Shown one piece after another: positions 1 through 64,000 of a DNA stretch of 64,000 nucleotides (position 1 is its first letter; each line of letters begins with the position of its first letter). The position numbers were made by a program, and so were the translations under genes. Source of the stretch: Gimesia algae (GTDB taxonomy: Bacteria > Planctomycetota > Planctomycetia > Planctomycetales > Planctomycetaceae); NCBI RefSeq assembly GCF_007746795.1, contig NZ_CP036343.1, positions 4,687,357-4,751,356 of the forward strand, read 5' to 3'. The notes beneath the pieces are model-generated. The model had not been told where the DNA came from and did not search any database. It was given only the letters and a program-made list of their open reading frames with translations.

Positions 1-1
1 T

Positions 2-454
2 CCTGAAACACTGGCAGAAGTTCTGGCCCTCGAAAAAGCAAAAGCGGTAGCTCAACAGCACCCTCAGGCGGTGGTCATTGGAGGTGACCAACTGGTTTCG
101 TTTGAAAACCGGATTCTGGGAAAGCCTGGCACGGAGGAACTTGCGATTGAGCAGCTACTGTCAATGCAGGGACAAACCCACCTGCTGATCACAGCGATTG
201 CAGTACTCGGACCAGACTTTTTAGAAACACACATTAATCAGACCACTCTCAAAATGAGAGAACTCAGTCGAACTGCCATTGAACGCTATGTCCGGTTTGA
301 TCAACCACTGAACTGTGCGGGTGCTTACAAGCTCGAGAGCCAGGGAATTACTTTATTTGAAGAGATTCAGTCCACAGATCATTCCGCAATTACAGGAATC
401 CCGCTGATCGCTTTGACCTCGCTGCTGATTAAAGCAGGAATCTCGATTCCCTGA
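2..454 (+). CDS. maf: Maf-family nucleotide pyrophosphatase, 5'-truncated by window edge
   Basis: Open frame runs in from the left edge, so the N-terminus with the usual SxSPRR-like start is outside the window. The visible 150 residues carry the Maf signature around VVIGGDQ (canonical hydrophobic-G-[AG]-D-[TQ]), the GKP that follows, and the C-terminal NCAGAYKLES stretch typical of the family. Maf proteins hydrolyse non-canonical or pyrimidine nucleoside triphosphates in the cytoplasm (family knowledge); the exact substrate cannot be read here. The gene converges on an ECF sigma gene and ends 34 bases before a strong hairpin terminator. Confidence 0.85.
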   Translation, partial: PETLAEVLALEKAKAVAQQHPQAVVIGGDQLVSFENRILGKPGTEELAIEQLLSMQGQTHLLITAIAVLGPDFLETHINQTTLKMRELSRTAIERYVRFDQPLNCAGAYKLESQGITLFEEIQSTDHSAITGIPLIALTSLLIKAGISIP

Positions 455-487
455 TCGTGGTCGATATTTCAAGTAACAACAATCAAT

Positions 488-527
488 AAAACGCCTGCAG
501 AAGTTTCCCCCTACAGGCGTTTTTTTG
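488..527. terminator. Bidirectional rho-independent terminator between maf and the sigma gene
   Basis: Stem AAACGCCTG / CAGGCGTTT around a 13-base spacer, followed by a run of T on the plus strand (521-526) and TTTT on the minus strand. It sits between two convergent genes and could serve both. Confidence 0.8.
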
Positions 528-545
528 GTTACCAGTAATCAGCAT

Positions 546-1097
546 TCAAACGGACTGCAGATCCAGCAAAGCTTCCCGCAGCCGATTACGGGCTGTGTGC
601 AGTCGGCGCTTGATCGTCCCGATGGGTCGATCAAATTCGTGACTCATCTCCTTCAGGGACTGACCTTTGAAGTAGAATGAGATCAGCGTCTGCCGGTCAA
701 CTTCACCAAGCTGTTCCAGACCACCTCGCAATTCAGTAGCCCGTTCACTTTCCAGAAGCTTGTCCAGAGGACTCTCTGGTTCATCGTCCAGGACGATGAT
801 GGTATCCGGGCTCTGAATGCATTCGTTTGGTCGACGCACAGCTCGATTGATTGACATCCGGACGGCAATCTGCCGCAACCATCCACCGAAGCGTTCCGGG
901 GCATTTAGCTGAGACAGTTTTCGCATTGCCTGGATGAAAACATCCTGCGTCACTTCGCTGGCTTCTGCATGGTTCCGTAATCGCTTCATGACGATCGCAA
1001 ATACAGTTGATTCAAACTGAACCACCAGTGAACCGAAAGCTTCTCGATCACCATTCTGAGCAGCAGTAACTAATTCAATTAAGTTCTGATCTTCCAT
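546..1097 (-). CDS. ECF-type RNA polymerase sigma factor
   Basis: 183 residues. Region 2 is visible from about residue 25 to 90 (AEASEVTQDVFIQA, then FGGWLRQIAVRMSINRAVRR, the usual core-binding and -10 recognition helices). Region 4 lies near the C-terminus (LKEMSHEFDRPIGTIKRRLH, a helix-turn-helix for the -35 element). I chose ATG at 1097, giving MEDQNLIELV, because the upstream 50 codons of open frame show no sigma-like sequence. No anti-sigma gene is adjacent, so its control is unknown. Two tiny ORFs lie upstream on the same strand and could share a transcript, but a 263-base gap separates them. Confidence 0.85.
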   Translation of the reverse strand: MEDQNLIELVTAAQNGDREAFGSLVVQFESTVFAIVMKRLRNHAEASEVTQDVFIQAMRKLSQLNAPERFGGWLRQIAVRMSINRAVRRPNECIQSPDTIIVLDDEPESPLDKLLESERATELRGGLEQLGEVDRQTLISFYFKGQSLKEMSHEFDRPIGTIKRRLHTARNRLREALLDLQSV

Positions 1098-1360
1098 TAT
1101 ACTATCTCTTCTCTGTCCCTGAAAAAGGGCTTTTATCCAAGGAATATCAAAGTGACATGGCATGCAGCTTCGAAGTGAGAACAGAACAGCATCAGAGTCA
1201 GTCGATTGCAAGGAAAAGAATTCATTCTTTAACCAACAGGACGACACCCAAGGTGTTGCTCACGCCATCAAAAACGGCACAGTCAGTTCAACCCGACTTG
1301 AGTTAAACCAACCACTTTGAGGAACGATTTTCTGCTAAAAAGCAGGGAATGGGAGACTGC

Positions 1361-1645
1361 CTACGAAGCAGTTCCGGTCACAGTGGTTTGGGTACCCGTT
1401 ATCCGCGTATATCTTTGATATAGCGAATGCATTGATGGTTGATGTTGACAACAATGCCAACCCATCGGGGGGGTCCCCGGCATACCACCGGATTCCGACA
1501 ATCGTTCTCCACTTAGAGGGCTTAACGAATCCAGAAGGAGGGCGGCACGGACGACATCGATGGCTTTCACGACAGCTGCTTTGACAAACGCGCTGTTGTT
1601 AATTGCTTTGACGACGAAACGACGATTCTGTTTATTGAAAATCAT
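1361..1645 (-). CDS. Small basic protein of unknown function, possible frameshift
   Basis: 94 residues, not recognised. A textbook Shine-Dalgarno (AGGAGGTG, seven bases before ATG 1645) argues that it is translated. The first 55 residues look protein-like and basic (RRFVVKAIN, AAVVKAIDVV). The second half is odd (GTPPMGWHCCQHQ), and the change falls at a run of seven identical bases (1467-1473). Dropping one base there gives a more natural ending (WVGIVVNINH...IKDIRG) and a stop at 1399-1401, for 81 residues. So this may be a frameshifted gene, a sequencing error, or simply a rapidly evolving ORF. It lies 36 bases after another tiny ORF, probably co-transcribed. Confidence 0.5.
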   Translation of the reverse strand: MIFNKQNRRFVVKAINNSAFVKAAVVKAIDVVRAALLLDSLSPLSGERLSESGGMPGTPPMGWHCCQHQPSMHSLYQRYTRITGTQTTVTGTAS

Positions 1646-1681
1646 CAGTGCACCTCCTGCGTTAAACCGCAGAGAAAGAGA

Positions 1682-1882
1682 CTAAAAAAGCGAGGTTACT
1701 ACCTCGAAAGGAAAAAACGGAACAATACCGTTCACAAATAATTTACAGAAAATCCCCAACTCATAAATCAGGAATTCTCCTACATCAGCTAGACTGAGCA
1801 TGGCTGACAAAGGTTCGCGTATTTTTGACAGTTTTCGGTAAAATGTCGAATCTTTCAAGAGATGATTTGCAAAAATGTTCAT
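1682..1882 (-). CDS. Small hypothetical protein, first of a tandem pair
   Basis: 66 residues from ATG 1882 (MNIFANHLLK), preceded by GGTGGAA as a moderate ribosome binding site; a longer frame to 1927 is open but lacks such a signal. The C-terminal half is hydrophobic (ELGIFCKLFVNGIVPFFPFEV) and could be a membrane segment. No family recognised. It is followed after 36 bases by the next small ORF with a very strong Shine-Dalgarno, which suggests a two-gene unit. Existence is supported mainly by this arrangement. Confidence 0.4.
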   Translation of the reverse strand: MNIFANHLLKDSTFYRKLSKIREPLSAMLSLADVGEFLIYELGIFCKLFVNGIVPFFPFEVVTSLF

Positions 1883-2000
1883 TTTTCCACCATTCGTTAG
1901 TGAATCCTGACCATCGCATCTTCGCACATCCCTTTTGATATCAACAACTTATCACTACTAAGGTGATGGTTATTTTCTCATAACTGTTTTCACGCTTTTT

Positions 2001-3746
2001 TCAGTTCGCAGGTTGGATTCTCTCTCTTCTGGCTGAGTAAACAGTAAATAGTTTGAAGCCGCTTTTCAAATTCTGAACCGGAACATAGGTTTTGGTCCTG
2101 AGAAACTGCTGACCTGTCGCCAGGCTGAAAGTCAGGTAAGATACTTCAATCCCCTGTTTTTCCTTCAGATCTGTTGGAAAAAGTGCTTTCTGATGTTGAA
2201 GATCGGCCAATATGTCAATGATTTTTGTCAGGATCATTGGCACATCGATCAAGGCCAGCAGATTGGACCGCTCCAAACCTTTACTTAGAGCCGATTTGAA
2301 AGCAGGTTGATTTTGTGCAATCTGTCTCGAATCGGATGGGGCATTCAGGGCCATCAGTAATTTTTCCATCGAAGCCGTTCCCCCCATTGCCTGCAGTACT
2401 TTTCCTTCGGGGTAAGCCATACGATTCGTAATTCCCTCTGCTCCGTACAGAATTTCCAGCATTCGTTTCTGAATCCGCAGCGGATCAGACTCGGGATCAA
2501 CCTCCTGTTTGATGACAGTCAAGTCTACTGTTTCATCGCCGATTTTTTCAGCGTCAGGAGTATACTTGATTTCCTGTTTGACGCCGGGGAGTGACATATT
2601 TTTCAGCATGGCCATCATCTGACGAGTATATTTTCGCATTTCGGCAGATGGAGAAACTTCTGAAACCGTGTAGGCATTCAACACACCTTCCGACAGTCTG
2701 CCTAATTCGAATGAGAAATAATAACTCCCATATTTCAAACTGCGAATCGCTTTCACAATCGAGTCAAACTTCTGACGAGCCTCCTGATTCTCAGCGGTTT
2801 CATCAAACATCTGCGCCGTAAAATTCATTCCCCAGGTAATCAGGGCATCCGTATTCCCGGCACCGGCGAAATACGCCAGCTGACCGGCAGGAAATTGCCC
2901 CAGTTGTTCAAATTTCTGAGGTGGGTTTTTCTGAAAAAGATGATCGGTCTGTGAATCTGATATGACTTCAAACAGACTTTCCAGCCCGATGCCCTCCTGT
3001 TCGACGGTGAGTGCAGTTGTGTAACTATGGGAGTCCTGTACAGCCTGTAGAGCTCCTTTACCCAATGCTGAGTACATGGCTAGAATCGGTTCCGTGTTCA
3101 CACCAGGTGACGTTTTTATCGATTTCGAAATCTGATTTAAAGTTTGCTCTAGCTGCTGCCCGGCCAGTTGCAGCTGAGTCTGGTAAATCGTGACCAGTTT
3201 CTCTGAATTAACATAGACAGATAAATCTCCTGTCGCAAATATTGCTTTTGCTTCGTCGCTCATCAAGGCCTGGAAATTCTGATTCGAATCTTTGATGACC
3301 TCCAGCGCCTGATCAACAAGCCTCTGATCTTCGCTATAAATGATCCATTTTTCCCGAACGACACTTTTATAGTTTTCACCGAGGCCGGCCTTGAATGCCG
3401 TCTCATCCGTAACAGGTATTACATATAGCAACCCGGGCCGTTTCGTCTGACTGAGAAAAACCCCCACACACATGTCACGTGTATTGTCGACACCTGCCAG
3501 AGTGGGGTTGGAAATAGAACGCCCCAGAAACGTCCGTAGATTTGCTCCCAAAATCGTACTCAGAGACTCGTCCACCTGATTCATGATGGATGTCAACTTC
3601 TGTTGTGTTACACGAGGCTGCTTGAGCCGGATCACGATTCCCGCATCTGATGAGATTGCCGTTTGCGAAAATCCAGCCACAGAAACGTCGGTAAAAGATA
3701 AAAGAAGCACACTGATAATCAGCAGATTCTTCCAGTTAGCGAACAT
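2001..3746 (-). CDS. Large secreted protein of unknown function
   Basis: 581 residues with a clear Sec signal peptide (LLIISVLLLSFTDVSVAG, cleavage after about residue 24). The start at 3746 has GGAGTG eight bases upstream. The mature part has no cysteine motifs or repeats that I can name. It contains amphipathic stretches (QTQLQLAGQQLEQTLNQI) and phrases such as FPAGQLAYFAGAGN, reminiscent of DUF3352-like planctomycete proteins that report per-protein values, but that link is weak. Probably periplasmic or surface-exposed. It is transcribed alone, downstream of a 0.5 kb non-coding stretch. Confidence 0.75.
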   Translation of the reverse strand: MFANWKNLLIISVLLLSFTDVSVAGFSQTAISSDAGIVIRLKQPRVTQQKLTSIMNQVDESLSTILGANLRTFLGRSISNPTLAGVDNTRDMCVGVFLSQTKRPGLLYVIPVTDETAFKAGLGENYKSVVREKWIIYSEDQRLVDQALEVIKDSNQNFQALMSDEAKAIFATGDLSVYVNSEKLVTIYQTQLQLAGQQLEQTLNQISKSIKTSPGVNTEPILAMYSALGKGALQAVQDSHSYTTALTVEQEGIGLESLFEVISDSQTDHLFQKNPPQKFEQLGQFPAGQLAYFAGAGNTDALITWGMNFTAQMFDETAENQEARQKFDSIVKAIRSLKYGSYYFSFELGRLSEGVLNAYTVSEVSPSAEMRKYTRQMMAMLKNMSLPGVKQEIKYTPDAEKIGDETVDLTVIKQEVDPESDPLRIQKRMLEILYGAEGITNRMAYPEGKVLQAMGGTASMEKLLMALNAPSDSRQIAQNQPAFKSALSKGLERSNLLALIDVPMILTKIIDILADLQHQKALFPTDLKEKQGIEVSYLTFSLATGQQFLRTKTYVPVQNLKSGFKLFTVYSARRERIQPAN

Positions 3747-4239
3747 AATCGAAACACTCCATCTATTAAAAAATGCAAAGGTCGGTTGTCTGATGCCTTA
3801 TTATATACTTTGTAAATCAGCGTGAGCACTGCTCCAGAGCTATAAACCGTAACTATTCTTAAACCATTTATAAAGCTGCAGTTACCTACTCTTATCACAA
3901 GTTTTTTTAGTGCAGAACGGATCGTATCAAATTCAGTCCATTTAAACTGGGGCCCATGGGGCATCTGAGAAAAGGTTGCCTTTCAAACAAACTGTATCGA
4001 TTAAAAAACTTAAATCTCATGCAACAAAGTGAACCCTTAAATCAGACTCCAATTCAAAACCGACTCTCTTGTCTGAGATTGATTTCTTCCGATGATAGAA
4101 GTGTCTTGTTTTTTACTGGTTGAAGAAATCAGCGAGTGTCCGCCTGAGGATAATGGCCCGCTCTTATCTGTTCTCAACTGTTCTAAAGTAATCTCATATA
4201 AACGACAAAGATCTCGTTGAAGGATCACAAAGAGTATCA
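3747..4239. other. Non-coding divergent intergenic region, 493 bp
   Basis: It separates a leftward secreted-protein gene from a rightward membrane-protein gene. Apart from a candidate leftward promoter near 3800-3828, I see no hairpin, repeat or RNA gene. Two short leftward frames here (3719-3964 and 4037-4240) lack ribosome binding sites and protein-like composition. Confidence 0.5.
3800..3828 (-). promoter_or_regulatory. Candidate sigma-70-like promoter for the secreted-protein gene
   Basis: Read leftward, a perfect TATAAT (complement of 3800-3805) lies 17 bases from TGCTCA (complement of 3823-3828), a poor -35 element. The predicted transcript would start about 45 bases before ATG 3746. 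Only the -10 is convincing. Confidence 0.3.
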
Positions 4240-5544
4240 ATGTCTACTGGATTTGCCGGCTCTCGTACCATGGATGAACGCCGACGCCGCAGACTGGCGT
4301 CGGAATCTTCCGAGTCTCTAGAGGATTCGAACGAGGATGCTGTATCTCAGAATATCGCCCGAACCCATCGTTTCGCGTCTGGACAGTATCCGTTGCGGAC
4401 GATCGTTTTTCCCCGACGCTGGAAACTGGCAGCATATTATCTACCTGTCCTCTTCTGTTTTGCCGCGTTAGTTACAGCTGACCTTTATCGACCTGAATTG
4501 ACCAAACCAGATTCCGCTCTGGCCGGTTACCTGTCATTGAAAACCAGTTCACTGTCCCCTGTTCTGAGCGGGGCACTCCTGTTCGTTTCAGGTCAACTGT
4601 CACTTCTGATTGCTTCCTTGCGAACACAGAGCCTGCATGATTTTTCGGGCAGATACCGTCTCTGGAAGTGGGTTGCCTGTGGATTGTTTCTCTTTGCCTT
4701 ATGCACCACGACCAGCCTGCATCAGATCTGGGCCAGTACCGTCATTGAATTAAGGCTGTTTGACTGGGGACCCCATACCCATCTTTTAGCCTGGATGGTA
4801 CCGGCACTGGTACTCGGTTCCAGCGTTGCCTTGATGACGTATCTCGAATTACGTGGGGACCGCGCAGGATTGAATATGACAATCATCGCGGTCGCTTCAT
4901 ACGTAGGATATTTAACATTCCAATTCACTGATAATCTGATTCCGGGAACCGCCTATCATCATTTAATCGGTTCCGGCTTATTGTTGTTCGCACACTGGTG
5001 TTTCTTCACGAGCCTGCTGCTGCACTTGCATCATCTGCTGTACCAGTCTGTCGACCTGCCAGAAAAAGTACCTTCACGATTCAAGAAAATCGGAGGAGAG
5101 TATCTGCGTCGTCGCCGCATCAAACGAAAAGCAAAACGAGTCGCGAAAGCGCTCCTGCGTAAAAAACAGCGGGAAGCAACCAGATTAGAACAGGAAGCAG
5201 CAGAACAGGCCCGTTTGGCAGAAGAATCAATCGAAAAACAGAATTCGACAACGACTCCTGAGAAGTCAAAAGAAATTAAACCTGCCCCCACTCCGAAGGA
5301 AGTAACTTCGGTTTCAGAAAAGCCGAAGGCCCCTGAACCTGCTCAAGCTGAGAAACAGCCCCCCGCTGCTAAAACGGTATCGCGGCAAAAAAACAGGCCT
5401 GCACAGAAAAAATCACGCGTCGATCAGCCACACGACCCGGAACAGCTCAAAGGCTTAAGTAAACGGGAACGCCGAAAACTGCAGAAACAATGGCGCGAAG
5501 CAGAACGTCAGAATGCCGCTGAAGACGAATCAGACTGGTCATAA
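4240..5544 (+). CDS. Polytopic membrane protein with long basic/acidic C-terminal tail
   Basis: 434 residues. A charged, Arg-rich cytoplasmic-looking N-terminus (DERRRRRLAS) is followed by about six membrane segments between residues 65 and 265 (for example AAYYLPVLFCFAALV, LLAWMVPALVLGSSVALMTY, GSGLLLFAHWCFFTSLLL). The last 150 residues are hydrophilic: a very basic stretch (RRRRIKRKAKRVAKALLRKK), a likely coiled coil rich in E/A/Q, a Pro/Lys/Glu linker, and a final basic segment (LSKRERRKLQKQ). The tail could bind nucleic acid or acidic partners, which is inference only. No family recognised. The next gene starts 170 bases downstream on the same strand. Confidence 0.75.
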   Translation: MSTGFAGSRTMDERRRRRLASESSESLEDSNEDAVSQNIARTHRFASGQYPLRTIVFPRRWKLAAYYLPVLFCFAALVTADLYRPELTKPDSALAGYLSLKTSSLSPVLSGALLFVSGQLSLLIASLRTQSLHDFSGRYRLWKWVACGLFLFALCTTTSLHQIWASTVIELRLFDWGPHTHLLAWMVPALVLGSSVALMTYLELRGDRAGLNMTIIAVASYVGYLTFQFTDNLIPGTAYHHLIGSGLLLFAHWCFFTSLLLHLHHLLYQSVDLPEKVPSRFKKIGGEYLRRRRIKRKAKRVAKALLRKKQREATRLEQEAAEQARLAEESIEKQNSTTTPEKSKEIKPAPTPKEVTSVSEKPKAPEPAQAEKQPPAAKTVSRQKNRPAQKKSRVDQPHDPEQLKGLSKRERRKLQKQWREAERQNAAEDESDWS

Positions 5545-5714
5545 TTCTCATATTTTTATGAACCGGATTTAGATAACGCTCGTTTCTCTACCTCATTCCG
5601 TATAGACTTTCCCTATGCAAATAGCCGGAGTTTTAAATCTATTAAACTCCAGGAACTTCGATTCTGCATACACTATTCAACTCGACCTGAAACTTCGAAA
5701 GAGGCACTACTGCC

Positions 5715-6467
5715 ATGGCAGATGACAATTTTTACTCAGAAGAAAATGACGACTTTTTACCAGAGTCCTCTGCTCAGCCAAAACAGGGCATGAGCACGGG
5801 CGTCAAAGTCCTGTTAATTCTGCTGGGCGTTGGTGGTCTGTGTATGCTGCTGTGCTGTGGTGGTATTTTTTGGTTTTTCAGGAACGCAGGGATCCAGTGG
5901 ACTCAGAACAAAGCGGAAATCAAAAAGATTCAGAACGAGATTACTGATATCACCATTCCTGACTCCTTTGAACCGCAGGCAGCCATGTCCATGAAAATCC
6001 TCAACATGCGAATGGCCATTTACGAGTATAATCCCAAACCGGGAGAGCTTTTTCTAATCAGTATGGGGATTGCCGATGATGGTATGATTGATATGGATAA
6101 AGAATTTCGTGACAGCATGCAGCGGTCAAACCAGAATCAGCGGAAGCTCGATATTAAAAAAGAAGAAGTTCGCGAATTCGACATCGATGGCGAGAAAATC
6201 AAATTCAACTTTGCGGTAGGCACTGACAAGAGTAATAAAGAATTCCATCAGGTTACGGGAGTCTTCCCCGGTAAACAGGGAGCTGCCTTCCTCTTAATAC
6301 AGATCGCCAGTGAGAACTACAATGAAGAAGAAATTGTCAGCATGATTGAATCCATCAAAATCCCCAGAATGGAACCTGAAGCCGAGAAAGAACCTGCAAC
6401 GGAAAAAGAACCGCCTGGTGAAACGAAACCTGAAATTGAAAAGCAGTCAAAGCCAGATTCAGAATAA
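5715..6467 (+). CDS. Single-pass membrane protein of unknown function
   Basis: 250 residues from ATG 5715 (AGAGG upstream). An acidic N-terminal 25 residues precede one membrane helix at about 30-53 (VLLILLGVGGLCMLLCCGGIFWFF). An extracytoplasmic domain with mixed alpha/beta composition ends in repeated charged EKEP-type motifs (residues 222-250). The middle part (PDSFEPQAAMSMKILNMRMAIYEY) resembles planctomycete proteins annotated only as hypothetical. It converges on the DUF6807 gene with a 60-base gap in which I see no clear terminator. Confidence 0.7.
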   Translation: MADDNFYSEENDDFLPESSAQPKQGMSTGVKVLLILLGVGGLCMLLCCGGIFWFFRNAGIQWTQNKAEIKKIQNEITDITIPDSFEPQAAMSMKILNMRMAIYEYNPKPGELFLISMGIADDGMIDMDKEFRDSMQRSNQNQRKLDIKKEEVREFDIDGEKIKFNFAVGTDKSNKEFHQVTGVFPGKQGAAFLLIQIASENYNEEEIVSMIESIKIPRMEPEAEKEPATEKEPPGETKPEIEKQSKPDSE

Positions 6468-6527
6468 CCAGACAATAGATGCGGTCCTCAAATCGATCAG
6501 TTTGTGCCAATAATATAAAGCTCAGAC

Positions 6528-7778
6528 TCACGGTGCCGAAATAATTTTGACCTGGGGAGGCTGGGCGTAGTCTTCCCATAAGCGTTGATCCTGTTCCGCA
6601 TTCGGCTTACCGTCATGCACATAGTAGCGATAGCGTGAGACGAACGTTTTTCCCGGCTCAATCGTAAATGGATCCAGAGCAGCAACGGCAAAACAGAAGT
6701 AAGGCATCGTCGGATGCAGTCTGACTGGTTGTGGAAACCGGAAATTTCCCGGATGATCCAGAATTGCAATCCCCGCTGTCTCGGCTCCCAATCGGCCATA
6801 CATCTCAACCCACGCCGGTCGTGACTGATTGCCATTCAGTTTGTCTTTCCCTTCACTGGTCAGATAATTGTAAGCATCCGCTCCATGCCAGTCAGCATGA
6901 CCGCGTACTGTCATGCCTCCATAATGGATCTTATCTATCGTGACCGGCTGATCTGTAGCACACTTCTGAGTCGACCTGATATCAAACAGAAACTGCTCAT
7001 CCAACGCATACACCCGTACCCGCCAGGTTTCTTTGAGCATCGTCACCGGGCCAGATTGTTTTGTCAGGTCAACATGATCAATGGTCGTCGTAAACGAACC
7101 AAAAACCGGACCACCGGAAAACGAGTTGACCTGATTGTGTTCCACTTTTCCAAGCTGCGACTTCTGATCCCAGCCGTTATTTTCACGTCCCTCAAAAATA
7201 ATTTTACGCCACGATAACATGATGCCATGCTGATGTGCATGATCGGGATTGAAATCGTCAGAAATTACTTTCCCTGAAGGTGTATAGAGCGGATGAATAT
7301 AACCGCTTTTGTCGTAGTATGCTTCATCCCGTCTGGGTGCTTTGACAATCGCATGATTATACGTCAGGACCGGTTTCTCAGCGACTTTGACATTCAAATG
7401 TTCGCCATCATCGCTCACCGTAACCTGCTCCGTCTGTGGCCCCCCAGCCCCACCGGTCAGGAGCTGATATTTTCTGGTCGCGCCGGCAGCCAGTGGGTCC
7501 CTTAAAATCCAGACCAGTTCGTTCTGTTCTCCTGCCTGTCCGATCTGTACAGGAATTTCTCGCTTGTTATCCAGTCGAAACAGTGTCAGATGCTTCTGAT
7601 TCTTGAAAATCTCAGGAACAGGAATGCTGACCACACAATTTTGACGTGCCTGTTTGCCTGCAGCCAGTTCCAGATAGAGACCGGGCCCTGCTTCAGAAAC
7701 AGTAAGACACCCAAATAGTATCATCGGCAGAACTGCAAGGTTATAAATTAACGTCTGTCTGATTGTTCGAATTTTCAT
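6528..7778 (-). CDS. DUF6807 (PmoA-like) secreted protein
   Basis: 416 residues from ATG 7778, which lies one base after the stop codon of the upstream oxidoreductase gene; a longer open frame into that gene is not credible. A Sec signal peptide is visible (YNLAVLPMILFGCLTVSEAG). The diagnostic stretch DHAHQHGIMLSWRKI and the later VEHNQVNSFSGGPVFGSF match DUF6807, often mislabelled methane oxygenase PmoA in planctomycetes; nothing here suggests methane oxidation. The fold is expected to be beta-rich and carbohydrate-associated. Tight coupling to a Gfo/Idh/MocA enzyme suggests a shared sugar-related role. Confidence 0.8.
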   Translation of the reverse strand: MKIRTIRQTLIYNLAVLPMILFGCLTVSEAGPGLYLELAAGKQARQNCVVSIPVPEIFKNQKHLTLFRLDNKREIPVQIGQAGEQNELVWILRDPLAAGATRKYQLLTGGAGGPQTEQVTVSDDGEHLNVKVAEKPVLTYNHAIVKAPRRDEAYYDKSGYIHPLYTPSGKVISDDFNPDHAHQHGIMLSWRKIIFEGRENNGWDQKSQLGKVEHNQVNSFSGGPVFGSFTTTIDHVDLTKQSGPVTMLKETWRVRVYALDEQFLFDIRSTQKCATDQPVTIDKIHYGGMTVRGHADWHGADAYNYLTSEGKDKLNGNQSRPAWVEMYGRLGAETAGIAILDHPGNFRFPQPVRLHPTMPYFCFAVAALDPFTIEPGKTFVSRYRYYVHDGKPNAEQDQRLWEDYAQPPQVKIISAP

Positions 7779-7779
7779 A

Positions 7780-9102
7780 TTAGAGAGTCCATCCTGAGCG
7801 GTATTCGCGTTGTAAGTATTTTGCTGCTTCGGGAGCGTTAACGACCTGCATAGATTCTGCATCCCATTCCACTTTTTTGCCTGCCCGAAAGGCCAGATTT
7901 CCCAACAGAATGGTTTCGGTCAGGGGCGCGGCATAATCAAAGTGACATGCTGTGTTCCCGTTTCCTTTACAGGCTTCGTACCATTCCATGCGATGATTGC
8001 CAATCGCGTCTGGAATCGTTTTTTCAGGAGGTTTGAAGCCGACATATTTTTCCTCAGGCATTAATACCCGCTTATTGTAATCTGCAGCAAGCATCCCTGA
8101 TTCTCCAACAAACAATATCCCGGCAGGCCATTCAGGGCCACCCAGGTCGAGAACAGCCTGGGGAGTATTACGGCCATGAGACCAGATCACTTCTACCGGA
8201 GGCATCGAGCCTCGTGCAGGGAACTGCCAGTGACAGTCGAGCCAGAAGGGAGTGGAATCGGGATGCAAATCGGGGCCTTTGGTTTCCACTGCTGTGGGAT
8301 ACTGCAGGTCGAGAGACCAGAAGATCAGATCCATATAATGGCAGCCCATATTCCCCAGGGTTCCGTTGCCGAAATCCCACCAGTAGTGCCAGTCGTGGGG
8401 ATGATAACAGGGATGAAAATTCTGCATGGGAGCTGGGCCCACCCACAGATCCCAGTTCAATGTTTTGGGAATTGGCTGTGGACTCACCGGACGATCAACG
8501 ACACGCTGGTATCGTCTCCAGCCGCCTGGTTTTCCAAACCAGACATGCACCTGCTTGACATCGCCAATCGCGCCTGACTGGATCAGTTCGACAGTCCGGC
8601 GGTAATTATCTCCTGCGTGATTCTGGGTTCCCATCTGCGTGACGACTTTTTGTTCTTTCGCCACGCGTTGCATCTCACGGACTTCATGGATGGAATGAGC
8701 CAGGGGTTTTTCACAATAGCAGTGTTTGCCACGACGCATCGCATCAATGGCAATAGTCGCATGTGAATGATTGGGGGTCGTCACAACGACGGCATCAATC
8801 TCTTTATCAAGCTGATCCAGCATGACACGAAAATCGGCATAGGTTTTCGCTTTGGGATATTTTGCTGCATATTTCGCCGTGCGCGCTGAATCGACATCAC
8901 ACAGGCCGACGATGTTCTGACTGGAAACCAGCCCCAGATTTGCATTCCCCTGGTTCCCCAGACCAATACAGGCGATGTTGAGTTTCTCATTGGCTGATTT
9001 ACTTTCTGCCGCCAGGGAACTCCCCCCGAGCCAGAGCCCGGCACTTCCCAGTACCGAATCTCGTAACATTTTTCGACGCGTGATTTTGGAATCAAATGAC
9101 AT
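7780..9102 (-). CDS. Tat-exported Gfo/Idh/MocA family oxidoreductase
   Basis: 440 residues. The N-terminus has a twin-arginine leader (TRRKMLRDS, then a hydrophobic GSAGLWLGGSSLAA). The Rossmann dinucleotide loop GLGNQG is at residues 47-52, and the family motif CEKPLAHS follows, its Lys being typical of the active site. The ending (MQVVNAPEAAKYLQREYRSGW) is the usual planctomycete C-terminus. Such enzymes oxidise or reduce sugars and related polyols with NAD(P), here probably in the periplasm. GGAGAGG sits upstream of ATG 9102. It is first in a two-gene operon with the DUF6807 gene, whose start follows its stop by one base. Confidence 0.9.
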   Translation of the reverse strand: MSFDSKITRRKMLRDSVLGSAGLWLGGSSLAAESKSANEKLNIACIGLGNQGNANLGLVSSQNIVGLCDVDSARTAKYAAKYPKAKTYADFRVMLDQLDKEIDAVVVTTPNHSHATIAIDAMRRGKHCYCEKPLAHSIHEVREMQRVAKEQKVVTQMGTQNHAGDNYRRTVELIQSGAIGDVKQVHVWFGKPGGWRRYQRVVDRPVSPQPIPKTLNWDLWVGPAPMQNFHPCYHPHDWHYWWDFGNGTLGNMGCHYMDLIFWSLDLQYPTAVETKGPDLHPDSTPFWLDCHWQFPARGSMPPVEVIWSHGRNTPQAVLDLGGPEWPAGILFVGESGMLAADYNKRVLMPEEKYVGFKPPEKTIPDAIGNHRMEWYEACKGNGNTACHFDYAAPLTETILLGNLAFRAGKKVEWDAESMQVVNAPEAAKYLQREYRSGWTL

Positions 9103-9156
9103 TGATTTAAAGCCTCTCCTTACATTCAGATCTGCAGATCGGGTTGATCTTCTATT

Positions 9157-9585
9157 CTACATTGATTTCAGGACAAAATGAAATTCGTTTTCAGAGTCCT
9201 GGCTGACATTTTCCTGTCGTTCGCTTTCCGAGTTGTATTTCGCAGGTATGTAGGATTCCATAATATCCTCACCAAAATCTTTACCTTTTTTACCGGTCTT
9301 TCTCGCCGCTGAGATGATTACTTTTTTTGTACCGACGGGACACTGCAGATCGAATTTCCCGTCGACGATCTGTCCGGCTGCTGCTGGCCCTGTACCATCG
9401 GCGGGTTCAAAAATGATATCGCCGACCGGAATGCTATTCCCGTCCAGTGAAACAGTCCCTTTCACTTCAACCATTTCCGGTCCACTGTTCCCCTGCGATC
9501 CACAGCCTGTGAAAACCGACAGATTCAGAAGTAAGAATAACAGATAACAACATGCATTGATTCTAGAGTTAAAAATGGCTGACAC
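9157..9585 (-). CDS. Small lipoprotein with carboxypeptidase-regulatory-like fold
   Basis: 142 residues with a type II signal peptide and lipobox FTGC (lipid-carrying Cys28). The mature part follows the planctomycete pattern VKGTVSLDGNSIPVGDIIFEP...GxIVDGKFDLQCPVGTKKVII, a transthyretin-like beta domain. The start used is GTG 9585; no better start is visible. Genes of this type usually sit directly downstream of a DUF1559 gene. Here the DUF1559 gene ends 0.86 kb upstream, so the pair has probably been separated by inserted DNA. The role is presumed surface or periplasmic and is unknown. Confidence 0.75.
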   Translation of the reverse strand: MSAIFNSRINACCYLLFLLLNLSVFTGCGSQGNSGPEMVEVKGTVSLDGNSIPVGDIIFEPADGTGPAAAGQIVDGKFDLQCPVGTKKVIISAARKTGKKGKDFGEDIMESYIPAKYNSESERQENVSQDSENEFHFVLKSM

Positions 9586-10084
9586 CTCGATCAGTAATGA
9601 AAATTTGGCCCAAAACCTTCTTCACAAATAATAATATTTCAGAATCAGTAAAAACGGTAACTGATTAAATTCGACTTGACTTCATCCTGCATCGAAACAA
9701 GATAAGCGTTTAACTGTGTCGCGCGCGTGACCAGTTTACAGTGCACTGAAACACCGGCCAGTTGTTCAAAATCTTCACCGCAAATGAGCCTGTTTTTTCC
9801 AGATTTGCACTGCCTGAAACGACACCCGTTCGTGATGTATGCCTGCGGGTCGCCACACTTCGCAGTACTTCGTCCCGGCACCGCCCCGGGAACGACCTGT
9901 ATCGCGCTAGTATCAACCTGTATCGCCACAATTGATTCTCCATCTCCTCTTGACCCCCACACGCCCTTCCCGAAAATACTCCACCATGCAAAACAACACA
10001 GAATTTAGACATCAGACCGAACACAAGATTGAACCCCAGAATAAACATACAAACTCTATGTCCTCACACATCCCTATGGCACAG

Positions 10085-10180
10085 CTAGAGCGCATCACAT
10101 TTAACCATAGCGTCTCTCAATCTAGTATACTCGGTCCAAATGGCCCTAAAGACGCTACAGTAAAACTGGACACAGTCTAG
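10085..10180 (+). repeat. Dispersed palindromic repeat R1, copy A
   Basis: About 96 bp, bounded by CTAGAG on the left and GTCTAG on the right. Core arms TAGCGTCT and AGACGCTA can pair. It matches copy B (30690-30785) and the inverted copy C (57565-57660) over most of its length, and its right end (ACAGTAAAACTGGACACA) is identical to the decayed copy D near 21725. Ends bounded by TA suggest a MITE of the IS630/Tc1 kind (inference). Confidence 0.8.
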
Positions 10181-10234
10181 AATGCCCCGAAAACGGCGCT
10201 GGATTAATACCAGAGAAACTCATCCGAACTGGGT

Positions 10235-10257
10235 AACCCCGAATGCAATTCGGGGTT
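10235..10257. other. Perfect 10-bp hairpin
   Basis: AACCCCGAAT and its exact complement ATTCGGGGTT flank a three-base loop. There is no T-run on either side, so it is not a standard terminator. It lies 192 bases downstream of the DUF1559 stop codon and could protect the 3' end of that mRNA or be part of an old insertion. Confidence 0.55.
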
Positions 10258-10448
10258 GTCGCAGACAACAGGAAACTGACGGGGTAACCATGCGGATCAG
10301 TGCATATATGGGGGTGTGCTTCAAGTGTCAGCCTGTAGAACCGGTACTGAATCACAATTCACAACTTGCCCTGCAGACAGATTCTACTCGATCTCCTTTC
10401 TTCCCACGCAGATGGAAATCCCGAACCACTACACAGGTTAAACCAGGT

Positions 10449-11405
10449 CTAAAATTCTCCCAGTACTTCTCCCCCAGCTCGTGTTCCCAAATGACGAAAT
10501 GTGGCTGTGTCGACATTGTCGGAAATGAACCGCACTGCGCCATCTGCCAATAGAAAATGGGCTCCCCCTGTGTGCCTGCTGCGTGCATACACGGCATTGT
10601 CACCGCTGGAACAGGTTGTACTGATCGGGGCATAATCTCTGTGGTAACCGTAGGTCACAGTATCGGGTACCGAAGTATTGGGCCCCTGCAGCGTGGTAAA
10701 TGTACCACCACCCACATATTTTGTTCCCCAGATCCTGCCGCGCAGATCACCAATCGTCAGACAGTCTGCGACGGGACTGCCGCCAGCGTCATCTGGAACC
10801 AGATTAATTTCCCCGGCCGCGATAGTATTTGAAGTGCCATCGGTCACATCGCTCATTCTGACCCGTGACACATAAAAGAACATCCCGTTTAATTTAGGAA
10901 AGGTTCCATCGGCTCCCTGTGTCGTCGATCCGGAGCAGAGTAAATAATTCGAGTAAAACGTACTCTTCTGGTTGCCAATTTTGCCACTGTTGGGATCGGA
11001 AGGACACATAAAAACCGGCACTTTGACTGATCGCTGCGGATGGGAAGCAAAGTCACTGACAGTGCCTGATTGAAATCCGTCTCTCAGTTTGTCGTATAAT
11101 GGTGCCTGGTCTACGTAAGGCAAGACCATATGAAACCAGGACTGACGCGCATGATTCTGTCCTGTGTAGGCAGCAGTATTAACACCGCAGACGGTCGCAA
11201 AAGGAAATACACGATGCGAATCATGATAATTGTGCAGCGCAATTCCTAACTGTTTCAAATTATTCTTACAGGTACTCCGGCGGGCAGCCTCCCTGGCCTG
11301 CTGTACTGCCGGTAATAATAATGCAACCAGGATCGCAATAATCGCGATGACCACCAGTAGTTCGATTAGTGTAAAACCCTTTCGTTGTCGCTCTGGAAAC
11401 ACCAT
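10449..11405 (-). CDS. DUF1559 protein with type IV prepilin-like N-terminus
   Basis: 318 residues from ATG 11405; the frame is open 20 codons further, but ATG 11405 has GAGAGAAG upstream and places the leader correctly. A prepilin peptidase site is seen at RKG|FTLIELL (cleavage after Gly10), followed by the hydrophobic helix and the family motif LLLPAVQQAREAARRS...KNNLKQLGIALHNYHDS. The H-X9-DG element is present near the C-terminus (HTGGAHFLLADG). It is probably exported as a pilin-like or pseudopilin-like surface protein (family knowledge). It follows the FecR-type gene and its upstream sigma gene on the same strand. Confidence 0.9.
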   Translation of the reverse strand: MVFPERQRKGFTLIELLVVIAIIAILVALLLPAVQQAREAARRSTCKNNLKQLGIALHNYHDSHRVFPFATVCGVNTAAYTGQNHARQSWFHMVLPYVDQAPLYDKLRDGFQSGTVSDFASHPQRSVKVPVFMCPSDPNSGKIGNQKSTFYSNYLLCSGSTTQGADGTFPKLNGMFFYVSRVRMSDVTDGTSNTIAAGEINLVPDDAGGSPVADCLTIGDLRGRIWGTKYVGGGTFTTLQGPNTSVPDTVTYGYHRDYAPISTTCSSGDNAVYARSRHTGGAHFLLADGAVRFISDNVDTATFRHLGTRAGGEVLGEF

Positions 11406-11475
11406 AACTTCTCTCTTTTTAATAATATTTGAAAAAGGAATGAAAACCATCTCAGGGAAGTTCATTGAGGGGTTC

Positions 11476-12822
11476 TTAATGCGGAGATTGAACGATCACA
11501 CGAAATTCATCGACAAAACGTTCTCCTGAAAGGAGCATAAACGAAAGTGTGCGTCGGTCAGGTGAGATAGAAACTTCGTCGTATCTGGCTTGTGGATCAT
11601 TGCCGCCCGTATCAGTTTCAGTCCCCTGATGAATAAATTGACGATTGGAATTCTTCAGGCTGAGAGGATGAAATAGTCTATCCGTTTGAGACAGAATTTT
11701 TTTATCCAATATGACCCCCAGAATGGGACGATCAAAATGAATTTCACCTTTAACAGGAATAAAAGCCCCTTCCTGTACTGCAGGATCATAATAAATCCGG
11801 TAGCAGTCCACTTTAGTCCCTGCGGATACCATGCCAGCTCTCTGCGACGGCCCGATTTCCGACGGTTTCGCCACAAGCATCAAATCACTGTTCAGCAAAA
11901 CCTGCATCCGCTCTGGAAAGATAAATGCCAGGCCATCGTGCTCAAAGACCTGATACATGCCTGTTGCCAGCGCATCAGGCATGTTCTCCTGTAAAACGAC
12001 AGAATCAGAATAATTGAGTATGCCGCACTTTTCAGCGAGCGAAAGTGTATCGGAATCTTCAGCAATCTCATTTTTAAATGAATCGATCGTTGCTGAATGA
12101 TGTTCTGAAACCTGTTTACTCGACTGGATCCCTCCCGCTCGATTCATCAAAGAGGCGATTACTTTTCCTCGGTAAACCTGAATCCGTGTATCAAGTTTTT
12201 CTACTGTCTGTACGGAGAATAAAGTCCCCAGATCAATCACACGCCCATGAGGCGTGTCGACCTGAAATCCGATTCCTGAACTGGGGACATTGGCAATAAA
12301 ACTCCCCTGCTGTAAATGCATCGAATTATTGCCTGTCACTTCATAGGAAGCGGGTGCAGAAATAAGAACTTTAGCGCCGGTCGGAAAATGCAACTCGGCT
12401 GACCCCTGTTTGAGAGTCTGTCTGATATGATTTTTAATCGGTTCGCCAGAGCTGAAGACCACGTCCTCTGAAATCGACACGAAAGGAGAACTCAAGACAG
12501 ACTGATAAAGATAATACCCACCCAGTAAGAGTAGAATACTGAATATCGAAGCCAGTACCGAGATGGCCACTGTTCTGTTGCTTCTGGAAAAGAGCTGATT
12601 AGCTCGTGAAAACGCAGTACTCTCATCTGGAAGAGTCTGCTGTTCCAGTTCAATGGCAGCCCCCCACTCAGCCAATACCAGATCATCGCTGGCAAAGGTA
12701 ATCAATCGGTCGGCAAGTTCCGGCTCATTACAGAGTCGCTCTTCGAATGCATGGAGTTCCTCTGGAGACAGTGATCTGTCGAGATACTCCTGTAAAAGCC
12801 GGTCATCATCTTGCTGAATCAT
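11476..12822 (-). CDS. FecR-type transmembrane protein, putative sigma regulator
   Basis: 448 residues. Its ATG (12822) overlaps the stop of the upstream sigma gene in an ATGA, which signals translational coupling. The N-terminal 70 residues are acidic and helical (LLQEYLDRSLSPEELHAFE), like anti-sigma sensing segments. One membrane helix lies at about 90-115 (ISVLASIFSILLLLGGYYLY). The FecR domain follows at roughly 130-230 (GSAELHFPTGAKVLISAPAS, ...DTPHGRVIDLGTLFSV). The C-terminal 200 residues are a planctomycete-specific periplasmic region. By position it most likely senses an envelope signal and controls the coupled sigma factor, which is inference. Confidence 0.8.
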   Translation of the reverse strand: MIQQDDDRLLQEYLDRSLSPEELHAFEERLCNEPELADRLITFASDDLVLAEWGAAIELEQQTLPDESTAFSRANQLFSRSNRTVAISVLASIFSILLLLGGYYLYQSVLSSPFVSISEDVVFSSGEPIKNHIRQTLKQGSAELHFPTGAKVLISAPASYEVTGNNSMHLQQGSFIANVPSSGIGFQVDTPHGRVIDLGTLFSVQTVEKLDTRIQVYRGKVIASLMNRAGGIQSSKQVSEHHSATIDSFKNEIAEDSDTLSLAEKCGILNYSDSVVLQENMPDALATGMYQVFEHDGLAFIFPERMQVLLNSDLMLVAKPSEIGPSQRAGMVSAGTKVDCYRIYYDPAVQEGAFIPVKGEIHFDRPILGVILDKKILSQTDRLFHPLSLKNSNRQFIHQGTETDTGGNDPQARYDEVSISPDRRTLSFMLLSGERFVDEFRVIVQSPH

Positions 12823-13355
12823 TCGACAGATTCCTCCAGGAGTCGTTGCGCGATGCATTCTCTCAGGATGGCGCGAATGCGATGAATCCTGGCATAGAAT
12901 GCGGTCACTTTGAGACCAGACTGTGCAGCAATCGCTCCCAGACTCTCGCCCGAATTGTCATAACAACGTGCGATGAGTGCGCGACTCACTTCGGGCAGGC
13001 GATCCAGACATTCCAGTAGTTTTTCCCGCCTGGTGGAAACGGGTTGATTCTGCTCGACCCGCTCGGCTGCTTCCGCCAGAACAGCGATTAACTGCGGGTT
13101 CACAGGTTTTTCCCGATCATATTTTCGATAATAGGAAAGAACCCGGCGAAACGCGATTTCACGAGCCCAGGGAAAAAAACCAGCGTCAGTATCCAACTTT
13201 GAAAATGATTCGACCACCGCAACCGAGACCTCCTGAAATATGTCATCTGCATCAGAACGGTTGCGAACACTGGCATGAATATAGGCATATAGCGGTGCCT
13301 TATAGTGTACCAGCAGCTGAGCAGCATCTGATTGTAAATCCGTATCAGCCGACAT
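12819..13355 (-). CDS. ECF sigma factor of the Rhodopirellula/Verrucomicrobium type
   Basis: 178 residues. Region 2 contains NRSDADDIFQEVSVAVVESF and FFPWAREIAFRRVLSYYRK; region 4 contains LDRLPEVSRALIARCYDNS and the helix-turn-helix GAIAAQSGLKVTAFYARIHR. The wording of region 4 (LKVTAFYARIHRIR in place of the more usual NAVKMRLHRAR) fits the planctomycete subgroup. It overlaps the FecR-type gene by an ATGA. Probable target: its own operon including the DUF1559 gene. Confidence 0.85.
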   Translation of the reverse strand: MSADTDLQSDAAQLLVHYKAPLYAYIHASVRNRSDADDIFQEVSVAVVESFSKLDTDAGFFPWAREIAFRRVLSYYRKYDREKPVNPQLIAVLAEAAERVEQNQPVSTRREKLLECLDRLPEVSRALIARCYDNSGESLGAIAAQSGLKVTAFYARIHRIRAILRECIAQRLLEESVE

Positions 13356-13474
13356 CGGTTACTTTCGAAAATATTGAACTTCCCAATTTATAGAGGAATC
13401 AGATCCTCGTTTTTTTACGCGCTAATTTGAAGATTATTAAATAATTAACAAAATCGTCCGTTCAACAGCAATCG

Positions 13475-13508
13475 AACGGGATATAGAACGTGATTTCCCG
13501 TTTTTTTT
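13475..13508 (+). terminator. Weak hairpin with T-run
   Basis: AACGGGA and TTCCCGTT are separated by 13 bases and followed by TTTTTTTT on the plus strand. No rightward gene ends just upstream, so its use as a terminator is doubtful; it may isolate the sigma operon from read-through. Confidence 0.3.
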
Positions 13509-13522
13509 ACCCGTTCATGAAA

Positions 13523-13555
13523 AAAGGCAGACAGGTCGAATACCTGTCTGCCTTT
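13523..13555 (-). terminator. Rho-independent terminator of the sulfate adenylyltransferase gene
   Basis: A 14-bp perfect stem (AAAGGCAGACAGGT and its complement) with a five-base loop. Read leftward it is followed by a T-rich tail. It lies 31 bases past the stop codon of the leftward sat gene. Confidence 0.85.
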
Positions 13556-13585
13556 CACAATTTATGTAGTTAACCTGACGGTGAA

Positions 13586-14845
<1,260 letters not shown>

Positions 14846-15008
14846 TGTTTGTATTCTCAATATTTACAAAAAGGTTCCAGAAGTAACGCCAACCATTGGG
14901 CGTTTCCAGTTGCGAAATTAGGTAAACGCAGGGAAAACTTCAAGCAACAGACGCGAGGATTCACTGAATTCAAAAAACTCTCTGGTTTCAGAAGGATTTC
15001 AGGAGCAT

Positions 15009-15830
15009 TTAACCTCTTAAACCAGCCTGCTGCATCAACAAGTCAGTCGCCGTATATGCTTCCCGGACCCATTCCTCAATTTTGTCTGGCTCAGGAGAAT
15101 ATTCCAGCTCCAGGGAGATGGCTCCCGGAAGATGTAAATCCCGTATCTCATTCAGGTAAGGTTCAAATGGGACGACTCCTCGGCCCGGAGGAAGATCGCC
15201 GTGAACTTTCCCATCACAGTCAGAAATATGCACATGAATCGCTTTGTCCCGTAGTTTTCTGAGCTCCTGGGGCGCAACATCTGCCAATAACAGGTGTGAA
15301 ATGTCAATATTGGCTTTCAGAGCAGGATGATCCACTTCATTGACAAATCGCACCATCGTCTCGACGCTGTTCAGCAGGGAAAGTGGAAAAGGCTCCAACT
15401 CCAAAGCAATCTGCAGCCCCAATGATTCGGCATAGCCAGCCAGTTCCCGGCACTGATCAATGCCGAGCTGCCATTGTTCTGCTGGCGGAATGACTTCGCG
15501 GTTCCAGATGTACTCGCCGAGCACTAGCAGCAGATTTTTCGCTTCGTATTCATAACAGAGATCCAGGTAGGATTTGACCCGCTGAAAATGAAACCGCCGG
15601 ACGCTCGGATTAAAGTCGATCAATCCCACGGCGACACAGCAGACCGAGATGATCGGCAGTTCCAGACGATCACAGGTATCTTTGACCAGCCTTCGTTCGC
15701 GAATGTCCGCCTCTAACGGGTCGATGAAGATATCGACGCAATCAAAACCGATCTCTTTTGTTTTCTGCAACCCCCAGGCGGTATCGCGGCCGGCTTGTGC
15801 CCAGGCGGAGTTAATCATGCCAAGTTTCAT
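15009..15830 (-). CDS. Sugar phosphate isomerase/epimerase (xylose isomerase-like TIM barrel)
   Basis: 273 residues from ATG 15830 with AAGGGAAG upstream. TIM-barrel features include the opening MKLGMINSAWA, conserved DCVDIFIDPLEA, the metal-ligand strand IALELEPFPLS, HVHISDCDGKVHGD with paired His/Asp, and a late Glu in AISLELEYSPEP. These match the AP_endonuc_2/IolE-like family, which handles sugars, inositols or keto-sugars; the substrate cannot be deduced. It is cytoplasmic, with no signal peptide. The gene is divergent from an SDR gene 143 bases away and may be co-regulated with it. Confidence 0.85.
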   Translation of the reverse strand: MKLGMINSAWAQAGRDTAWGLQKTKEIGFDCVDIFIDPLEADIRERRLVKDTCDRLELPIISVCCVAVGLIDFNPSVRRFHFQRVKSYLDLCYEYEAKNLLLVLGEYIWNREVIPPAEQWQLGIDQCRELAGYAESLGLQIALELEPFPLSLLNSVETMVRFVNEVDHPALKANIDISHLLLADVAPQELRKLRDKAIHVHISDCDGKVHGDLPPGRGVVPFEPYLNEIRDLHLPGAISLELEYSPEPDKIEEWVREAYTATDLLMQQAGLRG

Positions 15831-15973
15831 TATCTTCCCTTCATCCAGATAAGATCTTGCTCTCTTTCCTGACATATTAAGATAACAGGCCGCTTGCGGA
15901 GGGAAAAGCGATTGATCAGAATGAGAATTCCACTTTCCCGGTGAAATACCTTGTCTAAGCAGGATAATAACTC

Positions 15974-16783
15974 ATGGATCTGAATCTGTCTGGCGCTACT
16001 GTAGTAATCACCGGAGGTGCCAGTGGAATTGGCCTGGCCACTGCCCGTACATTTGTCGCAGAGGGAGCACAGCCTGTACTCTGGGATCAGTCAGATCGAG
16101 TTTCTGAGATTGCCGCGCAGTTAAGCGACGAAACCGGCCAGAATGTAATTGGACTTCGGGTTGATCTCACCGATTTCCCCGCCGTTCAGACAATCACACA
16201 ACAGACATTACAACGCGTATCGCGGATATCACATCTGGTACATGCTGCTGCCATTGGTTCCGGTAAATTCGGTTTCCCCTTTACGAACCTGACTCCTGCA
16301 GACTGGCCACGTGTATTTGAAGTCAACATGCAGGGTATGGTGAATGTGGCACACGCAATTGCTCCAGCGATGCAGGAAGCCGGACAGGGCAGCATGACGT
16401 TTATCAGTTCAATCGCCGGCCAGATTGGTTCCCAGACAGATCCCCCTTACAGTGCTTCCAAAGCAGCAAATATTAACTTTGCGCAATGCATTGCTAAAGA
16501 TCTGGCTTCACATGGGATTCGCGTGAATTCGGTCTGTCCCGGCATGGTGCAGACTCCACTGAATCAATCGGTCTGGCAGGCCTGGAATGATCGACAGTCA
16601 CCGGAAAATCAGAAGTCATATACTGACTGGGCTGGCGAGAAAATCAGACAACTGGTTCCACTTCAGCGCTGGCAGACCCCGGAAGATATCGCCGACATGA
16701 TCGTATTTCTCAGCTCAGACCGGGCGGCCCAGGTGACCGGACAGACCATCAATGTAGATGGTGGCTTTGTCATGCACTGGTAA
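15974..16783 (+). CDS. Short-chain dehydrogenase/reductase (SDR)
   Basis: 269 residues of the classical SDR size. The cofactor loop GGASGIG lies at residues 14-20, and the catalytic set is Ser145/146, Tyr159 and Lys163 (PPYSASK). The C-terminal motif RAAQVTGQTINVDGGF is characteristic. Asp38 after the second beta strand (VLWDQSD) favours NAD over NADP (family rule). The substrate is unknown. It is divergent from the TIM-barrel gene and may act in the same sugar or polyol route. It ends in a shared hairpin terminator facing rpsT. Confidence 0.9.
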   Translation: MDLNLSGATVVITGGASGIGLATARTFVAEGAQPVLWDQSDRVSEIAAQLSDETGQNVIGLRVDLTDFPAVQTITQQTLQRVSRISHLVHAAAIGSGKFGFPFTNLTPADWPRVFEVNMQGMVNVAHAIAPAMQEAGQGSMTFISSIAGQIGSQTDPPYSASKAANINFAQCIAKDLASHGIRVNSVCPGMVQTPLNQSVWQAWNDRQSPENQKSYTDWAGEKIRQLVPLQRWQTPEDIADMIVFLSSDRAAQVTGQTINVDGGFVMHW

Positions 16784-16800
16784 CCGGATGTCAAAAAATA

Positions 16801-16856
16801 AAGCCCTGCGTAAATTGGTTCTCTTTAAATAGAACCAGCTACGAAGGGCTGTTTTA
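16801..16856. terminator. Bidirectional nested hairpin terminator between the SDR gene and rpsT
   Basis: The outer stem AGCCCTGCGTA / TACGAAGGGCT has one mismatch; the inner stem TGGTTCT / AGAACCA has an eight-base loop. T-rich tails follow on both strands. It separates two convergent genes. Confidence 0.75.
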
Positions 16857-16871
16857 TTTCAAATCTGCGGA

Positions 16872-17144
16872 CTACTCAGCAGCTTTGGTCTGGTTTGCGG
16901 ATTTAGCCAGACGTGATTTCGTGCGGGCAGCGGCATTTTTGTGAATGATACCTTTCGCAGCCGCCTGATCGATCTGCTTGGCAGCAGCCTGCAGAGCCTT
17001 AGTAGCGACCTGTGCGTCATCACCTGAGACTGCGGCACGGGCATCTTTGATTGCGGATCTTAATTCCGAACGAGTGGAACGGTTACGAAGACGACGGGCA
17101 TCACTTTTTCGCAACGCTCTTTTGGCACTTTTTGTGTTTGGCAT
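16872..17144 (-). CDS. rpsT: 30S ribosomal protein S20
   Basis: 90 residues, the normal length, from ATG 17144 (MPNTKSAKRALRKS is the canonical start; a 14-codon upstream extension is spurious). Lys/Arg/Ala-rich helical protein with RNRSTRSELRSAIKDAR and the conserved GIIHKNAAARTKSRL near the end. It binds 16S rRNA in the small subunit. Monocistronic, with its own terminator. Confidence 0.97.
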   Translation of the reverse strand: MPNTKSAKRALRKSDARRLRNRSTRSELRSAIKDARAAVSGDDAQVATKALQAAAKQIDQAAAKGIIHKNAAARTKSRLAKSANQTKAAE

Positions 17145-17397
17145 GTTTTGACTTAAGTATTTTCTGAGTAACTGTTTACGATACAAACTGGCTCACGTCG
17201 TTGAAGACAGTCGCCACATGAAGATCTCAGGCAGATTGAGAAGTTTAACAACCTGTGAACCGATATTCCAGCCATTCTGAACAGCTAAAACCAGCTTTTG
17301 TCAGGATTTTACAAGAATACCTTCAATACTGATGAGGATCACTCATCCAGAAGTGATGCCATCAACCTAAACATACGGACCTGATTCCTGGTTAAGT

Positions 17398-18837
17398 TTA
17401 GACTGAGCCCCTCCCGCCAGATCCATCACCTTCCCCCGTACCATCATCCTCTAACCGTTGACGAGCATCTTTATAGTCATAATCCAAGGCAAGGATTTCA
17501 CTGTAATGATCATCCGCCTGTACTTTTTGTCCGGCTTCCTGATACAGCCGCCCGAGGAGATAATGAGCCTCCTTGAATATTTCGGGGTTTTCATCACCGG
17601 AGAGTTTAGGAAGTGCTTTTTCAAACTGGCGCTTGGCAAGTTCTTTTTTGCCATCGGCATAGAAACATTTTCCTAATGCCACGAGTGCATTTGAACTGAT
17701 GCGGGAGTCTTTTACCGATTGTTGCAGTAAAGAAATTGCGGAAGACCATTTCTTCAGGCGAATAAATCGCTGAGCGAGTTCATACTTGATTCTCATGTCC
17801 GCTGGATAGCGTTCGACGCGTCTGGTAAAGATTTCGATTTCTCTTTTGATCAGAGCTTTGCTGATCAGCGTGACCTGTTTTTTTGCCTCTGCATTTTCGC
17901 GATCAAGATTAAATTCGTCTTTCGCGGCCGTGAGTTTATCCCGTAACAGGTCGAGTTCAATATCTTCTATCTGTTCTCCGATATTCGAATCTTTTCCGGA
18001 AAGTTCATACGCCTTTTCGTAGTGTGCTTTGGATTCGAGTGGCTTCCCTTCACGACGATAGAAATCGGCCAGCCTGAGATAATGGTCCTTATTTTCAGGC
18101 TCTTTGCGTATCGCCCGCTGCAAGTCTGCTTCCAGTGACTGCCCGGGACCATCCGCCACATTCCCTTTCTGAGCCTGCTGTCGCTGTTGAGGGGTCGCAC
18201 GATCTTCATCATAGGCAGACTGGCGTTTGACGCCGCTTGATTTCTCTGCGCCTTCATATCCGCCTCGAACCCGCGTCTCAGTCGCCATCAGCGAAGTCAC
18301 TTTAGACCGGGCTTCCCCATCCATTGGATCGAGTTTGAACGCCATTTCCCAACATTCCCGAGCCGATTTAAATTCCCCTTTTTCTTCGAGCAGTTCTCCC
18401 AGTTCGGTATAATAAGACTTATGTGCCTTATCATTCTCAATCGCCATCTTGAATCCAAAGATGGCTGCATCGACGTAGCCCAGGTTAGAACAGGCTTCCG
18501 CCATATCCGCATTTAATCCCGGATCCCAGGGGTTGAGCGACAAACCTTCTTCCGCCAGTTGATCAACGGCTGCCCAGTCTTTTTTGCGTCGGGAGTTTTT
18601 GATTTTCGTTTTTAAACCCGCTAATTTCAGCATTCCCATTTTCGAACCGGAATTATTGTCACCGTACTTTTTACGCTCGGCGCCCCGCTTGGTCTGTCGA
18701 TACAATAGTGCTTCCGGCTCAAGTTTCACCGCGGTCGTGAACATCTCGATGGAATAATCCCAGTTCTCTTTCGACAGGGCCTCATTGCCCCGTCTCCAGC
18801 AGTCTGCAGCGATCTTTTTATTTCTGTCCGATGTCAT
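17398..18837 (-). CDS. Tetratricopeptide-repeat protein
   Basis: 479 residues from ATG 18837 (GGAAG upstream). At least six TPR-like helical pairs are visible: residues 10-45 (CWRRGNEALSKENWDYSIEMF), 105-175 (NLGYVDAAIFGFKMAI, LLEEKGEFKSARECWEMAFKLDP), 240-285 (YLRLADFYRREGKPLESKAHYEKA), and 365-460 near the end. A hydrophilic low-complexity linker at about 190-235 splits the repeats. The acidic Gly-rich tail (DDGTGEGDGSGG) is disordered. No signal peptide, so likely a cytoplasmic scaffold; partners unknown. It is divergent from the DUF1080 gene. Confidence 0.8.
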   Translation of the reverse strand: MTSDRNKKIAADCWRRGNEALSKENWDYSIEMFTTAVKLEPEALLYRQTKRGAERKKYGDNNSGSKMGMLKLAGLKTKIKNSRRKKDWAAVDQLAEEGLSLNPWDPGLNADMAEACSNLGYVDAAIFGFKMAIENDKAHKSYYTELGELLEEKGEFKSARECWEMAFKLDPMDGEARSKVTSLMATETRVRGGYEGAEKSSGVKRQSAYDEDRATPQQRQQAQKGNVADGPGQSLEADLQRAIRKEPENKDHYLRLADFYRREGKPLESKAHYEKAYELSGKDSNIGEQIEDIELDLLRDKLTAAKDEFNLDRENAEAKKQVTLISKALIKREIEIFTRRVERYPADMRIKYELAQRFIRLKKWSSAISLLQQSVKDSRISSNALVALGKCFYADGKKELAKRQFEKALPKLSGDENPEIFKEAHYLLGRLYQEAGQKVQADDHYSEILALDYDYKDARQRLEDDGTGEGDGSGGRGSV

Positions 18838-19178
18838 TTGCTCTTCCGCTGTTAACCAGATACTCAAATCAATAATGATGAGTGCAATGACAACCCCCTG
18901 TCGTACCGATTCGATGGGTTTGCCCGCACTTCCAGTGGTGACGCTTCCTTACGTACCAGTGTTACATCTTACAAGATTTTTTAACACCTTGCCATCACAA
19001 GTTTTACTTAATTTTAATACACACTCGTACCGTTCACACCAGAAACCTCTGCTACAGTGCTTGCAACTCTGATCCCTGAATCCCACAATAGATTTCAAAT
19101 CGCGAGTCTGCCTGGCTCCGAACTCTATTCTGATATCGATTAATCATCCGAGTCAAACAAAGCCTATTGGAGAATACC
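18838..19178. other. Divergent intergenic region, 341 bp
   Basis: Separates the leftward TPR gene from the rightward DUF1080 gene. A T/A-rich stretch lies at 18970-19025. I see no repeat, RNA gene or convincing promoter pair. Confidence 0.45.
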
Positions 19179-20186
19179 ATGAAGCAGTTTTCGATTTGCG
19201 CACTTTCAGGCTGCTGTGCTCTATTATTTTTCACTCAGCTCTGCCTGGCAGACTCCAAATCTCCCAAATGGGCCGCCACCAGCGTAGAACAAGCGGGCCC
19301 CGATTTCCAGAAACAGGGAGAATACACGGGAACAATCGGTGAAGGTGACGACGCCCTGAAATACGGGGTTCAGGTCATCGCTCTGGGAGACGGTGAATTC
19401 CAGGCCGTCGGCTATCCCGGTGGTCTGCCCGGTGATGGCTGGAAGCAGGATGAGAAAGTGTCAGTCAAAGGGGAATCCAGGGGTGGTGTCATCAACTTCG
19501 TCTCTGAACACGGACGAGGTGAACTGGGTGATGAAGAAATGACGCTGTTCGACTCTGAAGGTAATGAGGTCGGCGTTCTTGATAAAGTATCTCGAAAAAG
19601 CCCCACACTCGGGAAAAAAGCGCCGAAAGGAGCCACTGTCTTGTTTGACTCAGACAAGGCAGAGCAAACGGTCAAGAATTTTGAAAACGGCCAGATCACC
19701 AAAGAGGGTCTGCTGAAAGAAGGAGTTACCAGCAAAAAAACATTTAAAGATGGCCACCTGCACCTGGAATTCCAACTCCCCTTCATGCCTCAGGCCCGGG
19801 GGCAGGGCAGAAGCAACAGTGGCTGTTATGTGTTGGGACGCTATGAGGTTCAGATCCTGGACTCCTTTGGCCTGGAAGGCAAAGATAACGAATGCGGCGG
19901 CATCTACAAACTGGGAGCTCCGAGTGTCAACATGTGCTTTCCCCCCCTGGCCTGGCAGACTTATGACATCGATTTCCAGTCTGCCAGATATGACAAAGCA
20001 GGCAATAAGACAGCCAAAGCACGGATTACTGTCAAGCACAATGGGGTGACCGTGCAGGACGATCAGGAAATTAATGAACCCACTCCAGGCGGCACCAACA
20101 AGGATGAATCCGTAGCGGGCCCCCTGTTTCTGCAGAACCATTCCAATCCGGTCCGTTTCCGAAATATCTGGGTGATGGAAAAATAA
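19179..20186 (+). CDS. Secreted DUF1080 (3-keto-disaccharide hydrolase-like) protein
   Basis: 335 residues. ATG 19179 is preceded by GGAG seven bases away, whereas TTG 19167 overlaps that site. Sec signal peptide (CALSGCCALLFFTQLCLADS). The first 110 mature residues form a planctomycete-specific beta module. From about residue 140 the DUF1080 lectin-like jelly roll follows, with GRSNSGCYVLGRYEVQILDS, ECGGIYKLGAP and the final FLQNHSNPVRFRNIWV, all hallmarks. The family includes glycan-binding and 3-keto-glycoside hydrolase domains; catalytic activity here is not proven. An MFS permease follows 59 bases later on the same strand. Confidence 0.85.
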   Translation: MKQFSICALSGCCALLFFTQLCLADSKSPKWAATSVEQAGPDFQKQGEYTGTIGEGDDALKYGVQVIALGDGEFQAVGYPGGLPGDGWKQDEKVSVKGESRGGVINFVSEHGRGELGDEEMTLFDSEGNEVGVLDKVSRKSPTLGKKAPKGATVLFDSDKAEQTVKNFENGQITKEGLLKEGVTSKKTFKDGHLHLEFQLPFMPQARGQGRSNSGCYVLGRYEVQILDSFGLEGKDNECGGIYKLGAPSVNMCFPPLAWQTYDIDFQSARYDKAGNKTAKARITVKHNGVTVQDDQEINEPTPGGTNKDESVAGPLFLQNHSNPVRFRNIWVMEK

Positions 20187-20245
20187 GCACACATCCTCTT
20201 GCCGTATTCACATCCTGATCTTTCCTGACCGAAGGCCATAACCAG

Positions 20246-21655
20246 ATGACAGACACGGACAATCTACCTGCAGAAAGAACAGAAACTACGATTAAGACCA
20301 GACTCTGCCTGATGATGTTTCTGCAGTACTTTGTGCAGGGATGTTACCTGCCGATCATTACTCTCTATCTGATTCAGGCTCTGGGATTCTCTGCCTGGCA
20401 GATTGGTGTCTTCGGCGCAGCTCTGGCTGTAGGGCCTTTATTAGCGCCTTTCCTGTTTGGTCAGATCGTCGATCGTCATTATGCGACAGAACGCGTGCTC
20501 GCATTTTGTCACTTATCGGGTGGCGTGATTATGCTGGCCCTCTTCGTACAACAGAGATTTTGGCCAGTCGTCATTCTGGGGGTGCTGTATTCCATTCTGT
20601 ATGTTCCCACAATGATGTTAACGAATTCATTATCGTTCCAACATCTGAAAGACAGCGATAAGGAATTTCCACTGATCCGCTTATGGGGCACGATCGGTTT
20701 TGTCGTGCCTGCCTGGATTGCCGAAGGCGTCTTTCTGGCAAACCTTCAAGGTGAGGCGTTGAATACAGGACGAGGTGTCGTGCTGGCAATGGCAGGAGTT
20801 GTGGGGCTGTTTATGGCTGCCTACTGTTTAACCCTGCCTCATACCCCCCCTGTGAAGAGTGATAAAAAAGACCTGGCGCCGGGGAAAGTGCTCAAAATGC
20901 TCCGGTATCGGCATTTTCTGGTGCTGGTGACCGTTGCCTTTATTATTTCAATTGTTCATAAATTCTACTTTCAATGGAACAGTCCGTTCCTGAGTGCAGT
21001 CCTGAAGCAGGCAGATGTCACCGGTGCCTGGGAACAACGTATCAGTTCCATCGGACAGGTATTTGAAGTGCTGGTGATGGCTGTCCTCGGATTCGGTATC
21101 AAAAAATACGGCTTCAAAACGGTGATGCTGGTTGGCCTGCTCTCCTACCTGGTACGCAGTCTTATCTTTGCCTATGCCTCCACAATTGGATCAGTCGTCA
21201 TCGTGAAAGGATTCACTGTCGCCATCGCACTCACCTGCCTGGGACAGGCCATGCATGGACTCTGCTTCGGCTGCTTTCTGGCCGCCGCGTATATTTATGT
21301 CGACAAAGTCGCGCCCCTCGATGTACGTGGTTCCATGCAGACGTTTTTTGGAACGTTTGTATTTGGCCTGGGAATGTTCGCCGGCGGCTTTATCAGTGGA
21401 ACAATCGGCGATTTCTTTACCTCGACTGGAAAAGAAACACTACTGCGTACAAAGTGGAATATTCCCTCTCAGTCGGGCATCATTGAATTTACCCAGAAAA
21501 ACCTGGTTGGGGAAACGTCGCAGATGCTCCGGGACTGGCCGGGCATCTGGCTCAGCAGTGCGGCGATCGCCTTATTTGCCACGCTGATGTTCTGGATGCT
21601 GTTTCCCAAAACCGATACATCACAACGGATGGCACATACAGAAGAAATGAGCTGA
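20246..21655 (+). CDS. MFS transporter, nucleoside:H+ symporter-like
   Basis: 469 residues with about 12 membrane helices. Family marks: the N-terminal RLCLMMFLQYFVQGCYLPIITLYL, the loop FGQIVDRHYATERVLA after helix 2, and FPLIRLWGTIGFVVPAWI, all typical of the NupG/XapB-like (Nuc_H_symport) subgroup. A large periplasmic insertion lies between the last two helices (TLLRTKWNIPSQSGIIEFTQ). The substrate could be nucleosides or sugars; the DUF1080 neighbour leans toward sugars. A decayed R1 repeat follows its stop codon. Confidence 0.85.
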   Translation: MTDTDNLPAERTETTIKTRLCLMMFLQYFVQGCYLPIITLYLIQALGFSAWQIGVFGAALAVGPLLAPFLFGQIVDRHYATERVLAFCHLSGGVIMLALFVQQRFWPVVILGVLYSILYVPTMMLTNSLSFQHLKDSDKEFPLIRLWGTIGFVVPAWIAEGVFLANLQGEALNTGRGVVLAMAGVVGLFMAAYCLTLPHTPPVKSDKKDLAPGKVLKMLRYRHFLVLVTVAFIISIVHKFYFQWNSPFLSAVLKQADVTGAWEQRISSIGQVFEVLVMAVLGFGIKKYGFKTVMLVGLLSYLVRSLIFAYASTIGSVVIVKGFTVAIALTCLGQAMHGLCFGCFLAAAYIYVDKVAPLDVRGSMQTFFGTFVFGLGMFAGGFISGTIGDFFTSTGKETLLRTKWNIPSQSGIIEFTQKNLVGETSQMLRDWPGIWLSSAAIALFATLMFWMLFPKTDTSQRMAHTEEMS

Positions 21656-21688
21656 AACTTACTCCAACTTCACGGTGCGACCCTGATT

Positions 21689-21746
21689 CAATTGTTTCCG
21701 GGCTCAAATGCCGCAGAAACCATGACAGTAAAACTGGACACAGGCT
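21689..21746 (+). repeat. Dispersed palindromic repeat R1, decayed copy D
   Basis: The right end (ACAGTAAAACTGGACACA, from 21725) is identical to copy A. Upstream, CTCAAATG and TCAATT occur at nearly the same spacing as in copy A, with a small deletion. The left end is lost. It lies immediately before the start codon of the next small gene. Confidence 0.6.
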
Positions 21747-21748
21747 GA

Positions 21749-21982
21749 ATGCCTTTTCATATTGCAGAACATCAATTGATTGGTAGCGTCGTTCTAATTC
21801 TGTCGCTGATAGGATTGATCAAAGACCAGTGGTTTCTGGCCAATACCCGCAAAGGTCAAAGACTCACACGTTCCTTGGGAGCGACGCGCGCCCTCTGGGT
21901 ATTGCGGCTGATTTTCATTACAGGCGTACTGTTTGGGGGAGCGCTGGCGGCTGGATGGATCCAACCCGTTCAATGGGATTGA
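21749..21982 (+). CDS. Small two-helix membrane protein
   Basis: 77 residues. Two hydrophobic segments (LIGSVVLILSLIGLI at about 10-24 and LRLIFITGVLFGGALAAGWI at about 52-71) flank a basic loop (NTRKGQRLTRSLG) that should face the cytoplasm. Composition is protein-like and similar short proteins occur in planctomycetes, but I cannot name a function. There is no Shine-Dalgarno: the bases before ATG 21749 are the end of repeat copy D. Confidence 0.6.
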   Translation: MPFHIAEHQLIGSVVLILSLIGLIKDQWFLANTRKGQRLTRSLGATRALWVLRLIFITGVLFGGALAAGWIQPVQWD

Positions 21983-22245
21983 AGTAAGTAAATCCTTTGC
22001 GCACACAGATTTCGCCTGCCAGATTGGCACACTCCCTGGCTGTAATTGTGACGTTAACCACATGCCAGATTGACATTCCACACCACTTCCCTCCTGACTC
22101 ACCAACAGGTCATACTCAACTAATCCCTTACAAGATAGACACTTACAAAACACACAGCCTAAAAACACTATCTCTCATAAAATGGTATGCCCTTTGCTTA
22201 TTATCCAGTCAGCTATATTTTACTGATGCATAAGGACTTGGGAAT

Positions 22246-22701
22246 ATGCCGATATTTCGCTGGGACCAGTCGTGGAATCCATTACGAGATCTGGAGCGTG
22301 AAGTTGACCGCCTGATTCAGGGAGTTGAGTTCACCGTTCAGGGGATTCGTATGCCTCGCCAATACCCTGCGGTCAATATCTTTGAGTTGGAGCATGAGTT
22401 CCTGATCACAGCAGAACTACCGGGCATGCAGGTTCAAGACCTGGAACTGACGATCGCCAACGGCCTTTTGACCTTGAAAGGACATCGGGATTCCCCGGTT
22501 GTAGATAATCGAGATATCCCCGAGGAGCGATTTCGACGCAGGGAGCGTACCTTTGGTGAATGGCAGAGGTCAATCAGTATCCCGGATCGAATCTCTGACG
22601 AGCATCTCTCCGCAGAGTTCAATGATGGTGTGCTGAAAATTCATCTTCCCAAACTGGAAGAGGAACTTCCCCGTCAGATTCCTGTGAGTTCAGGAGAATA
22701 G
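22246..22701 (+). CDS. Hsp20/alpha-crystallin small heat-shock protein
   Basis: 151 residues. The alpha-crystallin domain spans about residues 38-140 (PAVNIFELEHEFLITAELPGM, ...LTLKGHR, FRRRERTFGEWQRSISIPD, FNDGVLKIHLPK). ATP-independent holdase that binds unfolding proteins in the cytoplasm. First of a pair; the second copy begins nine bases after its stop. A weak TTGCTT...TATTTT promoter-like pair lies about 50 bases upstream; no CIRCE element is visible. Confidence 0.92.
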   Translation: MPIFRWDQSWNPLRDLEREVDRLIQGVEFTVQGIRMPRQYPAVNIFELEHEFLITAELPGMQVQDLELTIANGLLTLKGHRDSPVVDNRDIPEERFRRRERTFGEWQRSISIPDRISDEHLSAEFNDGVLKIHLPKLEEELPRQIPVSSGE

Positions 22702-22710
22702 GACTAAGCA

Positions 22711-23094
22711 ATGAGCCGACAACACAGTGATGATGAGCCAAGGGAACTCTCCTCTCCGGAGCAGTTTGTTTTCACTCCTCCCATTGATATCTATGAAACC
22801 GACGAAGGCCTTGTGCTCTACGCTGACCTTCCCGGCGTTTCAGTCGGTTCGCTGGAACTGCAGGTTCAGGATAATAAGCTGACTCTGCTGGGAAAGGTGG
22901 AACCACAGATTCCCGAGGGAGCACGTCCCTTACATAAAGAATATGAAGTCGGCAATTACCTGCGGTCTTTTATCTTGAGTGGGGAAATTGTTCACAGTGA
23001 AATCGAAGCCAAGCTGGCGAATGGCGTCCTGCGGATTTTTCTTCCTAAAGCCCCCAAAGCAGAGCCACGCCGCATCCAGGTGAATACCGGCTGA
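22711..23094 (+). CDS. Hsp20/alpha-crystallin small heat-shock protein, second copy
   Basis: 127 residues. Alpha-crystallin domain from residue 24 (PIDIYETDEGLVLYADLPGV) to the end (LANGVLRIFLPKA). It is more diverged than a recent duplicate: the GERSFGEF-like strand reads YEVGNYLRSFILSGE, and the N-terminal arm is short and acidic. AGGAGAATAGGA upstream includes the end of the first copy. The two probably form mixed oligomers. It converges on the TPR gene with 27 bases between stops. Confidence 0.9.
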   Translation: MSRQHSDDEPRELSSPEQFVFTPPIDIYETDEGLVLYADLPGVSVGSLELQVQDNKLTLLGKVEPQIPEGARPLHKEYEVGNYLRSFILSGEIVHSEIEAKLANGVLRIFLPKAPKAEPRRIQVNTG

Positions 23095-23121
23095 GACACA
23101 TCTCACTACAGTTTGCATACG

Positions 23122-24246
23122 TCATTTTCGGCCCGCCTGCGTTTTCTGCACACTCTCACTCTGCAGCGATGAGGGACGTAAATCCTCTTCCTTGATCAGC
23201 CTCTGATTGAGCTGTTGCAGTTCGAACGCTTCCTCGCGTTTCCCTGCTAAACCAGCCGCACGCGCCAATGCCGAAACATAACGTCTGTCAGTTTGCTGAG
23301 TCGGATACAGAGGTTTTAAAAGCGCGTAAGCCTGCTCACCTTTTCTCTGATAAATCAGGAGGTCGGCTTTCAGCAGAAGACATTCAAGATCCTTGGGGTC
23401 GACACTCAATGCCTGATCTATGTACGAAATCGACTGCTCGATGTTTCCCTGATTTCGCTTGATCAAAGCCAGATATCGTAGCGCAGCTGTTGAATCGGGC
23501 CTTTCCGCAAGACACCATTTCGCTTCCCGCGTCGCCGTTTCCAGATCACCAGAATACAATGCCGCGTATGCCAGGTTAAAATGGGCTTCATATAAATCCG
23601 GTTCCAGATAGAGGGCCTGTTTCAGAGGTCCTGTCATTTCAATCGTGCGTCCCGCCTGACGTAATATCTCAGCAACCAGCAGATAATCCGCTGCCTGCTC
23701 CCCCCCCAGTTCGATATTCCGTCTGGCATATCTGAGTGCCCAGTTGGACTTTCCCTGTGCGAAAAGTAATTGCGCCAGACTTTTCTGAAAGCGACGTTCT
23801 TCCGGAAACTGACGCACCAGAATCATTAACGCCGATATTGCCCGATCATTGAGCCCCTGCTCCAATGCGATCTCTGCAATTGCTTCGACTGCCTCGTAAT
23901 AGCGAGGATGCTGTGACGTCACATGCGAAAAGTTTTCCAGAGCCTGGTAGGGAGCACGGTCCTGAATCAGTTCTCCCAGCTGGAAATGAGCAAATTCATC
24001 GTCGGGATGCTGCTGCAGGTACGCGATCAGTTCTTTACGCTTTACCTTTTCTGAATTCTGAGTAACCGCTTCTGAAGCTGCAGGCTGGCTGGGCTGAGAG
24101 TTTCCTGATTCGCCCTGAATCAGAAGAGAGATGATTAGCACAATACAACCACCTGCCAGAATCAGGAAACCGCTTGAGAATAAGGGGGTTCTTTTCTGCT
24201 GAGCAGACGCATTCGTCAGTTTTTCAGGTTCTGTCAGGCGATTCAT
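23122..24246 (-). CDS. Membrane-anchored TPR protein
   Basis: 374 residues from ATG 24246, two bases after the stop of the CRTAC1 gene, hence translational coupling. One membrane helix at about 22-43 (SGFLILAGGCIVLIISLLIQ) is followed by a periplasmic chain of about eight TPR units, for example residues 95-330 (AHFQLGELIQDRAPYQALENF, AHFNLAYAALYSGDLETATREA, ALRYLALIKRNQGNIEQSISYI). Last gene of the creatininase-CRTAC1-TPR operon. It may scaffold the exported CRTAC1 protein (inference). Confidence 0.85.
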   Translation of the reverse strand: MNRLTEPEKLTNASAQQKRTPLFSSGFLILAGGCIVLIISLLIQGESGNSQPSQPAASEAVTQNSEKVKRKELIAYLQQHPDDEFAHFQLGELIQDRAPYQALENFSHVTSQHPRYYEAVEAIAEIALEQGLNDRAISALMILVRQFPEERRFQKSLAQLLFAQGKSNWALRYARRNIELGGEQAADYLLVAEILRQAGRTIEMTGPLKQALYLEPDLYEAHFNLAYAALYSGDLETATREAKWCLAERPDSTAALRYLALIKRNQGNIEQSISYIDQALSVDPKDLECLLLKADLLIYQRKGEQAYALLKPLYPTQQTDRRYVSALARAAGLAGKREEAFELQQLNQRLIKEEDLRPSSLQSESVQKTQAGRK

Positions 24247-24248
24247 AA

Positions 24249-26009
24249 TCAGGGCTGGGTTTGAGACTGGTCTGGTAAAACGCTGGTTCCCTCTATCAAT
24301 GTATAGCGTCCCCCTGGCTGTAATCCAGTCCAGTTTTCTGTTTTCCCGCCCGGCCACCTGACTTTGACTGTCACAGGTGAGTTGCAGTCTCCCAATCCAC
24401 AAGTAATCCACGCTTCATCGGCCGAGAGATAACTGCTACTCCCCTTTCTCAATCGGGTCATTTTTCGAGCGTCACAAGTCACTTCCAGTACTGCCCCGAT
24501 GGCACTGCGATTGGAAGTGGTTCCCACTAACTGCAGTGCGATGCTTTGGTGAATTTGTTCCGAGCGGTTTTCCAGCAGGACCAGTCGTTCATTCAGATGC
24601 GAAATGGCAAGATCGACCAGTCCATCCTGATTAAAATCAGCCACAGCACAGCCTCTGCCCACCTGTTTCTTACGAAAGAATTCTCCAGACTGTGCGGAAA
24701 CATCATTGAACCGCGAACCTGCCAGATTGAGAAACAATTGCGGTTCCTGTTCGTAGGGCTCACTTTTCCCCAGTTGAGATAAGCGATCGTGCACATGGCC
24801 GTTCGTGACAAACAGATCTTCCCAGCCATCATTATTCACATCCAGAAACGAAGTCCCAAATCCCAGTCGCGCGCGACTGGGAGCGGCCAGACCTATCTCA
24901 TCTGTGACATCCAGAAAAAACAACGCCCCTTCATTGCGATAAAGCGTATTGGTTTCGCCAAAATAATTTGTCACAAACAGATCCAGTTCACCATCACCAT
25001 TATAGTCGGCGGCTGCCAGTCCCATTCCCGCTTCCCGGTCTCCGGTCCTGTTAAATGCCAGCCCGGCGACCAGTGCCTGATCCGTAAATATTCCCTGACC
25101 GTTATTGATCCAGAGCTGGTTCGCGACCGAATCGTTGGCGACATACAGATCGATGTCTCCATCCTGATCGTAATCAGCAGCGAAGACTCCCAGCCCCTGG
25201 CGCGCCGGTTCGCGATGCAGGCCTGCTTTTTGAGAAACATCCAGAAACGAGCCATTCCCCAGATTGAGATAGAGCACATCATACTGCCCCGGAACATAGC
25301 GCGGGTGACAGATAAAATAGACGCGTGCCCCATCAACCCGGCGACTGCAGATCGGATAGTGGTCCCGATCAATCTCCAGATAATTCGCAACGTACAGATC
25401 CAGCAGTCCATCTCCATTCAGGTCGGCCCAGGTACAACTGGCCCCGTACCCCGGATCATCGACATGAGCAGTCGCAGAAACATCTGAAAAAGTTCCATCC
25501 CCCTGATTGCAGTACAACAGGTTCCGTCCAAAGGCACTCACATACAAATCATCAAAACCATCGTGATTATAATCGCCGACAGCAATTCCCATCGAGTAGT
25601 TCAAAACCGTTAATCCGGAGACGGCGGTCACATCCTGAAACTGACTGTTCCTGCGGTTCCAGTAAAGTCGATTTGAACGTGCGATGTCTACAGGCTGAAT
25701 TTGTTTACGTTCAACGTTACTCCACTCTTCTCCCTGTGCGCCGTACAGATCAGGGAATCCATCACGATCATAATCAATCCAGCCTACCCCAGAGCCCATC
25801 ATCAGATGCAGATGTCGTTTGACCGTCACTGGAGAACGATGCTGAAAGGCAATTTGTGCAGCATCGGTCACATCCTGAAAGGAAATCGCGGGCGGTTTTT
25901 CTTCTGCAAAGAGAGAAAATGTCAGCGAGCAAAGCAGAGGGCCGCACAGGCTGAAAATAACAGCCAGGCAGACTGATCGTGAATTTCTTCTAGAAAGGAA
26001 ACTGGTCAT
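24249..26009 (-). CDS. CRTAC1-family FG-GAP/VCBS repeat protein with ASPIC/UnbV C-terminus
   Basis: 586 residues, exported (leader with CLAVIFSLCGPLLCSLTFSLFA). At least seven Ca-binding FG-GAP loops are seen: DYDRDGFPDLY, DYNHDGFDDLY, DLNGDGLLDLY, DYDQDGDIDLY, DYNGDGELDLF, DVNNDGWEDLF and DFNQDGLVDLA, predicting a seven-bladed propeller. The C-terminal UnbV/ASPIC domain ends in VKVRWPGGKTENW. ATG 26009 was preferred over TTG 26039; it overlaps the creatininase gene by 20 bases. Binding role at the cell surface or periplasm, ligand unknown. Confidence 0.9.
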   Translation of the reverse strand: MTSFLSRRNSRSVCLAVIFSLCGPLLCSLTFSLFAEEKPPAISFQDVTDAAQIAFQHRSPVTVKRHLHLMMGSGVGWIDYDRDGFPDLYGAQGEEWSNVERKQIQPVDIARSNRLYWNRRNSQFQDVTAVSGLTVLNYSMGIAVGDYNHDGFDDLYVSAFGRNLLYCNQGDGTFSDVSATAHVDDPGYGASCTWADLNGDGLLDLYVANYLEIDRDHYPICSRRVDGARVYFICHPRYVPGQYDVLYLNLGNGSFLDVSQKAGLHREPARQGLGVFAADYDQDGDIDLYVANDSVANQLWINNGQGIFTDQALVAGLAFNRTGDREAGMGLAAADYNGDGELDLFVTNYFGETNTLYRNEGALFFLDVTDEIGLAAPSRARLGFGTSFLDVNNDGWEDLFVTNGHVHDRLSQLGKSEPYEQEPQLFLNLAGSRFNDVSAQSGEFFRKKQVGRGCAVADFNQDGLVDLAISHLNERLVLLENRSEQIHQSIALQLVGTTSNRSAIGAVLEVTCDARKMTRLRKGSSSYLSADEAWITCGLGDCNSPVTVKVRWPGGKTENWTGLQPGGRYTLIEGTSVLPDQSQTQP

Positions 26010-26793
26010 CCAGCTTTGCCTCAGAGAGTTCAACGACAAATTGTGATAAACGGTCGACTAAAATCTGCATCAGCCGCTCCCCTTTCTCTGCAGTCGCCTG
26101 GTGTGGATTTCCGGAACCCGAATTGGTAGTGAGTAAATGCCACGGACGGGTAATACTGACCCATCCTTCGTTGACCGCAGAAAAGCGAGTCGCATTCGTT
26201 GCACCGTCGTCTGCATGTAACGCGCCCGTTTCTGCATCGCGATTCACCAGATGGGGAAAGTAAGCCAGCGCCAGAGATGTTTCCATTTCCCCTGCATGAT
26301 CATCCGGATTTTCAAATATCTCCGCTTTCACATCTGCAGACGTGCCTCGAAACCAGTCTGCCAGGAAAATCTGTACCGTCGTAGATCCATGCAGTTCACG
26401 CAGGAGCGGTTTAAAGTCATTCCCGCCATGACTATTGAGAATCAGCAGTTTATTGACTCCATGATTCGCGAGAGAATCAACCAGATCCATTATCATCTGC
26501 CCCAAAGTCGAGGGATTCACATTCATCGACAGCGGAAAAGCAGCCTGATTAGTTTCCGTGCCATAGGGTATGGGTGGCAGCATCACCACTTTCGCCCCCC
26601 GTTGATGTGCCGCTTCACAGACCCGCGAACTGATGGCGTCTGCTTCGTAGGTATCGGTCCCGTAAGGCAGATGCAGGTTATGGGGCTCGGTCGCCCCCAT
26701 CGGTAATACGGCGACCTGGTAAGGATTCTCTTTCACATAAGCATAATTGATCTCGGACAGAATCCAGGGACGGATTGCAGATTCAGCAGACAC
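25990..26793 (-). CDS. Creatininase-family amidohydrolase
   Basis: 267 residues from GTG 26793 with GGAG nine bases upstream. Metal-site residues of the family are all present: Glu36, His38 and Asp47 in MGATEPHNLHLPYGTDT, His122 in LNSHGGND, and Glu169/Glu171 in DDHAGEMETS. Family members hydrolyse creatinine or open lactam-like rings, including steps of flavin and pterin-like cofactor maturation; the substrate here is unknown. Cytoplasmic. First gene of an operon with two exported proteins. Confidence 0.9.
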   Translation of the reverse strand: MSAESAIRPWILSEINYAYVKENPYQVAVLPMGATEPHNLHLPYGTDTYEADAISSRVCEAAHQRGAKVVMLPPIPYGTETNQAAFPLSMNVNPSTLGQMIMDLVDSLANHGVNKLLILNSHGGNDFKPLLRELHGSTTVQIFLADWFRGTSADVKAEIFENPDDHAGEMETSLALAYFPHLVNRDAETGALHADDGATNATRFSAVNEGWVSITRPWHLLTTNSGSGNPHQATAEKGERLMQILVDRLSQFVVELSEAKLDDQFPF

Positions 26794-26999
26794 GCGGTTT
26801 TCTCCTCACATGCTTCGTTTTAAATCGATTATTTTCAGAGCACAATCATACTACCAGAATCCAGGCAAAACCTCATGTTCTCGCACCTGCTCAAAAATAA
26901 ATATATACATTCTCACCTTATGTTTCCCTGTATTCTAATGAACAGAACCGGTATGCTGAATGAGTGATAATCTGGCAGGAACTGATGAAGGACACAATC

Positions 27000-27959
27000 A
27001 TGGCTAACTGGTATGTAAAACGTGGAAGTCAGGTCGCAGGCCCCCTCACTCGGGAAAGACTGAATCAACTGGCTGCGGAAGGAAAAGTTCAAAAAACAGA
27101 CCTCGTCAGAGAGGGTGAAGAGGGAGAGTTTCACGCCGCTGCGGAAGTGAGTGATCTCTTCACCAGTTCCGAAACCTCTGCCTGGGATGAATTCGAGTCC
27201 GGCCCGGAAACAGAATCTCTCTCCCGACAACCCGCTCCCAAAAGCAGCAAGATGTCACTGATAATCATCCTGGCAGTGGTCGGCGTGGGGGGACTTTTTG
27301 TCGTGGGAATACTGCTTGCTTTACTCCTGCCGGCAGTGCAGCAGGCACGTGAAGCGGCACGGCGATCACAATCAAAAAACAATCTGAAGCAAATTGGCCT
27401 GGCGATGCATAACTATCATGAAACCCATAGAGTTTTACCGCCGGGTGGAACCTTAACGATTGACGGCGCACCATCGCAAAGCTGGGAAACGTTTATTCTC
27501 CCTTTCATCGATGAGGCTCCTCTCTACAATCAGATTAACTTCCACTACGCCTGGAACCATCATACTAACCAGGACATTTTCACAAAGGAGATGCCTTTCT
27601 ACCTGAATCCGAATATTGAGGAAAAGGTCTCCCCGGAAGGATTGCCGCTCTCCCATTATATGGGAAATGAGTTGTTGATGGGCCCCAATCGAGGCGCCAG
27701 ATTTCGCGAGGTCAACGATGGTCTGGCCAATACGATCATGGCCTTTGAAGTGGGAGAAAACTTCAAACCCTGGGGAGATCCCACGAATTTCGCTGTCCCG
27801 GCGGATCGCATCGGTCCCCCCAACCGGTCTTCCACTACAGGCGGAAACCAGGTACTGATGGGAGATGGGCGTGTCCGTTTTGTGTCAGAGAATATTGATC
27901 CTGCCGTATTAAAAGCATTGAGCACACCTGATGGAGGCGAACGAATCGATGAATTCTAA
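27000..27959 (+). CDS. GYF_2-DUF1559 fusion protein, first of four paralogues
   Basis: 319 residues from ATG 27000 (AAGGA upstream). Residues 3-55 are a GYF_2/DUF4339 domain (WYVKRGSQVAGPLTRERLNQL...GKVQKTDLVREG). A membrane helix at about 82-103 leads straight into the DUF1559 motif LLLPAVQQAREAARRSQSKNNLKQIGLAMHNYHE. The C-terminus keeps QVLMGDGRVRFVSENID. Unlike ordinary DUF1559 proteins there is no prepilin leader: the GYF_2 domain sits at the N-terminus and should stay cytoplasmic. It overlaps the next gene by 11 bases. Confidence 0.85.
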   Translation: MANWYVKRGSQVAGPLTRERLNQLAAEGKVQKTDLVREGEEGEFHAAAEVSDLFTSSETSAWDEFESGPETESLSRQPAPKSSKMSLIIILAVVGVGGLFVVGILLALLLPAVQQAREAARRSQSKNNLKQIGLAMHNYHETHRVLPPGGTLTIDGAPSQSWETFILPFIDEAPLYNQINFHYAWNHHTNQDIFTKEMPFYLNPNIEEKVSPEGLPLSHYMGNELLMGPNRGARFREVNDGLANTIMAFEVGENFKPWGDPTNFAVPADRIGPPNRSSTTGGNQVLMGDGRVRFVSENIDPAVLKALSTPDGGERIDEF

Positions 27960-28722
27960 TTCTGAACAGACCCTGATCCAACCATCAGAACCTGACAACT
28001 TCGAACCTTCTGCCAGCACGTTTTTCTTCATCCTGGCTGGCTGTCTGTTCGCAATCGTATTCATGTCTTATTTATTCACTCCCCTTGCCGAAAAAATCAA
28101 AATTCATAAACGCAATCTAGCGCATCGTGCTGTTTCGAAAAGCAATTTGAAACAAATTGGCTTAGCCCTGGCCTTCTATCATGAAGAGAACCAGACGTTC
28201 CCACCGGGGGCAACAGTAGCCCCCAATGGAACTCCACAGCACAGTTGGCAGACCTCCCTTCTCCCCTTCATGGATCAGTCTGGGCTGTTTGAGCAAATCA
28301 ATTTTGAGAAACCCTGGAACGATCCAGAAAATCAAGAGAGCTTTCAACAGCAGGTCTCAACTTATCTTGCCCCGTGGGTTGAAGAAAAATACTCGGCAGA
28401 AGGATATGCCCTGTCGCATTATGTGGGGAACGAACTTCTGCTCAAACAGAATCAGGGGATGCCGCTCAGTCAGATCACCGATGGCGCGTCAAACACGATT
28501 ATGGCGGTCGATCGAGCCGATCACTTCAAAGCCTGGGGAGATCCTGCCAATCTTGCCAGGCCCGCTGATATCATTGGCCCCGATAAGAAAACACTATTAC
28601 CTGGAGGCAGTCTCGTTCTTTTCAGTGATGGTTCAGTGCGCTTCGTATCAAATAAAATCAACCCGCAAATTATCAAAGACCTCAGCACCCCTGATGGGGG
28701 AGAAGCCAAATGCGAATTCTAA
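27949..28722 (+). CDS. Diverged DUF1559 paralogue, second of four
   Basis: 257 residues. ATG 27949 has GGAGG 11 bases upstream and overlaps the preceding stop. No GYF_2 domain. One membrane helix (STFFFILAGCLFAIVFMSYLF) is followed by a degenerate family motif where AREAARR is lost (KIHKRNLAHRAVSKSNLKQIGLALAFYHEE). The central SHYVGNELLLKQNQGMPLSQ and the C-terminal LVLFSDGSVRFVSN align with the neighbours. A product of tandem duplication; function unknown. Confidence 0.8.
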   Translation: MNSNSEQTLIQPSEPDNFEPSASTFFFILAGCLFAIVFMSYLFTPLAEKIKIHKRNLAHRAVSKSNLKQIGLALAFYHEENQTFPPGATVAPNGTPQHSWQTSLLPFMDQSGLFEQINFEKPWNDPENQESFQQQVSTYLAPWVEEKYSAEGYALSHYVGNELLLKQNQGMPLSQITDGASNTIMAVDRADHFKAWGDPANLARPADIIGPDKKTLLPGGSLVLFSDGSVRFVSNKINPQIIKDLSTPDGGEAKCEF

Positions 28723-28746
28723 ATCGCATTTTGACAGGGATACAAC

Positions 28747-29481
28747 ATGGACGACAAAGACGTCAACCAGGCCCCCCCCTCTGGCGAACAGAGTTCGTTC
28801 CTGTATTACACGGCAATGACAGGAGGAATTCTTGTTTTGGGGCTCATCATTTTGCCCGCTTTACTCCGTCCCGTTGAGCAGTCAAGAGATGCTGCCCGGC
28901 GGAGTCAGACAAAATATGCTCTGAAACAGATGGGGCTGGCATTCCACCAATACCATGACAGTCATGAGATGCTTCCCGCCGGTTCCATTGAAACAGCGGA
29001 AGGAAAACCCGGCCACAGCTGGCTGACTGCATTGCTGCCGTATCTCGATCAAAGGAATCTGCATCAACAAATTGATTTTGACAAAGCCTGGAATGACCCC
29101 GCCAATCAGCATCCGTTTCAGCAGTTGGTTTCTGCGTATCTTAACCCGAATATTCAGGAAAAGGTCTCCCCCGATGGCTATGCTTTGAGCCACTACCAGG
29201 GAAACGAACTGGTTTTTCAACCGAACCAGGGAATACGCATCAGTGAAATCCGGGATGGTGAGTCGAACACTATTTTTGCAGTCGAAGCGGGAGAAAACTT
29301 CAAAGCCTGGGGCGATCCTGCGAATCTGACCGATCCTTCCCAGATGTTTGCGACCGAAAAAAAGAACCCCTATGTGGGAGGTAAACACTTCCTGTTCCGA
29401 GATGGCCGAGTGCAATTTCTTTCAGAACTCACAGATCCCGCTGTCCTGAAAGCTTTGAGTACACCTGCTGGCGGCAAATAA
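28747..29481 (+). CDS. Diverged DUF1559 paralogue, third of four
   Basis: 244 residues, starting 24 bases after the previous stop with AGGGA upstream. A short cytoplasmic N-terminus, one membrane helix (YYTAMTGGILVLGLIILPALL), then SRDAARRSQTKYALKQMGLAFHQYHDS. The shared middle (YALSHYQGNELVFQPNQGI) and ending (FLFRDGRVQFLSELTD) are kept. It lacks a GYF_2 domain and stops right at STPAGGK, a few residues shorter than its siblings. Confidence 0.8.
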   Translation: MDDKDVNQAPPSGEQSSFLYYTAMTGGILVLGLIILPALLRPVEQSRDAARRSQTKYALKQMGLAFHQYHDSHEMLPAGSIETAEGKPGHSWLTALLPYLDQRNLHQQIDFDKAWNDPANQHPFQQLVSAYLNPNIQEKVSPDGYALSHYQGNELVFQPNQGIRISEIRDGESNTIFAVEAGENFKAWGDPANLTDPSQMFATEKKNPYVGGKHFLFRDGRVQFLSELTDPAVLKALSTPAGGK

Positions 29482-29565
29482 GTGGGCGATTTTTAATTAC
29501 CAGGCAGATACAATGATGTCAGGCCCAGATTCCTCATGTGAAAACTAAAGTCGGGAGGAAAATTC

Positions 29566-30474
29566 ATGTCACTCTGGTATATCAAAAGAGATAACCAAAT
29601 CACGGGTCCCTTGACCAGGCAGCAGCTTGAAGACTTTGTGGCAGCGGGCGAAGTTATCGAATCAGACCTGATCAGGCAGGAAGATAGCCAGGAATTCTTT
29701 CCCGCGTCCCTGCTGCCCGGCCTGTTTATTGACATCGATGACACGAAACCGGCGTTTGAAGTCCGCAGCAGCAGAGTCCCGGCACTGCTACTCGTACTGT
29801 TTCTCATTCTTGCAATTGGATTTTCGTTGCCCGCCTTCCAGCAGGGAAGAAGTTATCAACGCTCTGTCACTATAAACAACATGAAACAGATCGGTCTGGC
29901 ACTACACAACTATAGCTTCAACTCAAAGGAACCAATGACTCTGCAGGTATTCCCACCAGGTGCGATGACCAATCCGCAAGAAAAGCCTCTGCATAGCTGG
30001 CAGGCATTGATACTGCCCTATCTGGATCAGCAGTTTTATTACAATCAGATCGATTTAAGCAAGCCCTGGAATGCCCGCGACAACCAGAAGCCGTTCCAGC
30101 AGGAAGTCCCCGTATATCTCAATCCGAAAAACGAAGCCAGACGCTCATCCGATGGTTATGCCCTTTCGCATTACGCAGGAAATGAACTGGTCCTGAAACC
30201 AAATGTCGGCATGCCCTTCAATGAGATTCGCGATGGGATGTCTAATACCATCCTGGCAGTGGAAATCGGCGAACAGTTCAAACCCTGGGGCGACCCGACT
30301 TCATTGACCGTACCAGAAAAAGTGATCGGTCCCAACAGAAATTCTCCCTCAACCGGGGGGACCATTGTCCTGCTGGCAGATGGCGCAGTACGATTTATCC
30401 CGGAAGACATTGATCCGGAAATTTTGAAAGCCCTCAGTACCCCCGCAGGCGGCGAAGAGATTGGTGAGTATTAG
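29566..30474 (+). CDS. GYF_2-DUF1559 fusion protein, fourth of four
   Basis: 302 residues with an ideal GGGAGG ribosome binding site. GYF_2 domain at residues 3-52 (WYIKRDNQITGPLTRQQLEDF). Membrane helix at about 70-86 (VPALLLVLFLILAIGF), then a strongly altered DUF1559 motif (LPAFQQGRSYQRSVTINNMKQIGLALHNYS). The C-terminal VLLADGAVRFIPEDIDPEILKAL is well kept. With the first gene it brackets two members that lack GYF_2, so the array probably arose by duplication and domain loss. Confidence 0.85.
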   Translation: MSLWYIKRDNQITGPLTRQQLEDFVAAGEVIESDLIRQEDSQEFFPASLLPGLFIDIDDTKPAFEVRSSRVPALLLVLFLILAIGFSLPAFQQGRSYQRSVTINNMKQIGLALHNYSFNSKEPMTLQVFPPGAMTNPQEKPLHSWQALILPYLDQQFYYNQIDLSKPWNARDNQKPFQQEVPVYLNPKNEARRSSDGYALSHYAGNELVLKPNVGMPFNEIRDGMSNTILAVEIGEQFKPWGDPTSLTVPEKVIGPNRNSPSTGGTIVLLADGAVRFIPEDIDPEILKALSTPAGGEEIGEY

Positions 30475-30781
30475 AGCGAGTTTATTAAATCGATTTAATG
30501 GTGATTCTCAGGAAAGTGACGTTTACCATAATTGGTACTAACCGCGGCTAACGCTGTGCGGCTGATCTTGTTTTCAGAACTTTGTCAGTCGGCGTTCACA
30601 GTTCCACCACGCTCATGACCGCGAGACATGCGCTATTAGCCGAAGGACGTTAGCCCCGGTTCTTCATCTCGCAGAGATGAAACCTCACCTTAGAACGAAT
30701 CACATTTAACCGTAGCGTCTCCCAAACTGCAATACCTGATCCAAATGGCCTTGGAAGCGCTACAGTAAAATTGGACACAGT
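30475..30781. other. Repeat-bearing intergenic region, 307 bp
   Basis: Contains two unrelated dispersed-repeat-like elements side by side: a 122-bp inverted-repeat element (30540-30661) and R1 copy B (30690-30785). It lies between the convergent DUF1559 array and the nucleosidase gene. No gene seen. Confidence 0.7.
30540..30661. repeat. 122-bp inverted-repeat element R2
   Basis: Ends AACCGCGGCTAACGCTGTGC... (30540-30566) and the complement of 30635-30661 (AACCGGGGCTAACGTCCTTC...) match at about 21 of 27 positions, facing each other around a 68-base centre. No coding capacity. I recall similar GGCTAACG...CGTTAGCC intergenic pieces from planctomycete genomes, but that is memory, not a search. 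Confidence 0.6.
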
Positions 30782-30785
30782 CTAG
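30690..30785 (+). repeat. Dispersed palindromic repeat R1, copy B
   Basis: Same orientation as copy A. Left part AATCACATTTAACCGTAGCG, right part CTACAGTAAAATTGGACACA followed by GTCTAG. Stem arms GTAGCGTCTCC and GGAAGCGCTAC pair with two mismatches. The final CTAG supplies the stop codon of the leftward nucleosidase gene. Confidence 0.8.
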
Positions 30786-31536
30786 TGCCGGGCTTCATAA
30801 AGTTGAACCACAACACCATCCAGAAAACTGGCCAGACGTGTTGCTGCCCGCGAAGCATCGCCGCGCATCTTCCACATTTCCTTGACGCTTTCCGGCCGTT
30901 TGAAGACAGCGCCCAGCGCGGCCCCCGCTCTGACAGCCCCGGTTTCCCCCAGTATTGAAATAATTTCGGGAGGCAGGTCGACAGAACAGTCATCGCTGAT
31001 CGCGCGGATCGCCATAAAGCCTTTCTGCGCTGCCTGACAGACCTGCGCCACCGCCAGGCTCTCGAGGTCGACCGCCAGCGCGTCATACTGCTCTGCCAGT
31101 TTCAGTTTTTCGTCGACCGTCCGCACGATCTCATCTGTATTGATAATCCGTCCGACATACAAACCGTGTTCCGGATCTTCCGGAAAGTGGACATCATTCT
31201 GCAGTTCCTGTCCGTGCAGGTCACACACGGAAGTCGCTACCACAATGTCGCCATTCTTCATTTCGGCTTTCAAAGCACCGGAAAATCCCACTGATAAAAC
31301 CCAGGGGGGCGAATGCGCGTCAATCAACGCCTGGGTCGCAGCACGGGCGCGGGCAAACCCCACTCCCGTCTGCACCACAGCGACTTTGATGCGATCCAGA
31401 AAACCACCCCGAAACACATACGAACCGCCGGTATATTTTTTGACGTGCTCACAGCGATCCATAAAAGGCTGGATCTCCATCGGCAGAGCACAAACCAGCC
31501 CTATATCCGCATGCGCTTTATCGACTTTGGGTTCAT

Positions 31537-31540
<4 letters not shown>
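30782..31540 (-). CDS. Nucleoside phosphorylase/MTA-SAH nucleosidase family protein
   Basis: 252 residues. PNP_UDP_1 fold: [15 protein letters not shown] start, [39 protein letters not shown], catalytic-type Glu160 in [10 protein letters not shown] and Asp183/184 in AISDDCSVD. The family cleaves N-glycosidic bonds of 5'-methylthioadenosine, S-adenosylhomocysteine or related nucleosides; hopanoid-type phosphorylases are an alternative. The only good start is TTG 31540, overlapping the serC stop (TTGA); GGA lies nine bases upstream. The stop TAG lies inside R1 copy B, so the native C-terminus may have been altered by the repeat. Confidence 0.75.
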
Positions 31541-32622
<1,082 letters not shown>

Positions 32623-32886
32623 TTTAAATATCTCAACATCAGTTGCGGACTGATTGATGGGTTCAGTCCTGAGTCACCAGTTTTGTGTCAATATTACGGA
32701 CGAGACCATACCTCTTGGAACCATCCTTGAGGATATTGGCAAGCGTTCGCTTGTTTTGCTATACAGCATCGATATTATGGAGTCTGCTTTTCTTCATAAA
32801 TGGAGTAGAGCCAAATTATCCAGAATTCCCAAGAATAGTCACGTTTTCCGGCGAATCATAGCCCTGTTTGATTGATCTGTTATTTA

Positions 32887-33903
32887 ATGTCCAGCTCTCC
32901 CAATCCACTCTCCAGAGGACCCCGAGTCCAGTCCTTTCAACCTCCTCAGGGCGACCTGACCATCATGGCCGGCTCGGGAAATCCCATACTGGCACAGGCC
33001 ATAGCCGATGAACTTGGCATTCGTCTGACACCGTGTGAAGCGCACCAGTTCAGCGAAGGCAATATCTTTGTCCGTATTCTGGAAAATGTACGGGGACGCG
33101 ATGTCTATATCATCCAGGGCGTCCACTATCCTGTAAACGACAACTTTGTTGAACTTCTGTTCTGGATTGATGCCCTGAAACGGGCCAGCGCGCAGCAGAT
33201 CACGGCTGTCATCCCCTTTTTCAGCTATGCCAAGGGGGATAAAAAAGATGAGCCACGGGTTTCGATCCGGGCCCGCGTCTGTGCCGACGCGATTGAAGTC
33301 GCAGGTGCTGACCGCGTACTAACCATGGATCTGCACAGCCCGCAGATTCAGGGATTTTTCAGCGTTCCCGTGGATCACCTCTACGGACGACACGTGATCA
33401 GCGACCATATTCGCAAGTTGAATATCAAAGATCTGGTTGTCTGCAGTCCGGATGTCGGATTCGCCAAAGAAGCCTCAGACTTTGCGAAGCTGCTGGGTAC
33501 CCCAGTCGTCATCGGCAACAAACTTCGCAAAGACCACTCTGAAACGGTGGAAGTCCTGGAAGTCATTGGCGAAGTGGAAGGCAAGAATGTGATTCTGGTA
33601 GATGACTTCACCATCACAGGCCGCACCCTGGTCAGTATGGCAGAAGTCCTGAAGAAGAAAGGCGCCAAAGACATTTATGCCGCTGTGACTCACGGAGTAC
33701 TTTCCAAGGGGGCAGCCGAGCGGATCGGGAAAAGTCCTTTGAAAAAGATGTTTATGACCAATACTCTGGAAACCCAGGTCGACCCGCTGCCGGACAACAT
33801 TGAGGTACTGTCAGTCGCGCATTCCTTCGCCGCGGCCATCCGATCGATTCACGACCGGACCAGTGTCAGTACGCTGTTTCCGGAAAAACGATCGAAGAAA
33901 TAA
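32887..33903 (+). CDS. prs: Ribose-phosphate pyrophosphokinase
   Basis: 338 residues from ATG 32887 (MSSSPNPLSRG). Makes PRPP from ribose 5-phosphate and ATP. Seen: GSGNPILAQAIADELG, FSEGNIFVRI, VIPFFSYAKGDKKDEPRVSI with the flexible-loop His/Lys/Arg area, TMDLHSPQIQGFF, and the PRPP loop DDFTITGRT at 239-247. That loop lacks the third acidic residue of the usual DDxxDT form and looks more like a phosphoribosyltransferase loop, yet the rest is clearly Prs. mutS follows 41 bases later. Confidence 0.9.
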   Translation: MSSSPNPLSRGPRVQSFQPPQGDLTIMAGSGNPILAQAIADELGIRLTPCEAHQFSEGNIFVRILENVRGRDVYIIQGVHYPVNDNFVELLFWIDALKRASAQQITAVIPFFSYAKGDKKDEPRVSIRARVCADAIEVAGADRVLTMDLHSPQIQGFFSVPVDHLYGRHVISDHIRKLNIKDLVVCSPDVGFAKEASDFAKLLGTPVVIGNKLRKDHSETVEVLEVIGEVEGKNVILVDDFTITGRTLVSMAEVLKKKGAKDIYAAVTHGVLSKGAAERIGKSPLKKMFMTNTLETQVDPLPDNIEVLSVAHSFAAAIRSIHDRTSVSTLFPEKRSKK

Positions 33904-33944
33904 TCACGTATTTAAAAGCTTAAAGTCAGAGAAGATCAGGACGC

Positions 33945-36545
33945 ATGACGAAAACAGGCAAGAAGCTGACCCCGATGATGGAGCGGTATCTGGAAGTCAA
34001 ACGCCAGAATCCGGGTACTCTCCTGTTGTTTCGTATGGGCGATTTCTACGAACTCTTTCATGAAGACGCCGAGATCGCGGCGCGCATTCTGGGGATCACA
34101 CTCACCAGTCGTGATAAAACTTCCAGTAACCCGATTCCCATGGCTGGGTTCCCGCATCATTCTCTGGATAATTATCTGTATAAACTGATCCATGCCGGCT
34201 ACCGGGCTTCCATCTGTGACCAGGTGGAAGATCCCAAAAAAGCCAAAGGCATGGTCAAACGGGAAGTCACGCGGGTTGTGACTCCGGGAACCCTGACCGA
34301 CGATGCGCTGCTTGATCCGCATGAGAACAACTTCCTGGCGAGTATCTATTTCGGCAAATCCAATATCGGACTGGCCTGGCTGGAACTCTCAACCGGTCGC
34401 TTTCTGACCTCCAACACGACAGCCGAGCATCTGGTTGACGAACTGGCCCGCATTCATCCGGCAGAATGTATTTTCGCTGAAGGAAATACAGCATTGCAGA
34501 ATGCGGTAGGCCATCTGGATACGATGCTGACTGAGCGGCCTCCCTGGTCGTTTGCCGAAGGGGAATCAGAAAAACGGCTGCTGGATCACTTTGGCACGAA
34601 AACGCTGGAAGGCTTCAACCTGGAAGCAGGCACCGCTTCCATCACAGCCGCCGGCGCGCTACTCGAATATATACAGGAAACCCAGAAAAGTTCCATCCCC
34701 CATATCAATCAGATCGAACCCTATGAACGCGGCGATCGTCTGCTGATCGATGAAGCGACCCGCCGCAGCCTGGAATTGACCCGCACCATTCGGGAAGGCA
34801 AACGGGAAGGCAGCCTGATCTCGGTCCTGGACGAAACCGTCACATCCATGGGAGCGCGCCTGCTGACCGACTGGATCGCGAATCCTTTAACCAGCCTTTC
34901 GCAAATTGAACGCCGTCTCGACGCGGTAGAAGAGCTCTCACAGAACCCGGTACTCTGCACTGAAGTACGGGAGCAACTGGCCAAAACCTACGACCTGCAG
35001 CGACTCACCGCACGCATCGCAACCGGTCGCGCCAACGCCCGGGACCTGAGTTTTCTGGCGCAGACACTCGCATTACTTCCCAAACTGAAAGCAAAACTGG
35101 CTGGTCGCAAAACAGAACTGCTGCAGAATTTAGAAGCGGGCATCGATCTGTGTGCTGAAGTTCGCTCTGATATTGAGACGATGATCATCGAGGATCCTCC
35201 GTTAACGTTAAACGAAGGGGGCGTCATTCGGCCGGGATTCAGCGAAGAACTGGACGAACTCCGCTCACTTTCCAAAGGGGGTAAAGAATGGATCGCCGGT
35301 TATCGTAATGAAGAATCCGAACGGATTGGGATCCCTAACCTCAAGGTCGGCTACAACAAAGTTTTCGGCTATTACCTGGAAGTCTCTGCCGCGCATGCAG
35401 CGAAGGTTCCCGAACACTATATTCGCAAGCAGACCCTGAAAAACCAGGAACGCTATATTACACCCGAACTGAAAGAGTACGAAGAAAAAGTACTCAAAGC
35501 AGAAGATCGGGCAGTCGAACTCGAACAGTCGATGTTCGACGAATTGCGGGAACGAGTCGCTAAAGAAGCGCCACGCACACAAAAGACAGCAGAAATCCTG
35601 GCTCAGATTGACGTCCTGTTTGGCCTGGCGCATCTGGCGACGCACGCCGGATACACGCGACCCGAAATGACGGAAGAACCGGTTCTCGATATCAGGGAGA
35701 GCCGGCATCCCGTGCTGGATCGTCTGCAACCCTCCGGGGAATTTGTTCCCAACGATGTGCTGCTGGGTGAACCCTATGGTCGCGTGCAGATTATTACCGG
35801 CCCCAACATGGCTGGAAAGAGTACTTACATCCGCCAGGCCGCACTTCTGACCCTGATGGCGCAGATCGGCTCCTTCATTCCTGCCAGTGAAGCGCGGATA
35901 GGCATCGCCGATCGTATCTTTGCACGTGTGGGTGCCAGTGATGAACTGAGCAAAGGCCAGAGTACGTTTATGGTCGAAATGACCGAAGCCGCCCGTATTT
36001 TGAATTCCGCCTCGGAACGGAGTCTGGTCATCCTGGACGAGATCGGGCGTGGCACGAGCACCTATGATGGTATCTCTCTGGCATGGTCCATGACAGAATT
36101 TCTGCACGACCAGATTAAATCGCGTACACTGTTCGCGACACATTATCACGAACTGACCGAATTAACCCAGACACTCAAACAGACCAGCAACTGGAATGTT
36201 GCCGTCCACGAGCAGGATGGGGAAATTGTGTTTCTGCACAAAATCGTCGAGGGGTCTGCAAATAAAAGTTATGGAATTCATGTAGCCCGGTTAGCAGGAG
36301 TTCCTGATCAGGTGATTCAACGCGCCAATCAGATCCTGTCTACGCTGGAAAAAGATCACATTGACGAAAGTGGGCAAACGACGATACCGCCCCGCATCGA
36401 CAAGAAATCATCACATCAGCAACTCTCACTGTTCGGAAATACAACGCATCCCGTTCTGGATGAAATCAGAGACTTAAAAGTCGATGAAATGACTCCTCTC
36501 GCCGCGCTGGAAGAATTATACCGTATTCGCGAACAACTGAACTAA
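33945..36545 (+). CDS. mutS: DNA mismatch repair protein MutS
   Basis: 866 residues, normal length for MutS1. Mismatch-reading Phe34-x-Glu36 in MGDFYELF, the connector and lever domains, Walker [10 protein letters not shown] at 619-627, Walker B with [14 protein letters not shown], and the His-containing [13 protein letters not shown]. The C-terminal [15 protein letters not shown]-like end ([13 protein letters not shown]) supports a complete protein. Recognises mispairs and recruits MutL. AGGA upstream of ATG 33945; probably co-transcribed with prs. Confidence 0.98.
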
Positions 36546-36672
36546 ATTGCATATTTTCAAATTTACACTTCCAGACAGTTGAACCCGGCAGTACCACTTG
36601 TTCACAATATACACAGTAAAGGTACAGAGGTACCTCTTAACAGTGTCTTTATTGAAACAACAGGAGCATGTC

Positions 36673-37059
36673 ATGCTGGAAAAGAGTGTATTACGAATTT
36701 TTGTCGTTTTGTTTACTACTGTCTCCTTAGCTGTTTGCTCAGCAGATTCCCTGCTGGCTCAAAAGAAGGAATCAGACAAACCTGAAGCCACAGCGAAAGA
36801 CACCAAACCGGCTGCGAAAAAGTTCAAAGGTCGCCTGCCCAATCATTACGGTAAACTGAATCTCTCCGATACCCAGCGCGATAAGATTTATAAGATTCAG
36901 GCCAACTACAAGTCCGAAATTGACAGTCTGAAAAAACAACTGGCTGAATTAAACAAAAAGAAGAACGCGGAAATTGTCACGGTTCTGGAACCCTCGCAGA
37001 AATCAATTCTCGACAAGATTCTTGCGGAAGCTTCCAGTAAAAAAACAGCGAAAAAATAA
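36673..37059 (+). CDS. Small secreted Lys-rich helical protein
   Basis: 128 residues from ATG 36673 with AGGAG eight bases upstream; the frame is open 25 codons further, but without a binding site. Signal peptide ends near DSLLAQ. The mature part has a Lys/Ala-rich linker, then PNHYGKLNLSDTQRDKIYKIQANYKSEI, which resembles LTxxQ (Spy/CpxP-like) helical hairpins of the periplasm, and a coiled coil (LKKQLAELNKKK). Chaperone or stress role is possible; not proven. Followed by a strong terminator. Confidence 0.75.
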   Translation: MLEKSVLRIFVVLFTTVSLAVCSADSLLAQKKESDKPEATAKDTKPAAKKFKGRLPNHYGKLNLSDTQRDKIYKIQANYKSEIDSLKKQLAELNKKKNAEIVTVLEPSQKSILDKILAEASSKKTAKK

Positions 37060-37091
37060 AACCGCTGAGTTTGAATAACAAAACAACTGCA

Positions 37092-37127
37092 GGGCGTGAT
37101 CTGAATGGGATCACGCCCTTTCTTTTT
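37092..37127 (+). terminator. Rho-independent terminator
   Basis: 10-bp perfect stem GGGCGTGATC / GATCACGCCC, seven-base loop, then TTTCTTTTT. It lies 32 bases past the stop of the small secreted protein gene. Confidence 0.9.
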
Positions 37128-37216
37128 AACGAACTGGCAAGCTATACTTTTCTAAAGTCTATCGAACAATTTTTCCAGACACTTCTGAAGCATACCTTTC
37201 TGAAAACCACTCACAA

Positions 37217-39193
37217 ATGGATTCCCATCAGCCCACATCAGCCCAACTGCCTCCCGAGAAAGAGCAGATTCAGCCAGGCCCTTCGTTCTGGATCCCTCTG
37301 ATGCATTTTCTGGTTGTGAGCCTGCTGTTCTGTTTTCTGGGATATTTTGAGTGGCAAAGGATTCAGTCTGACAATCCGGATCTGCCATTCCTCACACGTT
37401 TTTTCCTGTATGTGAATATCGATACGACACCTTACTTTCTCCTGTTGCTGCTTAGCCCCTTTTGCTGGTGGATCCGCCCTTCGATTCACTTTCGATTTTT
37501 CTCCCGTGTTTTGCGTCCCCGACTGTCACAAGGTTGGGTTTGCAGTAAACAGAATGCAGAACAAACTGACTGGTTTGCAATCCTGCTCAGTCTGCTGGTT
37601 GCTGTGACTTCCTTCGCAATGAGTCTCTGGACCGCCTCTCATACCGTCAACCCGGAACTCCACCTGGCACTCAGCGACCTGCCTCCCGCTTATCATGATG
37701 AATACAGCTATCTGTTTCAGGCCAGAACCTTCCTGGAAGGACGAACCTGGGTTCCCGGTCATGCGGCAGCCCCTGAGCTGTTTGATCAGGTCCATGTTCT
37801 GAACGAAGGCAAGATGGCGAGTCGTTATTTCCCGGGTACGGGTCTCTGGCTGGCCCCCTTCGTTGCCTGGGGACATCCTTACTGGGGTTACTGGCTGGCG
37901 GGCGCGTTCATCACGTTTTTCCTATTCTGGTCGGGAAGAGAACTGGCCGGCAATGGCGTCGGATTACTGGCGGGCCTCATTGCCGCCCTCTCACCTGGCA
38001 TGGCCATCTTCAGTAACCTGCTGTTAGCTCACCATCCGACCCTGGTCGGCTTGTCAGTCTTTCTGTACTTCTTTTTACGAATGCAGAGAACCCGCTCGTT
38101 CCGCGATGCGTTACTTGCTGGAACAGGTCTGAGTTTTGGCATGCTCTGTCGCCCCATGACTGCAGCGGGTTTTGCACTCCCCTTTGGTATCTGGCTGGGC
38201 GTAGAAGTCATTCGCTGGTGCCTGGTGGGAAAGAAGCATGCACAGGCAAACTCAACGCCAGCGAAGTCAATCGCCCCCCTGATCACAGGGCTGGCGATGC
38301 CCCTGGCCTGCGGTTTAATTGGACTGTTCTTATATAATCAATCAATCACAGGCAGTGGCTGGAAAATGCCTTACCAGCTTTACACTGATATCTACACTCC
38401 ACGGCACGTCTATGGCTTCGACAATGTGGTACGCGGCGAACAACAACTCGGCCCTAAAGTACTGGATAACTATGATAAATGGGCTGAGAACCTGACACCC
38501 GCTCTAGCCGCTCAGAACGTTCATAACCGTCTGCTGGCCAGCCTGCAGTGGACTCTGGGTCTGGTGCCACTCGCATTGGCAGGACTGCTCTTCCTGATCA
38601 CCGAATGCAGGCGCTGGAGTCGCTGGTGGCTCATTTTTGCTTCCATCGTCTCTCTGCATGTGGTTCATATCCCTTACTGGTACGATGGTATCATGCACTG
38701 GCATTACGTATTCGAAACCGGACCATTGTGGGCACTGATTTTCGCACGTGTGACGCAGACCCTGTTTCGTATCTGGCGTGATCTGGAACGACCACTGATG
38801 AGCTGGCTCTGGTCCGCCATGATATTAATCGCTGTTGCCACAAATCTAACTGCGATCCCGCCGTTATGGACTGTTTCCAAACTGGAAATTGTCATCAACA
38901 ATGTGGCGTTTTCGAAGTTGAAACATTTCCGGTTTCAACAGATGATTCAGCACCATCCTCAAATCAGACAGCCTGCGTTGATCCTGATTGCCCACGATCC
39001 CTCTGACAGGCACATCGATTATGTCATCAATGATCCACAATTAAACACGCCGGTCCTGACAGGCCGTTACCGTCCTGAGCAGCATACTCCAGCGCAACTG
39101 CAGTCCCTGTTCCCAGACCGAACACTCTATCTGTTCGACGTCGCCCAGAACCGTCTCAGTCGCTGGAACCGCCGTATCTGGGAACCCGTCTGA
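37217..39193 (+). CDS. Polytopic GT-C type glycosyltransferase-like membrane protein
   Basis: 658 residues with about 11-12 membrane helices and a final soluble domain of about 100 residues. Between helices lies the acidic pair His160-Asp161-Glu162 in PAYHDEYSYLFQAR, in the position of the catalytic acidic motif of GT-C transferases (ArnT/PMT group), followed by ASRYFPGTGLWLAPFVA. Such enzymes move sugars from lipid carriers to periplasmic acceptors. The C-terminal soluble part (ALILIAHDPSDRHIDYVIND) fits this class in planctomycetes. Acceptor unknown. Confidence 0.75.
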   Translation: MDSHQPTSAQLPPEKEQIQPGPSFWIPLMHFLVVSLLFCFLGYFEWQRIQSDNPDLPFLTRFFLYVNIDTTPYFLLLLLSPFCWWIRPSIHFRFFSRVLRPRLSQGWVCSKQNAEQTDWFAILLSLLVAVTSFAMSLWTASHTVNPELHLALSDLPPAYHDEYSYLFQARTFLEGRTWVPGHAAAPELFDQVHVLNEGKMASRYFPGTGLWLAPFVAWGHPYWGYWLAGAFITFFLFWSGRELAGNGVGLLAGLIAALSPGMAIFSNLLLAHHPTLVGLSVFLYFFLRMQRTRSFRDALLAGTGLSFGMLCRPMTAAGFALPFGIWLGVEVIRWCLVGKKHAQANSTPAKSIAPLITGLAMPLACGLIGLFLYNQSITGSGWKMPYQLYTDIYTPRHVYGFDNVVRGEQQLGPKVLDNYDKWAENLTPALAAQNVHNRLLASLQWTLGLVPLALAGLLFLITECRRWSRWWLIFASIVSLHVVHIPYWYDGIMHWHYVFETGPLWALIFARVTQTLFRIWRDLERPLMSWLWSAMILIAVATNLTAIPPLWTVSKLEIVINNVAFSKLKHFRFQQMIQHHPQIRQPALILIAHDPSDRHIDYVINDPQLNTPVLTGRYRPEQHTPAQLQSLFPDRTLYLFDVAQNRLSRWNRRIWEPV

Positions 39194-39208
39194 TAATCGT
39201 GCCAAGGA

Positions 39209-42200
39209 CTAATCCTTGATTTTCAGTTTGATTTCATCGGAATTAGTTTTCAGTTCCGGAGCATACATTCCGTATCCCTGCGTGGGCAGACCACTGAAAC
39301 GACCGGGAATTTCGGCCCGCAGACGATAACTCAAGCTATGCTTTCCGCGAGGTAACTGTCGCAGGTAATTCACTACCCGGTCATCACGAAACTCCTGATA
39401 GGCACCCAGTCCGTTACGTGAATATCCACTTCGCAGGTCGACTGCTTCCAGACCCGCGGGTCGGAAGTCCTCGAACACCAGGTACTCGTAATCATTTTTG
39501 CTTTCGAAAATCAACTCCACCTCGATCAGGTCTCCGCTGGCCAGATCTGTTTCATGATCAATTGCCTCTCGACGGTATTTTTCCACGCGTTGATCCACGG
39601 CCTGACCTTTCGAACCAGAAGTTTTAATGGCAGCTTCTTCCGGAATCAGCCGGTAATACTTCCGCTGCACTTTAATTTCCAGGCCCGTCGCCGTGATGAA
39701 ATCTTCTTTCGTAAAGTTCGTCACGTAGGCGTTATAGTACAGAGGTCCGTTCCCCTGCTTGCGAATTTCCAGTCGATGGGCACCTGACGTGAGTGCTTCC
39801 CCTTCTAACACGAATTTATTATCGAAGGTAAACAGATTCTCAGCGTTGATCTGAACCGTTTTCTGTTTCTGACCATCCAGAAAGATGTCTAACGTCAGAT
39901 CAGGCTGATTCTCGCCGCTGGCGGACCAGTATTCTGCTAAAGCTTCAATGGCAATCGCAGTATCGGAGACGGAACTCCAGTAAGTTGCATGTTTGCGATT
40001 GTTCAACAGATACTTGACGAGTTGAGCCGCCTTGGGATTCTGAGGATCTACTTTTGAAAGCAGTTTCAAATAATAGGCGTTGGCTTCGACTTCGCTGCCG
40101 TACCAGTGCCACCAATAGTTACTCTGAGGCAGATTGAGATAAGCAGTCTGGTTTTCCGCATCCTGAACCAGAAACTGATCCATATTGCTCATGATCATCG
40201 CCAGACGTTCCTGATTTTTCAGCTCATGCGATGCCAGGCCTAACATTCCCAGAGCATAAACCGAGAGTTTTGTGCGATCCCGATACAGGAAATCGTACAT
40301 TTTCTGATCAGCAACTCCCTGGTTGACCAGCACAAGAAAGACATACGCATCCAAATTGGAAGCTGTCGTTTTATACGGTTTTTTCTTCGACGCAGCATTC
40401 AGCAGTTTCTGCAGTTCTTTCTGTTGATAGGTTTTCAACCATTCGATTCCCCGTTCCAGAGTGCCGGGGACGAGCGCCACGTCATTCTGTTTCGCCAGAG
40501 CCAGTCCTTGAACCACACGTGCGGTGAAGTAGGGGGAAGAACGTTCCTGCCAGCCGGAAAACCAGCCCCAGCCTCCATCTGACAGTTGCATACTGGTTAA
40601 ATCAGCAATGCCCTGCTTGACGAGTTGTTCCACCTTCGACTGACTGAATACCGGATTTTGATCATAGCGTTTCCACTGTTCGGCCCGTTTCTGATCGTCG
40701 CCAATTTCCTGTGCATTCAGGTTGGTTCGTTTCTCCTCAATCTCTTTTAGGTTTAAACCCATTCGTTTAAGAATATTCTGAGTCATCACCGTCGGCAGAA
40801 AACGATACAGGGTGCTGTCGGTTGTCTTATGCGGTGAATAGACCAGGTACGGCAGTGCGTCAACCATTGCTCCTGCCAGCGAAGGTGAGTAGCGGAGTTC
40901 GAGTCGACTCAGCTCTGCTTTGCGTTGATCGGGAACCTGAAAACTGATCTGTGCCTGATCTGTATGACTGCGAATCATGCCGGTAAAAGATTCGGTCTTC
41001 AGAATACCATGTACTTTAACCGGGAACGTCATCTGCATCGCATCCGACTCTTCATCGGTTAAGGCTTTCATCCGAATCACAGCAAACCCGGGACGAACCG
41101 CTTTCACACGCCAGTCAATCCGTTGTTCGCCGTTGGCATCAATCGTGACTGTCTGAGTAACATCGTCTACAGGCTCCAGGGTATCTCCATCCAGTTCCAG
41201 TACGACTTTGACCTCTTTGGATGTCTTCAGATAATTATGCACGTTCGCACTCAATACGACCTCATCGGTCTCTGTAAAGAAGCGCGGTGCCTGCAATCGC
41301 AGAATCAGATTTTTTCGCGTGACAACCAGTTGTTCTCCATCACCGACGCGTGCTCCCTGCCCCATCACCCAGCTGCGGATTTTCCAGCTGGTCAGGTTCT
41401 CGGGCATTTTGAAAGAGACTTCTGCCCGGCCTTCGGCATCCGCCGTGATGGCGGCATTCCAATACGCAGTGTCAGCAAAGTTCTGGCGCACGACAGGCTC
41501 AACCACTGCAGATGACTCGGCAGGCGCTGCTGCGTCCGCCATCATGGATTTCGCAGCCATCGGCATTGCGCATCCTTCCATTGCCATCCCGTCCATGGCC
41601 CTGGACTTTCGCATAGCGCCTCCACCTAAGCCTCCTCCTACTGCCGCATAATTAGGATACCGCAAGTCTGATTCCAGAGAGAGATTCCCAAAGGCACCAA
41701 TCACCTGCATCCCTACTTCCTGCGGGCGGAGCAGATTGTGGAAATACCGGCTCAGACTGTCAGCAGTGGCTGGATGATGGGAGCGTTTCCACTTCCAGAA
41801 AAACGATTTAATATCGCTCACATTGGAACCACCGCTGATATACTCCACACTCTTGTCATAGACGCTGACTACCAGTGAGCCGGGTACGGGTTTTCCATCC
41901 GCGTCGGTTACTTTCAGTTTGACAGTGGCTTCTTCGCCCGGCTTGTACTCGGTTTCGGAAGGTTCAACTTCCAGATTTACGACCCGGTTTTCTGGCGGTA
42001 CCGCGATTTCTTTCGCAACCGTATGCACGGATCCCTGATGAACGGTGACCGCTTCGACAAAGAAGTTGGGCATATCGTGCTTTGCGACATCCAGTTCATA
42101 AACCGTACTCTTACCTGCCAGTTTAAGGACTTCCGGTTTGGAATATATTCCGTTGACCGGTCGAACAAACAAGAGGACCGTACTGCCTGGTTGATTGGTA

Positions 42201-45200
42201 TTGATTAACAGTCGTACTTTTTCGCCTGGCTGGTAATGTTTTTTCTCGACGACGAGTTCCAGATCGTTAAAGCGGTACTCCTTACCATCAAATCCTGCGC
42301 CACGGATCGAAAACAGGCTACCCCCTTCGATCTGATTCCCTTTTTTGTCAGTCACCGTATAGGAAACGCGGTACTGCCCTGCCTGAGTCGCTGCCATTTT
42401 CTGACTGGCCGTGCCCTCTTCTGATGGATTCAGATCCCACTCCTGAACGGCAGTCTCTTTTGGTTCTCCGTGATCGTTATACGAGATGCGGTATAGAACG
42501 ACTTTTCCTTTCCCACTGACTGGTTTGGAATCCAGCGTCTGGGCTTTAAAAGAAGCGGTCATCGTATCGCCCACCTGATAGTAACCACGATTCATCCAGG
42601 CGAAGACTTTGAAGGGCTTTCGGGAGACCAGTACCGACCCCTGTCCGACAATCGTTCTGCGCGATTCATCGACCACTTCCGCTGTGATTTCGTATTTATG
42701 ATCCTGATCCCCGTGGATTGCTTTCGCCAGGGCAGTATCAATTTTGATTTCGACTTCCCCGTCGGAACCGATTTCCACAGTGTTGGAGAGCACGACTTCG
42801 GGAGGTGGAGAAGGACGATGAATCCACCAGGGTCCCGGCGCAACACATCCCCATTTGCCCCAGCCCGGATACCAGGTGTAATCCCCGGTAAACCACCAGT
42901 AACCGGAACCATACAACCAGTCCCAGCGGTCCACAGGATACCAGTGTTGATCGTAGGCAGTACGCGTCACTTTATATTTGACCTGCCCATTGACGACCGG
43001 GCTGCCGAAATAATACTTCGCTTTAATTTTAGCAGTAACGACATCCCCTAAAGAAACAGGCTCTTCCGGAGCCTCAACCAGCACTTCAAATTCCGGTTTT
43101 TTATATTCTTCCACGCGAAATGAAATGCGAGAAGAGATTTTTGGTCTCCGCTTCGAACCTGCCTGACCGCGAGCGTCAACAGTGACTTGTAAATAATAAA
43201 CCCCCAGATCTGCATCTGCTGGAATCTCCCAGTTTCCCTGACAGCCACCATATTTGTCTGTCTTTAATGTTTTCTCAAAAACCGTTTTGTTATTTTTGCC
43301 GATCAATTTCAGGTTCACATTATGGTTTGCAAATTCAGAGTCCTCTGCTTTGGACAGGTCATACCCCACATTATGCACCCAGAATTTAAAGTCGACTTTC
43401 TGATCGGGGCGATACACGGGACGGTCCGTAATCCCGTAAATTTTGACCGCATTCAATCTCTGGTCAGAATGACGCGAGTACCAGAAACGATCGAAACCGG
43501 TATAGGCAAACCGCCCCTCGGCTGTGCGGGCGATCGTAATCCATTGATAGTTTTTCTCTAACTGTGATTCAGCGGGGAACGCCTGACCGTTTTCATCCGT
43601 TCGTTCTGCGAATTGAACGGTCTGTGTCTGTTGCTGATTTCGTCCGGTCTGAATATGCCGATAGCCAAAGAACTCCAGATTCGCACCCGCCACCGGTTTA
43701 CCGGTTCGCGCATCGGCTACGTAATAATACGTCTTGTCCGACATTCTTTTATGAATGATGGCGGTATCATCCAGCCAGACAACAATGCGACTGGTATTTC
43801 CATTCTGCATTTTGGCAACCAGCAGATACGCGCCTGCATTTTGCAGTGGAGTTGTCACCGTAACATGCTGATCGCGATGACCGGATAAAGGCTTCAGATC
43901 CAGCCCCCAGCGTGAGACCAGAGCCCCCCGATATTTGTTCTGTTGTTCGTGAACCAGGCGATAACCCAGATTCGAAATATTGGTCTGATTCCAGTCCAGT
44001 TTTTGAGGATGCGATTTGAGATAGTTTTTGACATCCGTCAACAGTTTTTCAACGTGGATCTGATAGGCTTCAAACTCCACATGCTGTCCATTGCGAAACC
44101 GATAATCGACCTGAGCCCCCTGCCCGGCGACCTGCGTTGGATTCGGGTCGAATTGCCCCCAGTTCCCCACAATCTGATTCAAATGCTGCCGTTTATTCTG
44201 ATGGGGGTCACCGTATTCCTGAATACTCTGCTGGATGTACTTTGCCGCCTGGGGATATTGTCGACGATTCTCGAAAATGCCGGTTAACTGCCCCAATGCA
44301 TTTTCGCCCGAACTGCTTTTCCCCAGATCTACTACCTGCTGATACAGGCGAATATAATTCAGATCCTCAGGCAGGTTGATCCGCTGAATCCCCGTCGCCA
44401 GACGGGTTAACGTTTCAGTTTCCTTGAGGCTCTCCAGCGAGTAAGGATTCACCTGCTCTTCGTCCTGAGGATCCTGATCATTTCTCGGGCGGAAGAAATA
44501 AGGCATATAGTTTTGCAGCGTCTGTACGCCAAACTGGCTGCGATTAAAATCAGCAACCTGTAGAATCACCTCTGCTTTTCGCTCTGGCTTTTGTTTCATG
44601 GATTGGTCGAGCATCCACCGCCAGCGCTCCCCATCATTTTTCGCAGTCTCAAATGAAGTGGGAACCCGGTAATAGACAGGATCTCCGGCATCATCCACGG
44701 GGGCTCCCTCGGGGCCTCCGCTCGGACCTCCGCGAAAGAAGCTGCCTGGCCCAGAGCCTACACTCGCGAAATCGGGAATTTCATTCAGGTCTGTCAGAAT
44801 CTGCAGTTTCCAGGCATCCCGCCCCTCACGTCCCGACAGATAGAATTCAGCAGCATTGAAGAATATATTGGAAGCCAGTTCAGAATTATTCTTGTTTTTA
44901 ATTTGTTCAATGGCCTGATTCATCAATTTCAAGGCAGTCAACCGGTCCTGCTCATGGGCATTGATATAGCGTCCCCCGCCTCTCTGATGACCTCGAGTGA
45001 ACTCGCCATCAATGATATACCCATAATGCGGGCCCTGAATATAATTCTCGGCGAGCTTCCATAACACCAGCGGTTGATCAGCATGCACTTTCAGGACTGC
45101 TTCGCGGAATTGATCCAGATCATTAATCCTGTTTAAATGTTGCAGGCACTCAGTTCCATTCTGTAAATCATGAACGACTCCCGTTTCAGAATTACCCGGC

Positions 45201-45385
45201 TGTATCGCCAGTTTCTGATAGATTTCCCAGGCATCACGATAATTTCCTTGTTTTTGATAGGTTTGAGCCAGGGAACGCGATTCAGTCATACTTTTCTCAT
45301 CTGCAAAAAGGTAAACTCCCAAAGTCGTCAACAAGAGTAAAAAGAACGTGGCAGAAATGCTGCGAAAAGTTTTGAGCAAAAACAT
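39209..45385 (-). CDS. Giant alpha-2-macroglobulin-family protein lacking the thioester
   Basis: 2058 residues, exported (leader with ATFFLLLLTTLGVYLFADE). Residues 30-500 are helical, TPR-like (ARTYQKQGNYRDAWEIY-type). From about 640, macroglobulin domains follow: ITDRPVYRPDQKVDFKFWVH (MG2), a Tyr/Trp/Pro-rich insert near 830, PGEKVRLLINTNQPGSTVLL, then the A2M motif WNAAITADAEGRAEVSFKMP at about 1300 and the helical TED region SDGGWGWFSGWQER near 1590. The normal thioester site (GCxEQ) is replaced by KTTDS at 1520-1524. A Gly- and Met-rich stretch at about 1245-1287 occupies the bait-region position. AGGT precedes ATG 45385. Probably a periplasmic inhibitor-like or structural protein. Confidence 0.85.
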   Translation of the reverse strand: MFLLKTFRSISATFFLLLLTTLGVYLFADEKSMTESRSLAQTYQKQGNYRDAWEIYQKLAIQPGNSETGVVHDLQNGTECLQHLNRINDLDQFREAVLKVHADQPLVLWKLAENYIQGPHYGYIIDGEFTRGHQRGGGRYINAHEQDRLTALKLMNQAIEQIKNKNNSELASNIFFNAAEFYLSGREGRDAWKLQILTDLNEIPDFASVGSGPGSFFRGGPSGGPEGAPVDDAGDPVYYRVPTSFETAKNDGERWRWMLDQSMKQKPERKAEVILQVADFNRSQFGVQTLQNYMPYFFRPRNDQDPQDEEQVNPYSLESLKETETLTRLATGIQRINLPEDLNYIRLYQQVVDLGKSSSGENALGQLTGIFENRRQYPQAAKYIQQSIQEYGDPHQNKRQHLNQIVGNWGQFDPNPTQVAGQGAQVDYRFRNGQHVEFEAYQIHVEKLLTDVKNYLKSHPQKLDWNQTNISNLGYRLVHEQQNKYRGALVSRWGLDLKPLSGHRDQHVTVTTPLQNAGAYLLVAKMQNGNTSRIVVWLDDTAIIHKRMSDKTYYYVADARTGKPVAGANLEFFGYRHIQTGRNQQQTQTVQFAERTDENGQAFPAESQLEKNYQWITIARTAEGRFAYTGFDRFWYSRHSDQRLNAVKIYGITDRPVYRPDQKVDFKFWVHNVGYDLSKAEDSEFANHNVNLKLIGKNNKTVFEKTLKTDKYGGCQGNWEIPADADLGVYYLQVTVDARGQAGSKRRPKISSRISFRVEEYKKPEFEVLVEAPEEPVSLGDVVTAKIKAKYYFGSPVVNGQVKYKVTRTAYDQHWYPVDRWDWLYGSGYWWFTGDYTWYPGWGKWGCVAPGPWWIHRPSPPPEVVLSNTVEIGSDGEVEIKIDTALAKAIHGDQDHKYEITAEVVDESRRTIVGQGSVLVSRKPFKVFAWMNRGYYQVGDTMTASFKAQTLDSKPVSGKGKVVLYRISYNDHGEPKETAVQEWDLNPSEEGTASQKMAATQAGQYRVSYTVTDKKGNQIEGGSLFSIRGAGFDGKEYRFNDLELVVEKKHYQPGEKVRLLINTNQPGSTVLLFVRPVNGIYSKPEVLKLAGKSTVYELDVAKHDMPNFFVEAVTVHQGSVHTVAKEIAVPPENRVVNLEVEPSETEYKPGEEATVKLKVTDADGKPVPGSLVVSVYDKSVEYISGGSNVSDIKSFFWKWKRSHHPATADSLSRYFHNLLRPQEVGMQVIGAFGNLSLESDLRYPNYAAVGGGLGGGAMRKSRAMDGMAMEGCAMPMAAKSMMADAAAPAESSAVVEPVVRQNFADTAYWNAAITADAEGRAEVSFKMPENLTSWKIRSWVMGQGARVGDGEQLVVTRKNLILRLQAPRFFTETDEVVLSANVHNYLKTSKEVKVVLELDGDTLEPVDDVTQTVTIDANGEQRIDWRVKAVRPGFAVIRMKALTDEESDAMQMTFPVKVHGILKTESFTGMIRSHTDQAQISFQVPDQRKAELSRLELRYSPSLAGAMVDALPYLVYSPHKTTDSTLYRFLPTVMTQNILKRMGLNLKEIEEKRTNLNAQEIGDDQKRAEQWKRYDQNPVFSQSKVEQLVKQGIADLTSMQLSDGGWGWFSGWQERSSPYFTARVVQGLALAKQNDVALVPGTLERGIEWLKTYQQKELQKLLNAASKKKPYKTTASNLDAYVFLVLVNQGVADQKMYDFLYRDRTKLSVYALGMLGLASHELKNQERLAMIMSNMDQFLVQDAENQTAYLNLPQSNYWWHWYGSEVEANAYYLKLLSKVDPQNPKAAQLVKYLLNNRKHATYWSSVSDTAIAIEALAEYWSASGENQPDLTLDIFLDGQKQKTVQINAENLFTFDNKFVLEGEALTSGAHRLEIRKQGNGPLYYNAYVTNFTKEDFITATGLEIKVQRKYYRLIPEEAAIKTSGSKGQAVDQRVEKYRREAIDHETDLASGDLIEVELIFESKNDYEYLVFEDFRPAGLEAVDLRSGYSRNGLGAYQEFRDDRVVNYLRQLPRGKHSLSYRLRAEIPGRFSGLPTQGYGMYAPELKTNSDEIKLKIKD

Positions 45386-45615
45386 AGTGAAACCTGTATA
45401 TTTAGATGGGAGTCATTTTTGAATATCAGACGGGATCATAATACGTTACGTCTGTTTGACGAAATGAATTTGCGTTCGGTTCCCGGAATTCTCATAATTT
45501 TAAACGAACTGCACGGGAACGAGGTATGAGAAACAGGCAGATTACTCCATAATCCGACTTCAACCGCAGCCGACTTACCCAGCATTCTGCTCTAAAGCGC
45601 CGAAGAGAAAGTTTA

Positions 45616-47046
45616 ATGGATTGGATTACAGCTGCTTTAACGCTCAGTGGCTACCTGATTACCCTGGCTTTAATCCCCAGCATCCTTTTAAAAAAGAACC
45701 GTCACCCGATTTCTACGGTCTCGTGGATTTTAACGATTATTCTTCTGCCAGGACTGGGGGGAATCACATACCTGTTCTTCGGGATTAATCGAGTGCAAAG
45801 ACGGTCTCTCTCCAAAGAGAAAGCCAATCAGTCTCTCGCCCCTAAACTTCCTCAGATCGTCCAGAATCAACTGCTCTCCAGTGAAGACTATCTGCCACTA
45901 AACCAGAATCTGATGCGACTGGCTCAAAATATCGGTCATACTGTTCCCACGTTTGGTAATCATGTGGAGCTGTTAACCGATACAAATCGTACTCTGGGCT
46001 TGATCAAACAGGCGATTTTGAATGCCGAGCAATCGTTACACCTGGAATATTATATCTGGCAGCCCGATCAGTCCGGGACACTACTCCGCGATCTGCTGAT
46101 TGAAAAAGCCCGCGCAGGAGTGGAAGTCCGTTTTCTGTATGATGGCCTGGGATCGTTTGGACTAGGTAAACATTTTTTTAAACCAATGCGGGAAGCGGGC
46201 ATTCAGATAGCCCCGTTCCTGCCTGGTGCTTCCATTCGCGAGCGCTGGTCGATCAACCTGAGAAACCACCGTAAAATTGTCATTGTCGATGGGAAAATGG
46301 CGTTCACAGGCGGAATGAATATCGGCGATGAATATCTGGGTTTAAATCAGGACCTGGGATTCTGGAGGGATACCCATCTTAAGATTGAAGGACCGGAAAC
46401 ATTACAACTTCAACAGGTGTTCGCTGAAGACTGGTTTTTTGCCACCGGCGAAGCATTAACTCAGCAGAAATATTATCCACACCCGGACCCGACGGGAACG
46501 GTCACCGCCCAGACCCTGCTTTCAGGGCCAGAAAAAAATGCCGACGTCTTTTTAACACTGATGTTTGCAGCCATCAACGAAGCGCGAAACAGTATCGTGC
46601 TCACCACATCCTATTTTGTTCCCCCCGAATCTTTGACAACGGCGCTGGAGTCGGCAGCGCGGCGGGGAGTGCATGTCAGACTCCTGCTTTCGAGTAAGTC
46701 AGCCAATCCGGCAACGGTACACGCAGGACGCTCTTACTATGACTCACTGCTGGATGCCGATGTAGAGATCTTTGAATATACCAAAGGGATTCTGCATTCG
46801 AAAACTCTGACGATTGACGACAGTTGGTCGCTGGTCGGCACCCCCAACTTTGATTTCCGGAGTTTAATCCTGAACTTTGAAGTCGGCCTGGCCCTTTACG
46901 ATCGTAAATTTGCGCAGCGACTGAGAGAATCCATCGAACAGGATTTTCTGAACGCGATCAAGATCACACACACAGACTGGGACAAACGGAGCAAATCCAC
47001 GATCTTGTTACAAAATCTGTGTCGATTATTCGCGCCTGTCATGTAA
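45616..47046 (+). CDS. cls: Cardiolipin synthase
   Basis: 476 residues. Two N-terminal membrane helices (LTLSGYLITLALIPSILL, VSWILTIILLPGLGGITYLF), then the PLD superfamily with both HKD motifs: His218-Lys220-Asp225 (NHRKIVIVDG) followed by GGMNIGDEY, and His394-Lys396-Asp401 (LHSKTLTIDD) followed by GTPNFDFRS. Forms cardiolipin from phosphatidylglycerol in the inner membrane. Converges on a cytochrome gene, 13 bases apart. Confidence 0.95.
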   Translation: MDWITAALTLSGYLITLALIPSILLKKNRHPISTVSWILTIILLPGLGGITYLFFGINRVQRRSLSKEKANQSLAPKLPQIVQNQLLSSEDYLPLNQNLMRLAQNIGHTVPTFGNHVELLTDTNRTLGLIKQAILNAEQSLHLEYYIWQPDQSGTLLRDLLIEKARAGVEVRFLYDGLGSFGLGKHFFKPMREAGIQIAPFLPGASIRERWSINLRNHRKIVIVDGKMAFTGGMNIGDEYLGLNQDLGFWRDTHLKIEGPETLQLQQVFAEDWFFATGEALTQQKYYPHPDPTGTVTAQTLLSGPEKNADVFLTLMFAAINEARNSIVLTTSYFVPPESLTTALESAARRGVHVRLLLSSKSANPATVHAGRSYYDSLLDADVEIFEYTKGILHSKTLTIDDSWSLVGTPNFDFRSLILNFEVGLALYDRKFAQRLRESIEQDFLNAIKITHTDWDKRSKSTILLQNLCRLFAPVM

Positions 47047-47059
47047 TGCGATCGATTGC

Positions 47060-48301
47060 CTAAGGGAGTTTGTGACGATATTTGTCTGAAGCCCCTTCGG
47101 GTAATGTCCCCAGATATCTGATTAATTGAATCGCTTCTGCCTTTGTCACCAGATTCAGCAAGCCATCCGGCATCGCAGATTTTTTAGAAGCTATGATTTC
47201 ATCGACTTCCTGTTTTTTGATCAACTGCCGCTTACCGGCTTCCGTCAACAGCATAATCTCATCTGGTCCCGCTGCCCCCATCATTCCAGTAAAGCTCTTC
47301 CCAGCGTCAGTCACAATGGTAAATGTCGGATATTCTTCCGAAACGAAATGGGAAGGAAACAAGGTCGCATGCAGAACTTCTTTCTGCTGAAATCGACGAC
47401 TGACATAGGTCAAATCAGGACCGACCTTTTCCCCCTGCTCCCCAAAACGATGGCATTTGATACAGGTCGCTTTTACAAACGCCTGTGCTCCGAGCTTTAA
47501 ATCGAGCGTCGATTTTTTCTGCTGCTGCAATTCTGCCAGCAGTTCCTTGTACTTCCAGCGACTGTCGGCAGATTCGATCGGAAGAACTGCGGAAAGTTCG
47601 TCTGGATATTTTGATACAAACCAGTCCTGCCACTGCTGCATGAGCGGGTGTGCTGAGTCAATTTCCAATTTGAATTTCTGACCAGTCCAATGTGTCAACA
47701 GACTGTCAGCAATCTCTTGCCCCTCGGCATCCTGTTCCAGACCGACCAGAATGACCTGCCGGATCCATTGTGCTTTATTAGAACGACGACGAAAACGTGT
47801 CAGCGCACGCATGACTGTTTTCGCCTGATCTCCCTCAATGATATTCAACGATCGTACCAGAATCCGCCAGTCGGCGTCCCGTCGCTTGTTTTCTTCCGCA
47901 TACCAGCTGATCGCCTCTGCGATATCATTTCTCCGCTCCGGATAAGATTCAAACAGTTCATGCAGGTAAATCAGTGTAGGCTCATCTGCGATACGTGCCA
48001 TCGCAATCAGCAAAGCATTCAGTTTGCGCTCCGATTCCGCATCCCCGGGTTTCTGGTTTTGCAGTTTCAGTTCCTGTTCGCGGAGCGCGGTAAACTCAGC
48101 GCCCGTTAACCGATCCAGGGGTTCGCCTGCCACCATGATCCGAAAGTCACCCTCTGCCACTTCCTGCAACATGGTGTCTTCCAGACGATCAATTTTAAAA
48201 GCGATTGATGGAGTTTTGGCGCGGCTGAAATTCCCGACACCGGTGCATACCAGCCCCAAGATAAATATCCGGATCAGTATCATTTTTTTTAGGCTGCCCA
48301 T
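47060..48301 (-). CDS. Secreted c-type cytochrome, planctomycete TIGR02603-like
   Basis: 413 residues. I prefer ATG 48301 (MGSLKKMILIRIF, AGG upstream); ATG 48283 is possible. After the leader, residues 40-260 are helical and HEAT-like. One haem site Cys280-x2-Cys283-His284 (CIKCHRFGEQGEKVGPDL) is followed by YVSRRFQQKEVLHATLFPSHFVSEEY and a late Met in SAMPDGLLN, a probable axial ligand. This is the planctomycete putative haem-binding domain pattern. Electron transfer in the periplasm, partner unknown. Confidence 0.85.
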   Translation of the reverse strand: MGSLKKMILIRIFILGLVCTGVGNFSRAKTPSIAFKIDRLEDTMLQEVAEGDFRIMVAGEPLDRLTGAEFTALREQELKLQNQKPGDAESERKLNALLIAMARIADEPTLIYLHELFESYPERRNDIAEAISWYAEENKRRDADWRILVRSLNIIEGDQAKTVMRALTRFRRRSNKAQWIRQVILVGLEQDAEGQEIADSLLTHWTGQKFKLEIDSAHPLMQQWQDWFVSKYPDELSAVLPIESADSRWKYKELLAELQQQKKSTLDLKLGAQAFVKATCIKCHRFGEQGEKVGPDLTYVSRRFQQKEVLHATLFPSHFVSEEYPTFTIVTDAGKSFTGMMGAAGPDEIMLLTEAGKRQLIKKQEVDEIIASKKSAMPDGLLNLVTKAEAIQLIRYLGTLPEGASDKYRHKLP

Positions 48302-48449
48302 CAGGAATGCCTGCTTTCGTTTGAAATGTGGAAAACGTAATGAAATAATCTTACAGAAGTTCACAGGCTTCACACTATGTTCATCTCTGGTTTTTGTTTA
48401 AAATTCACTGAGGTCAATCAACAATCCTTCAGAATTTCAGGGACGAATC

Positions 48450-49094
48450 ATGTCAGACAGCCAGTCCAGATATCATCATATCACCAGAACCGGTTCTCAT
48501 ACACTCAGCGCACTGATCCTCGGATTGATCTGCTGGAGTTGTTCTTCGAATGAGCCCACAGAAACTTCCAAACCTGAAGCACAGCCTGAGGCACCGCCGG
48601 AAAACACATCTGCTGAGATCAAGCCTGAAAAAACGGTTGAAATCACCCTGACCTTAAGCGATGCGGAAGGATTTCAGGAAATTCTGGCTAAACAACAGGG
48701 AAAAGTCGTTCTGGTCGATTTCTGGGCCACGTGGTGTGTTCCCTGCGTCAAAAATTTTCATCACACTGTCGAATGGAGTCAGAAATATGCTGATCAGGGT
48801 CTCAGCGTGATATCCGTCTCGATGGATGAGTCGGATGAAGCCACTCAAAAGGCAGTCCTCAAGTTTCTGGAAAAAGAAGACGCACAATTTACAAATATAC
48901 TCGCGACTGCTGCCGACGATCAGGATCCTATAGATACCTTTGGCGTTGATGGCGGAGCACTGCCTCATTACAGGATTTATGATCGAACCGGCAAGCTGAT
49001 CAAAAAGTTTTCCTTCGCTGACCCGGATAAACTATTTACACAAGAAGATATTGAAACCGCAATTCAGGATGCGCTGAAACAGAAACCGGAATAG
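48450..49094 (+). CDS. Thioredoxin-like (TlpA family) protein, probable lipoprotein
   Basis: 214 residues. N-terminal hydrophobic segment and an atypical lipobox ICWSC (Cys31), then a Pro/Glu linker. Thioredoxin fold from residue 65: active site WATWCVPC (Cys96, Cys99), cis-Pro region ALPHYRIYDRTGKLI. Acts as periplasmic thiol oxidoreductase, often in cytochrome c maturation. That fits the divergent cytochrome gene next to it. A hydrolase gene follows after 22 bases. Confidence 0.88.
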   Translation: MSDSQSRYHHITRTGSHTLSALILGLICWSCSSNEPTETSKPEAQPEAPPENTSAEIKPEKTVEITLTLSDAEGFQEILAKQQGKVVLVDFWATWCVPCVKNFHHTVEWSQKYADQGLSVISVSMDESDEATQKAVLKFLEKEDAQFTNILATAADDQDPIDTFGVDGGALPHYRIYDRTGKLIKKFSFADPDKLFTQEDIETAIQDALKQKPE

Positions 49095-49116
49095 TACAGG
49101 TTCAACAGGTTAAGTC

Positions 49117-50187
49117 ATGTCCATGATACGTAAACTCTGGTCGACCTGTCTGGATGAAATCACAGGCTTTTATCTGCTGCACTGGTTTTTCTATTATAAA
49201 AAGCAACCCCTGATCATATCAGATGCTGAAAAAGGCTCACCTAATCTACTGAGTGGTGAGCTGTCATCTTTTTTTTCCCCGGTTCCTGAACCGGCACGAT
49301 TAGAATATCAATCTCAACTTCATCCCGCCTCTCAAACAATCTTTCCAGAGGCTGAAGTCAACGATTTTGAGTTTGTCAGTTCGATCCAGACCGGTTTCCC
49401 CCAGAACGATCTTGTGAAAGGACGTCACTGGAAATCAACGGCCTCCCCAACTGCCATCAATTCCGGTTCCCGTTGCACAGTGGTTGCGATTGACGGCATT
49501 GTTCAACTGGGTGTTCGCAGTTTTAACAGTCTCGCCCAGAGGCTCACTCCGCATGGAATTGATGTTGTTATGCTGGACAGCCCCTTCAACTATAGAAGGA
49601 CCCCACCGGGATACCGTCCTGGCCAGTTGATTGCCGGCGGCAACCTGGATCATCAACTGTCCGTGGCTCGACAGGGCATCCTTGATCTCTGGAGTCTGAT
49701 TCTGCACCTGCAATCACAGGGACATCAGGTCGGCCTGATGGGCATCAGCCATGGCGCCTGGATGACTTTGACGGCTTCTCTCTTGATGGAACAACTCCAG
49801 TTCGTGATGGCAATCACGCCTCCGGTCGACCTGTTTCATATTCTTGATGAAGGGGGTACGGTAGTCAATGCCATCCGTCGCGGCGTTCGCGAGTCGGACT
49901 TGAGTGAACAGCAACTCGAACAAATTTGTCAGCCACTGAGAATCCCTCTCTGGAAACCGCGACTGCCCGGTTCCGCCATACATCTGCACGTAGCCGACTA
50001 CGATCGGTTTGTTCCTTCATTCCGAATCGCGGCGCTGGCAGAGCTGTGGAATACCAAGCTGACTCATCATGCCCTGGGTCACATTGAAGCGACGACAGGC
50101 CCGAAGGTGGTCGCGATGGTCGCCGAAGATATTCTTCGTTTCTGGAAGATTCCCGCAGATTCTATTGCTGCTTCGACTGCAAAATAA
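49117..50187 (+). CDS. Alpha/beta hydrolase
   Basis: 356 residues, no signal peptide. Nucleophile elbow GISHGAW with Ser211; probable acid in HVADYDRFVP near 295 and His in LGHIEATTG near 318. The first 110 residues are family-specific, with an amphipathic HWFFYYKKQPL that may touch the membrane. Substrate unknown; similar proteins are annotated as abhydrolase 18-like. AGGTTAAGTC precedes ATG 49117; probably co-transcribed with the thioredoxin-like gene. Confidence 0.78.
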   Translation: MSMIRKLWSTCLDEITGFYLLHWFFYYKKQPLIISDAEKGSPNLLSGELSSFFSPVPEPARLEYQSQLHPASQTIFPEAEVNDFEFVSSIQTGFPQNDLVKGRHWKSTASPTAINSGSRCTVVAIDGIVQLGVRSFNSLAQRLTPHGIDVVMLDSPFNYRRTPPGYRPGQLIAGGNLDHQLSVARQGILDLWSLILHLQSQGHQVGLMGISHGAWMTLTASLLMEQLQFVMAITPPVDLFHILDEGGTVVNAIRRGVRESDLSEQQLEQICQPLRIPLWKPRLPGSAIHLHVADYDRFVPSFRIAALAELWNTKLTHHALGHIEATTGPKVVAMVAEDILRFWKIPADSIAASTAK

Positions 50188-50483
50188 ACGTAGTAGCAGT
50201 AGAGAAAATGCAACCGTTACAATCTGTATGACCTGTATCTCTGCGATTAGAATACTCACATTTTTATTAGTTTCTGTTGAAAAAAGGCATCATGTTGTCT
50301 GCGGGCAACTTATTCTCTCACTAGAGACTTAAGAATGGATTACGTTTTTACCTGATCCAAAGTTGAGTTCTCCAGCGGGCCAGTTCTTTTATCTTAATGT
50401 TAGATAAAAGTGGTTCATCCGTCTCTTTAGTGATTCGTTATTGTTCTCTTTGAACAAAACGAAAGTTGATCAGGGGAGTCACG

Positions 50484-51011
50484 ATGCGGGTACGAGTTCG
50501 CGATTTGATGACCGTTAATCCGGTTAGTGTATGTCTGGGAACAACACTTCAGACAGCTGCGGAACAGATGGTTCAGGCAGAAGCTTCAGAGATTTATGTG
50601 ATAGACCAGCAACGACGGCTGGTAGGAGTGGTTCCCGAGTATGATCTTCTCAAATACCGCCTGACACATTATCACCTCGAAGCACCTATCGATTCTCTGA
50701 TGTATGTCCAGATTGAATCGCTCTCGCCAGAAGATGATGCACTCCAGCTTGCTCCTCTGTTTCGAGATCGGCGAAACAGCTGTATGGCTGTCACCGAACA
50801 AGGCCTGCTGGTAGGAAAGTTAAGTTGTCGTGACCTGTTTCGTGTGATGCTGACACTCGATGCGATAGAAGATCCTGAGCAGACAGCAGAACAGGATACC
50901 TCTGAGAAGGAGGTGATTCACTCCGCCTCATCGACGATCAATCCGCCGCATTTGCCTCCCTACAGCACACCTGTCAATCGACTGCAGTTAAACTCCAGTT
51001 CCGACAAATAA
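50484..51011 (+). CDS. CBS-domain pair protein
   Basis: 175 residues from ATG 50484, preceded by GGGGAG; TTG 50466 is upstream of that site. Two CBS domains: residues about 3-58 (VRDLMTVNPVSVCLGTTLQTAAEQM, RRLVGVVPEYDLL) and 68-120 (YVQIESLSPEDDALQLAPLF, GLLVGKLSCRDLF). The last 50 residues are disordered and polar. CBS pairs bind adenine nucleotides and act as sensors. Converges on the glycosylase gene. Confidence 0.85.
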   Translation: MRVRVRDLMTVNPVSVCLGTTLQTAAEQMVQAEASEIYVIDQQRRLVGVVPEYDLLKYRLTHYHLEAPIDSLMYVQIESLSPEDDALQLAPLFRDRRNSCMAVTEQGLLVGKLSCRDLFRVMLTLDAIEDPEQTAEQDTSEKEVIHSASSTINPPHLPPYSTPVNRLQLNSSSDK

Positions 51012-51026
51012 CGGTCCGCAGATTAA

Positions 51027-51914
51027 TCAGTCCTGGGTTTTCAAATCGATCCCCATGTCGGCGAACAGATAGATCATATCTTCCCAGACATTCTTCTTCG
51101 CTGAAGGATTTCGCAGCAAGTAAGATGGGTGATAAGTACACACTACTTTAGCACGCCCATATTCGTAGAAGTCTCCCCGCATTTTGCCGATGGGAAGATC
51201 TGAGTGCAATAAATTCTTGGCCGCCACAGAACCCCAGCAGACAATATAATCCGGGTCCACAATTTCAATCTGTGCGTCCAGAAAACCACGACAGTTGGAT
51301 GCTTCAAGATCCGAAGGGTTTCGATTTCCCGGCGGACGACACCGCAGGATATTCGCGATATAAATATCGCTGCGTTTCAGCTGACATGCTTCGATGATTT
51401 TATCCAGCAGCTTCCCTGCTCGACCTACAAACGGTTCCCCCTGCTTATCCTCATCCGCTCCCGGCGCTTCCCCGATGAACATGATTTTTGCCCGGGGATT
51501 TCCTACGCCAAACACTGTTTGAGTCCGTGTCTCGGCCAGTTCCGGACATCTGGTGCACTTGGATACTTTAGTAGCGAGGATATCCAGTTCAGCCTGGCGA
51601 TCACCTTTATTCAATTTCGATTTGGTCGTTCGAGGCACACTCATTTCCTTTCGAGTTTGATCCGACTCGACAGTCGGCTCCTCTGGAGTTTTGCTAGTTT
51701 GAGGTGATGGTACTATTGGTTGCGGGGGTAACGGGACAGTAGGTGCGACAGTTTGCATAGGAATTTCCTGAGGTGCTTCCACGCTGGACGTGGCATCTGC
51801 AGACATCTGAGGAACAGGTTCCATCTGCCTCAAATGCGTCACCCCCGACCGCTGCCAGCTTTCCAGCAACTGGCGGACCGCTCGTTGCGAGCGTATTTTT
51901 GCATCCTGATTCAT
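51027..51914 (-). CDS. Type-4 uracil-DNA glycosylase (Fe-S)
   Basis: 295 residues. Removes uracil from DNA. Motif [21 protein letters not shown] at 148-167, HPSYLLR at 262-268. Four cysteines suited to a [4Fe-4S] cluster are Cys120, Cys123, Cys192 ([10 protein letters not shown]) and Cys208, with type-4 spacing. The first 115 residues are an extension, Pro/Gln/Thr-rich at 32-90, absent from minimal family members. Single gene, 16 bases after the LRR gene stop region and in the same direction. Confidence 0.92.
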
Positions 51915-51930
51915 CAGTAATTACCAGCCT

Positions 51931-53256
51931 TTATCGCTTTACTTTACATCCGGGAACGGCAGCTTCGAATTGTGTGACTCCGTCATCGGTCACCTGAGAA
52001 AAACTTAACTGGAGTTCTTTCAGATTCTTTAAGGCAGCCAGTTTCTGTAAACCTTCATCTGTAATATCCGTTTTACTCAAATTCAGATATTCCAGTTTCT
52101 TCAGGGGCAATAACTGCTCCAGTCCTTCATCAGTAATCGGAGTCCCTTCCAGATTCAGGCGATTCAATTCGGTGAAACCGGAAATGACCTTCAAGCCTTC
52201 ATCCGTGGTTTCTGTCCCCCATAAGCCAAGCCGGGTCAGTTTCTTCAAGTCCTTTATTTGTTCCAGCCCTTGATCGCCAATCATTGATTCATCCAGATCC
52301 AGGTAAGTCAGATCGGTCAATCCGGACAGATACTTCATGCCTTCATCAGTCACCACGGTATCCCGCAGATGAAGTGTCTGGAGTTTTTTCATGTTCTGGA
52401 TATTTTCAACGCCGGGATTGCCGACAAAATCCCGCCGCAGATGCAGGGCTTCCATGTTTGTCATATCTTTCAGATACTTCATCCCTTCATCTGTTATTTC
52501 CGTATCATCCAGTTCCAGTGAAACCAGATTTTTATCTTTCAGTAATTCCAGAGTCTTATCGGAAATATTTCTGCCCCAGGTATTCAAACGCTGTAGATTT
52601 GGAAGTGCAGCGATGTCCTTCATTCCCTCATCCGTCACCTGAGTCGCCTGAACCTTGAGCACTTTCAGGTTCTTCATTCCCTTGATATGAGGCATCCCCT
52701 CATCATTGATCTCTTTATTAAAACGCAGATCCAGATCTTTGAGCTCCGGGAATTCTGCGACCACTTTCAAAGCGTCATTAGTAATGTTGGTGGCACGGAG
52801 TGAGAGCACCTGAAGATCTTTCAAGTTCGACAGATTCTTGACCCCCTCATCCCCCACCGCAGTACTTTCCAGACTCAGAAACCACAGTTTATTTTTTTTG
52901 CCAATCTCCTCTGTGGCAACGTCTGTGAATTGAGGCCCCCAGAGAATCAACCGTTCCAGTGAAGGCAGACCTGACAGATGCCTGAGATCCTCATCCTTCG
53001 CATTGGTACCCTTCAAGTCCAGAATTAAAACACGACCATCCTTGGACATGCCCAGTTTGGCATCCAGGTCCTTGAATACCTTCACTGCTTCTGGTGAGTC
53101 TGGCTCGGCTGCAGCCCGTTGTTTGTCAGTCGCAGGAGACTGCTCAGTTTTCGCTGAAGTAGCGGCTTTCTCAGGGTCAGCAGGAGGAGTACTTGTACTG
53201 GGACATCCTGTTAAAAGAGATAATGCTGCCAGTGAAAGAAATACTCTTGTCTTCAT
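51931..53256 (-). CDS. Leucine-rich-repeat lipoprotein
   Basis: 441 residues. Lipobox LTGC (Cys18) followed by a disordered Pro/Thr/Ala linker to about 60. About 14 LRR units of 23-25 residues fill the rest, of the type ITDEGMKYLKDMTNMEALHL and LTDLTYLDLDESMIGDQGLE. Predicted horseshoe anchored to the membrane, a binding module. AAGGA upstream of ATG 53256. The gene precedes the UDG gene by 16 bases. Confidence 0.9.
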   Translation of the reverse strand: MKTRVFLSLAALSLLTGCPSTSTPPADPEKAATSAKTEQSPATDKQRAAAEPDSPEAVKVFKDLDAKLGMSKDGRVLILDLKGTNAKDEDLRHLSGLPSLERLILWGPQFTDVATEEIGKKNKLWFLSLESTAVGDEGVKNLSNLKDLQVLSLRATNITNDALKVVAEFPELKDLDLRFNKEINDEGMPHIKGMKNLKVLKVQATQVTDEGMKDIAALPNLQRLNTWGRNISDKTLELLKDKNLVSLELDDTEITDEGMKYLKDMTNMEALHLRRDFVGNPGVENIQNMKKLQTLHLRDTVVTDEGMKYLSGLTDLTYLDLDESMIGDQGLEQIKDLKKLTRLGLWGTETTDEGLKVISGFTELNRLNLEGTPITDEGLEQLLPLKKLEYLNLSKTDITDEGLQKLAALKNLKELQLSFSQVTDDGVTQFEAAVPGCKVKR

Positions 53257-53597
53257 CCTGATATCCTTTGTTTTACTCGAACTGGCTCAAATCTGGTTGC
53301 GTTCCGGGCGCATTCTATGTTCACGGGCTCTGCATGCCGCCCCGTATTATTAACGGAATTCTGCCGGTCATCAAAGTTTCACAGAACCCTCTTATGATGC
53401 TAACAATGATCCCCAAAATAGAGCCCAGACCGAAACATTGCAATTCCATGACTCTGTTTTCTGCAACTACTTGCGATTCCCTGACCAAACAGGCTATACT
53501 CGATAGCATAAACAGACATCTATATGTTGACTTGAGATTTTGACCCGTTTACCCACACGGTAAGTTCGATCACTGCCAACCATTCAAGGATCTTGAA
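53257..53597. other. Divergent intergenic region, 341 bp
   Basis: Between the leftward LRR gene and the rightward PQQ-propeller gene. It holds a candidate rightward promoter at 53471-53500. No repeat or RNA gene seen. Confidence 0.5.
53471..53500 (+). promoter_or_regulatory. Candidate sigma-70-like promoter for the PQQ-propeller gene
   Basis: TTGCGA and TATACT separated by 18 bases, about 100 bases before the GTG start. Only sequence similarity to the general consensus supports it. Confidence 0.35.
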
Positions 53598-56500
53598 GTG
53601 AAACATCGCCTCGCCTCACCTGCCCTTCTGTTTTTCTGTCTCACCATTATCAGTACACTGTTCTCCCAGCAGATCAATGCGAAAGACTGGAACACGTATC
53701 TCGCAGACCGCGAACGAGCGGGAGCCACAACAGACTCGATTTCCCTTCCACTGGCTCCGGCCTGGAAGTATGTCGCTCCCAGCCCGCCGAAGACAGGTCA
53801 GACCGATCCGGGCGAGCGTGTCATGGAAGGAAAGGATCTGGAAGCACGCGTCGATTTTGACGATGCGCTCCATGTCGCGATTGCCGACGGGCGTGCTTAT
53901 TTCGGGTCTTCCGTTGACCACCTGATGCGTTGTGTCGATTTGAAATCGGGTAAATTACTCTGGTCCTATTTCACTGGTGGGCCGATTCGGCTCTCGCCCA
54001 CGATCAATCAATCCCACGTCTATTTCGGTTCCGACGATGGATTCGTTTACTGTCTGGACGCAAAAACGGGAAAAGAAGTCTGGAAGCTTCGAGCCGGGCT
54101 GAACGAAGAAATGATTATTGCCCGCGGGGAAATGGTCTCGCGCTGGCCTGTCAGAACGAATGTTCTGATCGATGACGGGATCGCCTACTTTGGTGCAGGC
54201 ATCTTTCCACACGAAAATATCTACCTGTACGCCGTCGATGCGAAAACCGGAAAAGTGATCTGGAAAATTGATAACCTCAGCCAGACCTCAGCTGGCCGCA
54301 ATGAGCTCTCTCCCCAGGGATACATTCTGGCCAATGACGAGTTTCTGTTTTTCCCTTCAGGGCGTTCATTGCCAGCTGCTTTCAACAAGAAAACCGGCGA
54401 AGAAGAACACAAACGCTCTTACAGCTGGAGAAGCACTGCCGGCGGAGTCGTGGGGGGAACCCAGGCCCTGCTCGCGGATGGACAGATCTATTCTATGGGA
54501 GCACACCATATTCTGGCGTTAACACAATCTAAAGGTGACGTCGGTTTTGCCTGGATCACCGGTCAGCAAATGGCCGTCCAGGGAGAGTCCGCTTACCTGG
54601 CCACGGGATCTTCCATCCGGAAAGTCAACCGTGGTGAGCATGCTGTGGGATCGCAGAAGGCTCACAAAAATGACATGACCATTAACGGGCTGCTTAGAAA
54701 ACTCCGCAGTCTGAAAGGGAAAAAAGCAGAAGAGGCACGGGCTGAAATCAAAGCTCTGCAGGAAGAAAATAAAACGTTCGTTAAAGCGGGAGTCCTCTGG
54801 GAAATTGCTGCCCCCGCCCGTGATTCTCTGATTGTTGCTGGCGATAAAGTCATTGTGGGTGGTGAAGATCAGGTATTGATACTTGATGAAGCCACGGGAA
54901 AGCTTCTGGAAACATTAAAAGTCAAAGGACATGCACGCGGGCTGGCGGTTTCCGATGGTCAACTGGTCGTCAGCACCTCGGCTGGTGAAATCATCGGTTA
55001 CGGAAGTTCAAAATCTGATCAACCTGCAACTCAGATCAATCCCCTGACAGCGGCTTCACCCTACCCCGCAGATGAAATGACTCCCGTGTATCAGCAGGCA
55101 GCCAAAGATATTTTAGCACACACCAATATTAAAGATGGATTCTGTCTGGTTCTGGGGAGCGAAGAAGGCCGACTCGCCTATGAACTGGCTCGTAACAGTA
55201 ATCTGAAAATCTATTGCATTGAACCAGATCCAGCAAAAGTGGAGCAGGCTCGGCAGAAACTCGCTCAGGCCGGTTATTATGGTCATCGCGTGGCCGTACA
55301 CCAGACCGAACTCTCTCCTCTCCCCTATTCACGCTACTTTGCAAACCTGATCGTCTCAGATACACTACTCAAAACAGGTCAGATCCCGGGGATCCCCAAA
55401 GATATCGCCACACATGTCAAACCGCTGGGGGGAACCATCTGCCTGGGCATTCCTGCAAATTCACAGGCAGAAAAGACCAGTAACACTCAACTGATAGACT
55501 GGTTGAAACAAACTGGACTCTCCGAAACTTCAAAAATCAACGATTTACAAGGTTACGCCACACTGGTTCGGGGTGCCTTACCCGGGGCAGGCAGCTGGTC
55601 GCATCAGTATGGTGACCCGGGAAATACCGCCAGCAGTAAAGATCAACTGGTTCGCGGAGGACTGGGTGTCCTCTGGTTTGGCGATCCGGGTGAAAAAAAG
55701 ATGGTCAACCGCCATGAAGGTGCAGTCGGTCCACTTGCGATCAACGGCCGTCTGTTCATACAGGGTGAAAGCACCATTATGGCATTTGACGCCTATAATG
55801 GTCTGTTTCTCTGGGAACGGGAAAATCCGCAGGCAATTCGTACCGGCGTATTTCAGAACCAGAATCCGGGTAACCTGGTCGCCAGCGATGACAGTCTGTT
55901 CTTTATGATGAAAGAAAGCTGCTATCAACTGGACGCGGCTACCGGAAAAACAGTCGCCAAAATCCCTCTGCCTGAAAAACTCAATGACGGCAAACACGAA
56001 TGGGGTTATCTCGCGTATCAGAATGGAATGATTTTCGGAACCGCCACCACACGCAAAGAACTCGAAGCCCGACAGGTTCGTCGAGGTCGGAGAACGGAAG
56101 ATTCCACCGATGCGCTGTTTGCCATCGATGTCAAAACCGGAAAACCAGCCTGGAGCTATCAGGGTAAAAACATCGCCCATCACACGATTGCCATCGGCCC
56201 GGAAGCGGCTTACTTCATCGACAGTTCCATCACCAGTGAGCAACGCGCCGAGATTTTACGTCAGGACAAATCACATCTGGAAAAATTGACCGGAAAAGAA
56301 CGTGAAATCGCTGAGGATCGGCTCAAAATTCAGGACCTGCGGCTGGCTGTCGCACTCGATATCAAAACCGGCAAGAAACTCTGGTCGAAACCTGTCGATG
56401 TTACGGACTGCAGTGAGATTGGCATCGGCGGTGGAAAACTGACACTGTTGTACCAGAACAATGTCCTGCTACTCTGTGGAGCCAACGCGAACGGTCATTA

Positions 56501-57557
56501 CTGGAAACAGTTTATTGCCGGTGACTTTTCCCGTCGGCGACTGGTGGCTCTTAATGCCGGTGATGGCGCCCTGCTCTGGAAAAAAGATGCCAACTATCGT
56601 CACCGCCCCATCGTCGTGGGAGATAAAATCATTGCTGAGCCCTGGTCATACGATCTTTATACCGGCGTTCAACACACGCGAAAGCATCCTTTGACCGGAC
56701 AGGAAGTCCCCTGGAGCATCATGCGGGAAGGACATCATTGCGGCATGCTTTCCGCATCGGAAAACCTGTTGATGTTCCGTTCCGGCTACACAGGCTTCTA
56801 CGACCTGGAAAAAGACGCTGGTACCCGACATTTCGCCGGCCATCGTACCGGCTGCTGGATCAATGCCATTCCTGCGAATGGTCTGGTGATGATTCCTGAA
56901 TCCTCTGCAGGCTGCGTCTGCCTGTTTTCGATCTCTTCTACAATTGTGCTTGAGCCACGTGAAGAACGGACCCATTGGACCATCTTCAGTTCTGTCGGCC
57001 CCAAAACTCCCGTCCAGCATATGGCGTTAAACATGGGAGCCCCCGGTGATCGCCGCGATGCGCATGGTACGGTCTGGATGGCTTATCCCCGACCAAAACC
57101 AAGTCGGGAAACCGGACTCGACTTCAAATTTGATATTCAACCCAAATTCAGCGAAGGGGGAGGCTACGACAGCCTGAATGAAATCACTCATCCTGTCAAA
57201 AATGCCGAGCCGGGCTGGGTCTATACTTCCTGGGCCAAAGGGCTGAAGGAATGCACCATCCCTCTGCTGGGGAAAAGCGATGCACCAGCCAACTACACTG
57301 TGGAACTCTCTTTCTCCGGACTGGAACCGGTCTCTTTAACCAACCAGCAGGAACCACCGCTGTATGAGATCAAACTGCAGGGGCAGGTGGTTCAGAAAGA
57401 TTTTAACCCGCAAACAGCAAAGTCCACCCAGACACTCAAATTCAAAGGGGTCCCCGTTAAAGAAAATTTACAGCTCGAGCTGGTCCCGCAAAATGATTCA
57501 GCTCGCCAGACACCTGCAGCTTTAAGTGGAATTGAAATTATTCGCTCAGATTCATAG
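53598..57557 (+). CDS. Giant PQQ-like beta-propeller protein with inserted methyltransferase-like domain
   Basis: 1319 residues, exported (leader with LLFFCLTIISTLFSQQINA). GTG start 53598 has AAGGA seven bases upstream. PQQ/BamB-type blades fill residues 85-470 (YFGSDDGFVYCLDAKTGKEVW, YLYAVDAKTGKVIW) and 690-1160. Between them, about 495-640, lies a class I SAM-methyltransferase-like unit: CLVLGSEEGRLAYELARNSN, then IYCIEPDPAKVEQARQKL and YFANLIVSDTLLKTG. The C-terminus is a beta-rich domain. A SAM enzyme outside the cytoplasm would be odd, so this unit may be structural. Its stop precedes repeat R1 copy C by seven bases. Confidence 0.85.
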   Translation: MKHRLASPALLFFCLTIISTLFSQQINAKDWNTYLADRERAGATTDSISLPLAPAWKYVAPSPPKTGQTDPGERVMEGKDLEARVDFDDALHVAIADGRAYFGSSVDHLMRCVDLKSGKLLWSYFTGGPIRLSPTINQSHVYFGSDDGFVYCLDAKTGKEVWKLRAGLNEEMIIARGEMVSRWPVRTNVLIDDGIAYFGAGIFPHENIYLYAVDAKTGKVIWKIDNLSQTSAGRNELSPQGYILANDEFLFFPSGRSLPAAFNKKTGEEEHKRSYSWRSTAGGVVGGTQALLADGQIYSMGAHHILALTQSKGDVGFAWITGQQMAVQGESAYLATGSSIRKVNRGEHAVGSQKAHKNDMTINGLLRKLRSLKGKKAEEARAEIKALQEENKTFVKAGVLWEIAAPARDSLIVAGDKVIVGGEDQVLILDEATGKLLETLKVKGHARGLAVSDGQLVVSTSAGEIIGYGSSKSDQPATQINPLTAASPYPADEMTPVYQQAAKDILAHTNIKDGFCLVLGSEEGRLAYELARNSNLKIYCIEPDPAKVEQARQKLAQAGYYGHRVAVHQTELSPLPYSRYFANLIVSDTLLKTGQIPGIPKDIATHVKPLGGTICLGIPANSQAEKTSNTQLIDWLKQTGLSETSKINDLQGYATLVRGALPGAGSWSHQYGDPGNTASSKDQLVRGGLGVLWFGDPGEKKMVNRHEGAVGPLAINGRLFIQGESTIMAFDAYNGLFLWERENPQAIRTGVFQNQNPGNLVASDDSLFFMMKESCYQLDAATGKTVAKIPLPEKLNDGKHEWGYLAYQNGMIFGTATTRKELEARQVRRGRRTEDSTDALFAIDVKTGKPAWSYQGKNIAHHTIAIGPEAAYFIDSSITSEQRAEILRQDKSHLEKLTGKEREIAEDRLKIQDLRLAVALDIKTGKKLWSKPVDVTDCSEIGIGGGKLTLLYQNNVLLLCGANANGHYWKQFIAGDFSRRRLVALNAGDGALLWKKDANYRHRPIVVGDKIIAEPWSYDLYTGVQHTRKHPLTGQEVPWSIMREGHHCGMLSASENLLMFRSGYTGFYDLEKDAGTRHFAGHRTGCWINAIPANGLVMIPESSAGCVCLFSISSTIVLEPREERTHWTIFSSVGPKTPVQHMALNMGAPGDRRDAHGTVWMAYPRPKPSRETGLDFKFDIQPKFSEGGGYDSLNEITHPVKNAEPGWVYTSWAKGLKECTIPLLGKSDAPANYTVELSFSGLEPVSLTNQQEPPLYEIKLQGQVVQKDFNPQTAKSTQTLKFKGVPVKENLQLELVPQNDSARQTPAALSGIEIIRSDS

Positions 57558-57564
57558 ACTGGTC

Positions 57565-57660
57565 CTTAGACTGTATCCAGTTTTACTGTAGCGTCTCCAG
57601 GGCTGATTGCCTGAGTATATTATATTGAGAGACGCTACAGTTAAATGTGATGCGCTCTAG
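57565..57660 (-). repeat. Dispersed palindromic repeat R1, copy C
   Basis: Inverted relative to copy A. Perfect 13-bp stem ACTGTAGCGTCTC (57585-57597) and GAGACGCTACAGT (57629-57641), the best-preserved palindrome of the family. Ends CTTAGA and CTCTAG carry TA at both borders. It lies just past the stop of the PQQ-propeller gene and upstream of the TPM gene. Confidence 0.85.
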
Positions 57661-57701
57661 ATGCATATCTTCTGGCCGCTCTATACTTCAAGCGAGATAA
57701 T

Positions 57702-58499
57702 GTGAAATATCACTTTAACAGCAAATCAGCCGTTGTCTGCCTGTTTCTCATCCTGATCAGTTTCAGTCGGCTGTCCTCAGCCCATGCGCTGGAATTGACT
57801 TTGGAACCGCCCGGAGATCGGGAATTTGTTCGTGATCTTGCCGGCATGCTCGATGAGCCAACGACAAAAAAGATCAAAGAGCTCTGTGATAAGCTGCTCA
57901 CCGACAAAGCAACTCCTATTATTGTGGTTACGATCGATTCGATGGCCCAGTATGGCGGTGCGGACATGCGGATTGAGACCTTCGCCACGATCCTGTTTAA
58001 CCAATGGCAGATTGGACATGCCAAGCTGGGAGATCAGGACTGGAATACCGGGATTCTACTGCTCGTTTCCAAAAATGATCGCAAGGCCCGCATCGAACTG
58101 GGAGCAGGCTGGGGACGTCGTGAAGACGAACAATGCCGCCAGATCATGGATGATTACATCATACCGCATTTCAAACAGGGACAGTTTGACCAGGGGATTC
58201 TCGCTGGCGTAGAAGCGCTCGATAAAATGGCGCGAAAGCTGGAACTACCCACCAAACCGGTTTCTCCCTGGACCTATGTCATCATGGCTGTCGCCGTGGG
58301 GCTGGTCATTTTCACCGTTGTCTCTCTCATCCGCCGTGGTTCCAGTGGCTGGGCCTGGCTGTTCTGGGGAGTCGTATTTGCAGTCATCGGCACGATTCTA
58401 TACCAAATGCTCAATAACCGTGGGGGAGGCGGGGGATTCGGCGGCGGTTCCTTCGGTGGTGGTTTTTCAGGTGGTGGCGGTGCTTCCGGCTCCTGGTAA
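57702..58499 (+). CDS. TPM-domain membrane protein (YgcG-like)
   Basis: 265 residues from GTG 57702. Signal peptide (VVCLFLILISFSRLSSAHA), TPM domain at about 38-165 (DREFVRDLAGMLDEPTTKKI, TPIIVVTIDSM, WNTGILLLVSKNDRKARIELGAGWGRR), two membrane helices at 188-230, and a Gly/Ser/Phe-rich tail (GGGGGFGGGSFGGG). TPM domains bind metal and occur in thylakoid repair phosphatases and envelope proteins. Followed 52 bases later by a second TPM gene. Confidence 0.88.
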   Translation: MKYHFNSKSAVVCLFLILISFSRLSSAHALELTLEPPGDREFVRDLAGMLDEPTTKKIKELCDKLLTDKATPIIVVTIDSMAQYGGADMRIETFATILFNQWQIGHAKLGDQDWNTGILLLVSKNDRKARIELGAGWGRREDEQCRQIMDDYIIPHFKQGQFDQGILAGVEALDKMARKLELPTKPVSPWTYVIMAVAVGLVIFTVVSLIRRGSSGWAWLFWGVVFAVIGTILYQMLNNRGGGGGFGGGSFGGGFSGGGGASGSW

Positions 58500-58551
58500 T
58501 CTCGAAGTTCTTTCTCCTTCGCATTTCCGTCTTACGAAAAGACTATTATTT

Positions 58552-59229
58552 ATGCTAAGCGCATTCAATTATTTAAACGAAGAACAACAGCAGCAGGTGG
58601 AACAGTCTGTTGTCGCAGCTGAAAAACAGACATCCTGTGAAATCGTGCCTGTCATCGCGACCTCCTCAGGACGCTACGATCGACCGGAAGATGTCGTGGG
58701 ACTCTGGTTGACGATTGTGTCTGCCCTCTGCCTCTGGTATTTCTTCCCTCGTAACGGTGGTCAGGCAGGAGACTGGGGGGGCATGCCGGTGATCGTTGAG
58801 CTGTTTCTGGCTGCGATCCTACTTGCAATCGCCTTCATTCTGGGTGCAATCGCCGGTAGTCGGATTGGCTGGCTCAGACGACTCTTCACTCCCCGGCTAC
58901 AGATGCAGGATGAAGTCGCGGCGCGTGCCCGGGAAATCTTTTTTGATAAGCGCATCCACCATACAGAGGGGGGCACGGGGATTCTGATCTATATCTCCCT
59001 GTTCGAGCACATCGCGGTCGCACTGGCTGACCAGTCGGTGATTGACAAACTCGGGCAACCGTTCCTTGATCAGATCTGCCAGAAACTCACAACCGGACTG
59101 CATTCCGGAAACCCAACAGCCACACTCTGCGAAACGATCCTGGAAATCGGTAACCAGGCTTCAACTCCACTCCCCCGGGCCACCGACGACCAGAATGAGC
59201 TTCATGATGCTCTGGTTCTGATCGACTGA
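58552..59229 (+). CDS. Second TPM-domain membrane protein
   Basis: 225 residues from ATG 58552. The open frame extends upstream to 58276, but that part overlaps the previous gene in another frame. N-terminal half of a TPM domain (NEEQQQQVEQSVVAAEKQTSCEI), two membrane helices (WLTIVSALCLWYFFP, VELFLAAILLAIAFILGA), then the second half (TEGGTGILIYISLFEHIAVALAD...LCETILEIGN). No signal peptide. Probably partners with the preceding TPM protein in the membrane. Confidence 0.82.
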   Translation: MLSAFNYLNEEQQQQVEQSVVAAEKQTSCEIVPVIATSSGRYDRPEDVVGLWLTIVSALCLWYFFPRNGGQAGDWGGMPVIVELFLAAILLAIAFILGAIAGSRIGWLRRLFTPRLQMQDEVAARAREIFFDKRIHHTEGGTGILIYISLFEHIAVALADQSVIDKLGQPFLDQICQKLTTGLHSGNPTATLCETILEIGNQASTPLPRATDDQNELHDALVLID

Positions 59230-59278
59230 GTGTCAGTGGCGGCTGTCATCCTGCTGTATTCTTTTTAAATGGCAACTG

Positions 59279-59305
59279 TTGATGTTTGCTGAGAACAGGT
59301 ATAAT
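59279..59305 (+). promoter_or_regulatory. Candidate promoter for the coiled-coil protein gene
   Basis: A perfect TATAAT at 59300-59305 with TTGATG 15 bases upstream. The spacer is short, so the -35 assignment is weak. The predicted leader is about 95 bases. Confidence 0.35.
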
Positions 59306-59408
59306 AGAAATAGAATCCGGGGCACATCGATCAGCGCTTCCCTGCAGGGGTGCTGCTTATTAACAGAACCGGGCCAGTCTAATATTGAAACAAGAAAAGG
59401 ATCAGCAA

Positions 59409-59669
59409 ATGACCAACCGCAATCGTATGGAAGAACTGATCGAAGCGCTGGAACAGCAAAAAGATGAACTTGCTTTGAAAATTCATCTGGGTAAGGAGGA
59501 GGCCAAAGACGAATGGGAACAGGTCACTGATCGACTGGATAAATTGAAAGACGATTACCGGCCAGTCAAAGACGCCATGAAAGAATCAGCGGGCAGCGTG
59601 ACCGATGCCCTGTTTAATGTTGGTAAAGAGATCCAAGAAAGCTTTCAGCGGATTCGCAAATCACTCTGA
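59409..59669 (+). CDS. Small coiled-coil protein, sll1863-like
   Basis: 86 residues. ATG 59409 has AAAAGGA upstream; TTG 59385 is further back. Entirely charged helix: EELIEALEQQKDELALKIHL, then GKEEAKDEWEQVTDRLDKL and a C-terminal VGKEIQESFQRIRKSL. This pattern resembles the sll1863 family of stress-associated coiled-coil proteins (recalled similarity). Cytoplasmic. It converges on the sulfatase gene with 21 bases between. Confidence 0.7.
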   Translation: MTNRNRMEELIEALEQQKDELALKIHLGKEEAKDEWEQVTDRLDKLKDDYRPVKDAMKESAGSVTDALFNVGKEIQESFQRIRKSL

Positions 59670-59690
59670 ACCGATTTCAGGAACACGTAC

Positions 59691-61490
59691 TTATTGATCC
59701 ATTGATTTCAACCAGAGGGAATTCAGACGCAGGCCTATCACCCCCTCCGGTTGAGTGGCCCGTATCGTCAGAAACTGCTTCCCCGCTTTGAGATCCAGAG
59801 TCCCCACCGATTGTTTGAGAAACACATTCTGGCTGGTGCTCATCGGCAGTTCACAGTCGAGCTTTTGATCCCCCACTGCTATCTGCAATTTGCCAGCTTC
59901 CAGAGGCTCTGCGCGAAAGCCATAACTCAACTCCACTACGTAGCGGCCTGGTTTCTGTACATCCAACTGCCAGGTGGCTGTGTCGGAATTCGTTTTCCAG
60001 TTGTCGATCGTATCCCAGTCATAGCCGTCAAACGAGTACTCCAGGTCGTCTCCCTTCAAAATGGCCCAACTCGGTTGTAGCTCCACTTCCGGCTCCTGCT
60101 CATCTCCTACGGGAATGGCCGCCGGCTGGTAAACCTGGCCGTCCGTCACATCCTGAAACCAGCGCAGGAACTCTCCACGCAGTTCGCTGACCTTCTCCGG
60201 ATATTGACTGGCCACATTCTTTGTCTCGCCCGGATCTGCCTGCAGATCATACAGCTGACCTTGAGGCTCACCCTCTTTTTCCTTTTTCCCCTGCGGATCA
60301 TGGCCCACCAGCTTGAAACGGGGACCATGAATGGACCAGCGATGAAACGGATTCGGTGTGTAGCGATCCCAGGTGTGATACAGATATTGATGAGGCGACT
60401 TTCCGCCCCCCTGCTCCATCAATGACAGGATCGATTTCCCATCCAGTTTCAGATCATGGGGTACCGGGACGCCCGCCAGTTGACAGAATGTCGGAAACAG
60501 ATCGGTCTGGGCTACCATCGCATCGGTTGTTTTTCCGGCAGGAAAATGATCGGTCCAGCGGACGACAAACGGAACGCGGGTCCCCCCTTCATAGGCACTC
60601 GCTTTACTTCCTTTGAGTCCGGCTTTGAATCCTCGACTGACGCCGCCGTTATCACTGGTGAAGATGACCACCGTCTCCTGATCCAGTTTCAAATCGCTGA
60701 CTGTCTGCAGTAAACGATTCAGATTCTGATCAATACGTTCAATCATGGCGTAGATCCGTGCTTCCCGCAGTGGCAGCCCTTTCGCCAAGTATTTTTCAAT
60801 CAGCTTGTCTCCTTCGGGCTGACCGAAATGAGATGTATCGAGCAGGAAAGGTGAATGCGGTGCGTTATACGCCAGATAACAGAAAAAAGGCTGCTGCTGA
60901 TTTCGCTGGATAAAATCAATGGCGGCATCAGTAAACAGATCGGTCACATAACCCCGCGTCTCCACGGGAGTCCCGTTGACGACCACCTGATCGGGATTGG
61001 TATAGCGTTCTATGTGTCCGTGATAATGTCCGAAGAAATGGTCGAAGCCCCGTCGATGCGGCTGATACTGCGCGTAACGCCCCAGATGCCATTTGCCGAA
61101 CAAACCCGTTTTGTAGCCCGCTTGCTGCAGGACCTGCGCGATCGTCGTTTCATTCGGACCGAGTGTGTCTCCGCCAAAGCGGGTATTATACAAACCGGTT
61201 CGCAGATAATGCCTGCCCGTCATCAACCCGGCCCGGGTCGGCGCACAAACCATGTTGGCATAGAACCGCGTAAAGGTGACTCCTTCGGCTGCCAGCTTTT
61301 TAATTGTCGGCGTTTCGATCTTGGGGTTACCGGATATCTCCGTATCCCAATACCCCTGATCGTCGGTCATGACCAGAATAATATTCGGCTGTCGAGCTTT
61401 TTCTTTCGCCTGAAGCGACTGGCTGTCCAGACTAAGCAGACTAGAAACAAGTAGGAGAATCATACTCAGAAGAATACGTCGCGGGTTCAT
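59691..61490 (-). CDS. Sulfatase (arylsulfatase-type)
   Basis: 599 residues, exported (SMILLLVSSLLSLDSQSLQA). Catalytic Cys82 in CAPTRAGLMTGR is the site of formylglycine modification (CxPxR). Metal ligands Asp43/Asp44 in MTDDQGYWD, and the substrate pocket line FGKWHLGRY. FTSDNGG marks the second metal site. After about residue 470, a C-terminal beta module is added (EYSFDGYDWDTIDNWKTNSD) that may bind carbohydrate. Removes sulfate esters, likely from sulfated polysaccharides. The small membrane protein gene lies 78 bases upstream in the same direction. Confidence 0.93.
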   Translation of the reverse strand: MNPRRILLSMILLLVSSLLSLDSQSLQAKEKARQPNIILVMTDDQGYWDTEISGNPKIETPTIKKLAAEGVTFTRFYANMVCAPTRAGLMTGRHYLRTGLYNTRFGGDTLGPNETTIAQVLQQAGYKTGLFGKWHLGRYAQYQPHRRGFDHFFGHYHGHIERYTNPDQVVVNGTPVETRGYVTDLFTDAAIDFIQRNQQQPFFCYLAYNAPHSPFLLDTSHFGQPEGDKLIEKYLAKGLPLREARIYAMIERIDQNLNRLLQTVSDLKLDQETVVIFTSDNGGVSRGFKAGLKGSKASAYEGGTRVPFVVRWTDHFPAGKTTDAMVAQTDLFPTFCQLAGVPVPHDLKLDGKSILSLMEQGGGKSPHQYLYHTWDRYTPNPFHRWSIHGPRFKLVGHDPQGKKEKEGEPQGQLYDLQADPGETKNVASQYPEKVSELRGEFLRWFQDVTDGQVYQPAAIPVGDEQEPEVELQPSWAILKGDDLEYSFDGYDWDTIDNWKTNSDTATWQLDVQKPGRYVVELSYGFRAEPLEAGKLQIAVGDQKLDCELPMSTSQNVFLKQSVGTLDLKAGKQFLTIRATQPEGVIGLRLNSLWLKSMDQ

Positions 61491-61568
61491 AAGTCAGATT
61501 ACCTTCGCAGAGTCATTCTTAATGTTTCACTATTCAGACAGAGGATTCACAACAAAAGATCGCATCCT

Positions 61569-61940
61569 CTAACGAGTTCGCAGATAGATTAAGTAGCCGC
61601 CAATAACACCATGAAGCAACAGGACGAGACCGGCACACCAGGTTTTTCCCTTAAGGGACTCAGGCCAGACGAATACGACTACAGTTAACAAAGTGAACGT
61701 AAAGATTAAGGCTTCCCACTGAATCAAGACTGCGTCTGGCGATGCCATAAATGTAATCATGATGAACAATGCATAAATCAGGTCATTGCTGGAGACGCCG
61801 CGAACGAGAAAAGAATAGAGAACAAAACAAATCTCTGGGACCCAGACAGCGAGCACGTATAATGAAAGTAATACGATGGCCTGTAAGCCCCGATTATGAT
61901 ATTCGATCGCGTTGGTTTCGATGGTCAGATTCTCGGACAT
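61569..61940 (-). CDS. Small four-helix membrane protein
   Basis: 123 residues from ATG 61940, which has GAGGAGG eight bases upstream; GTG 61988 would add 16 residues. Four hydrophobic helices (AIVLLSLYVLAVWVPEICFVLY, LIYALFIMITFMA, LIFTFTLLTVVVFVW, WCAGLVLLLHGVIGGYLIYL). No family recognised. It lies between the sulfatase and TIM-barrel genes on the same strand. Confidence 0.65.
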   Translation of the reverse strand: MSENLTIETNAIEYHNRGLQAIVLLSLYVLAVWVPEICFVLYSFLVRGVSSNDLIYALFIMITFMASPDAVLIQWEALIFTFTLLTVVVFVWPESLKGKTWCAGLVLLLHGVIGGYLIYLRTR

Positions 61941-62015
61941 GAGCAGTCCCTCCTCATCGAAATCATATTCGCTAACCGAACTGTTCACCAGTTCTCTCTC
62001 ATTTCTTTATCTGAA

Positions 62016-62957
62016 TTAAGCCTGCTTCAGGCAATTTTCCAGATATTCACGGGAGCGATTAATCTCCGCGGTTACCTGTTCTGCTGTCGGCAGAATGGGA
62101 ATGCCGCGCGGTACCGGGTGCATGAAGATTTCCGTCCGTCCCTGGTAATTGATCTTCTTCAGAGCCGCCAGGAGAGGCACGAAGTTTAAATCTCCCCGTC
62201 CGGGTAACTGTAACAATTCCTGTTCTTTCGGAAGTTTCTTGATACAACCCATGCCATGCTGCCAGGCCTGGAAGTGCAGCAGTCGATCATCCAGGTCGGT
62301 GATCAGTTTGCCGATCATTTCCGGATCCTGTTCCAGATGATACGGTGCGAGCGCCATGCCGAAGTTCTTCGCGGGCAACATTTCCATCAGCCAGCGTTGT
62401 GTGTCCGGATCGTTGATCAGTCCGCCGCCATGATTTTCCAGGCCGATCATCACCCCTTTTTCTTCGGCAGCAGCGACGTGCGGTTTAAGTTTTTCGGCGA
62501 ACGCTTTGATCCCGGCTTTCAACTCGGCCCCTTTCAATCCTTTGGGACCGCCGCTGTTGCAGATCACCATGTCTCCGCCCAGTTGACTGACCAGATCCAT
62601 TTCGCCCTGCATGTTAAACAGGCCGTACTTGAAGCAGGTGAAGCTCCCCAGCTTGATCTTGTACTTGTCGAGCAGCTGCTTTGTTTTTTCTACACCCAGT
62701 TCGTCAATCTGCTCGCGCTGGTCACCGTGACGTTTCGCCCAGATCTCAATGTATTCGGCGCCCGTTTTGGGAGTTTCCTGCAGAATGGTTTCCAAAGGCA
62801 GTGTGCCATACATACAGGAAGCGACAATATAATTCAGTTGGAAAGGTTTCTGTGAGGCTTCTGTCCCGGCTCCCAGCACCGTTCCCAGTAAACCCGCCGA
62901 ACAGGCTGTCCCCAGAAGCTGTTTATTAAAATCGCGACGACTGAGCTGATCGTTCAT
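62016..62957 (-). CDS. Tat-exported sugar phosphate isomerase/epimerase-like protein
   Basis: 313 residues. Twin-arginine leader SRRDFNKQLLGTACSAGLLG. TIM-barrel metal-site pattern: YIEIWAKRHG, MIGLENHGGGLINDPDT with the Glu/His pair, HFQAWQHGM, and EIFMHPVPRG. AP_endonuc_2 family, often acting on sugars or inositols. Third gene of a run with a PhyH dioxygenase (39 bases upstream) and a Gfo/Idh enzyme. Confidence 0.88.
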   Translation of the reverse strand: MNDQLSRRDFNKQLLGTACSAGLLGTVLGAGTEASQKPFQLNYIVASCMYGTLPLETILQETPKTGAEYIEIWAKRHGDQREQIDELGVEKTKQLLDKYKIKLGSFTCFKYGLFNMQGEMDLVSQLGGDMVICNSGGPKGLKGAELKAGIKAFAEKLKPHVAAAEEKGVMIGLENHGGGLINDPDTQRWLMEMLPAKNFGMALAPYHLEQDPEMIGKLITDLDDRLLHFQAWQHGMGCIKKLPKEQELLQLPGRGDLNFVPLLAALKKINYQGRTEIFMHPVPRGIPILPTAEQVTAEINRSREYLENCLKQA

Positions 62958-62996
62958 GAATCTGAATCTTTCTGTTGCTGTGAAATCCGAAGCGGC

Positions 62997-63755
62997 TTAA
63001 GAAACAACCCGTTCCCCATCCTTCAGAAAGGGAACCACCAGATGTTTGGGCTGTTGTGTTTCGGGATCGATAATCGGCTCGGGAGAATACTGAGTCACAT
63101 AGGCCCGCCGCATTTTGTCGGTGGTATTCGCACCACTGCGGTGAAACGTCAACGAGCTGAACACGGCCAGGCTGCCTGCGGGAACGACCGCTGTGACGCC
63201 CGGTTCTTTGCCGAAGTATCCGGTTTTGTCTCCCGTTTCGGGATCGCGAATGTGTTCCACCAGCGAACGAATGCCGACAGTAGAATACGGCAGGACGTCG
63301 ACCGTCCCGTTTTCCAGTGTCATATCATCGACTGCCGCCCAGACCGTTACATAAGGACGATGCAGGAAACCAAGATAACCGGAGTCCTGATGCCAGGAAA
63401 ACTTGATCCCTTTTTCTGCTGCTTTGACCACATACTGATCGTAAAACAGGTACGAGGTATCACCGATTGTGGCTTTACAGATCTCTGCCATCAGATCACT
63501 GAATACGTATTCATCCAGCCGCGGCGCCTGGTCATACTTCTTCGCGATATGATAGCGTTTGCCCCGATGGCTGATATGAATATGATCGGTACCCAGGCGA
63601 TCCATTTCCTGATGCATCAGATCAATCAGATGATCGCAGGCATCGCGAACAATCTGCAGATGTTCTTCACAAATCGCCCGTTCCAGAATGAAGTAGCCTT
63701 CTTCCTGAAACTGTTTTTTATGTTCTTCGGTAATGATCCCGGTCGAGACAGTCAT
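62997..63755 (-). CDS. Phytanoyl-CoA dioxygenase (PhyH) family protein
   Basis: 252 residues from ATG 63755 (AGGAG seven bases upstream; TTG 63773 lies before it). Fe(II)/2-oxoglutarate oxygenase with His122-x-Asp124 in [11 protein letters not shown] and distal His205 in [10 protein letters not shown]; the following Arg may bind 2-oxoglutarate. Cytoplasmic, no leader. Substrate unknown; in planctomycetes such genes often travel with Gfo/Idh enzymes, as here. It starts 61 bases after the oxidoreductase stop. Confidence 0.9.
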
Positions 63756-63816
63756 CGTTTCTCCTGAAAACAAAAGAAATGGTTAAGCAATCACGATCAA
63801 TAAAATTCAAAGAACT

Positions 63817-64000
63817 TTAGGTATCTTTGATCTCATAACCGGCACGCTGTTCGCGTTTGAGCCATGTATTCGCTTCGGCATCACCGACGAACTGTTCCTG
63901 CTGTGGGTCCCAGGTCAGTTTACGGCCCAGACGCTGTGAGATATTACCAATATGACAGACGGTTACTGAGCGATGCTGATTCTGTACGCTGGAAATCGGA
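63817..64000 (-). CDS. Gfo/Idh/MocA oxidoreductase, C-terminal end only
   Basis: Cut by the right edge; 60 codons are visible, ending at TAA 63817-63819. The sequence SVTVCHIGNISQRLGRKLTW followed by DPQQEQFVGDAEANTWLKRE is the typical planctomycete C-terminus of this family. It is the first known gene of the leftward PhyH/TIM-barrel run. Confidence 0.8.
   Translation of the reverse strand, partial: PISSVQNQHRSVTVCHIGNISQRLGRKLTWDPQQEQFVGDAEANTWLKREQRAGYEIKDT

Follow-up and report, generated by a model that had tools for sequence, protein, structure and literature searches.

The window, a stretch of 64,000 nucleotides from the single-contig genome (7.93 Mb) of Gimesia algae, encodes a protein with an export signal in which two PQQ-like β-propellers are joined by a domain with the fold of class I methyltransferases. 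Throughout the clade of the window protein this domain has lost motif I, the signature of S-adenosylmethionine (SAM) binding, and among 294 genomes of the phylum a second protein with an export signal, here called CL1, is found only in genomes that also carry the domain and is once fused to it. We consider it rather probable that the protein is an exported double propeller joined by a SAM-independent pseudo-methyltransferase, serving as a scaffold or as a module that binds a ligand or partner, and that it probably works with CL1. The parts of the gene are as follows.

53598..57557, + strand: gene of the double-propeller protein with the methyltransferase-like domain, 1,319 amino acids, GTG start (open reading frame list and translation)
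53598..53681, + strand: signal peptide, residues 1 to 28 (KHRLASPALLFFCLTIISTLFSQQINA), likely cut after ...QQINA, as predicted from the sequence
53682..55013, + strand: N-terminal PQQ-like β-propeller, residues 29 to 472 (Pfam PQQ_2/PQQ and model matches)
55077..55571, + strand: class I methyltransferase-fold domain, residues 494 to 658 (profile, Pfam, models, and structure comparison)
55560..57092, + strand: C-terminal PQQ-like β-propeller, residues about 655 to 1165 (best Pfam PQQ_2 stretch 724 to 1020; strands in the model)
56739..56921, + strand: four invariant cysteines, C1048, C1086, C1106, and C1108, in the last blades of the second propeller

The PQQ_2 repeats of the protein pass the curated cutoff with 110.4 bits against 27.6. 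Residues 29 to 472 form a closed propeller by themselves, as the fold search shows with matches spanning model residues 1 to 443, and the model of this propeller resembles Rv3035, YxaL, tetrathionate hydrolase, and BamB with Z scores of 29 to 35. AlphaFold models residues 29 to 1195 with a pLDDT of 85.7 and a pTM of 0.87; the C-terminal end is poorly modeled, with a pLDDT below 50 from about residue 1127 to the end of the model at 1195. The initial annotation had described a methyltransferase-like domain splitting two sets of propeller blades. The domain does lie between the two propeller halves, but no single propeller is interrupted by it.

The sequence shows signs of export. The initial annotation's signal peptide is borne out by the family: in a set of 105 rows, which includes copies of the window gene, a simple hydropathy measure places a hydrophobic 12-mer with a mean hydropathy above 1.8 at the expected N-terminal site in 94, ahead of a conserved DW motif that opens the mature protein; in 4 of the 11 rows lacking it, the anchor lies away from the N terminus. 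The four cysteines are invariant in the ungapped rows of the 121-row family (115/115, 113/113, 111/111, and 111/111 for C1048, C1086, C1106, and C1108), which suits an extracytoplasmic protein in which they might form disulfides or a metal site. Signal peptide and cysteines together point to Sec-type export. Directly upstream of the propeller gene and divergent from it lies the gene of a leucine-rich-repeat protein with a lipoprotein-like N terminus (51931-53256, − strand); four further loci, two of them close kin, have a relative of this protein in the neighborhood of the orthologue.

The methyltransferase fold of the middle domain is supported by profile and structure comparisons alike. The whole protein matches Methyltransf_25 at residues 519 to 611 with an E value of 4.1e-5 and 24.6 bits, below the cutoff of 27; the 176-residue domain stretch scanned alone reaches 28.7 bits, above it, and 55 of 61 family members match at an E value of 1e-3 or better. 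A profile of the 61 members searched against solved structures picks up a putative SAM-dependent methyltransferase, PDB 3dlc, with an E value of 5.4e-14. Folded alone, the domain is modeled with a pLDDT of 94.6 and a pTM of 0.91 and superposes on 3dlc (VIA) over 162 of 176 residues with a Z score of 16.9 and an rmsd of 2.8. Among the 50 matches listed in each structure comparison, nearly all are named methyltransferases; the few with other names, the SpnF cyclase, spermidine synthase, and the RdmB hydroxylase, we take to share the class I methyltransferase fold. Searches with the whole model returned propellers only, mainly over model residues 1 to 444, and it is the domain-only model that reveals the methyltransferase-like part. 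The modeled elements follow the order helix-β1-helix-β2-helix-β3-β4-helix-β5-helix-β6-β7, which is that of class I methyltransferases, and build the seven-stranded Rossmann-like fold with the β6/β7 hairpin that marks this superfamily. The SAM fold first proposed for 55083-55520 (residues 496 to 641) is thus a class I methyltransferase fold by profile match and by model, and not an unrelated one. An Erm-like match to NCBIfam (E value of 0.058) was set aside as noise.

The state of the SAM site is described by three features.

55149..55169, + strand: degenerate motif I, VLGSEEG, residues 518 to 524, with Glu522 in place of the middle glycine (orthologue alignment)
55221..55223, + strand: Glu542 at the end of β2, Asp or Glu in 87/88 orthologues and 115/121 family rows
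55359..55361, + strand: Asp588 at the end of β4, Asp or Glu in 88/88 orthologues and 105/121 family rows

The canonical form of motif I, (D/E)xGxGxG, is absent from the window protein, while the acid at the end of β2, which in active methyltransferases serves ribose binding, is present as Glu542. The abnormal motif I noted from the single sequence proves to be a property of the clade. Among 88 orthologue rows (89 orthologue-like rows, from which L001 and L011, copies of the window gene, were removed and to which the window was added), some of them identical or nearly so (e.g., L012/L042, L018/L068, and L024/L128), the leading acid at position 518 is found in none, Gly520 in 76, and Gly524 in all; position 522 is Gly in 8 and Glu in 73. 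The equivalent positions of other methyltransferases from the same genome are normal, with the acid in 26/29 and the three glycines in 24/29, 29/29, and 28/29, although the choice of best-scoring sequences favors intact motifs. An acid at position 571, the equivalent of the adenine-binding acid, occurs in 47/88 orthologues against 21/29 controls, and the position is among the freer ones of the domain, at the 70th percentile of entropy. The domain as a whole varies more than the rest of the protein, with a mean entropy of 1.87 against 1.41 bits.

Other positions of the pocket are kept. Positions 588 and 524 are invariant in the 88 rows when Asp and Glu are pooled, an acid stands at 520 or 522 in 80/88, and the acids at β1, 542, and 588 are all present in 79/88. 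No control methyltransferase (0/29) has the acid at 588, an alignment that may be one column off in a few rows. The conservation of the acids at 542 and 588 and of Gly524 indicates that the pocket has been changed and is not simply decaying. The acid at 588 also occurs in 22 of the 30 family rows with the middle glycine, so that the loss of Gly522 and the acid at 588 are not coupled. The control consists of 29 open reading frames from 30 fetched loci (L170 yielded no usable one), the best-scoring 30 of 61 Methyltransf_25 matches, aligned with a profile seeded with 17 control methyltransferases chosen by a motif pattern; the 29 include L172, which is exported by sequence as well. An earlier alignment of 26 loci with the control profile gave the middle glycine in 26 and the leading acid in 23. 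Two cruder controls, a regular-expression motif search (17/29) and the family profile (8 loci, some mismatched), were replaced by the control-built profile.

Relatives of the window protein are found in 80 loci of the genome-contig scan (the best 80 of 83 stretches), comprising 66 from Planctomycetota, 12 from Verrucomicrobiota, and 2 without a phylum, and the domain occurs at an E value of 1e-3 or better in 56 of 294 genomes drawn from the phylum. In the contig scan, from which the closest records to the window may be missing, the nearest relative comes from a Gimesia metagenome genome and shares 92% identity (L041). The 132 matching open reading frames gave 89 orthologue-like rows and 33 paralogue rows, the latter picked by hand for spread. 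The window genome holds seven family members including the window gene, six found at an E value of 0.1 or better (plus two weak matches in short open reading frames) and the seventh, L126, through a local profile search. Motif I of its paralogues reads VLGTGSG in L121, the canonical DVGCGDG in L122, CHGTENA in L123, DLGAENA in L125, and LAGIPDA in L126. L124 begins with the methyltransferase-like domain and has its propellers in swapped order; among other members, the domain also stands at the N terminus in second propeller open reading frames of L046, L074, and L119. L127 and its kin L023, L025, and L026 lack the first propeller and carry other sequence in its place, LamG-like and Fn3-like in L127 as read by eye, with the signal peptide retained. 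In L130 and L134 the first propeller is preserved and preceded by an additional N-terminal part. Neither the absence of the first propeller (L127 and kin) nor a permuted order (L124) separates the methyltransferase-like domain from the C-terminal propeller, and these two therefore form the constant unit of the family.

The loss of motif I is graded across the family. The middle glycine is kept in 30/121 rows, the whole GxGxG in 23, and the full D-x-G-x-G-x-G in 2. The motif is entirely gone from one paralogue clade (WFGPCEA, WFGDCSQ, and CHGTENA), which keeps the fold residues R552, P609, G611, and G612. On a quick tree of the 121 rows the middle glycine shows about 10 state changes, and none of 500 shuffles gave so few, a sign of strong clustering; the tree has several long branches and does not settle the order of motif loss. 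GxGxG persists in some paralogues, which indicates a SAM-type fold as the origin of the domain. A single capture of such a fold followed by repeated loss of motif I is the likely history suggested by these alignments.

Two further kinds of methyltransferase-like proteins with export signals are found in the window genome. The paralogue L122 (C1:62500-67000) is exported by sequence and, with its intact motif I, scores 43.1 bits for Methyltransf_25. L172/L192 (C1:3240228-3241025, − strand) is a small separate methyltransferase-like protein with a signal peptide and a DIGAGSG motif; a hydrophobic N-terminal stretch is present in 14 of 18 rows of its family, L172 included, and relatives occur in 17 of 99 phylum genomes, its own among them, at an E value of 1e-25 or better, several within longer open reading frames. 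The expectation voiced in the initial annotation, that SAM is absent from the periplasm, needs a caveat here: an exported L122 with a perfect motif I and an exported L172 make this premise insecure in this genome, where the window protein would not be alone in having a methyltransferase-like fold outside the cytoplasm.

CL1 shows 330 to 450 residues and the sequence signs of an exported protein. It is encoded in 24 of the 80 propeller-protein loci and, by clustering, in 23 of 62 stretches longer than 9 kb, the window's included. In its N terminus an Ala-Cys pair ends the hydrophobic stretch, followed by x-x-P-V-F-R-Y-A-L-E; the mature protein may start at the cysteine at the end of the signal, or CL1 may be a lipoprotein. 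A second motif, C-x-C-x-V-K-x-x-N-P-G, is invariant. An alignment of CL1 searched against solved structures gave no match at an E value of 1 or better, the CL1 of the window genome belongs to no Pfam or NCBIfam family at 0.001 or better, and two other CL1 proteins gave sub-threshold family matches only. Among 294 phylum genomes CL1 occurs in 43, that is, in 43 of the 56 with the methyltransferase-like domain and in none of the 238 without it (Fisher p of 2e-40, kinship ignored), a count free of locus-picking bias. In the family to which the window belongs, CL1 and the domain occur together in 12 genomes and are both missing from 5. A natural fusion joins the propeller/methyltransferase-like protein and CL1 in one open reading frame of 1,587 residues (L181:808-5568, + strand), followed by matches to ModA, ModB, ModC, and ThiS.

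The CL1 gene of the window genome (C1:1207641-1208588) lies far from the propeller gene, in the following run.

L180:2797-10613, − strand, within C1:1198000-1217000: CL1, FtsX permease, LolD-like ATPase, tandem ModA, ModB-like permease, ModC/WtpC-like ATPase, ThiS (GG end), and ThiF/MoeB-like protein

In other planctomycete families, pieces of this run are again found next to the propeller protein. The neighbor scan covered 92 loci, 80 from the contig scan, chosen for the propeller protein (24 with CL1), and 12 picked for CL1. Its 36 CL1-bearing loci contain the propeller protein in 34, FtsX in 16, LolD in 14, ModA in 13, ModB in 9, ModC in 7, ThiF in 5, and ThiS in 3; these counts lean to linkage, ten of the eleven picked CL1 loci outside the window genome having a family hit on the same contig, and absences carry little weight, many scanned loci being short. 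The ThiS of the run is one of four in the window genome and not its sole sulfur carrier, and molybdopterin oxidoreductases give two matches in this genome. Tandem or divergent pairs of orthologue and paralogue occur in L091, L092, L097, L062, L086, and L112, with CL1 between or beside them and a wholly degenerate motif I in the paralogue in all except L062. Such pairs may perhaps form a heteromeric complex with CL1.

From these observations a course of events can be proposed. The protein would be made with its signal peptide, exported through Sec, and folded as two propellers bridged by the methyltransferase-fold domain. The fold would have been captured from a SAM enzyme and SAM binding given up in the clade of the window protein, leaving a domain that likely serves the C-terminal propeller as a rigid module for docking or for a ligand. 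The partner in a putative complex is probably CL1, and in many planctomycetes the system may also include the FtsX/LolD-type transporter, the molybdate/tungstate-type ABC importer, and the ThiS/ThiF pair. From these gene neighbors we would guess at a role in the handling of a metal oxyanion or sulfur. A wider proposal, and a rather unlikely one, is an undescribed envelope system of Planctomycetota and Verrucomicrobiota in which the double propeller, CL1, FtsX/LolD, the molybdate/tungstate ABC importer, and ThiS/ThiF build or load an extracytoplasmic metal or sulfur center, with the former SAM pocket as the binding site.

That the methyltransferase similarity reflects chance or a generic Rossmann resemblance has hardly any probability; the single-sequence Pfam score below its cutoff would fit it, against the profile match to 3dlc, the agreement of 55 of 61 members, and structure matches nearly all named methyltransferases. 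A cytoplasmic protein, whose N-terminal hydrophobic stretch would not be a signal peptide, is likewise very improbable. The GTG start codon could be cited for it, against which stand the hydrophobic stretch kept ahead of the DW motif in most of the family, the four invariant cysteines, and the match of the N-terminal propeller to BamB and tetrathionate hydrolase, PQQ-like propellers of known, extracytoplasmic location.

The remaining readings concern what the pocket does. Loss of motif I in the clade with intact motifs in other methyltransferases of the genome favors the SAM-independent reading, and absence of SAM binding and catalysis from the window clade is what the alignments suggest. An active periplasmic methyltransferase with an unusual motif I, supplied by exported SAM, is clearly unlikely: it gains from the canonical L122 in the same genome, from the small DIGAGSG proteins with export signals, and from the acid retained at 542, but the middle glycine is lost in 80/88 clade rows and kept in all 29 controls, the adenine-site position is variable, and no SAM export is known. 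A possible but doubtful alternative is a functional domain with a repurposed pocket, in which Glu522, Glu542, and Asp588 would bind another periplasmic ligand such as a metal ion, an oxyanion-metal complex, or a cationic molecule. The three conserved acids, the two positions without variation, the lack of the acid at 588 in the other methyltransferases of the genome, and the molybdate-type importer among the gene neighbors are consistent with it; the acids may instead serve the interface between domain and propeller, and the acid at 588 was not gained along with the loss of SAM binding, given its presence in most rows with Gly522. The preferred reading, a SAM-independent pseudo-methyltransferase between two propellers, meets counterevidence of its own, since the conserved acids and Gly524 speak against plain decay and the family rows that keep the middle glycine, GxGxG, or the full motif include members that may still bind SAM.

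A fold that serves a cofactor in the cytoplasm would here have been moved into a compartment presumed to lack that cofactor. A single genome has motif I in its canonical form, half lost, and lost altogether, and so offers a direct test between extracytoplasmic SAM and an emptied, reused fold; among its proteins L122 is the one on which the presence of SAM beyond the cytoplasm can be tested. The co-occurrence with CL1 and the metal- and sulfur-carrier neighbors point to a function in the envelope of Planctomycetota and Verrucomicrobiota that has yet to be studied.

The domain shares the full fold, the strand order, and the β5 "LKPxGG" element with class I SAM-dependent methyltransferases (Methyltransf_25/11; PDB 3dlc, MMP1179). 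In contrast to these, the window clade lacks the acid and the middle glycine of motif I and has the acid at 588 at β4 instead, and the domain carries export signals and is built into a propeller protein. The N-terminal propeller is like the PQQ-like β-propellers without PQQ (BamB, YxaL, Rv3035, and tetrathionate hydrolase; Z scores of 29 to 35); the window protein differs from them by its two propellers, the methyltransferase-fold domain between these, and the four invariant cysteines. Similarity to PQQ-dependent dehydrogenases (TIGR03075 and kin) is a weak one of blades, and PQQ as a cofactor is unlikely, with 60 bits for TIGR03075, far below the cutoff of 480, and no PqqE above the cutoff in the genome (best 62.1 against 381 bits). 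Animal fatty acid synthase is a cytosolic enzyme whose partner domains are unrelated to those of the window protein. Its pseudo-methyltransferase (PsiME) domain, so named in PMC10258763, is likewise a remnant of the methyltransferase fold kept in a large multidomain protein, an analogue in spirit. A search of the open-licence literature, which cannot establish absence in print, found no paper on this architecture or on the tie to CL1. Each half of the protein is of a known kind; what is apparently undescribed is their combination in a conserved family with export signals, in which the SAM motif is lost by degrees, and its tie to CL1.
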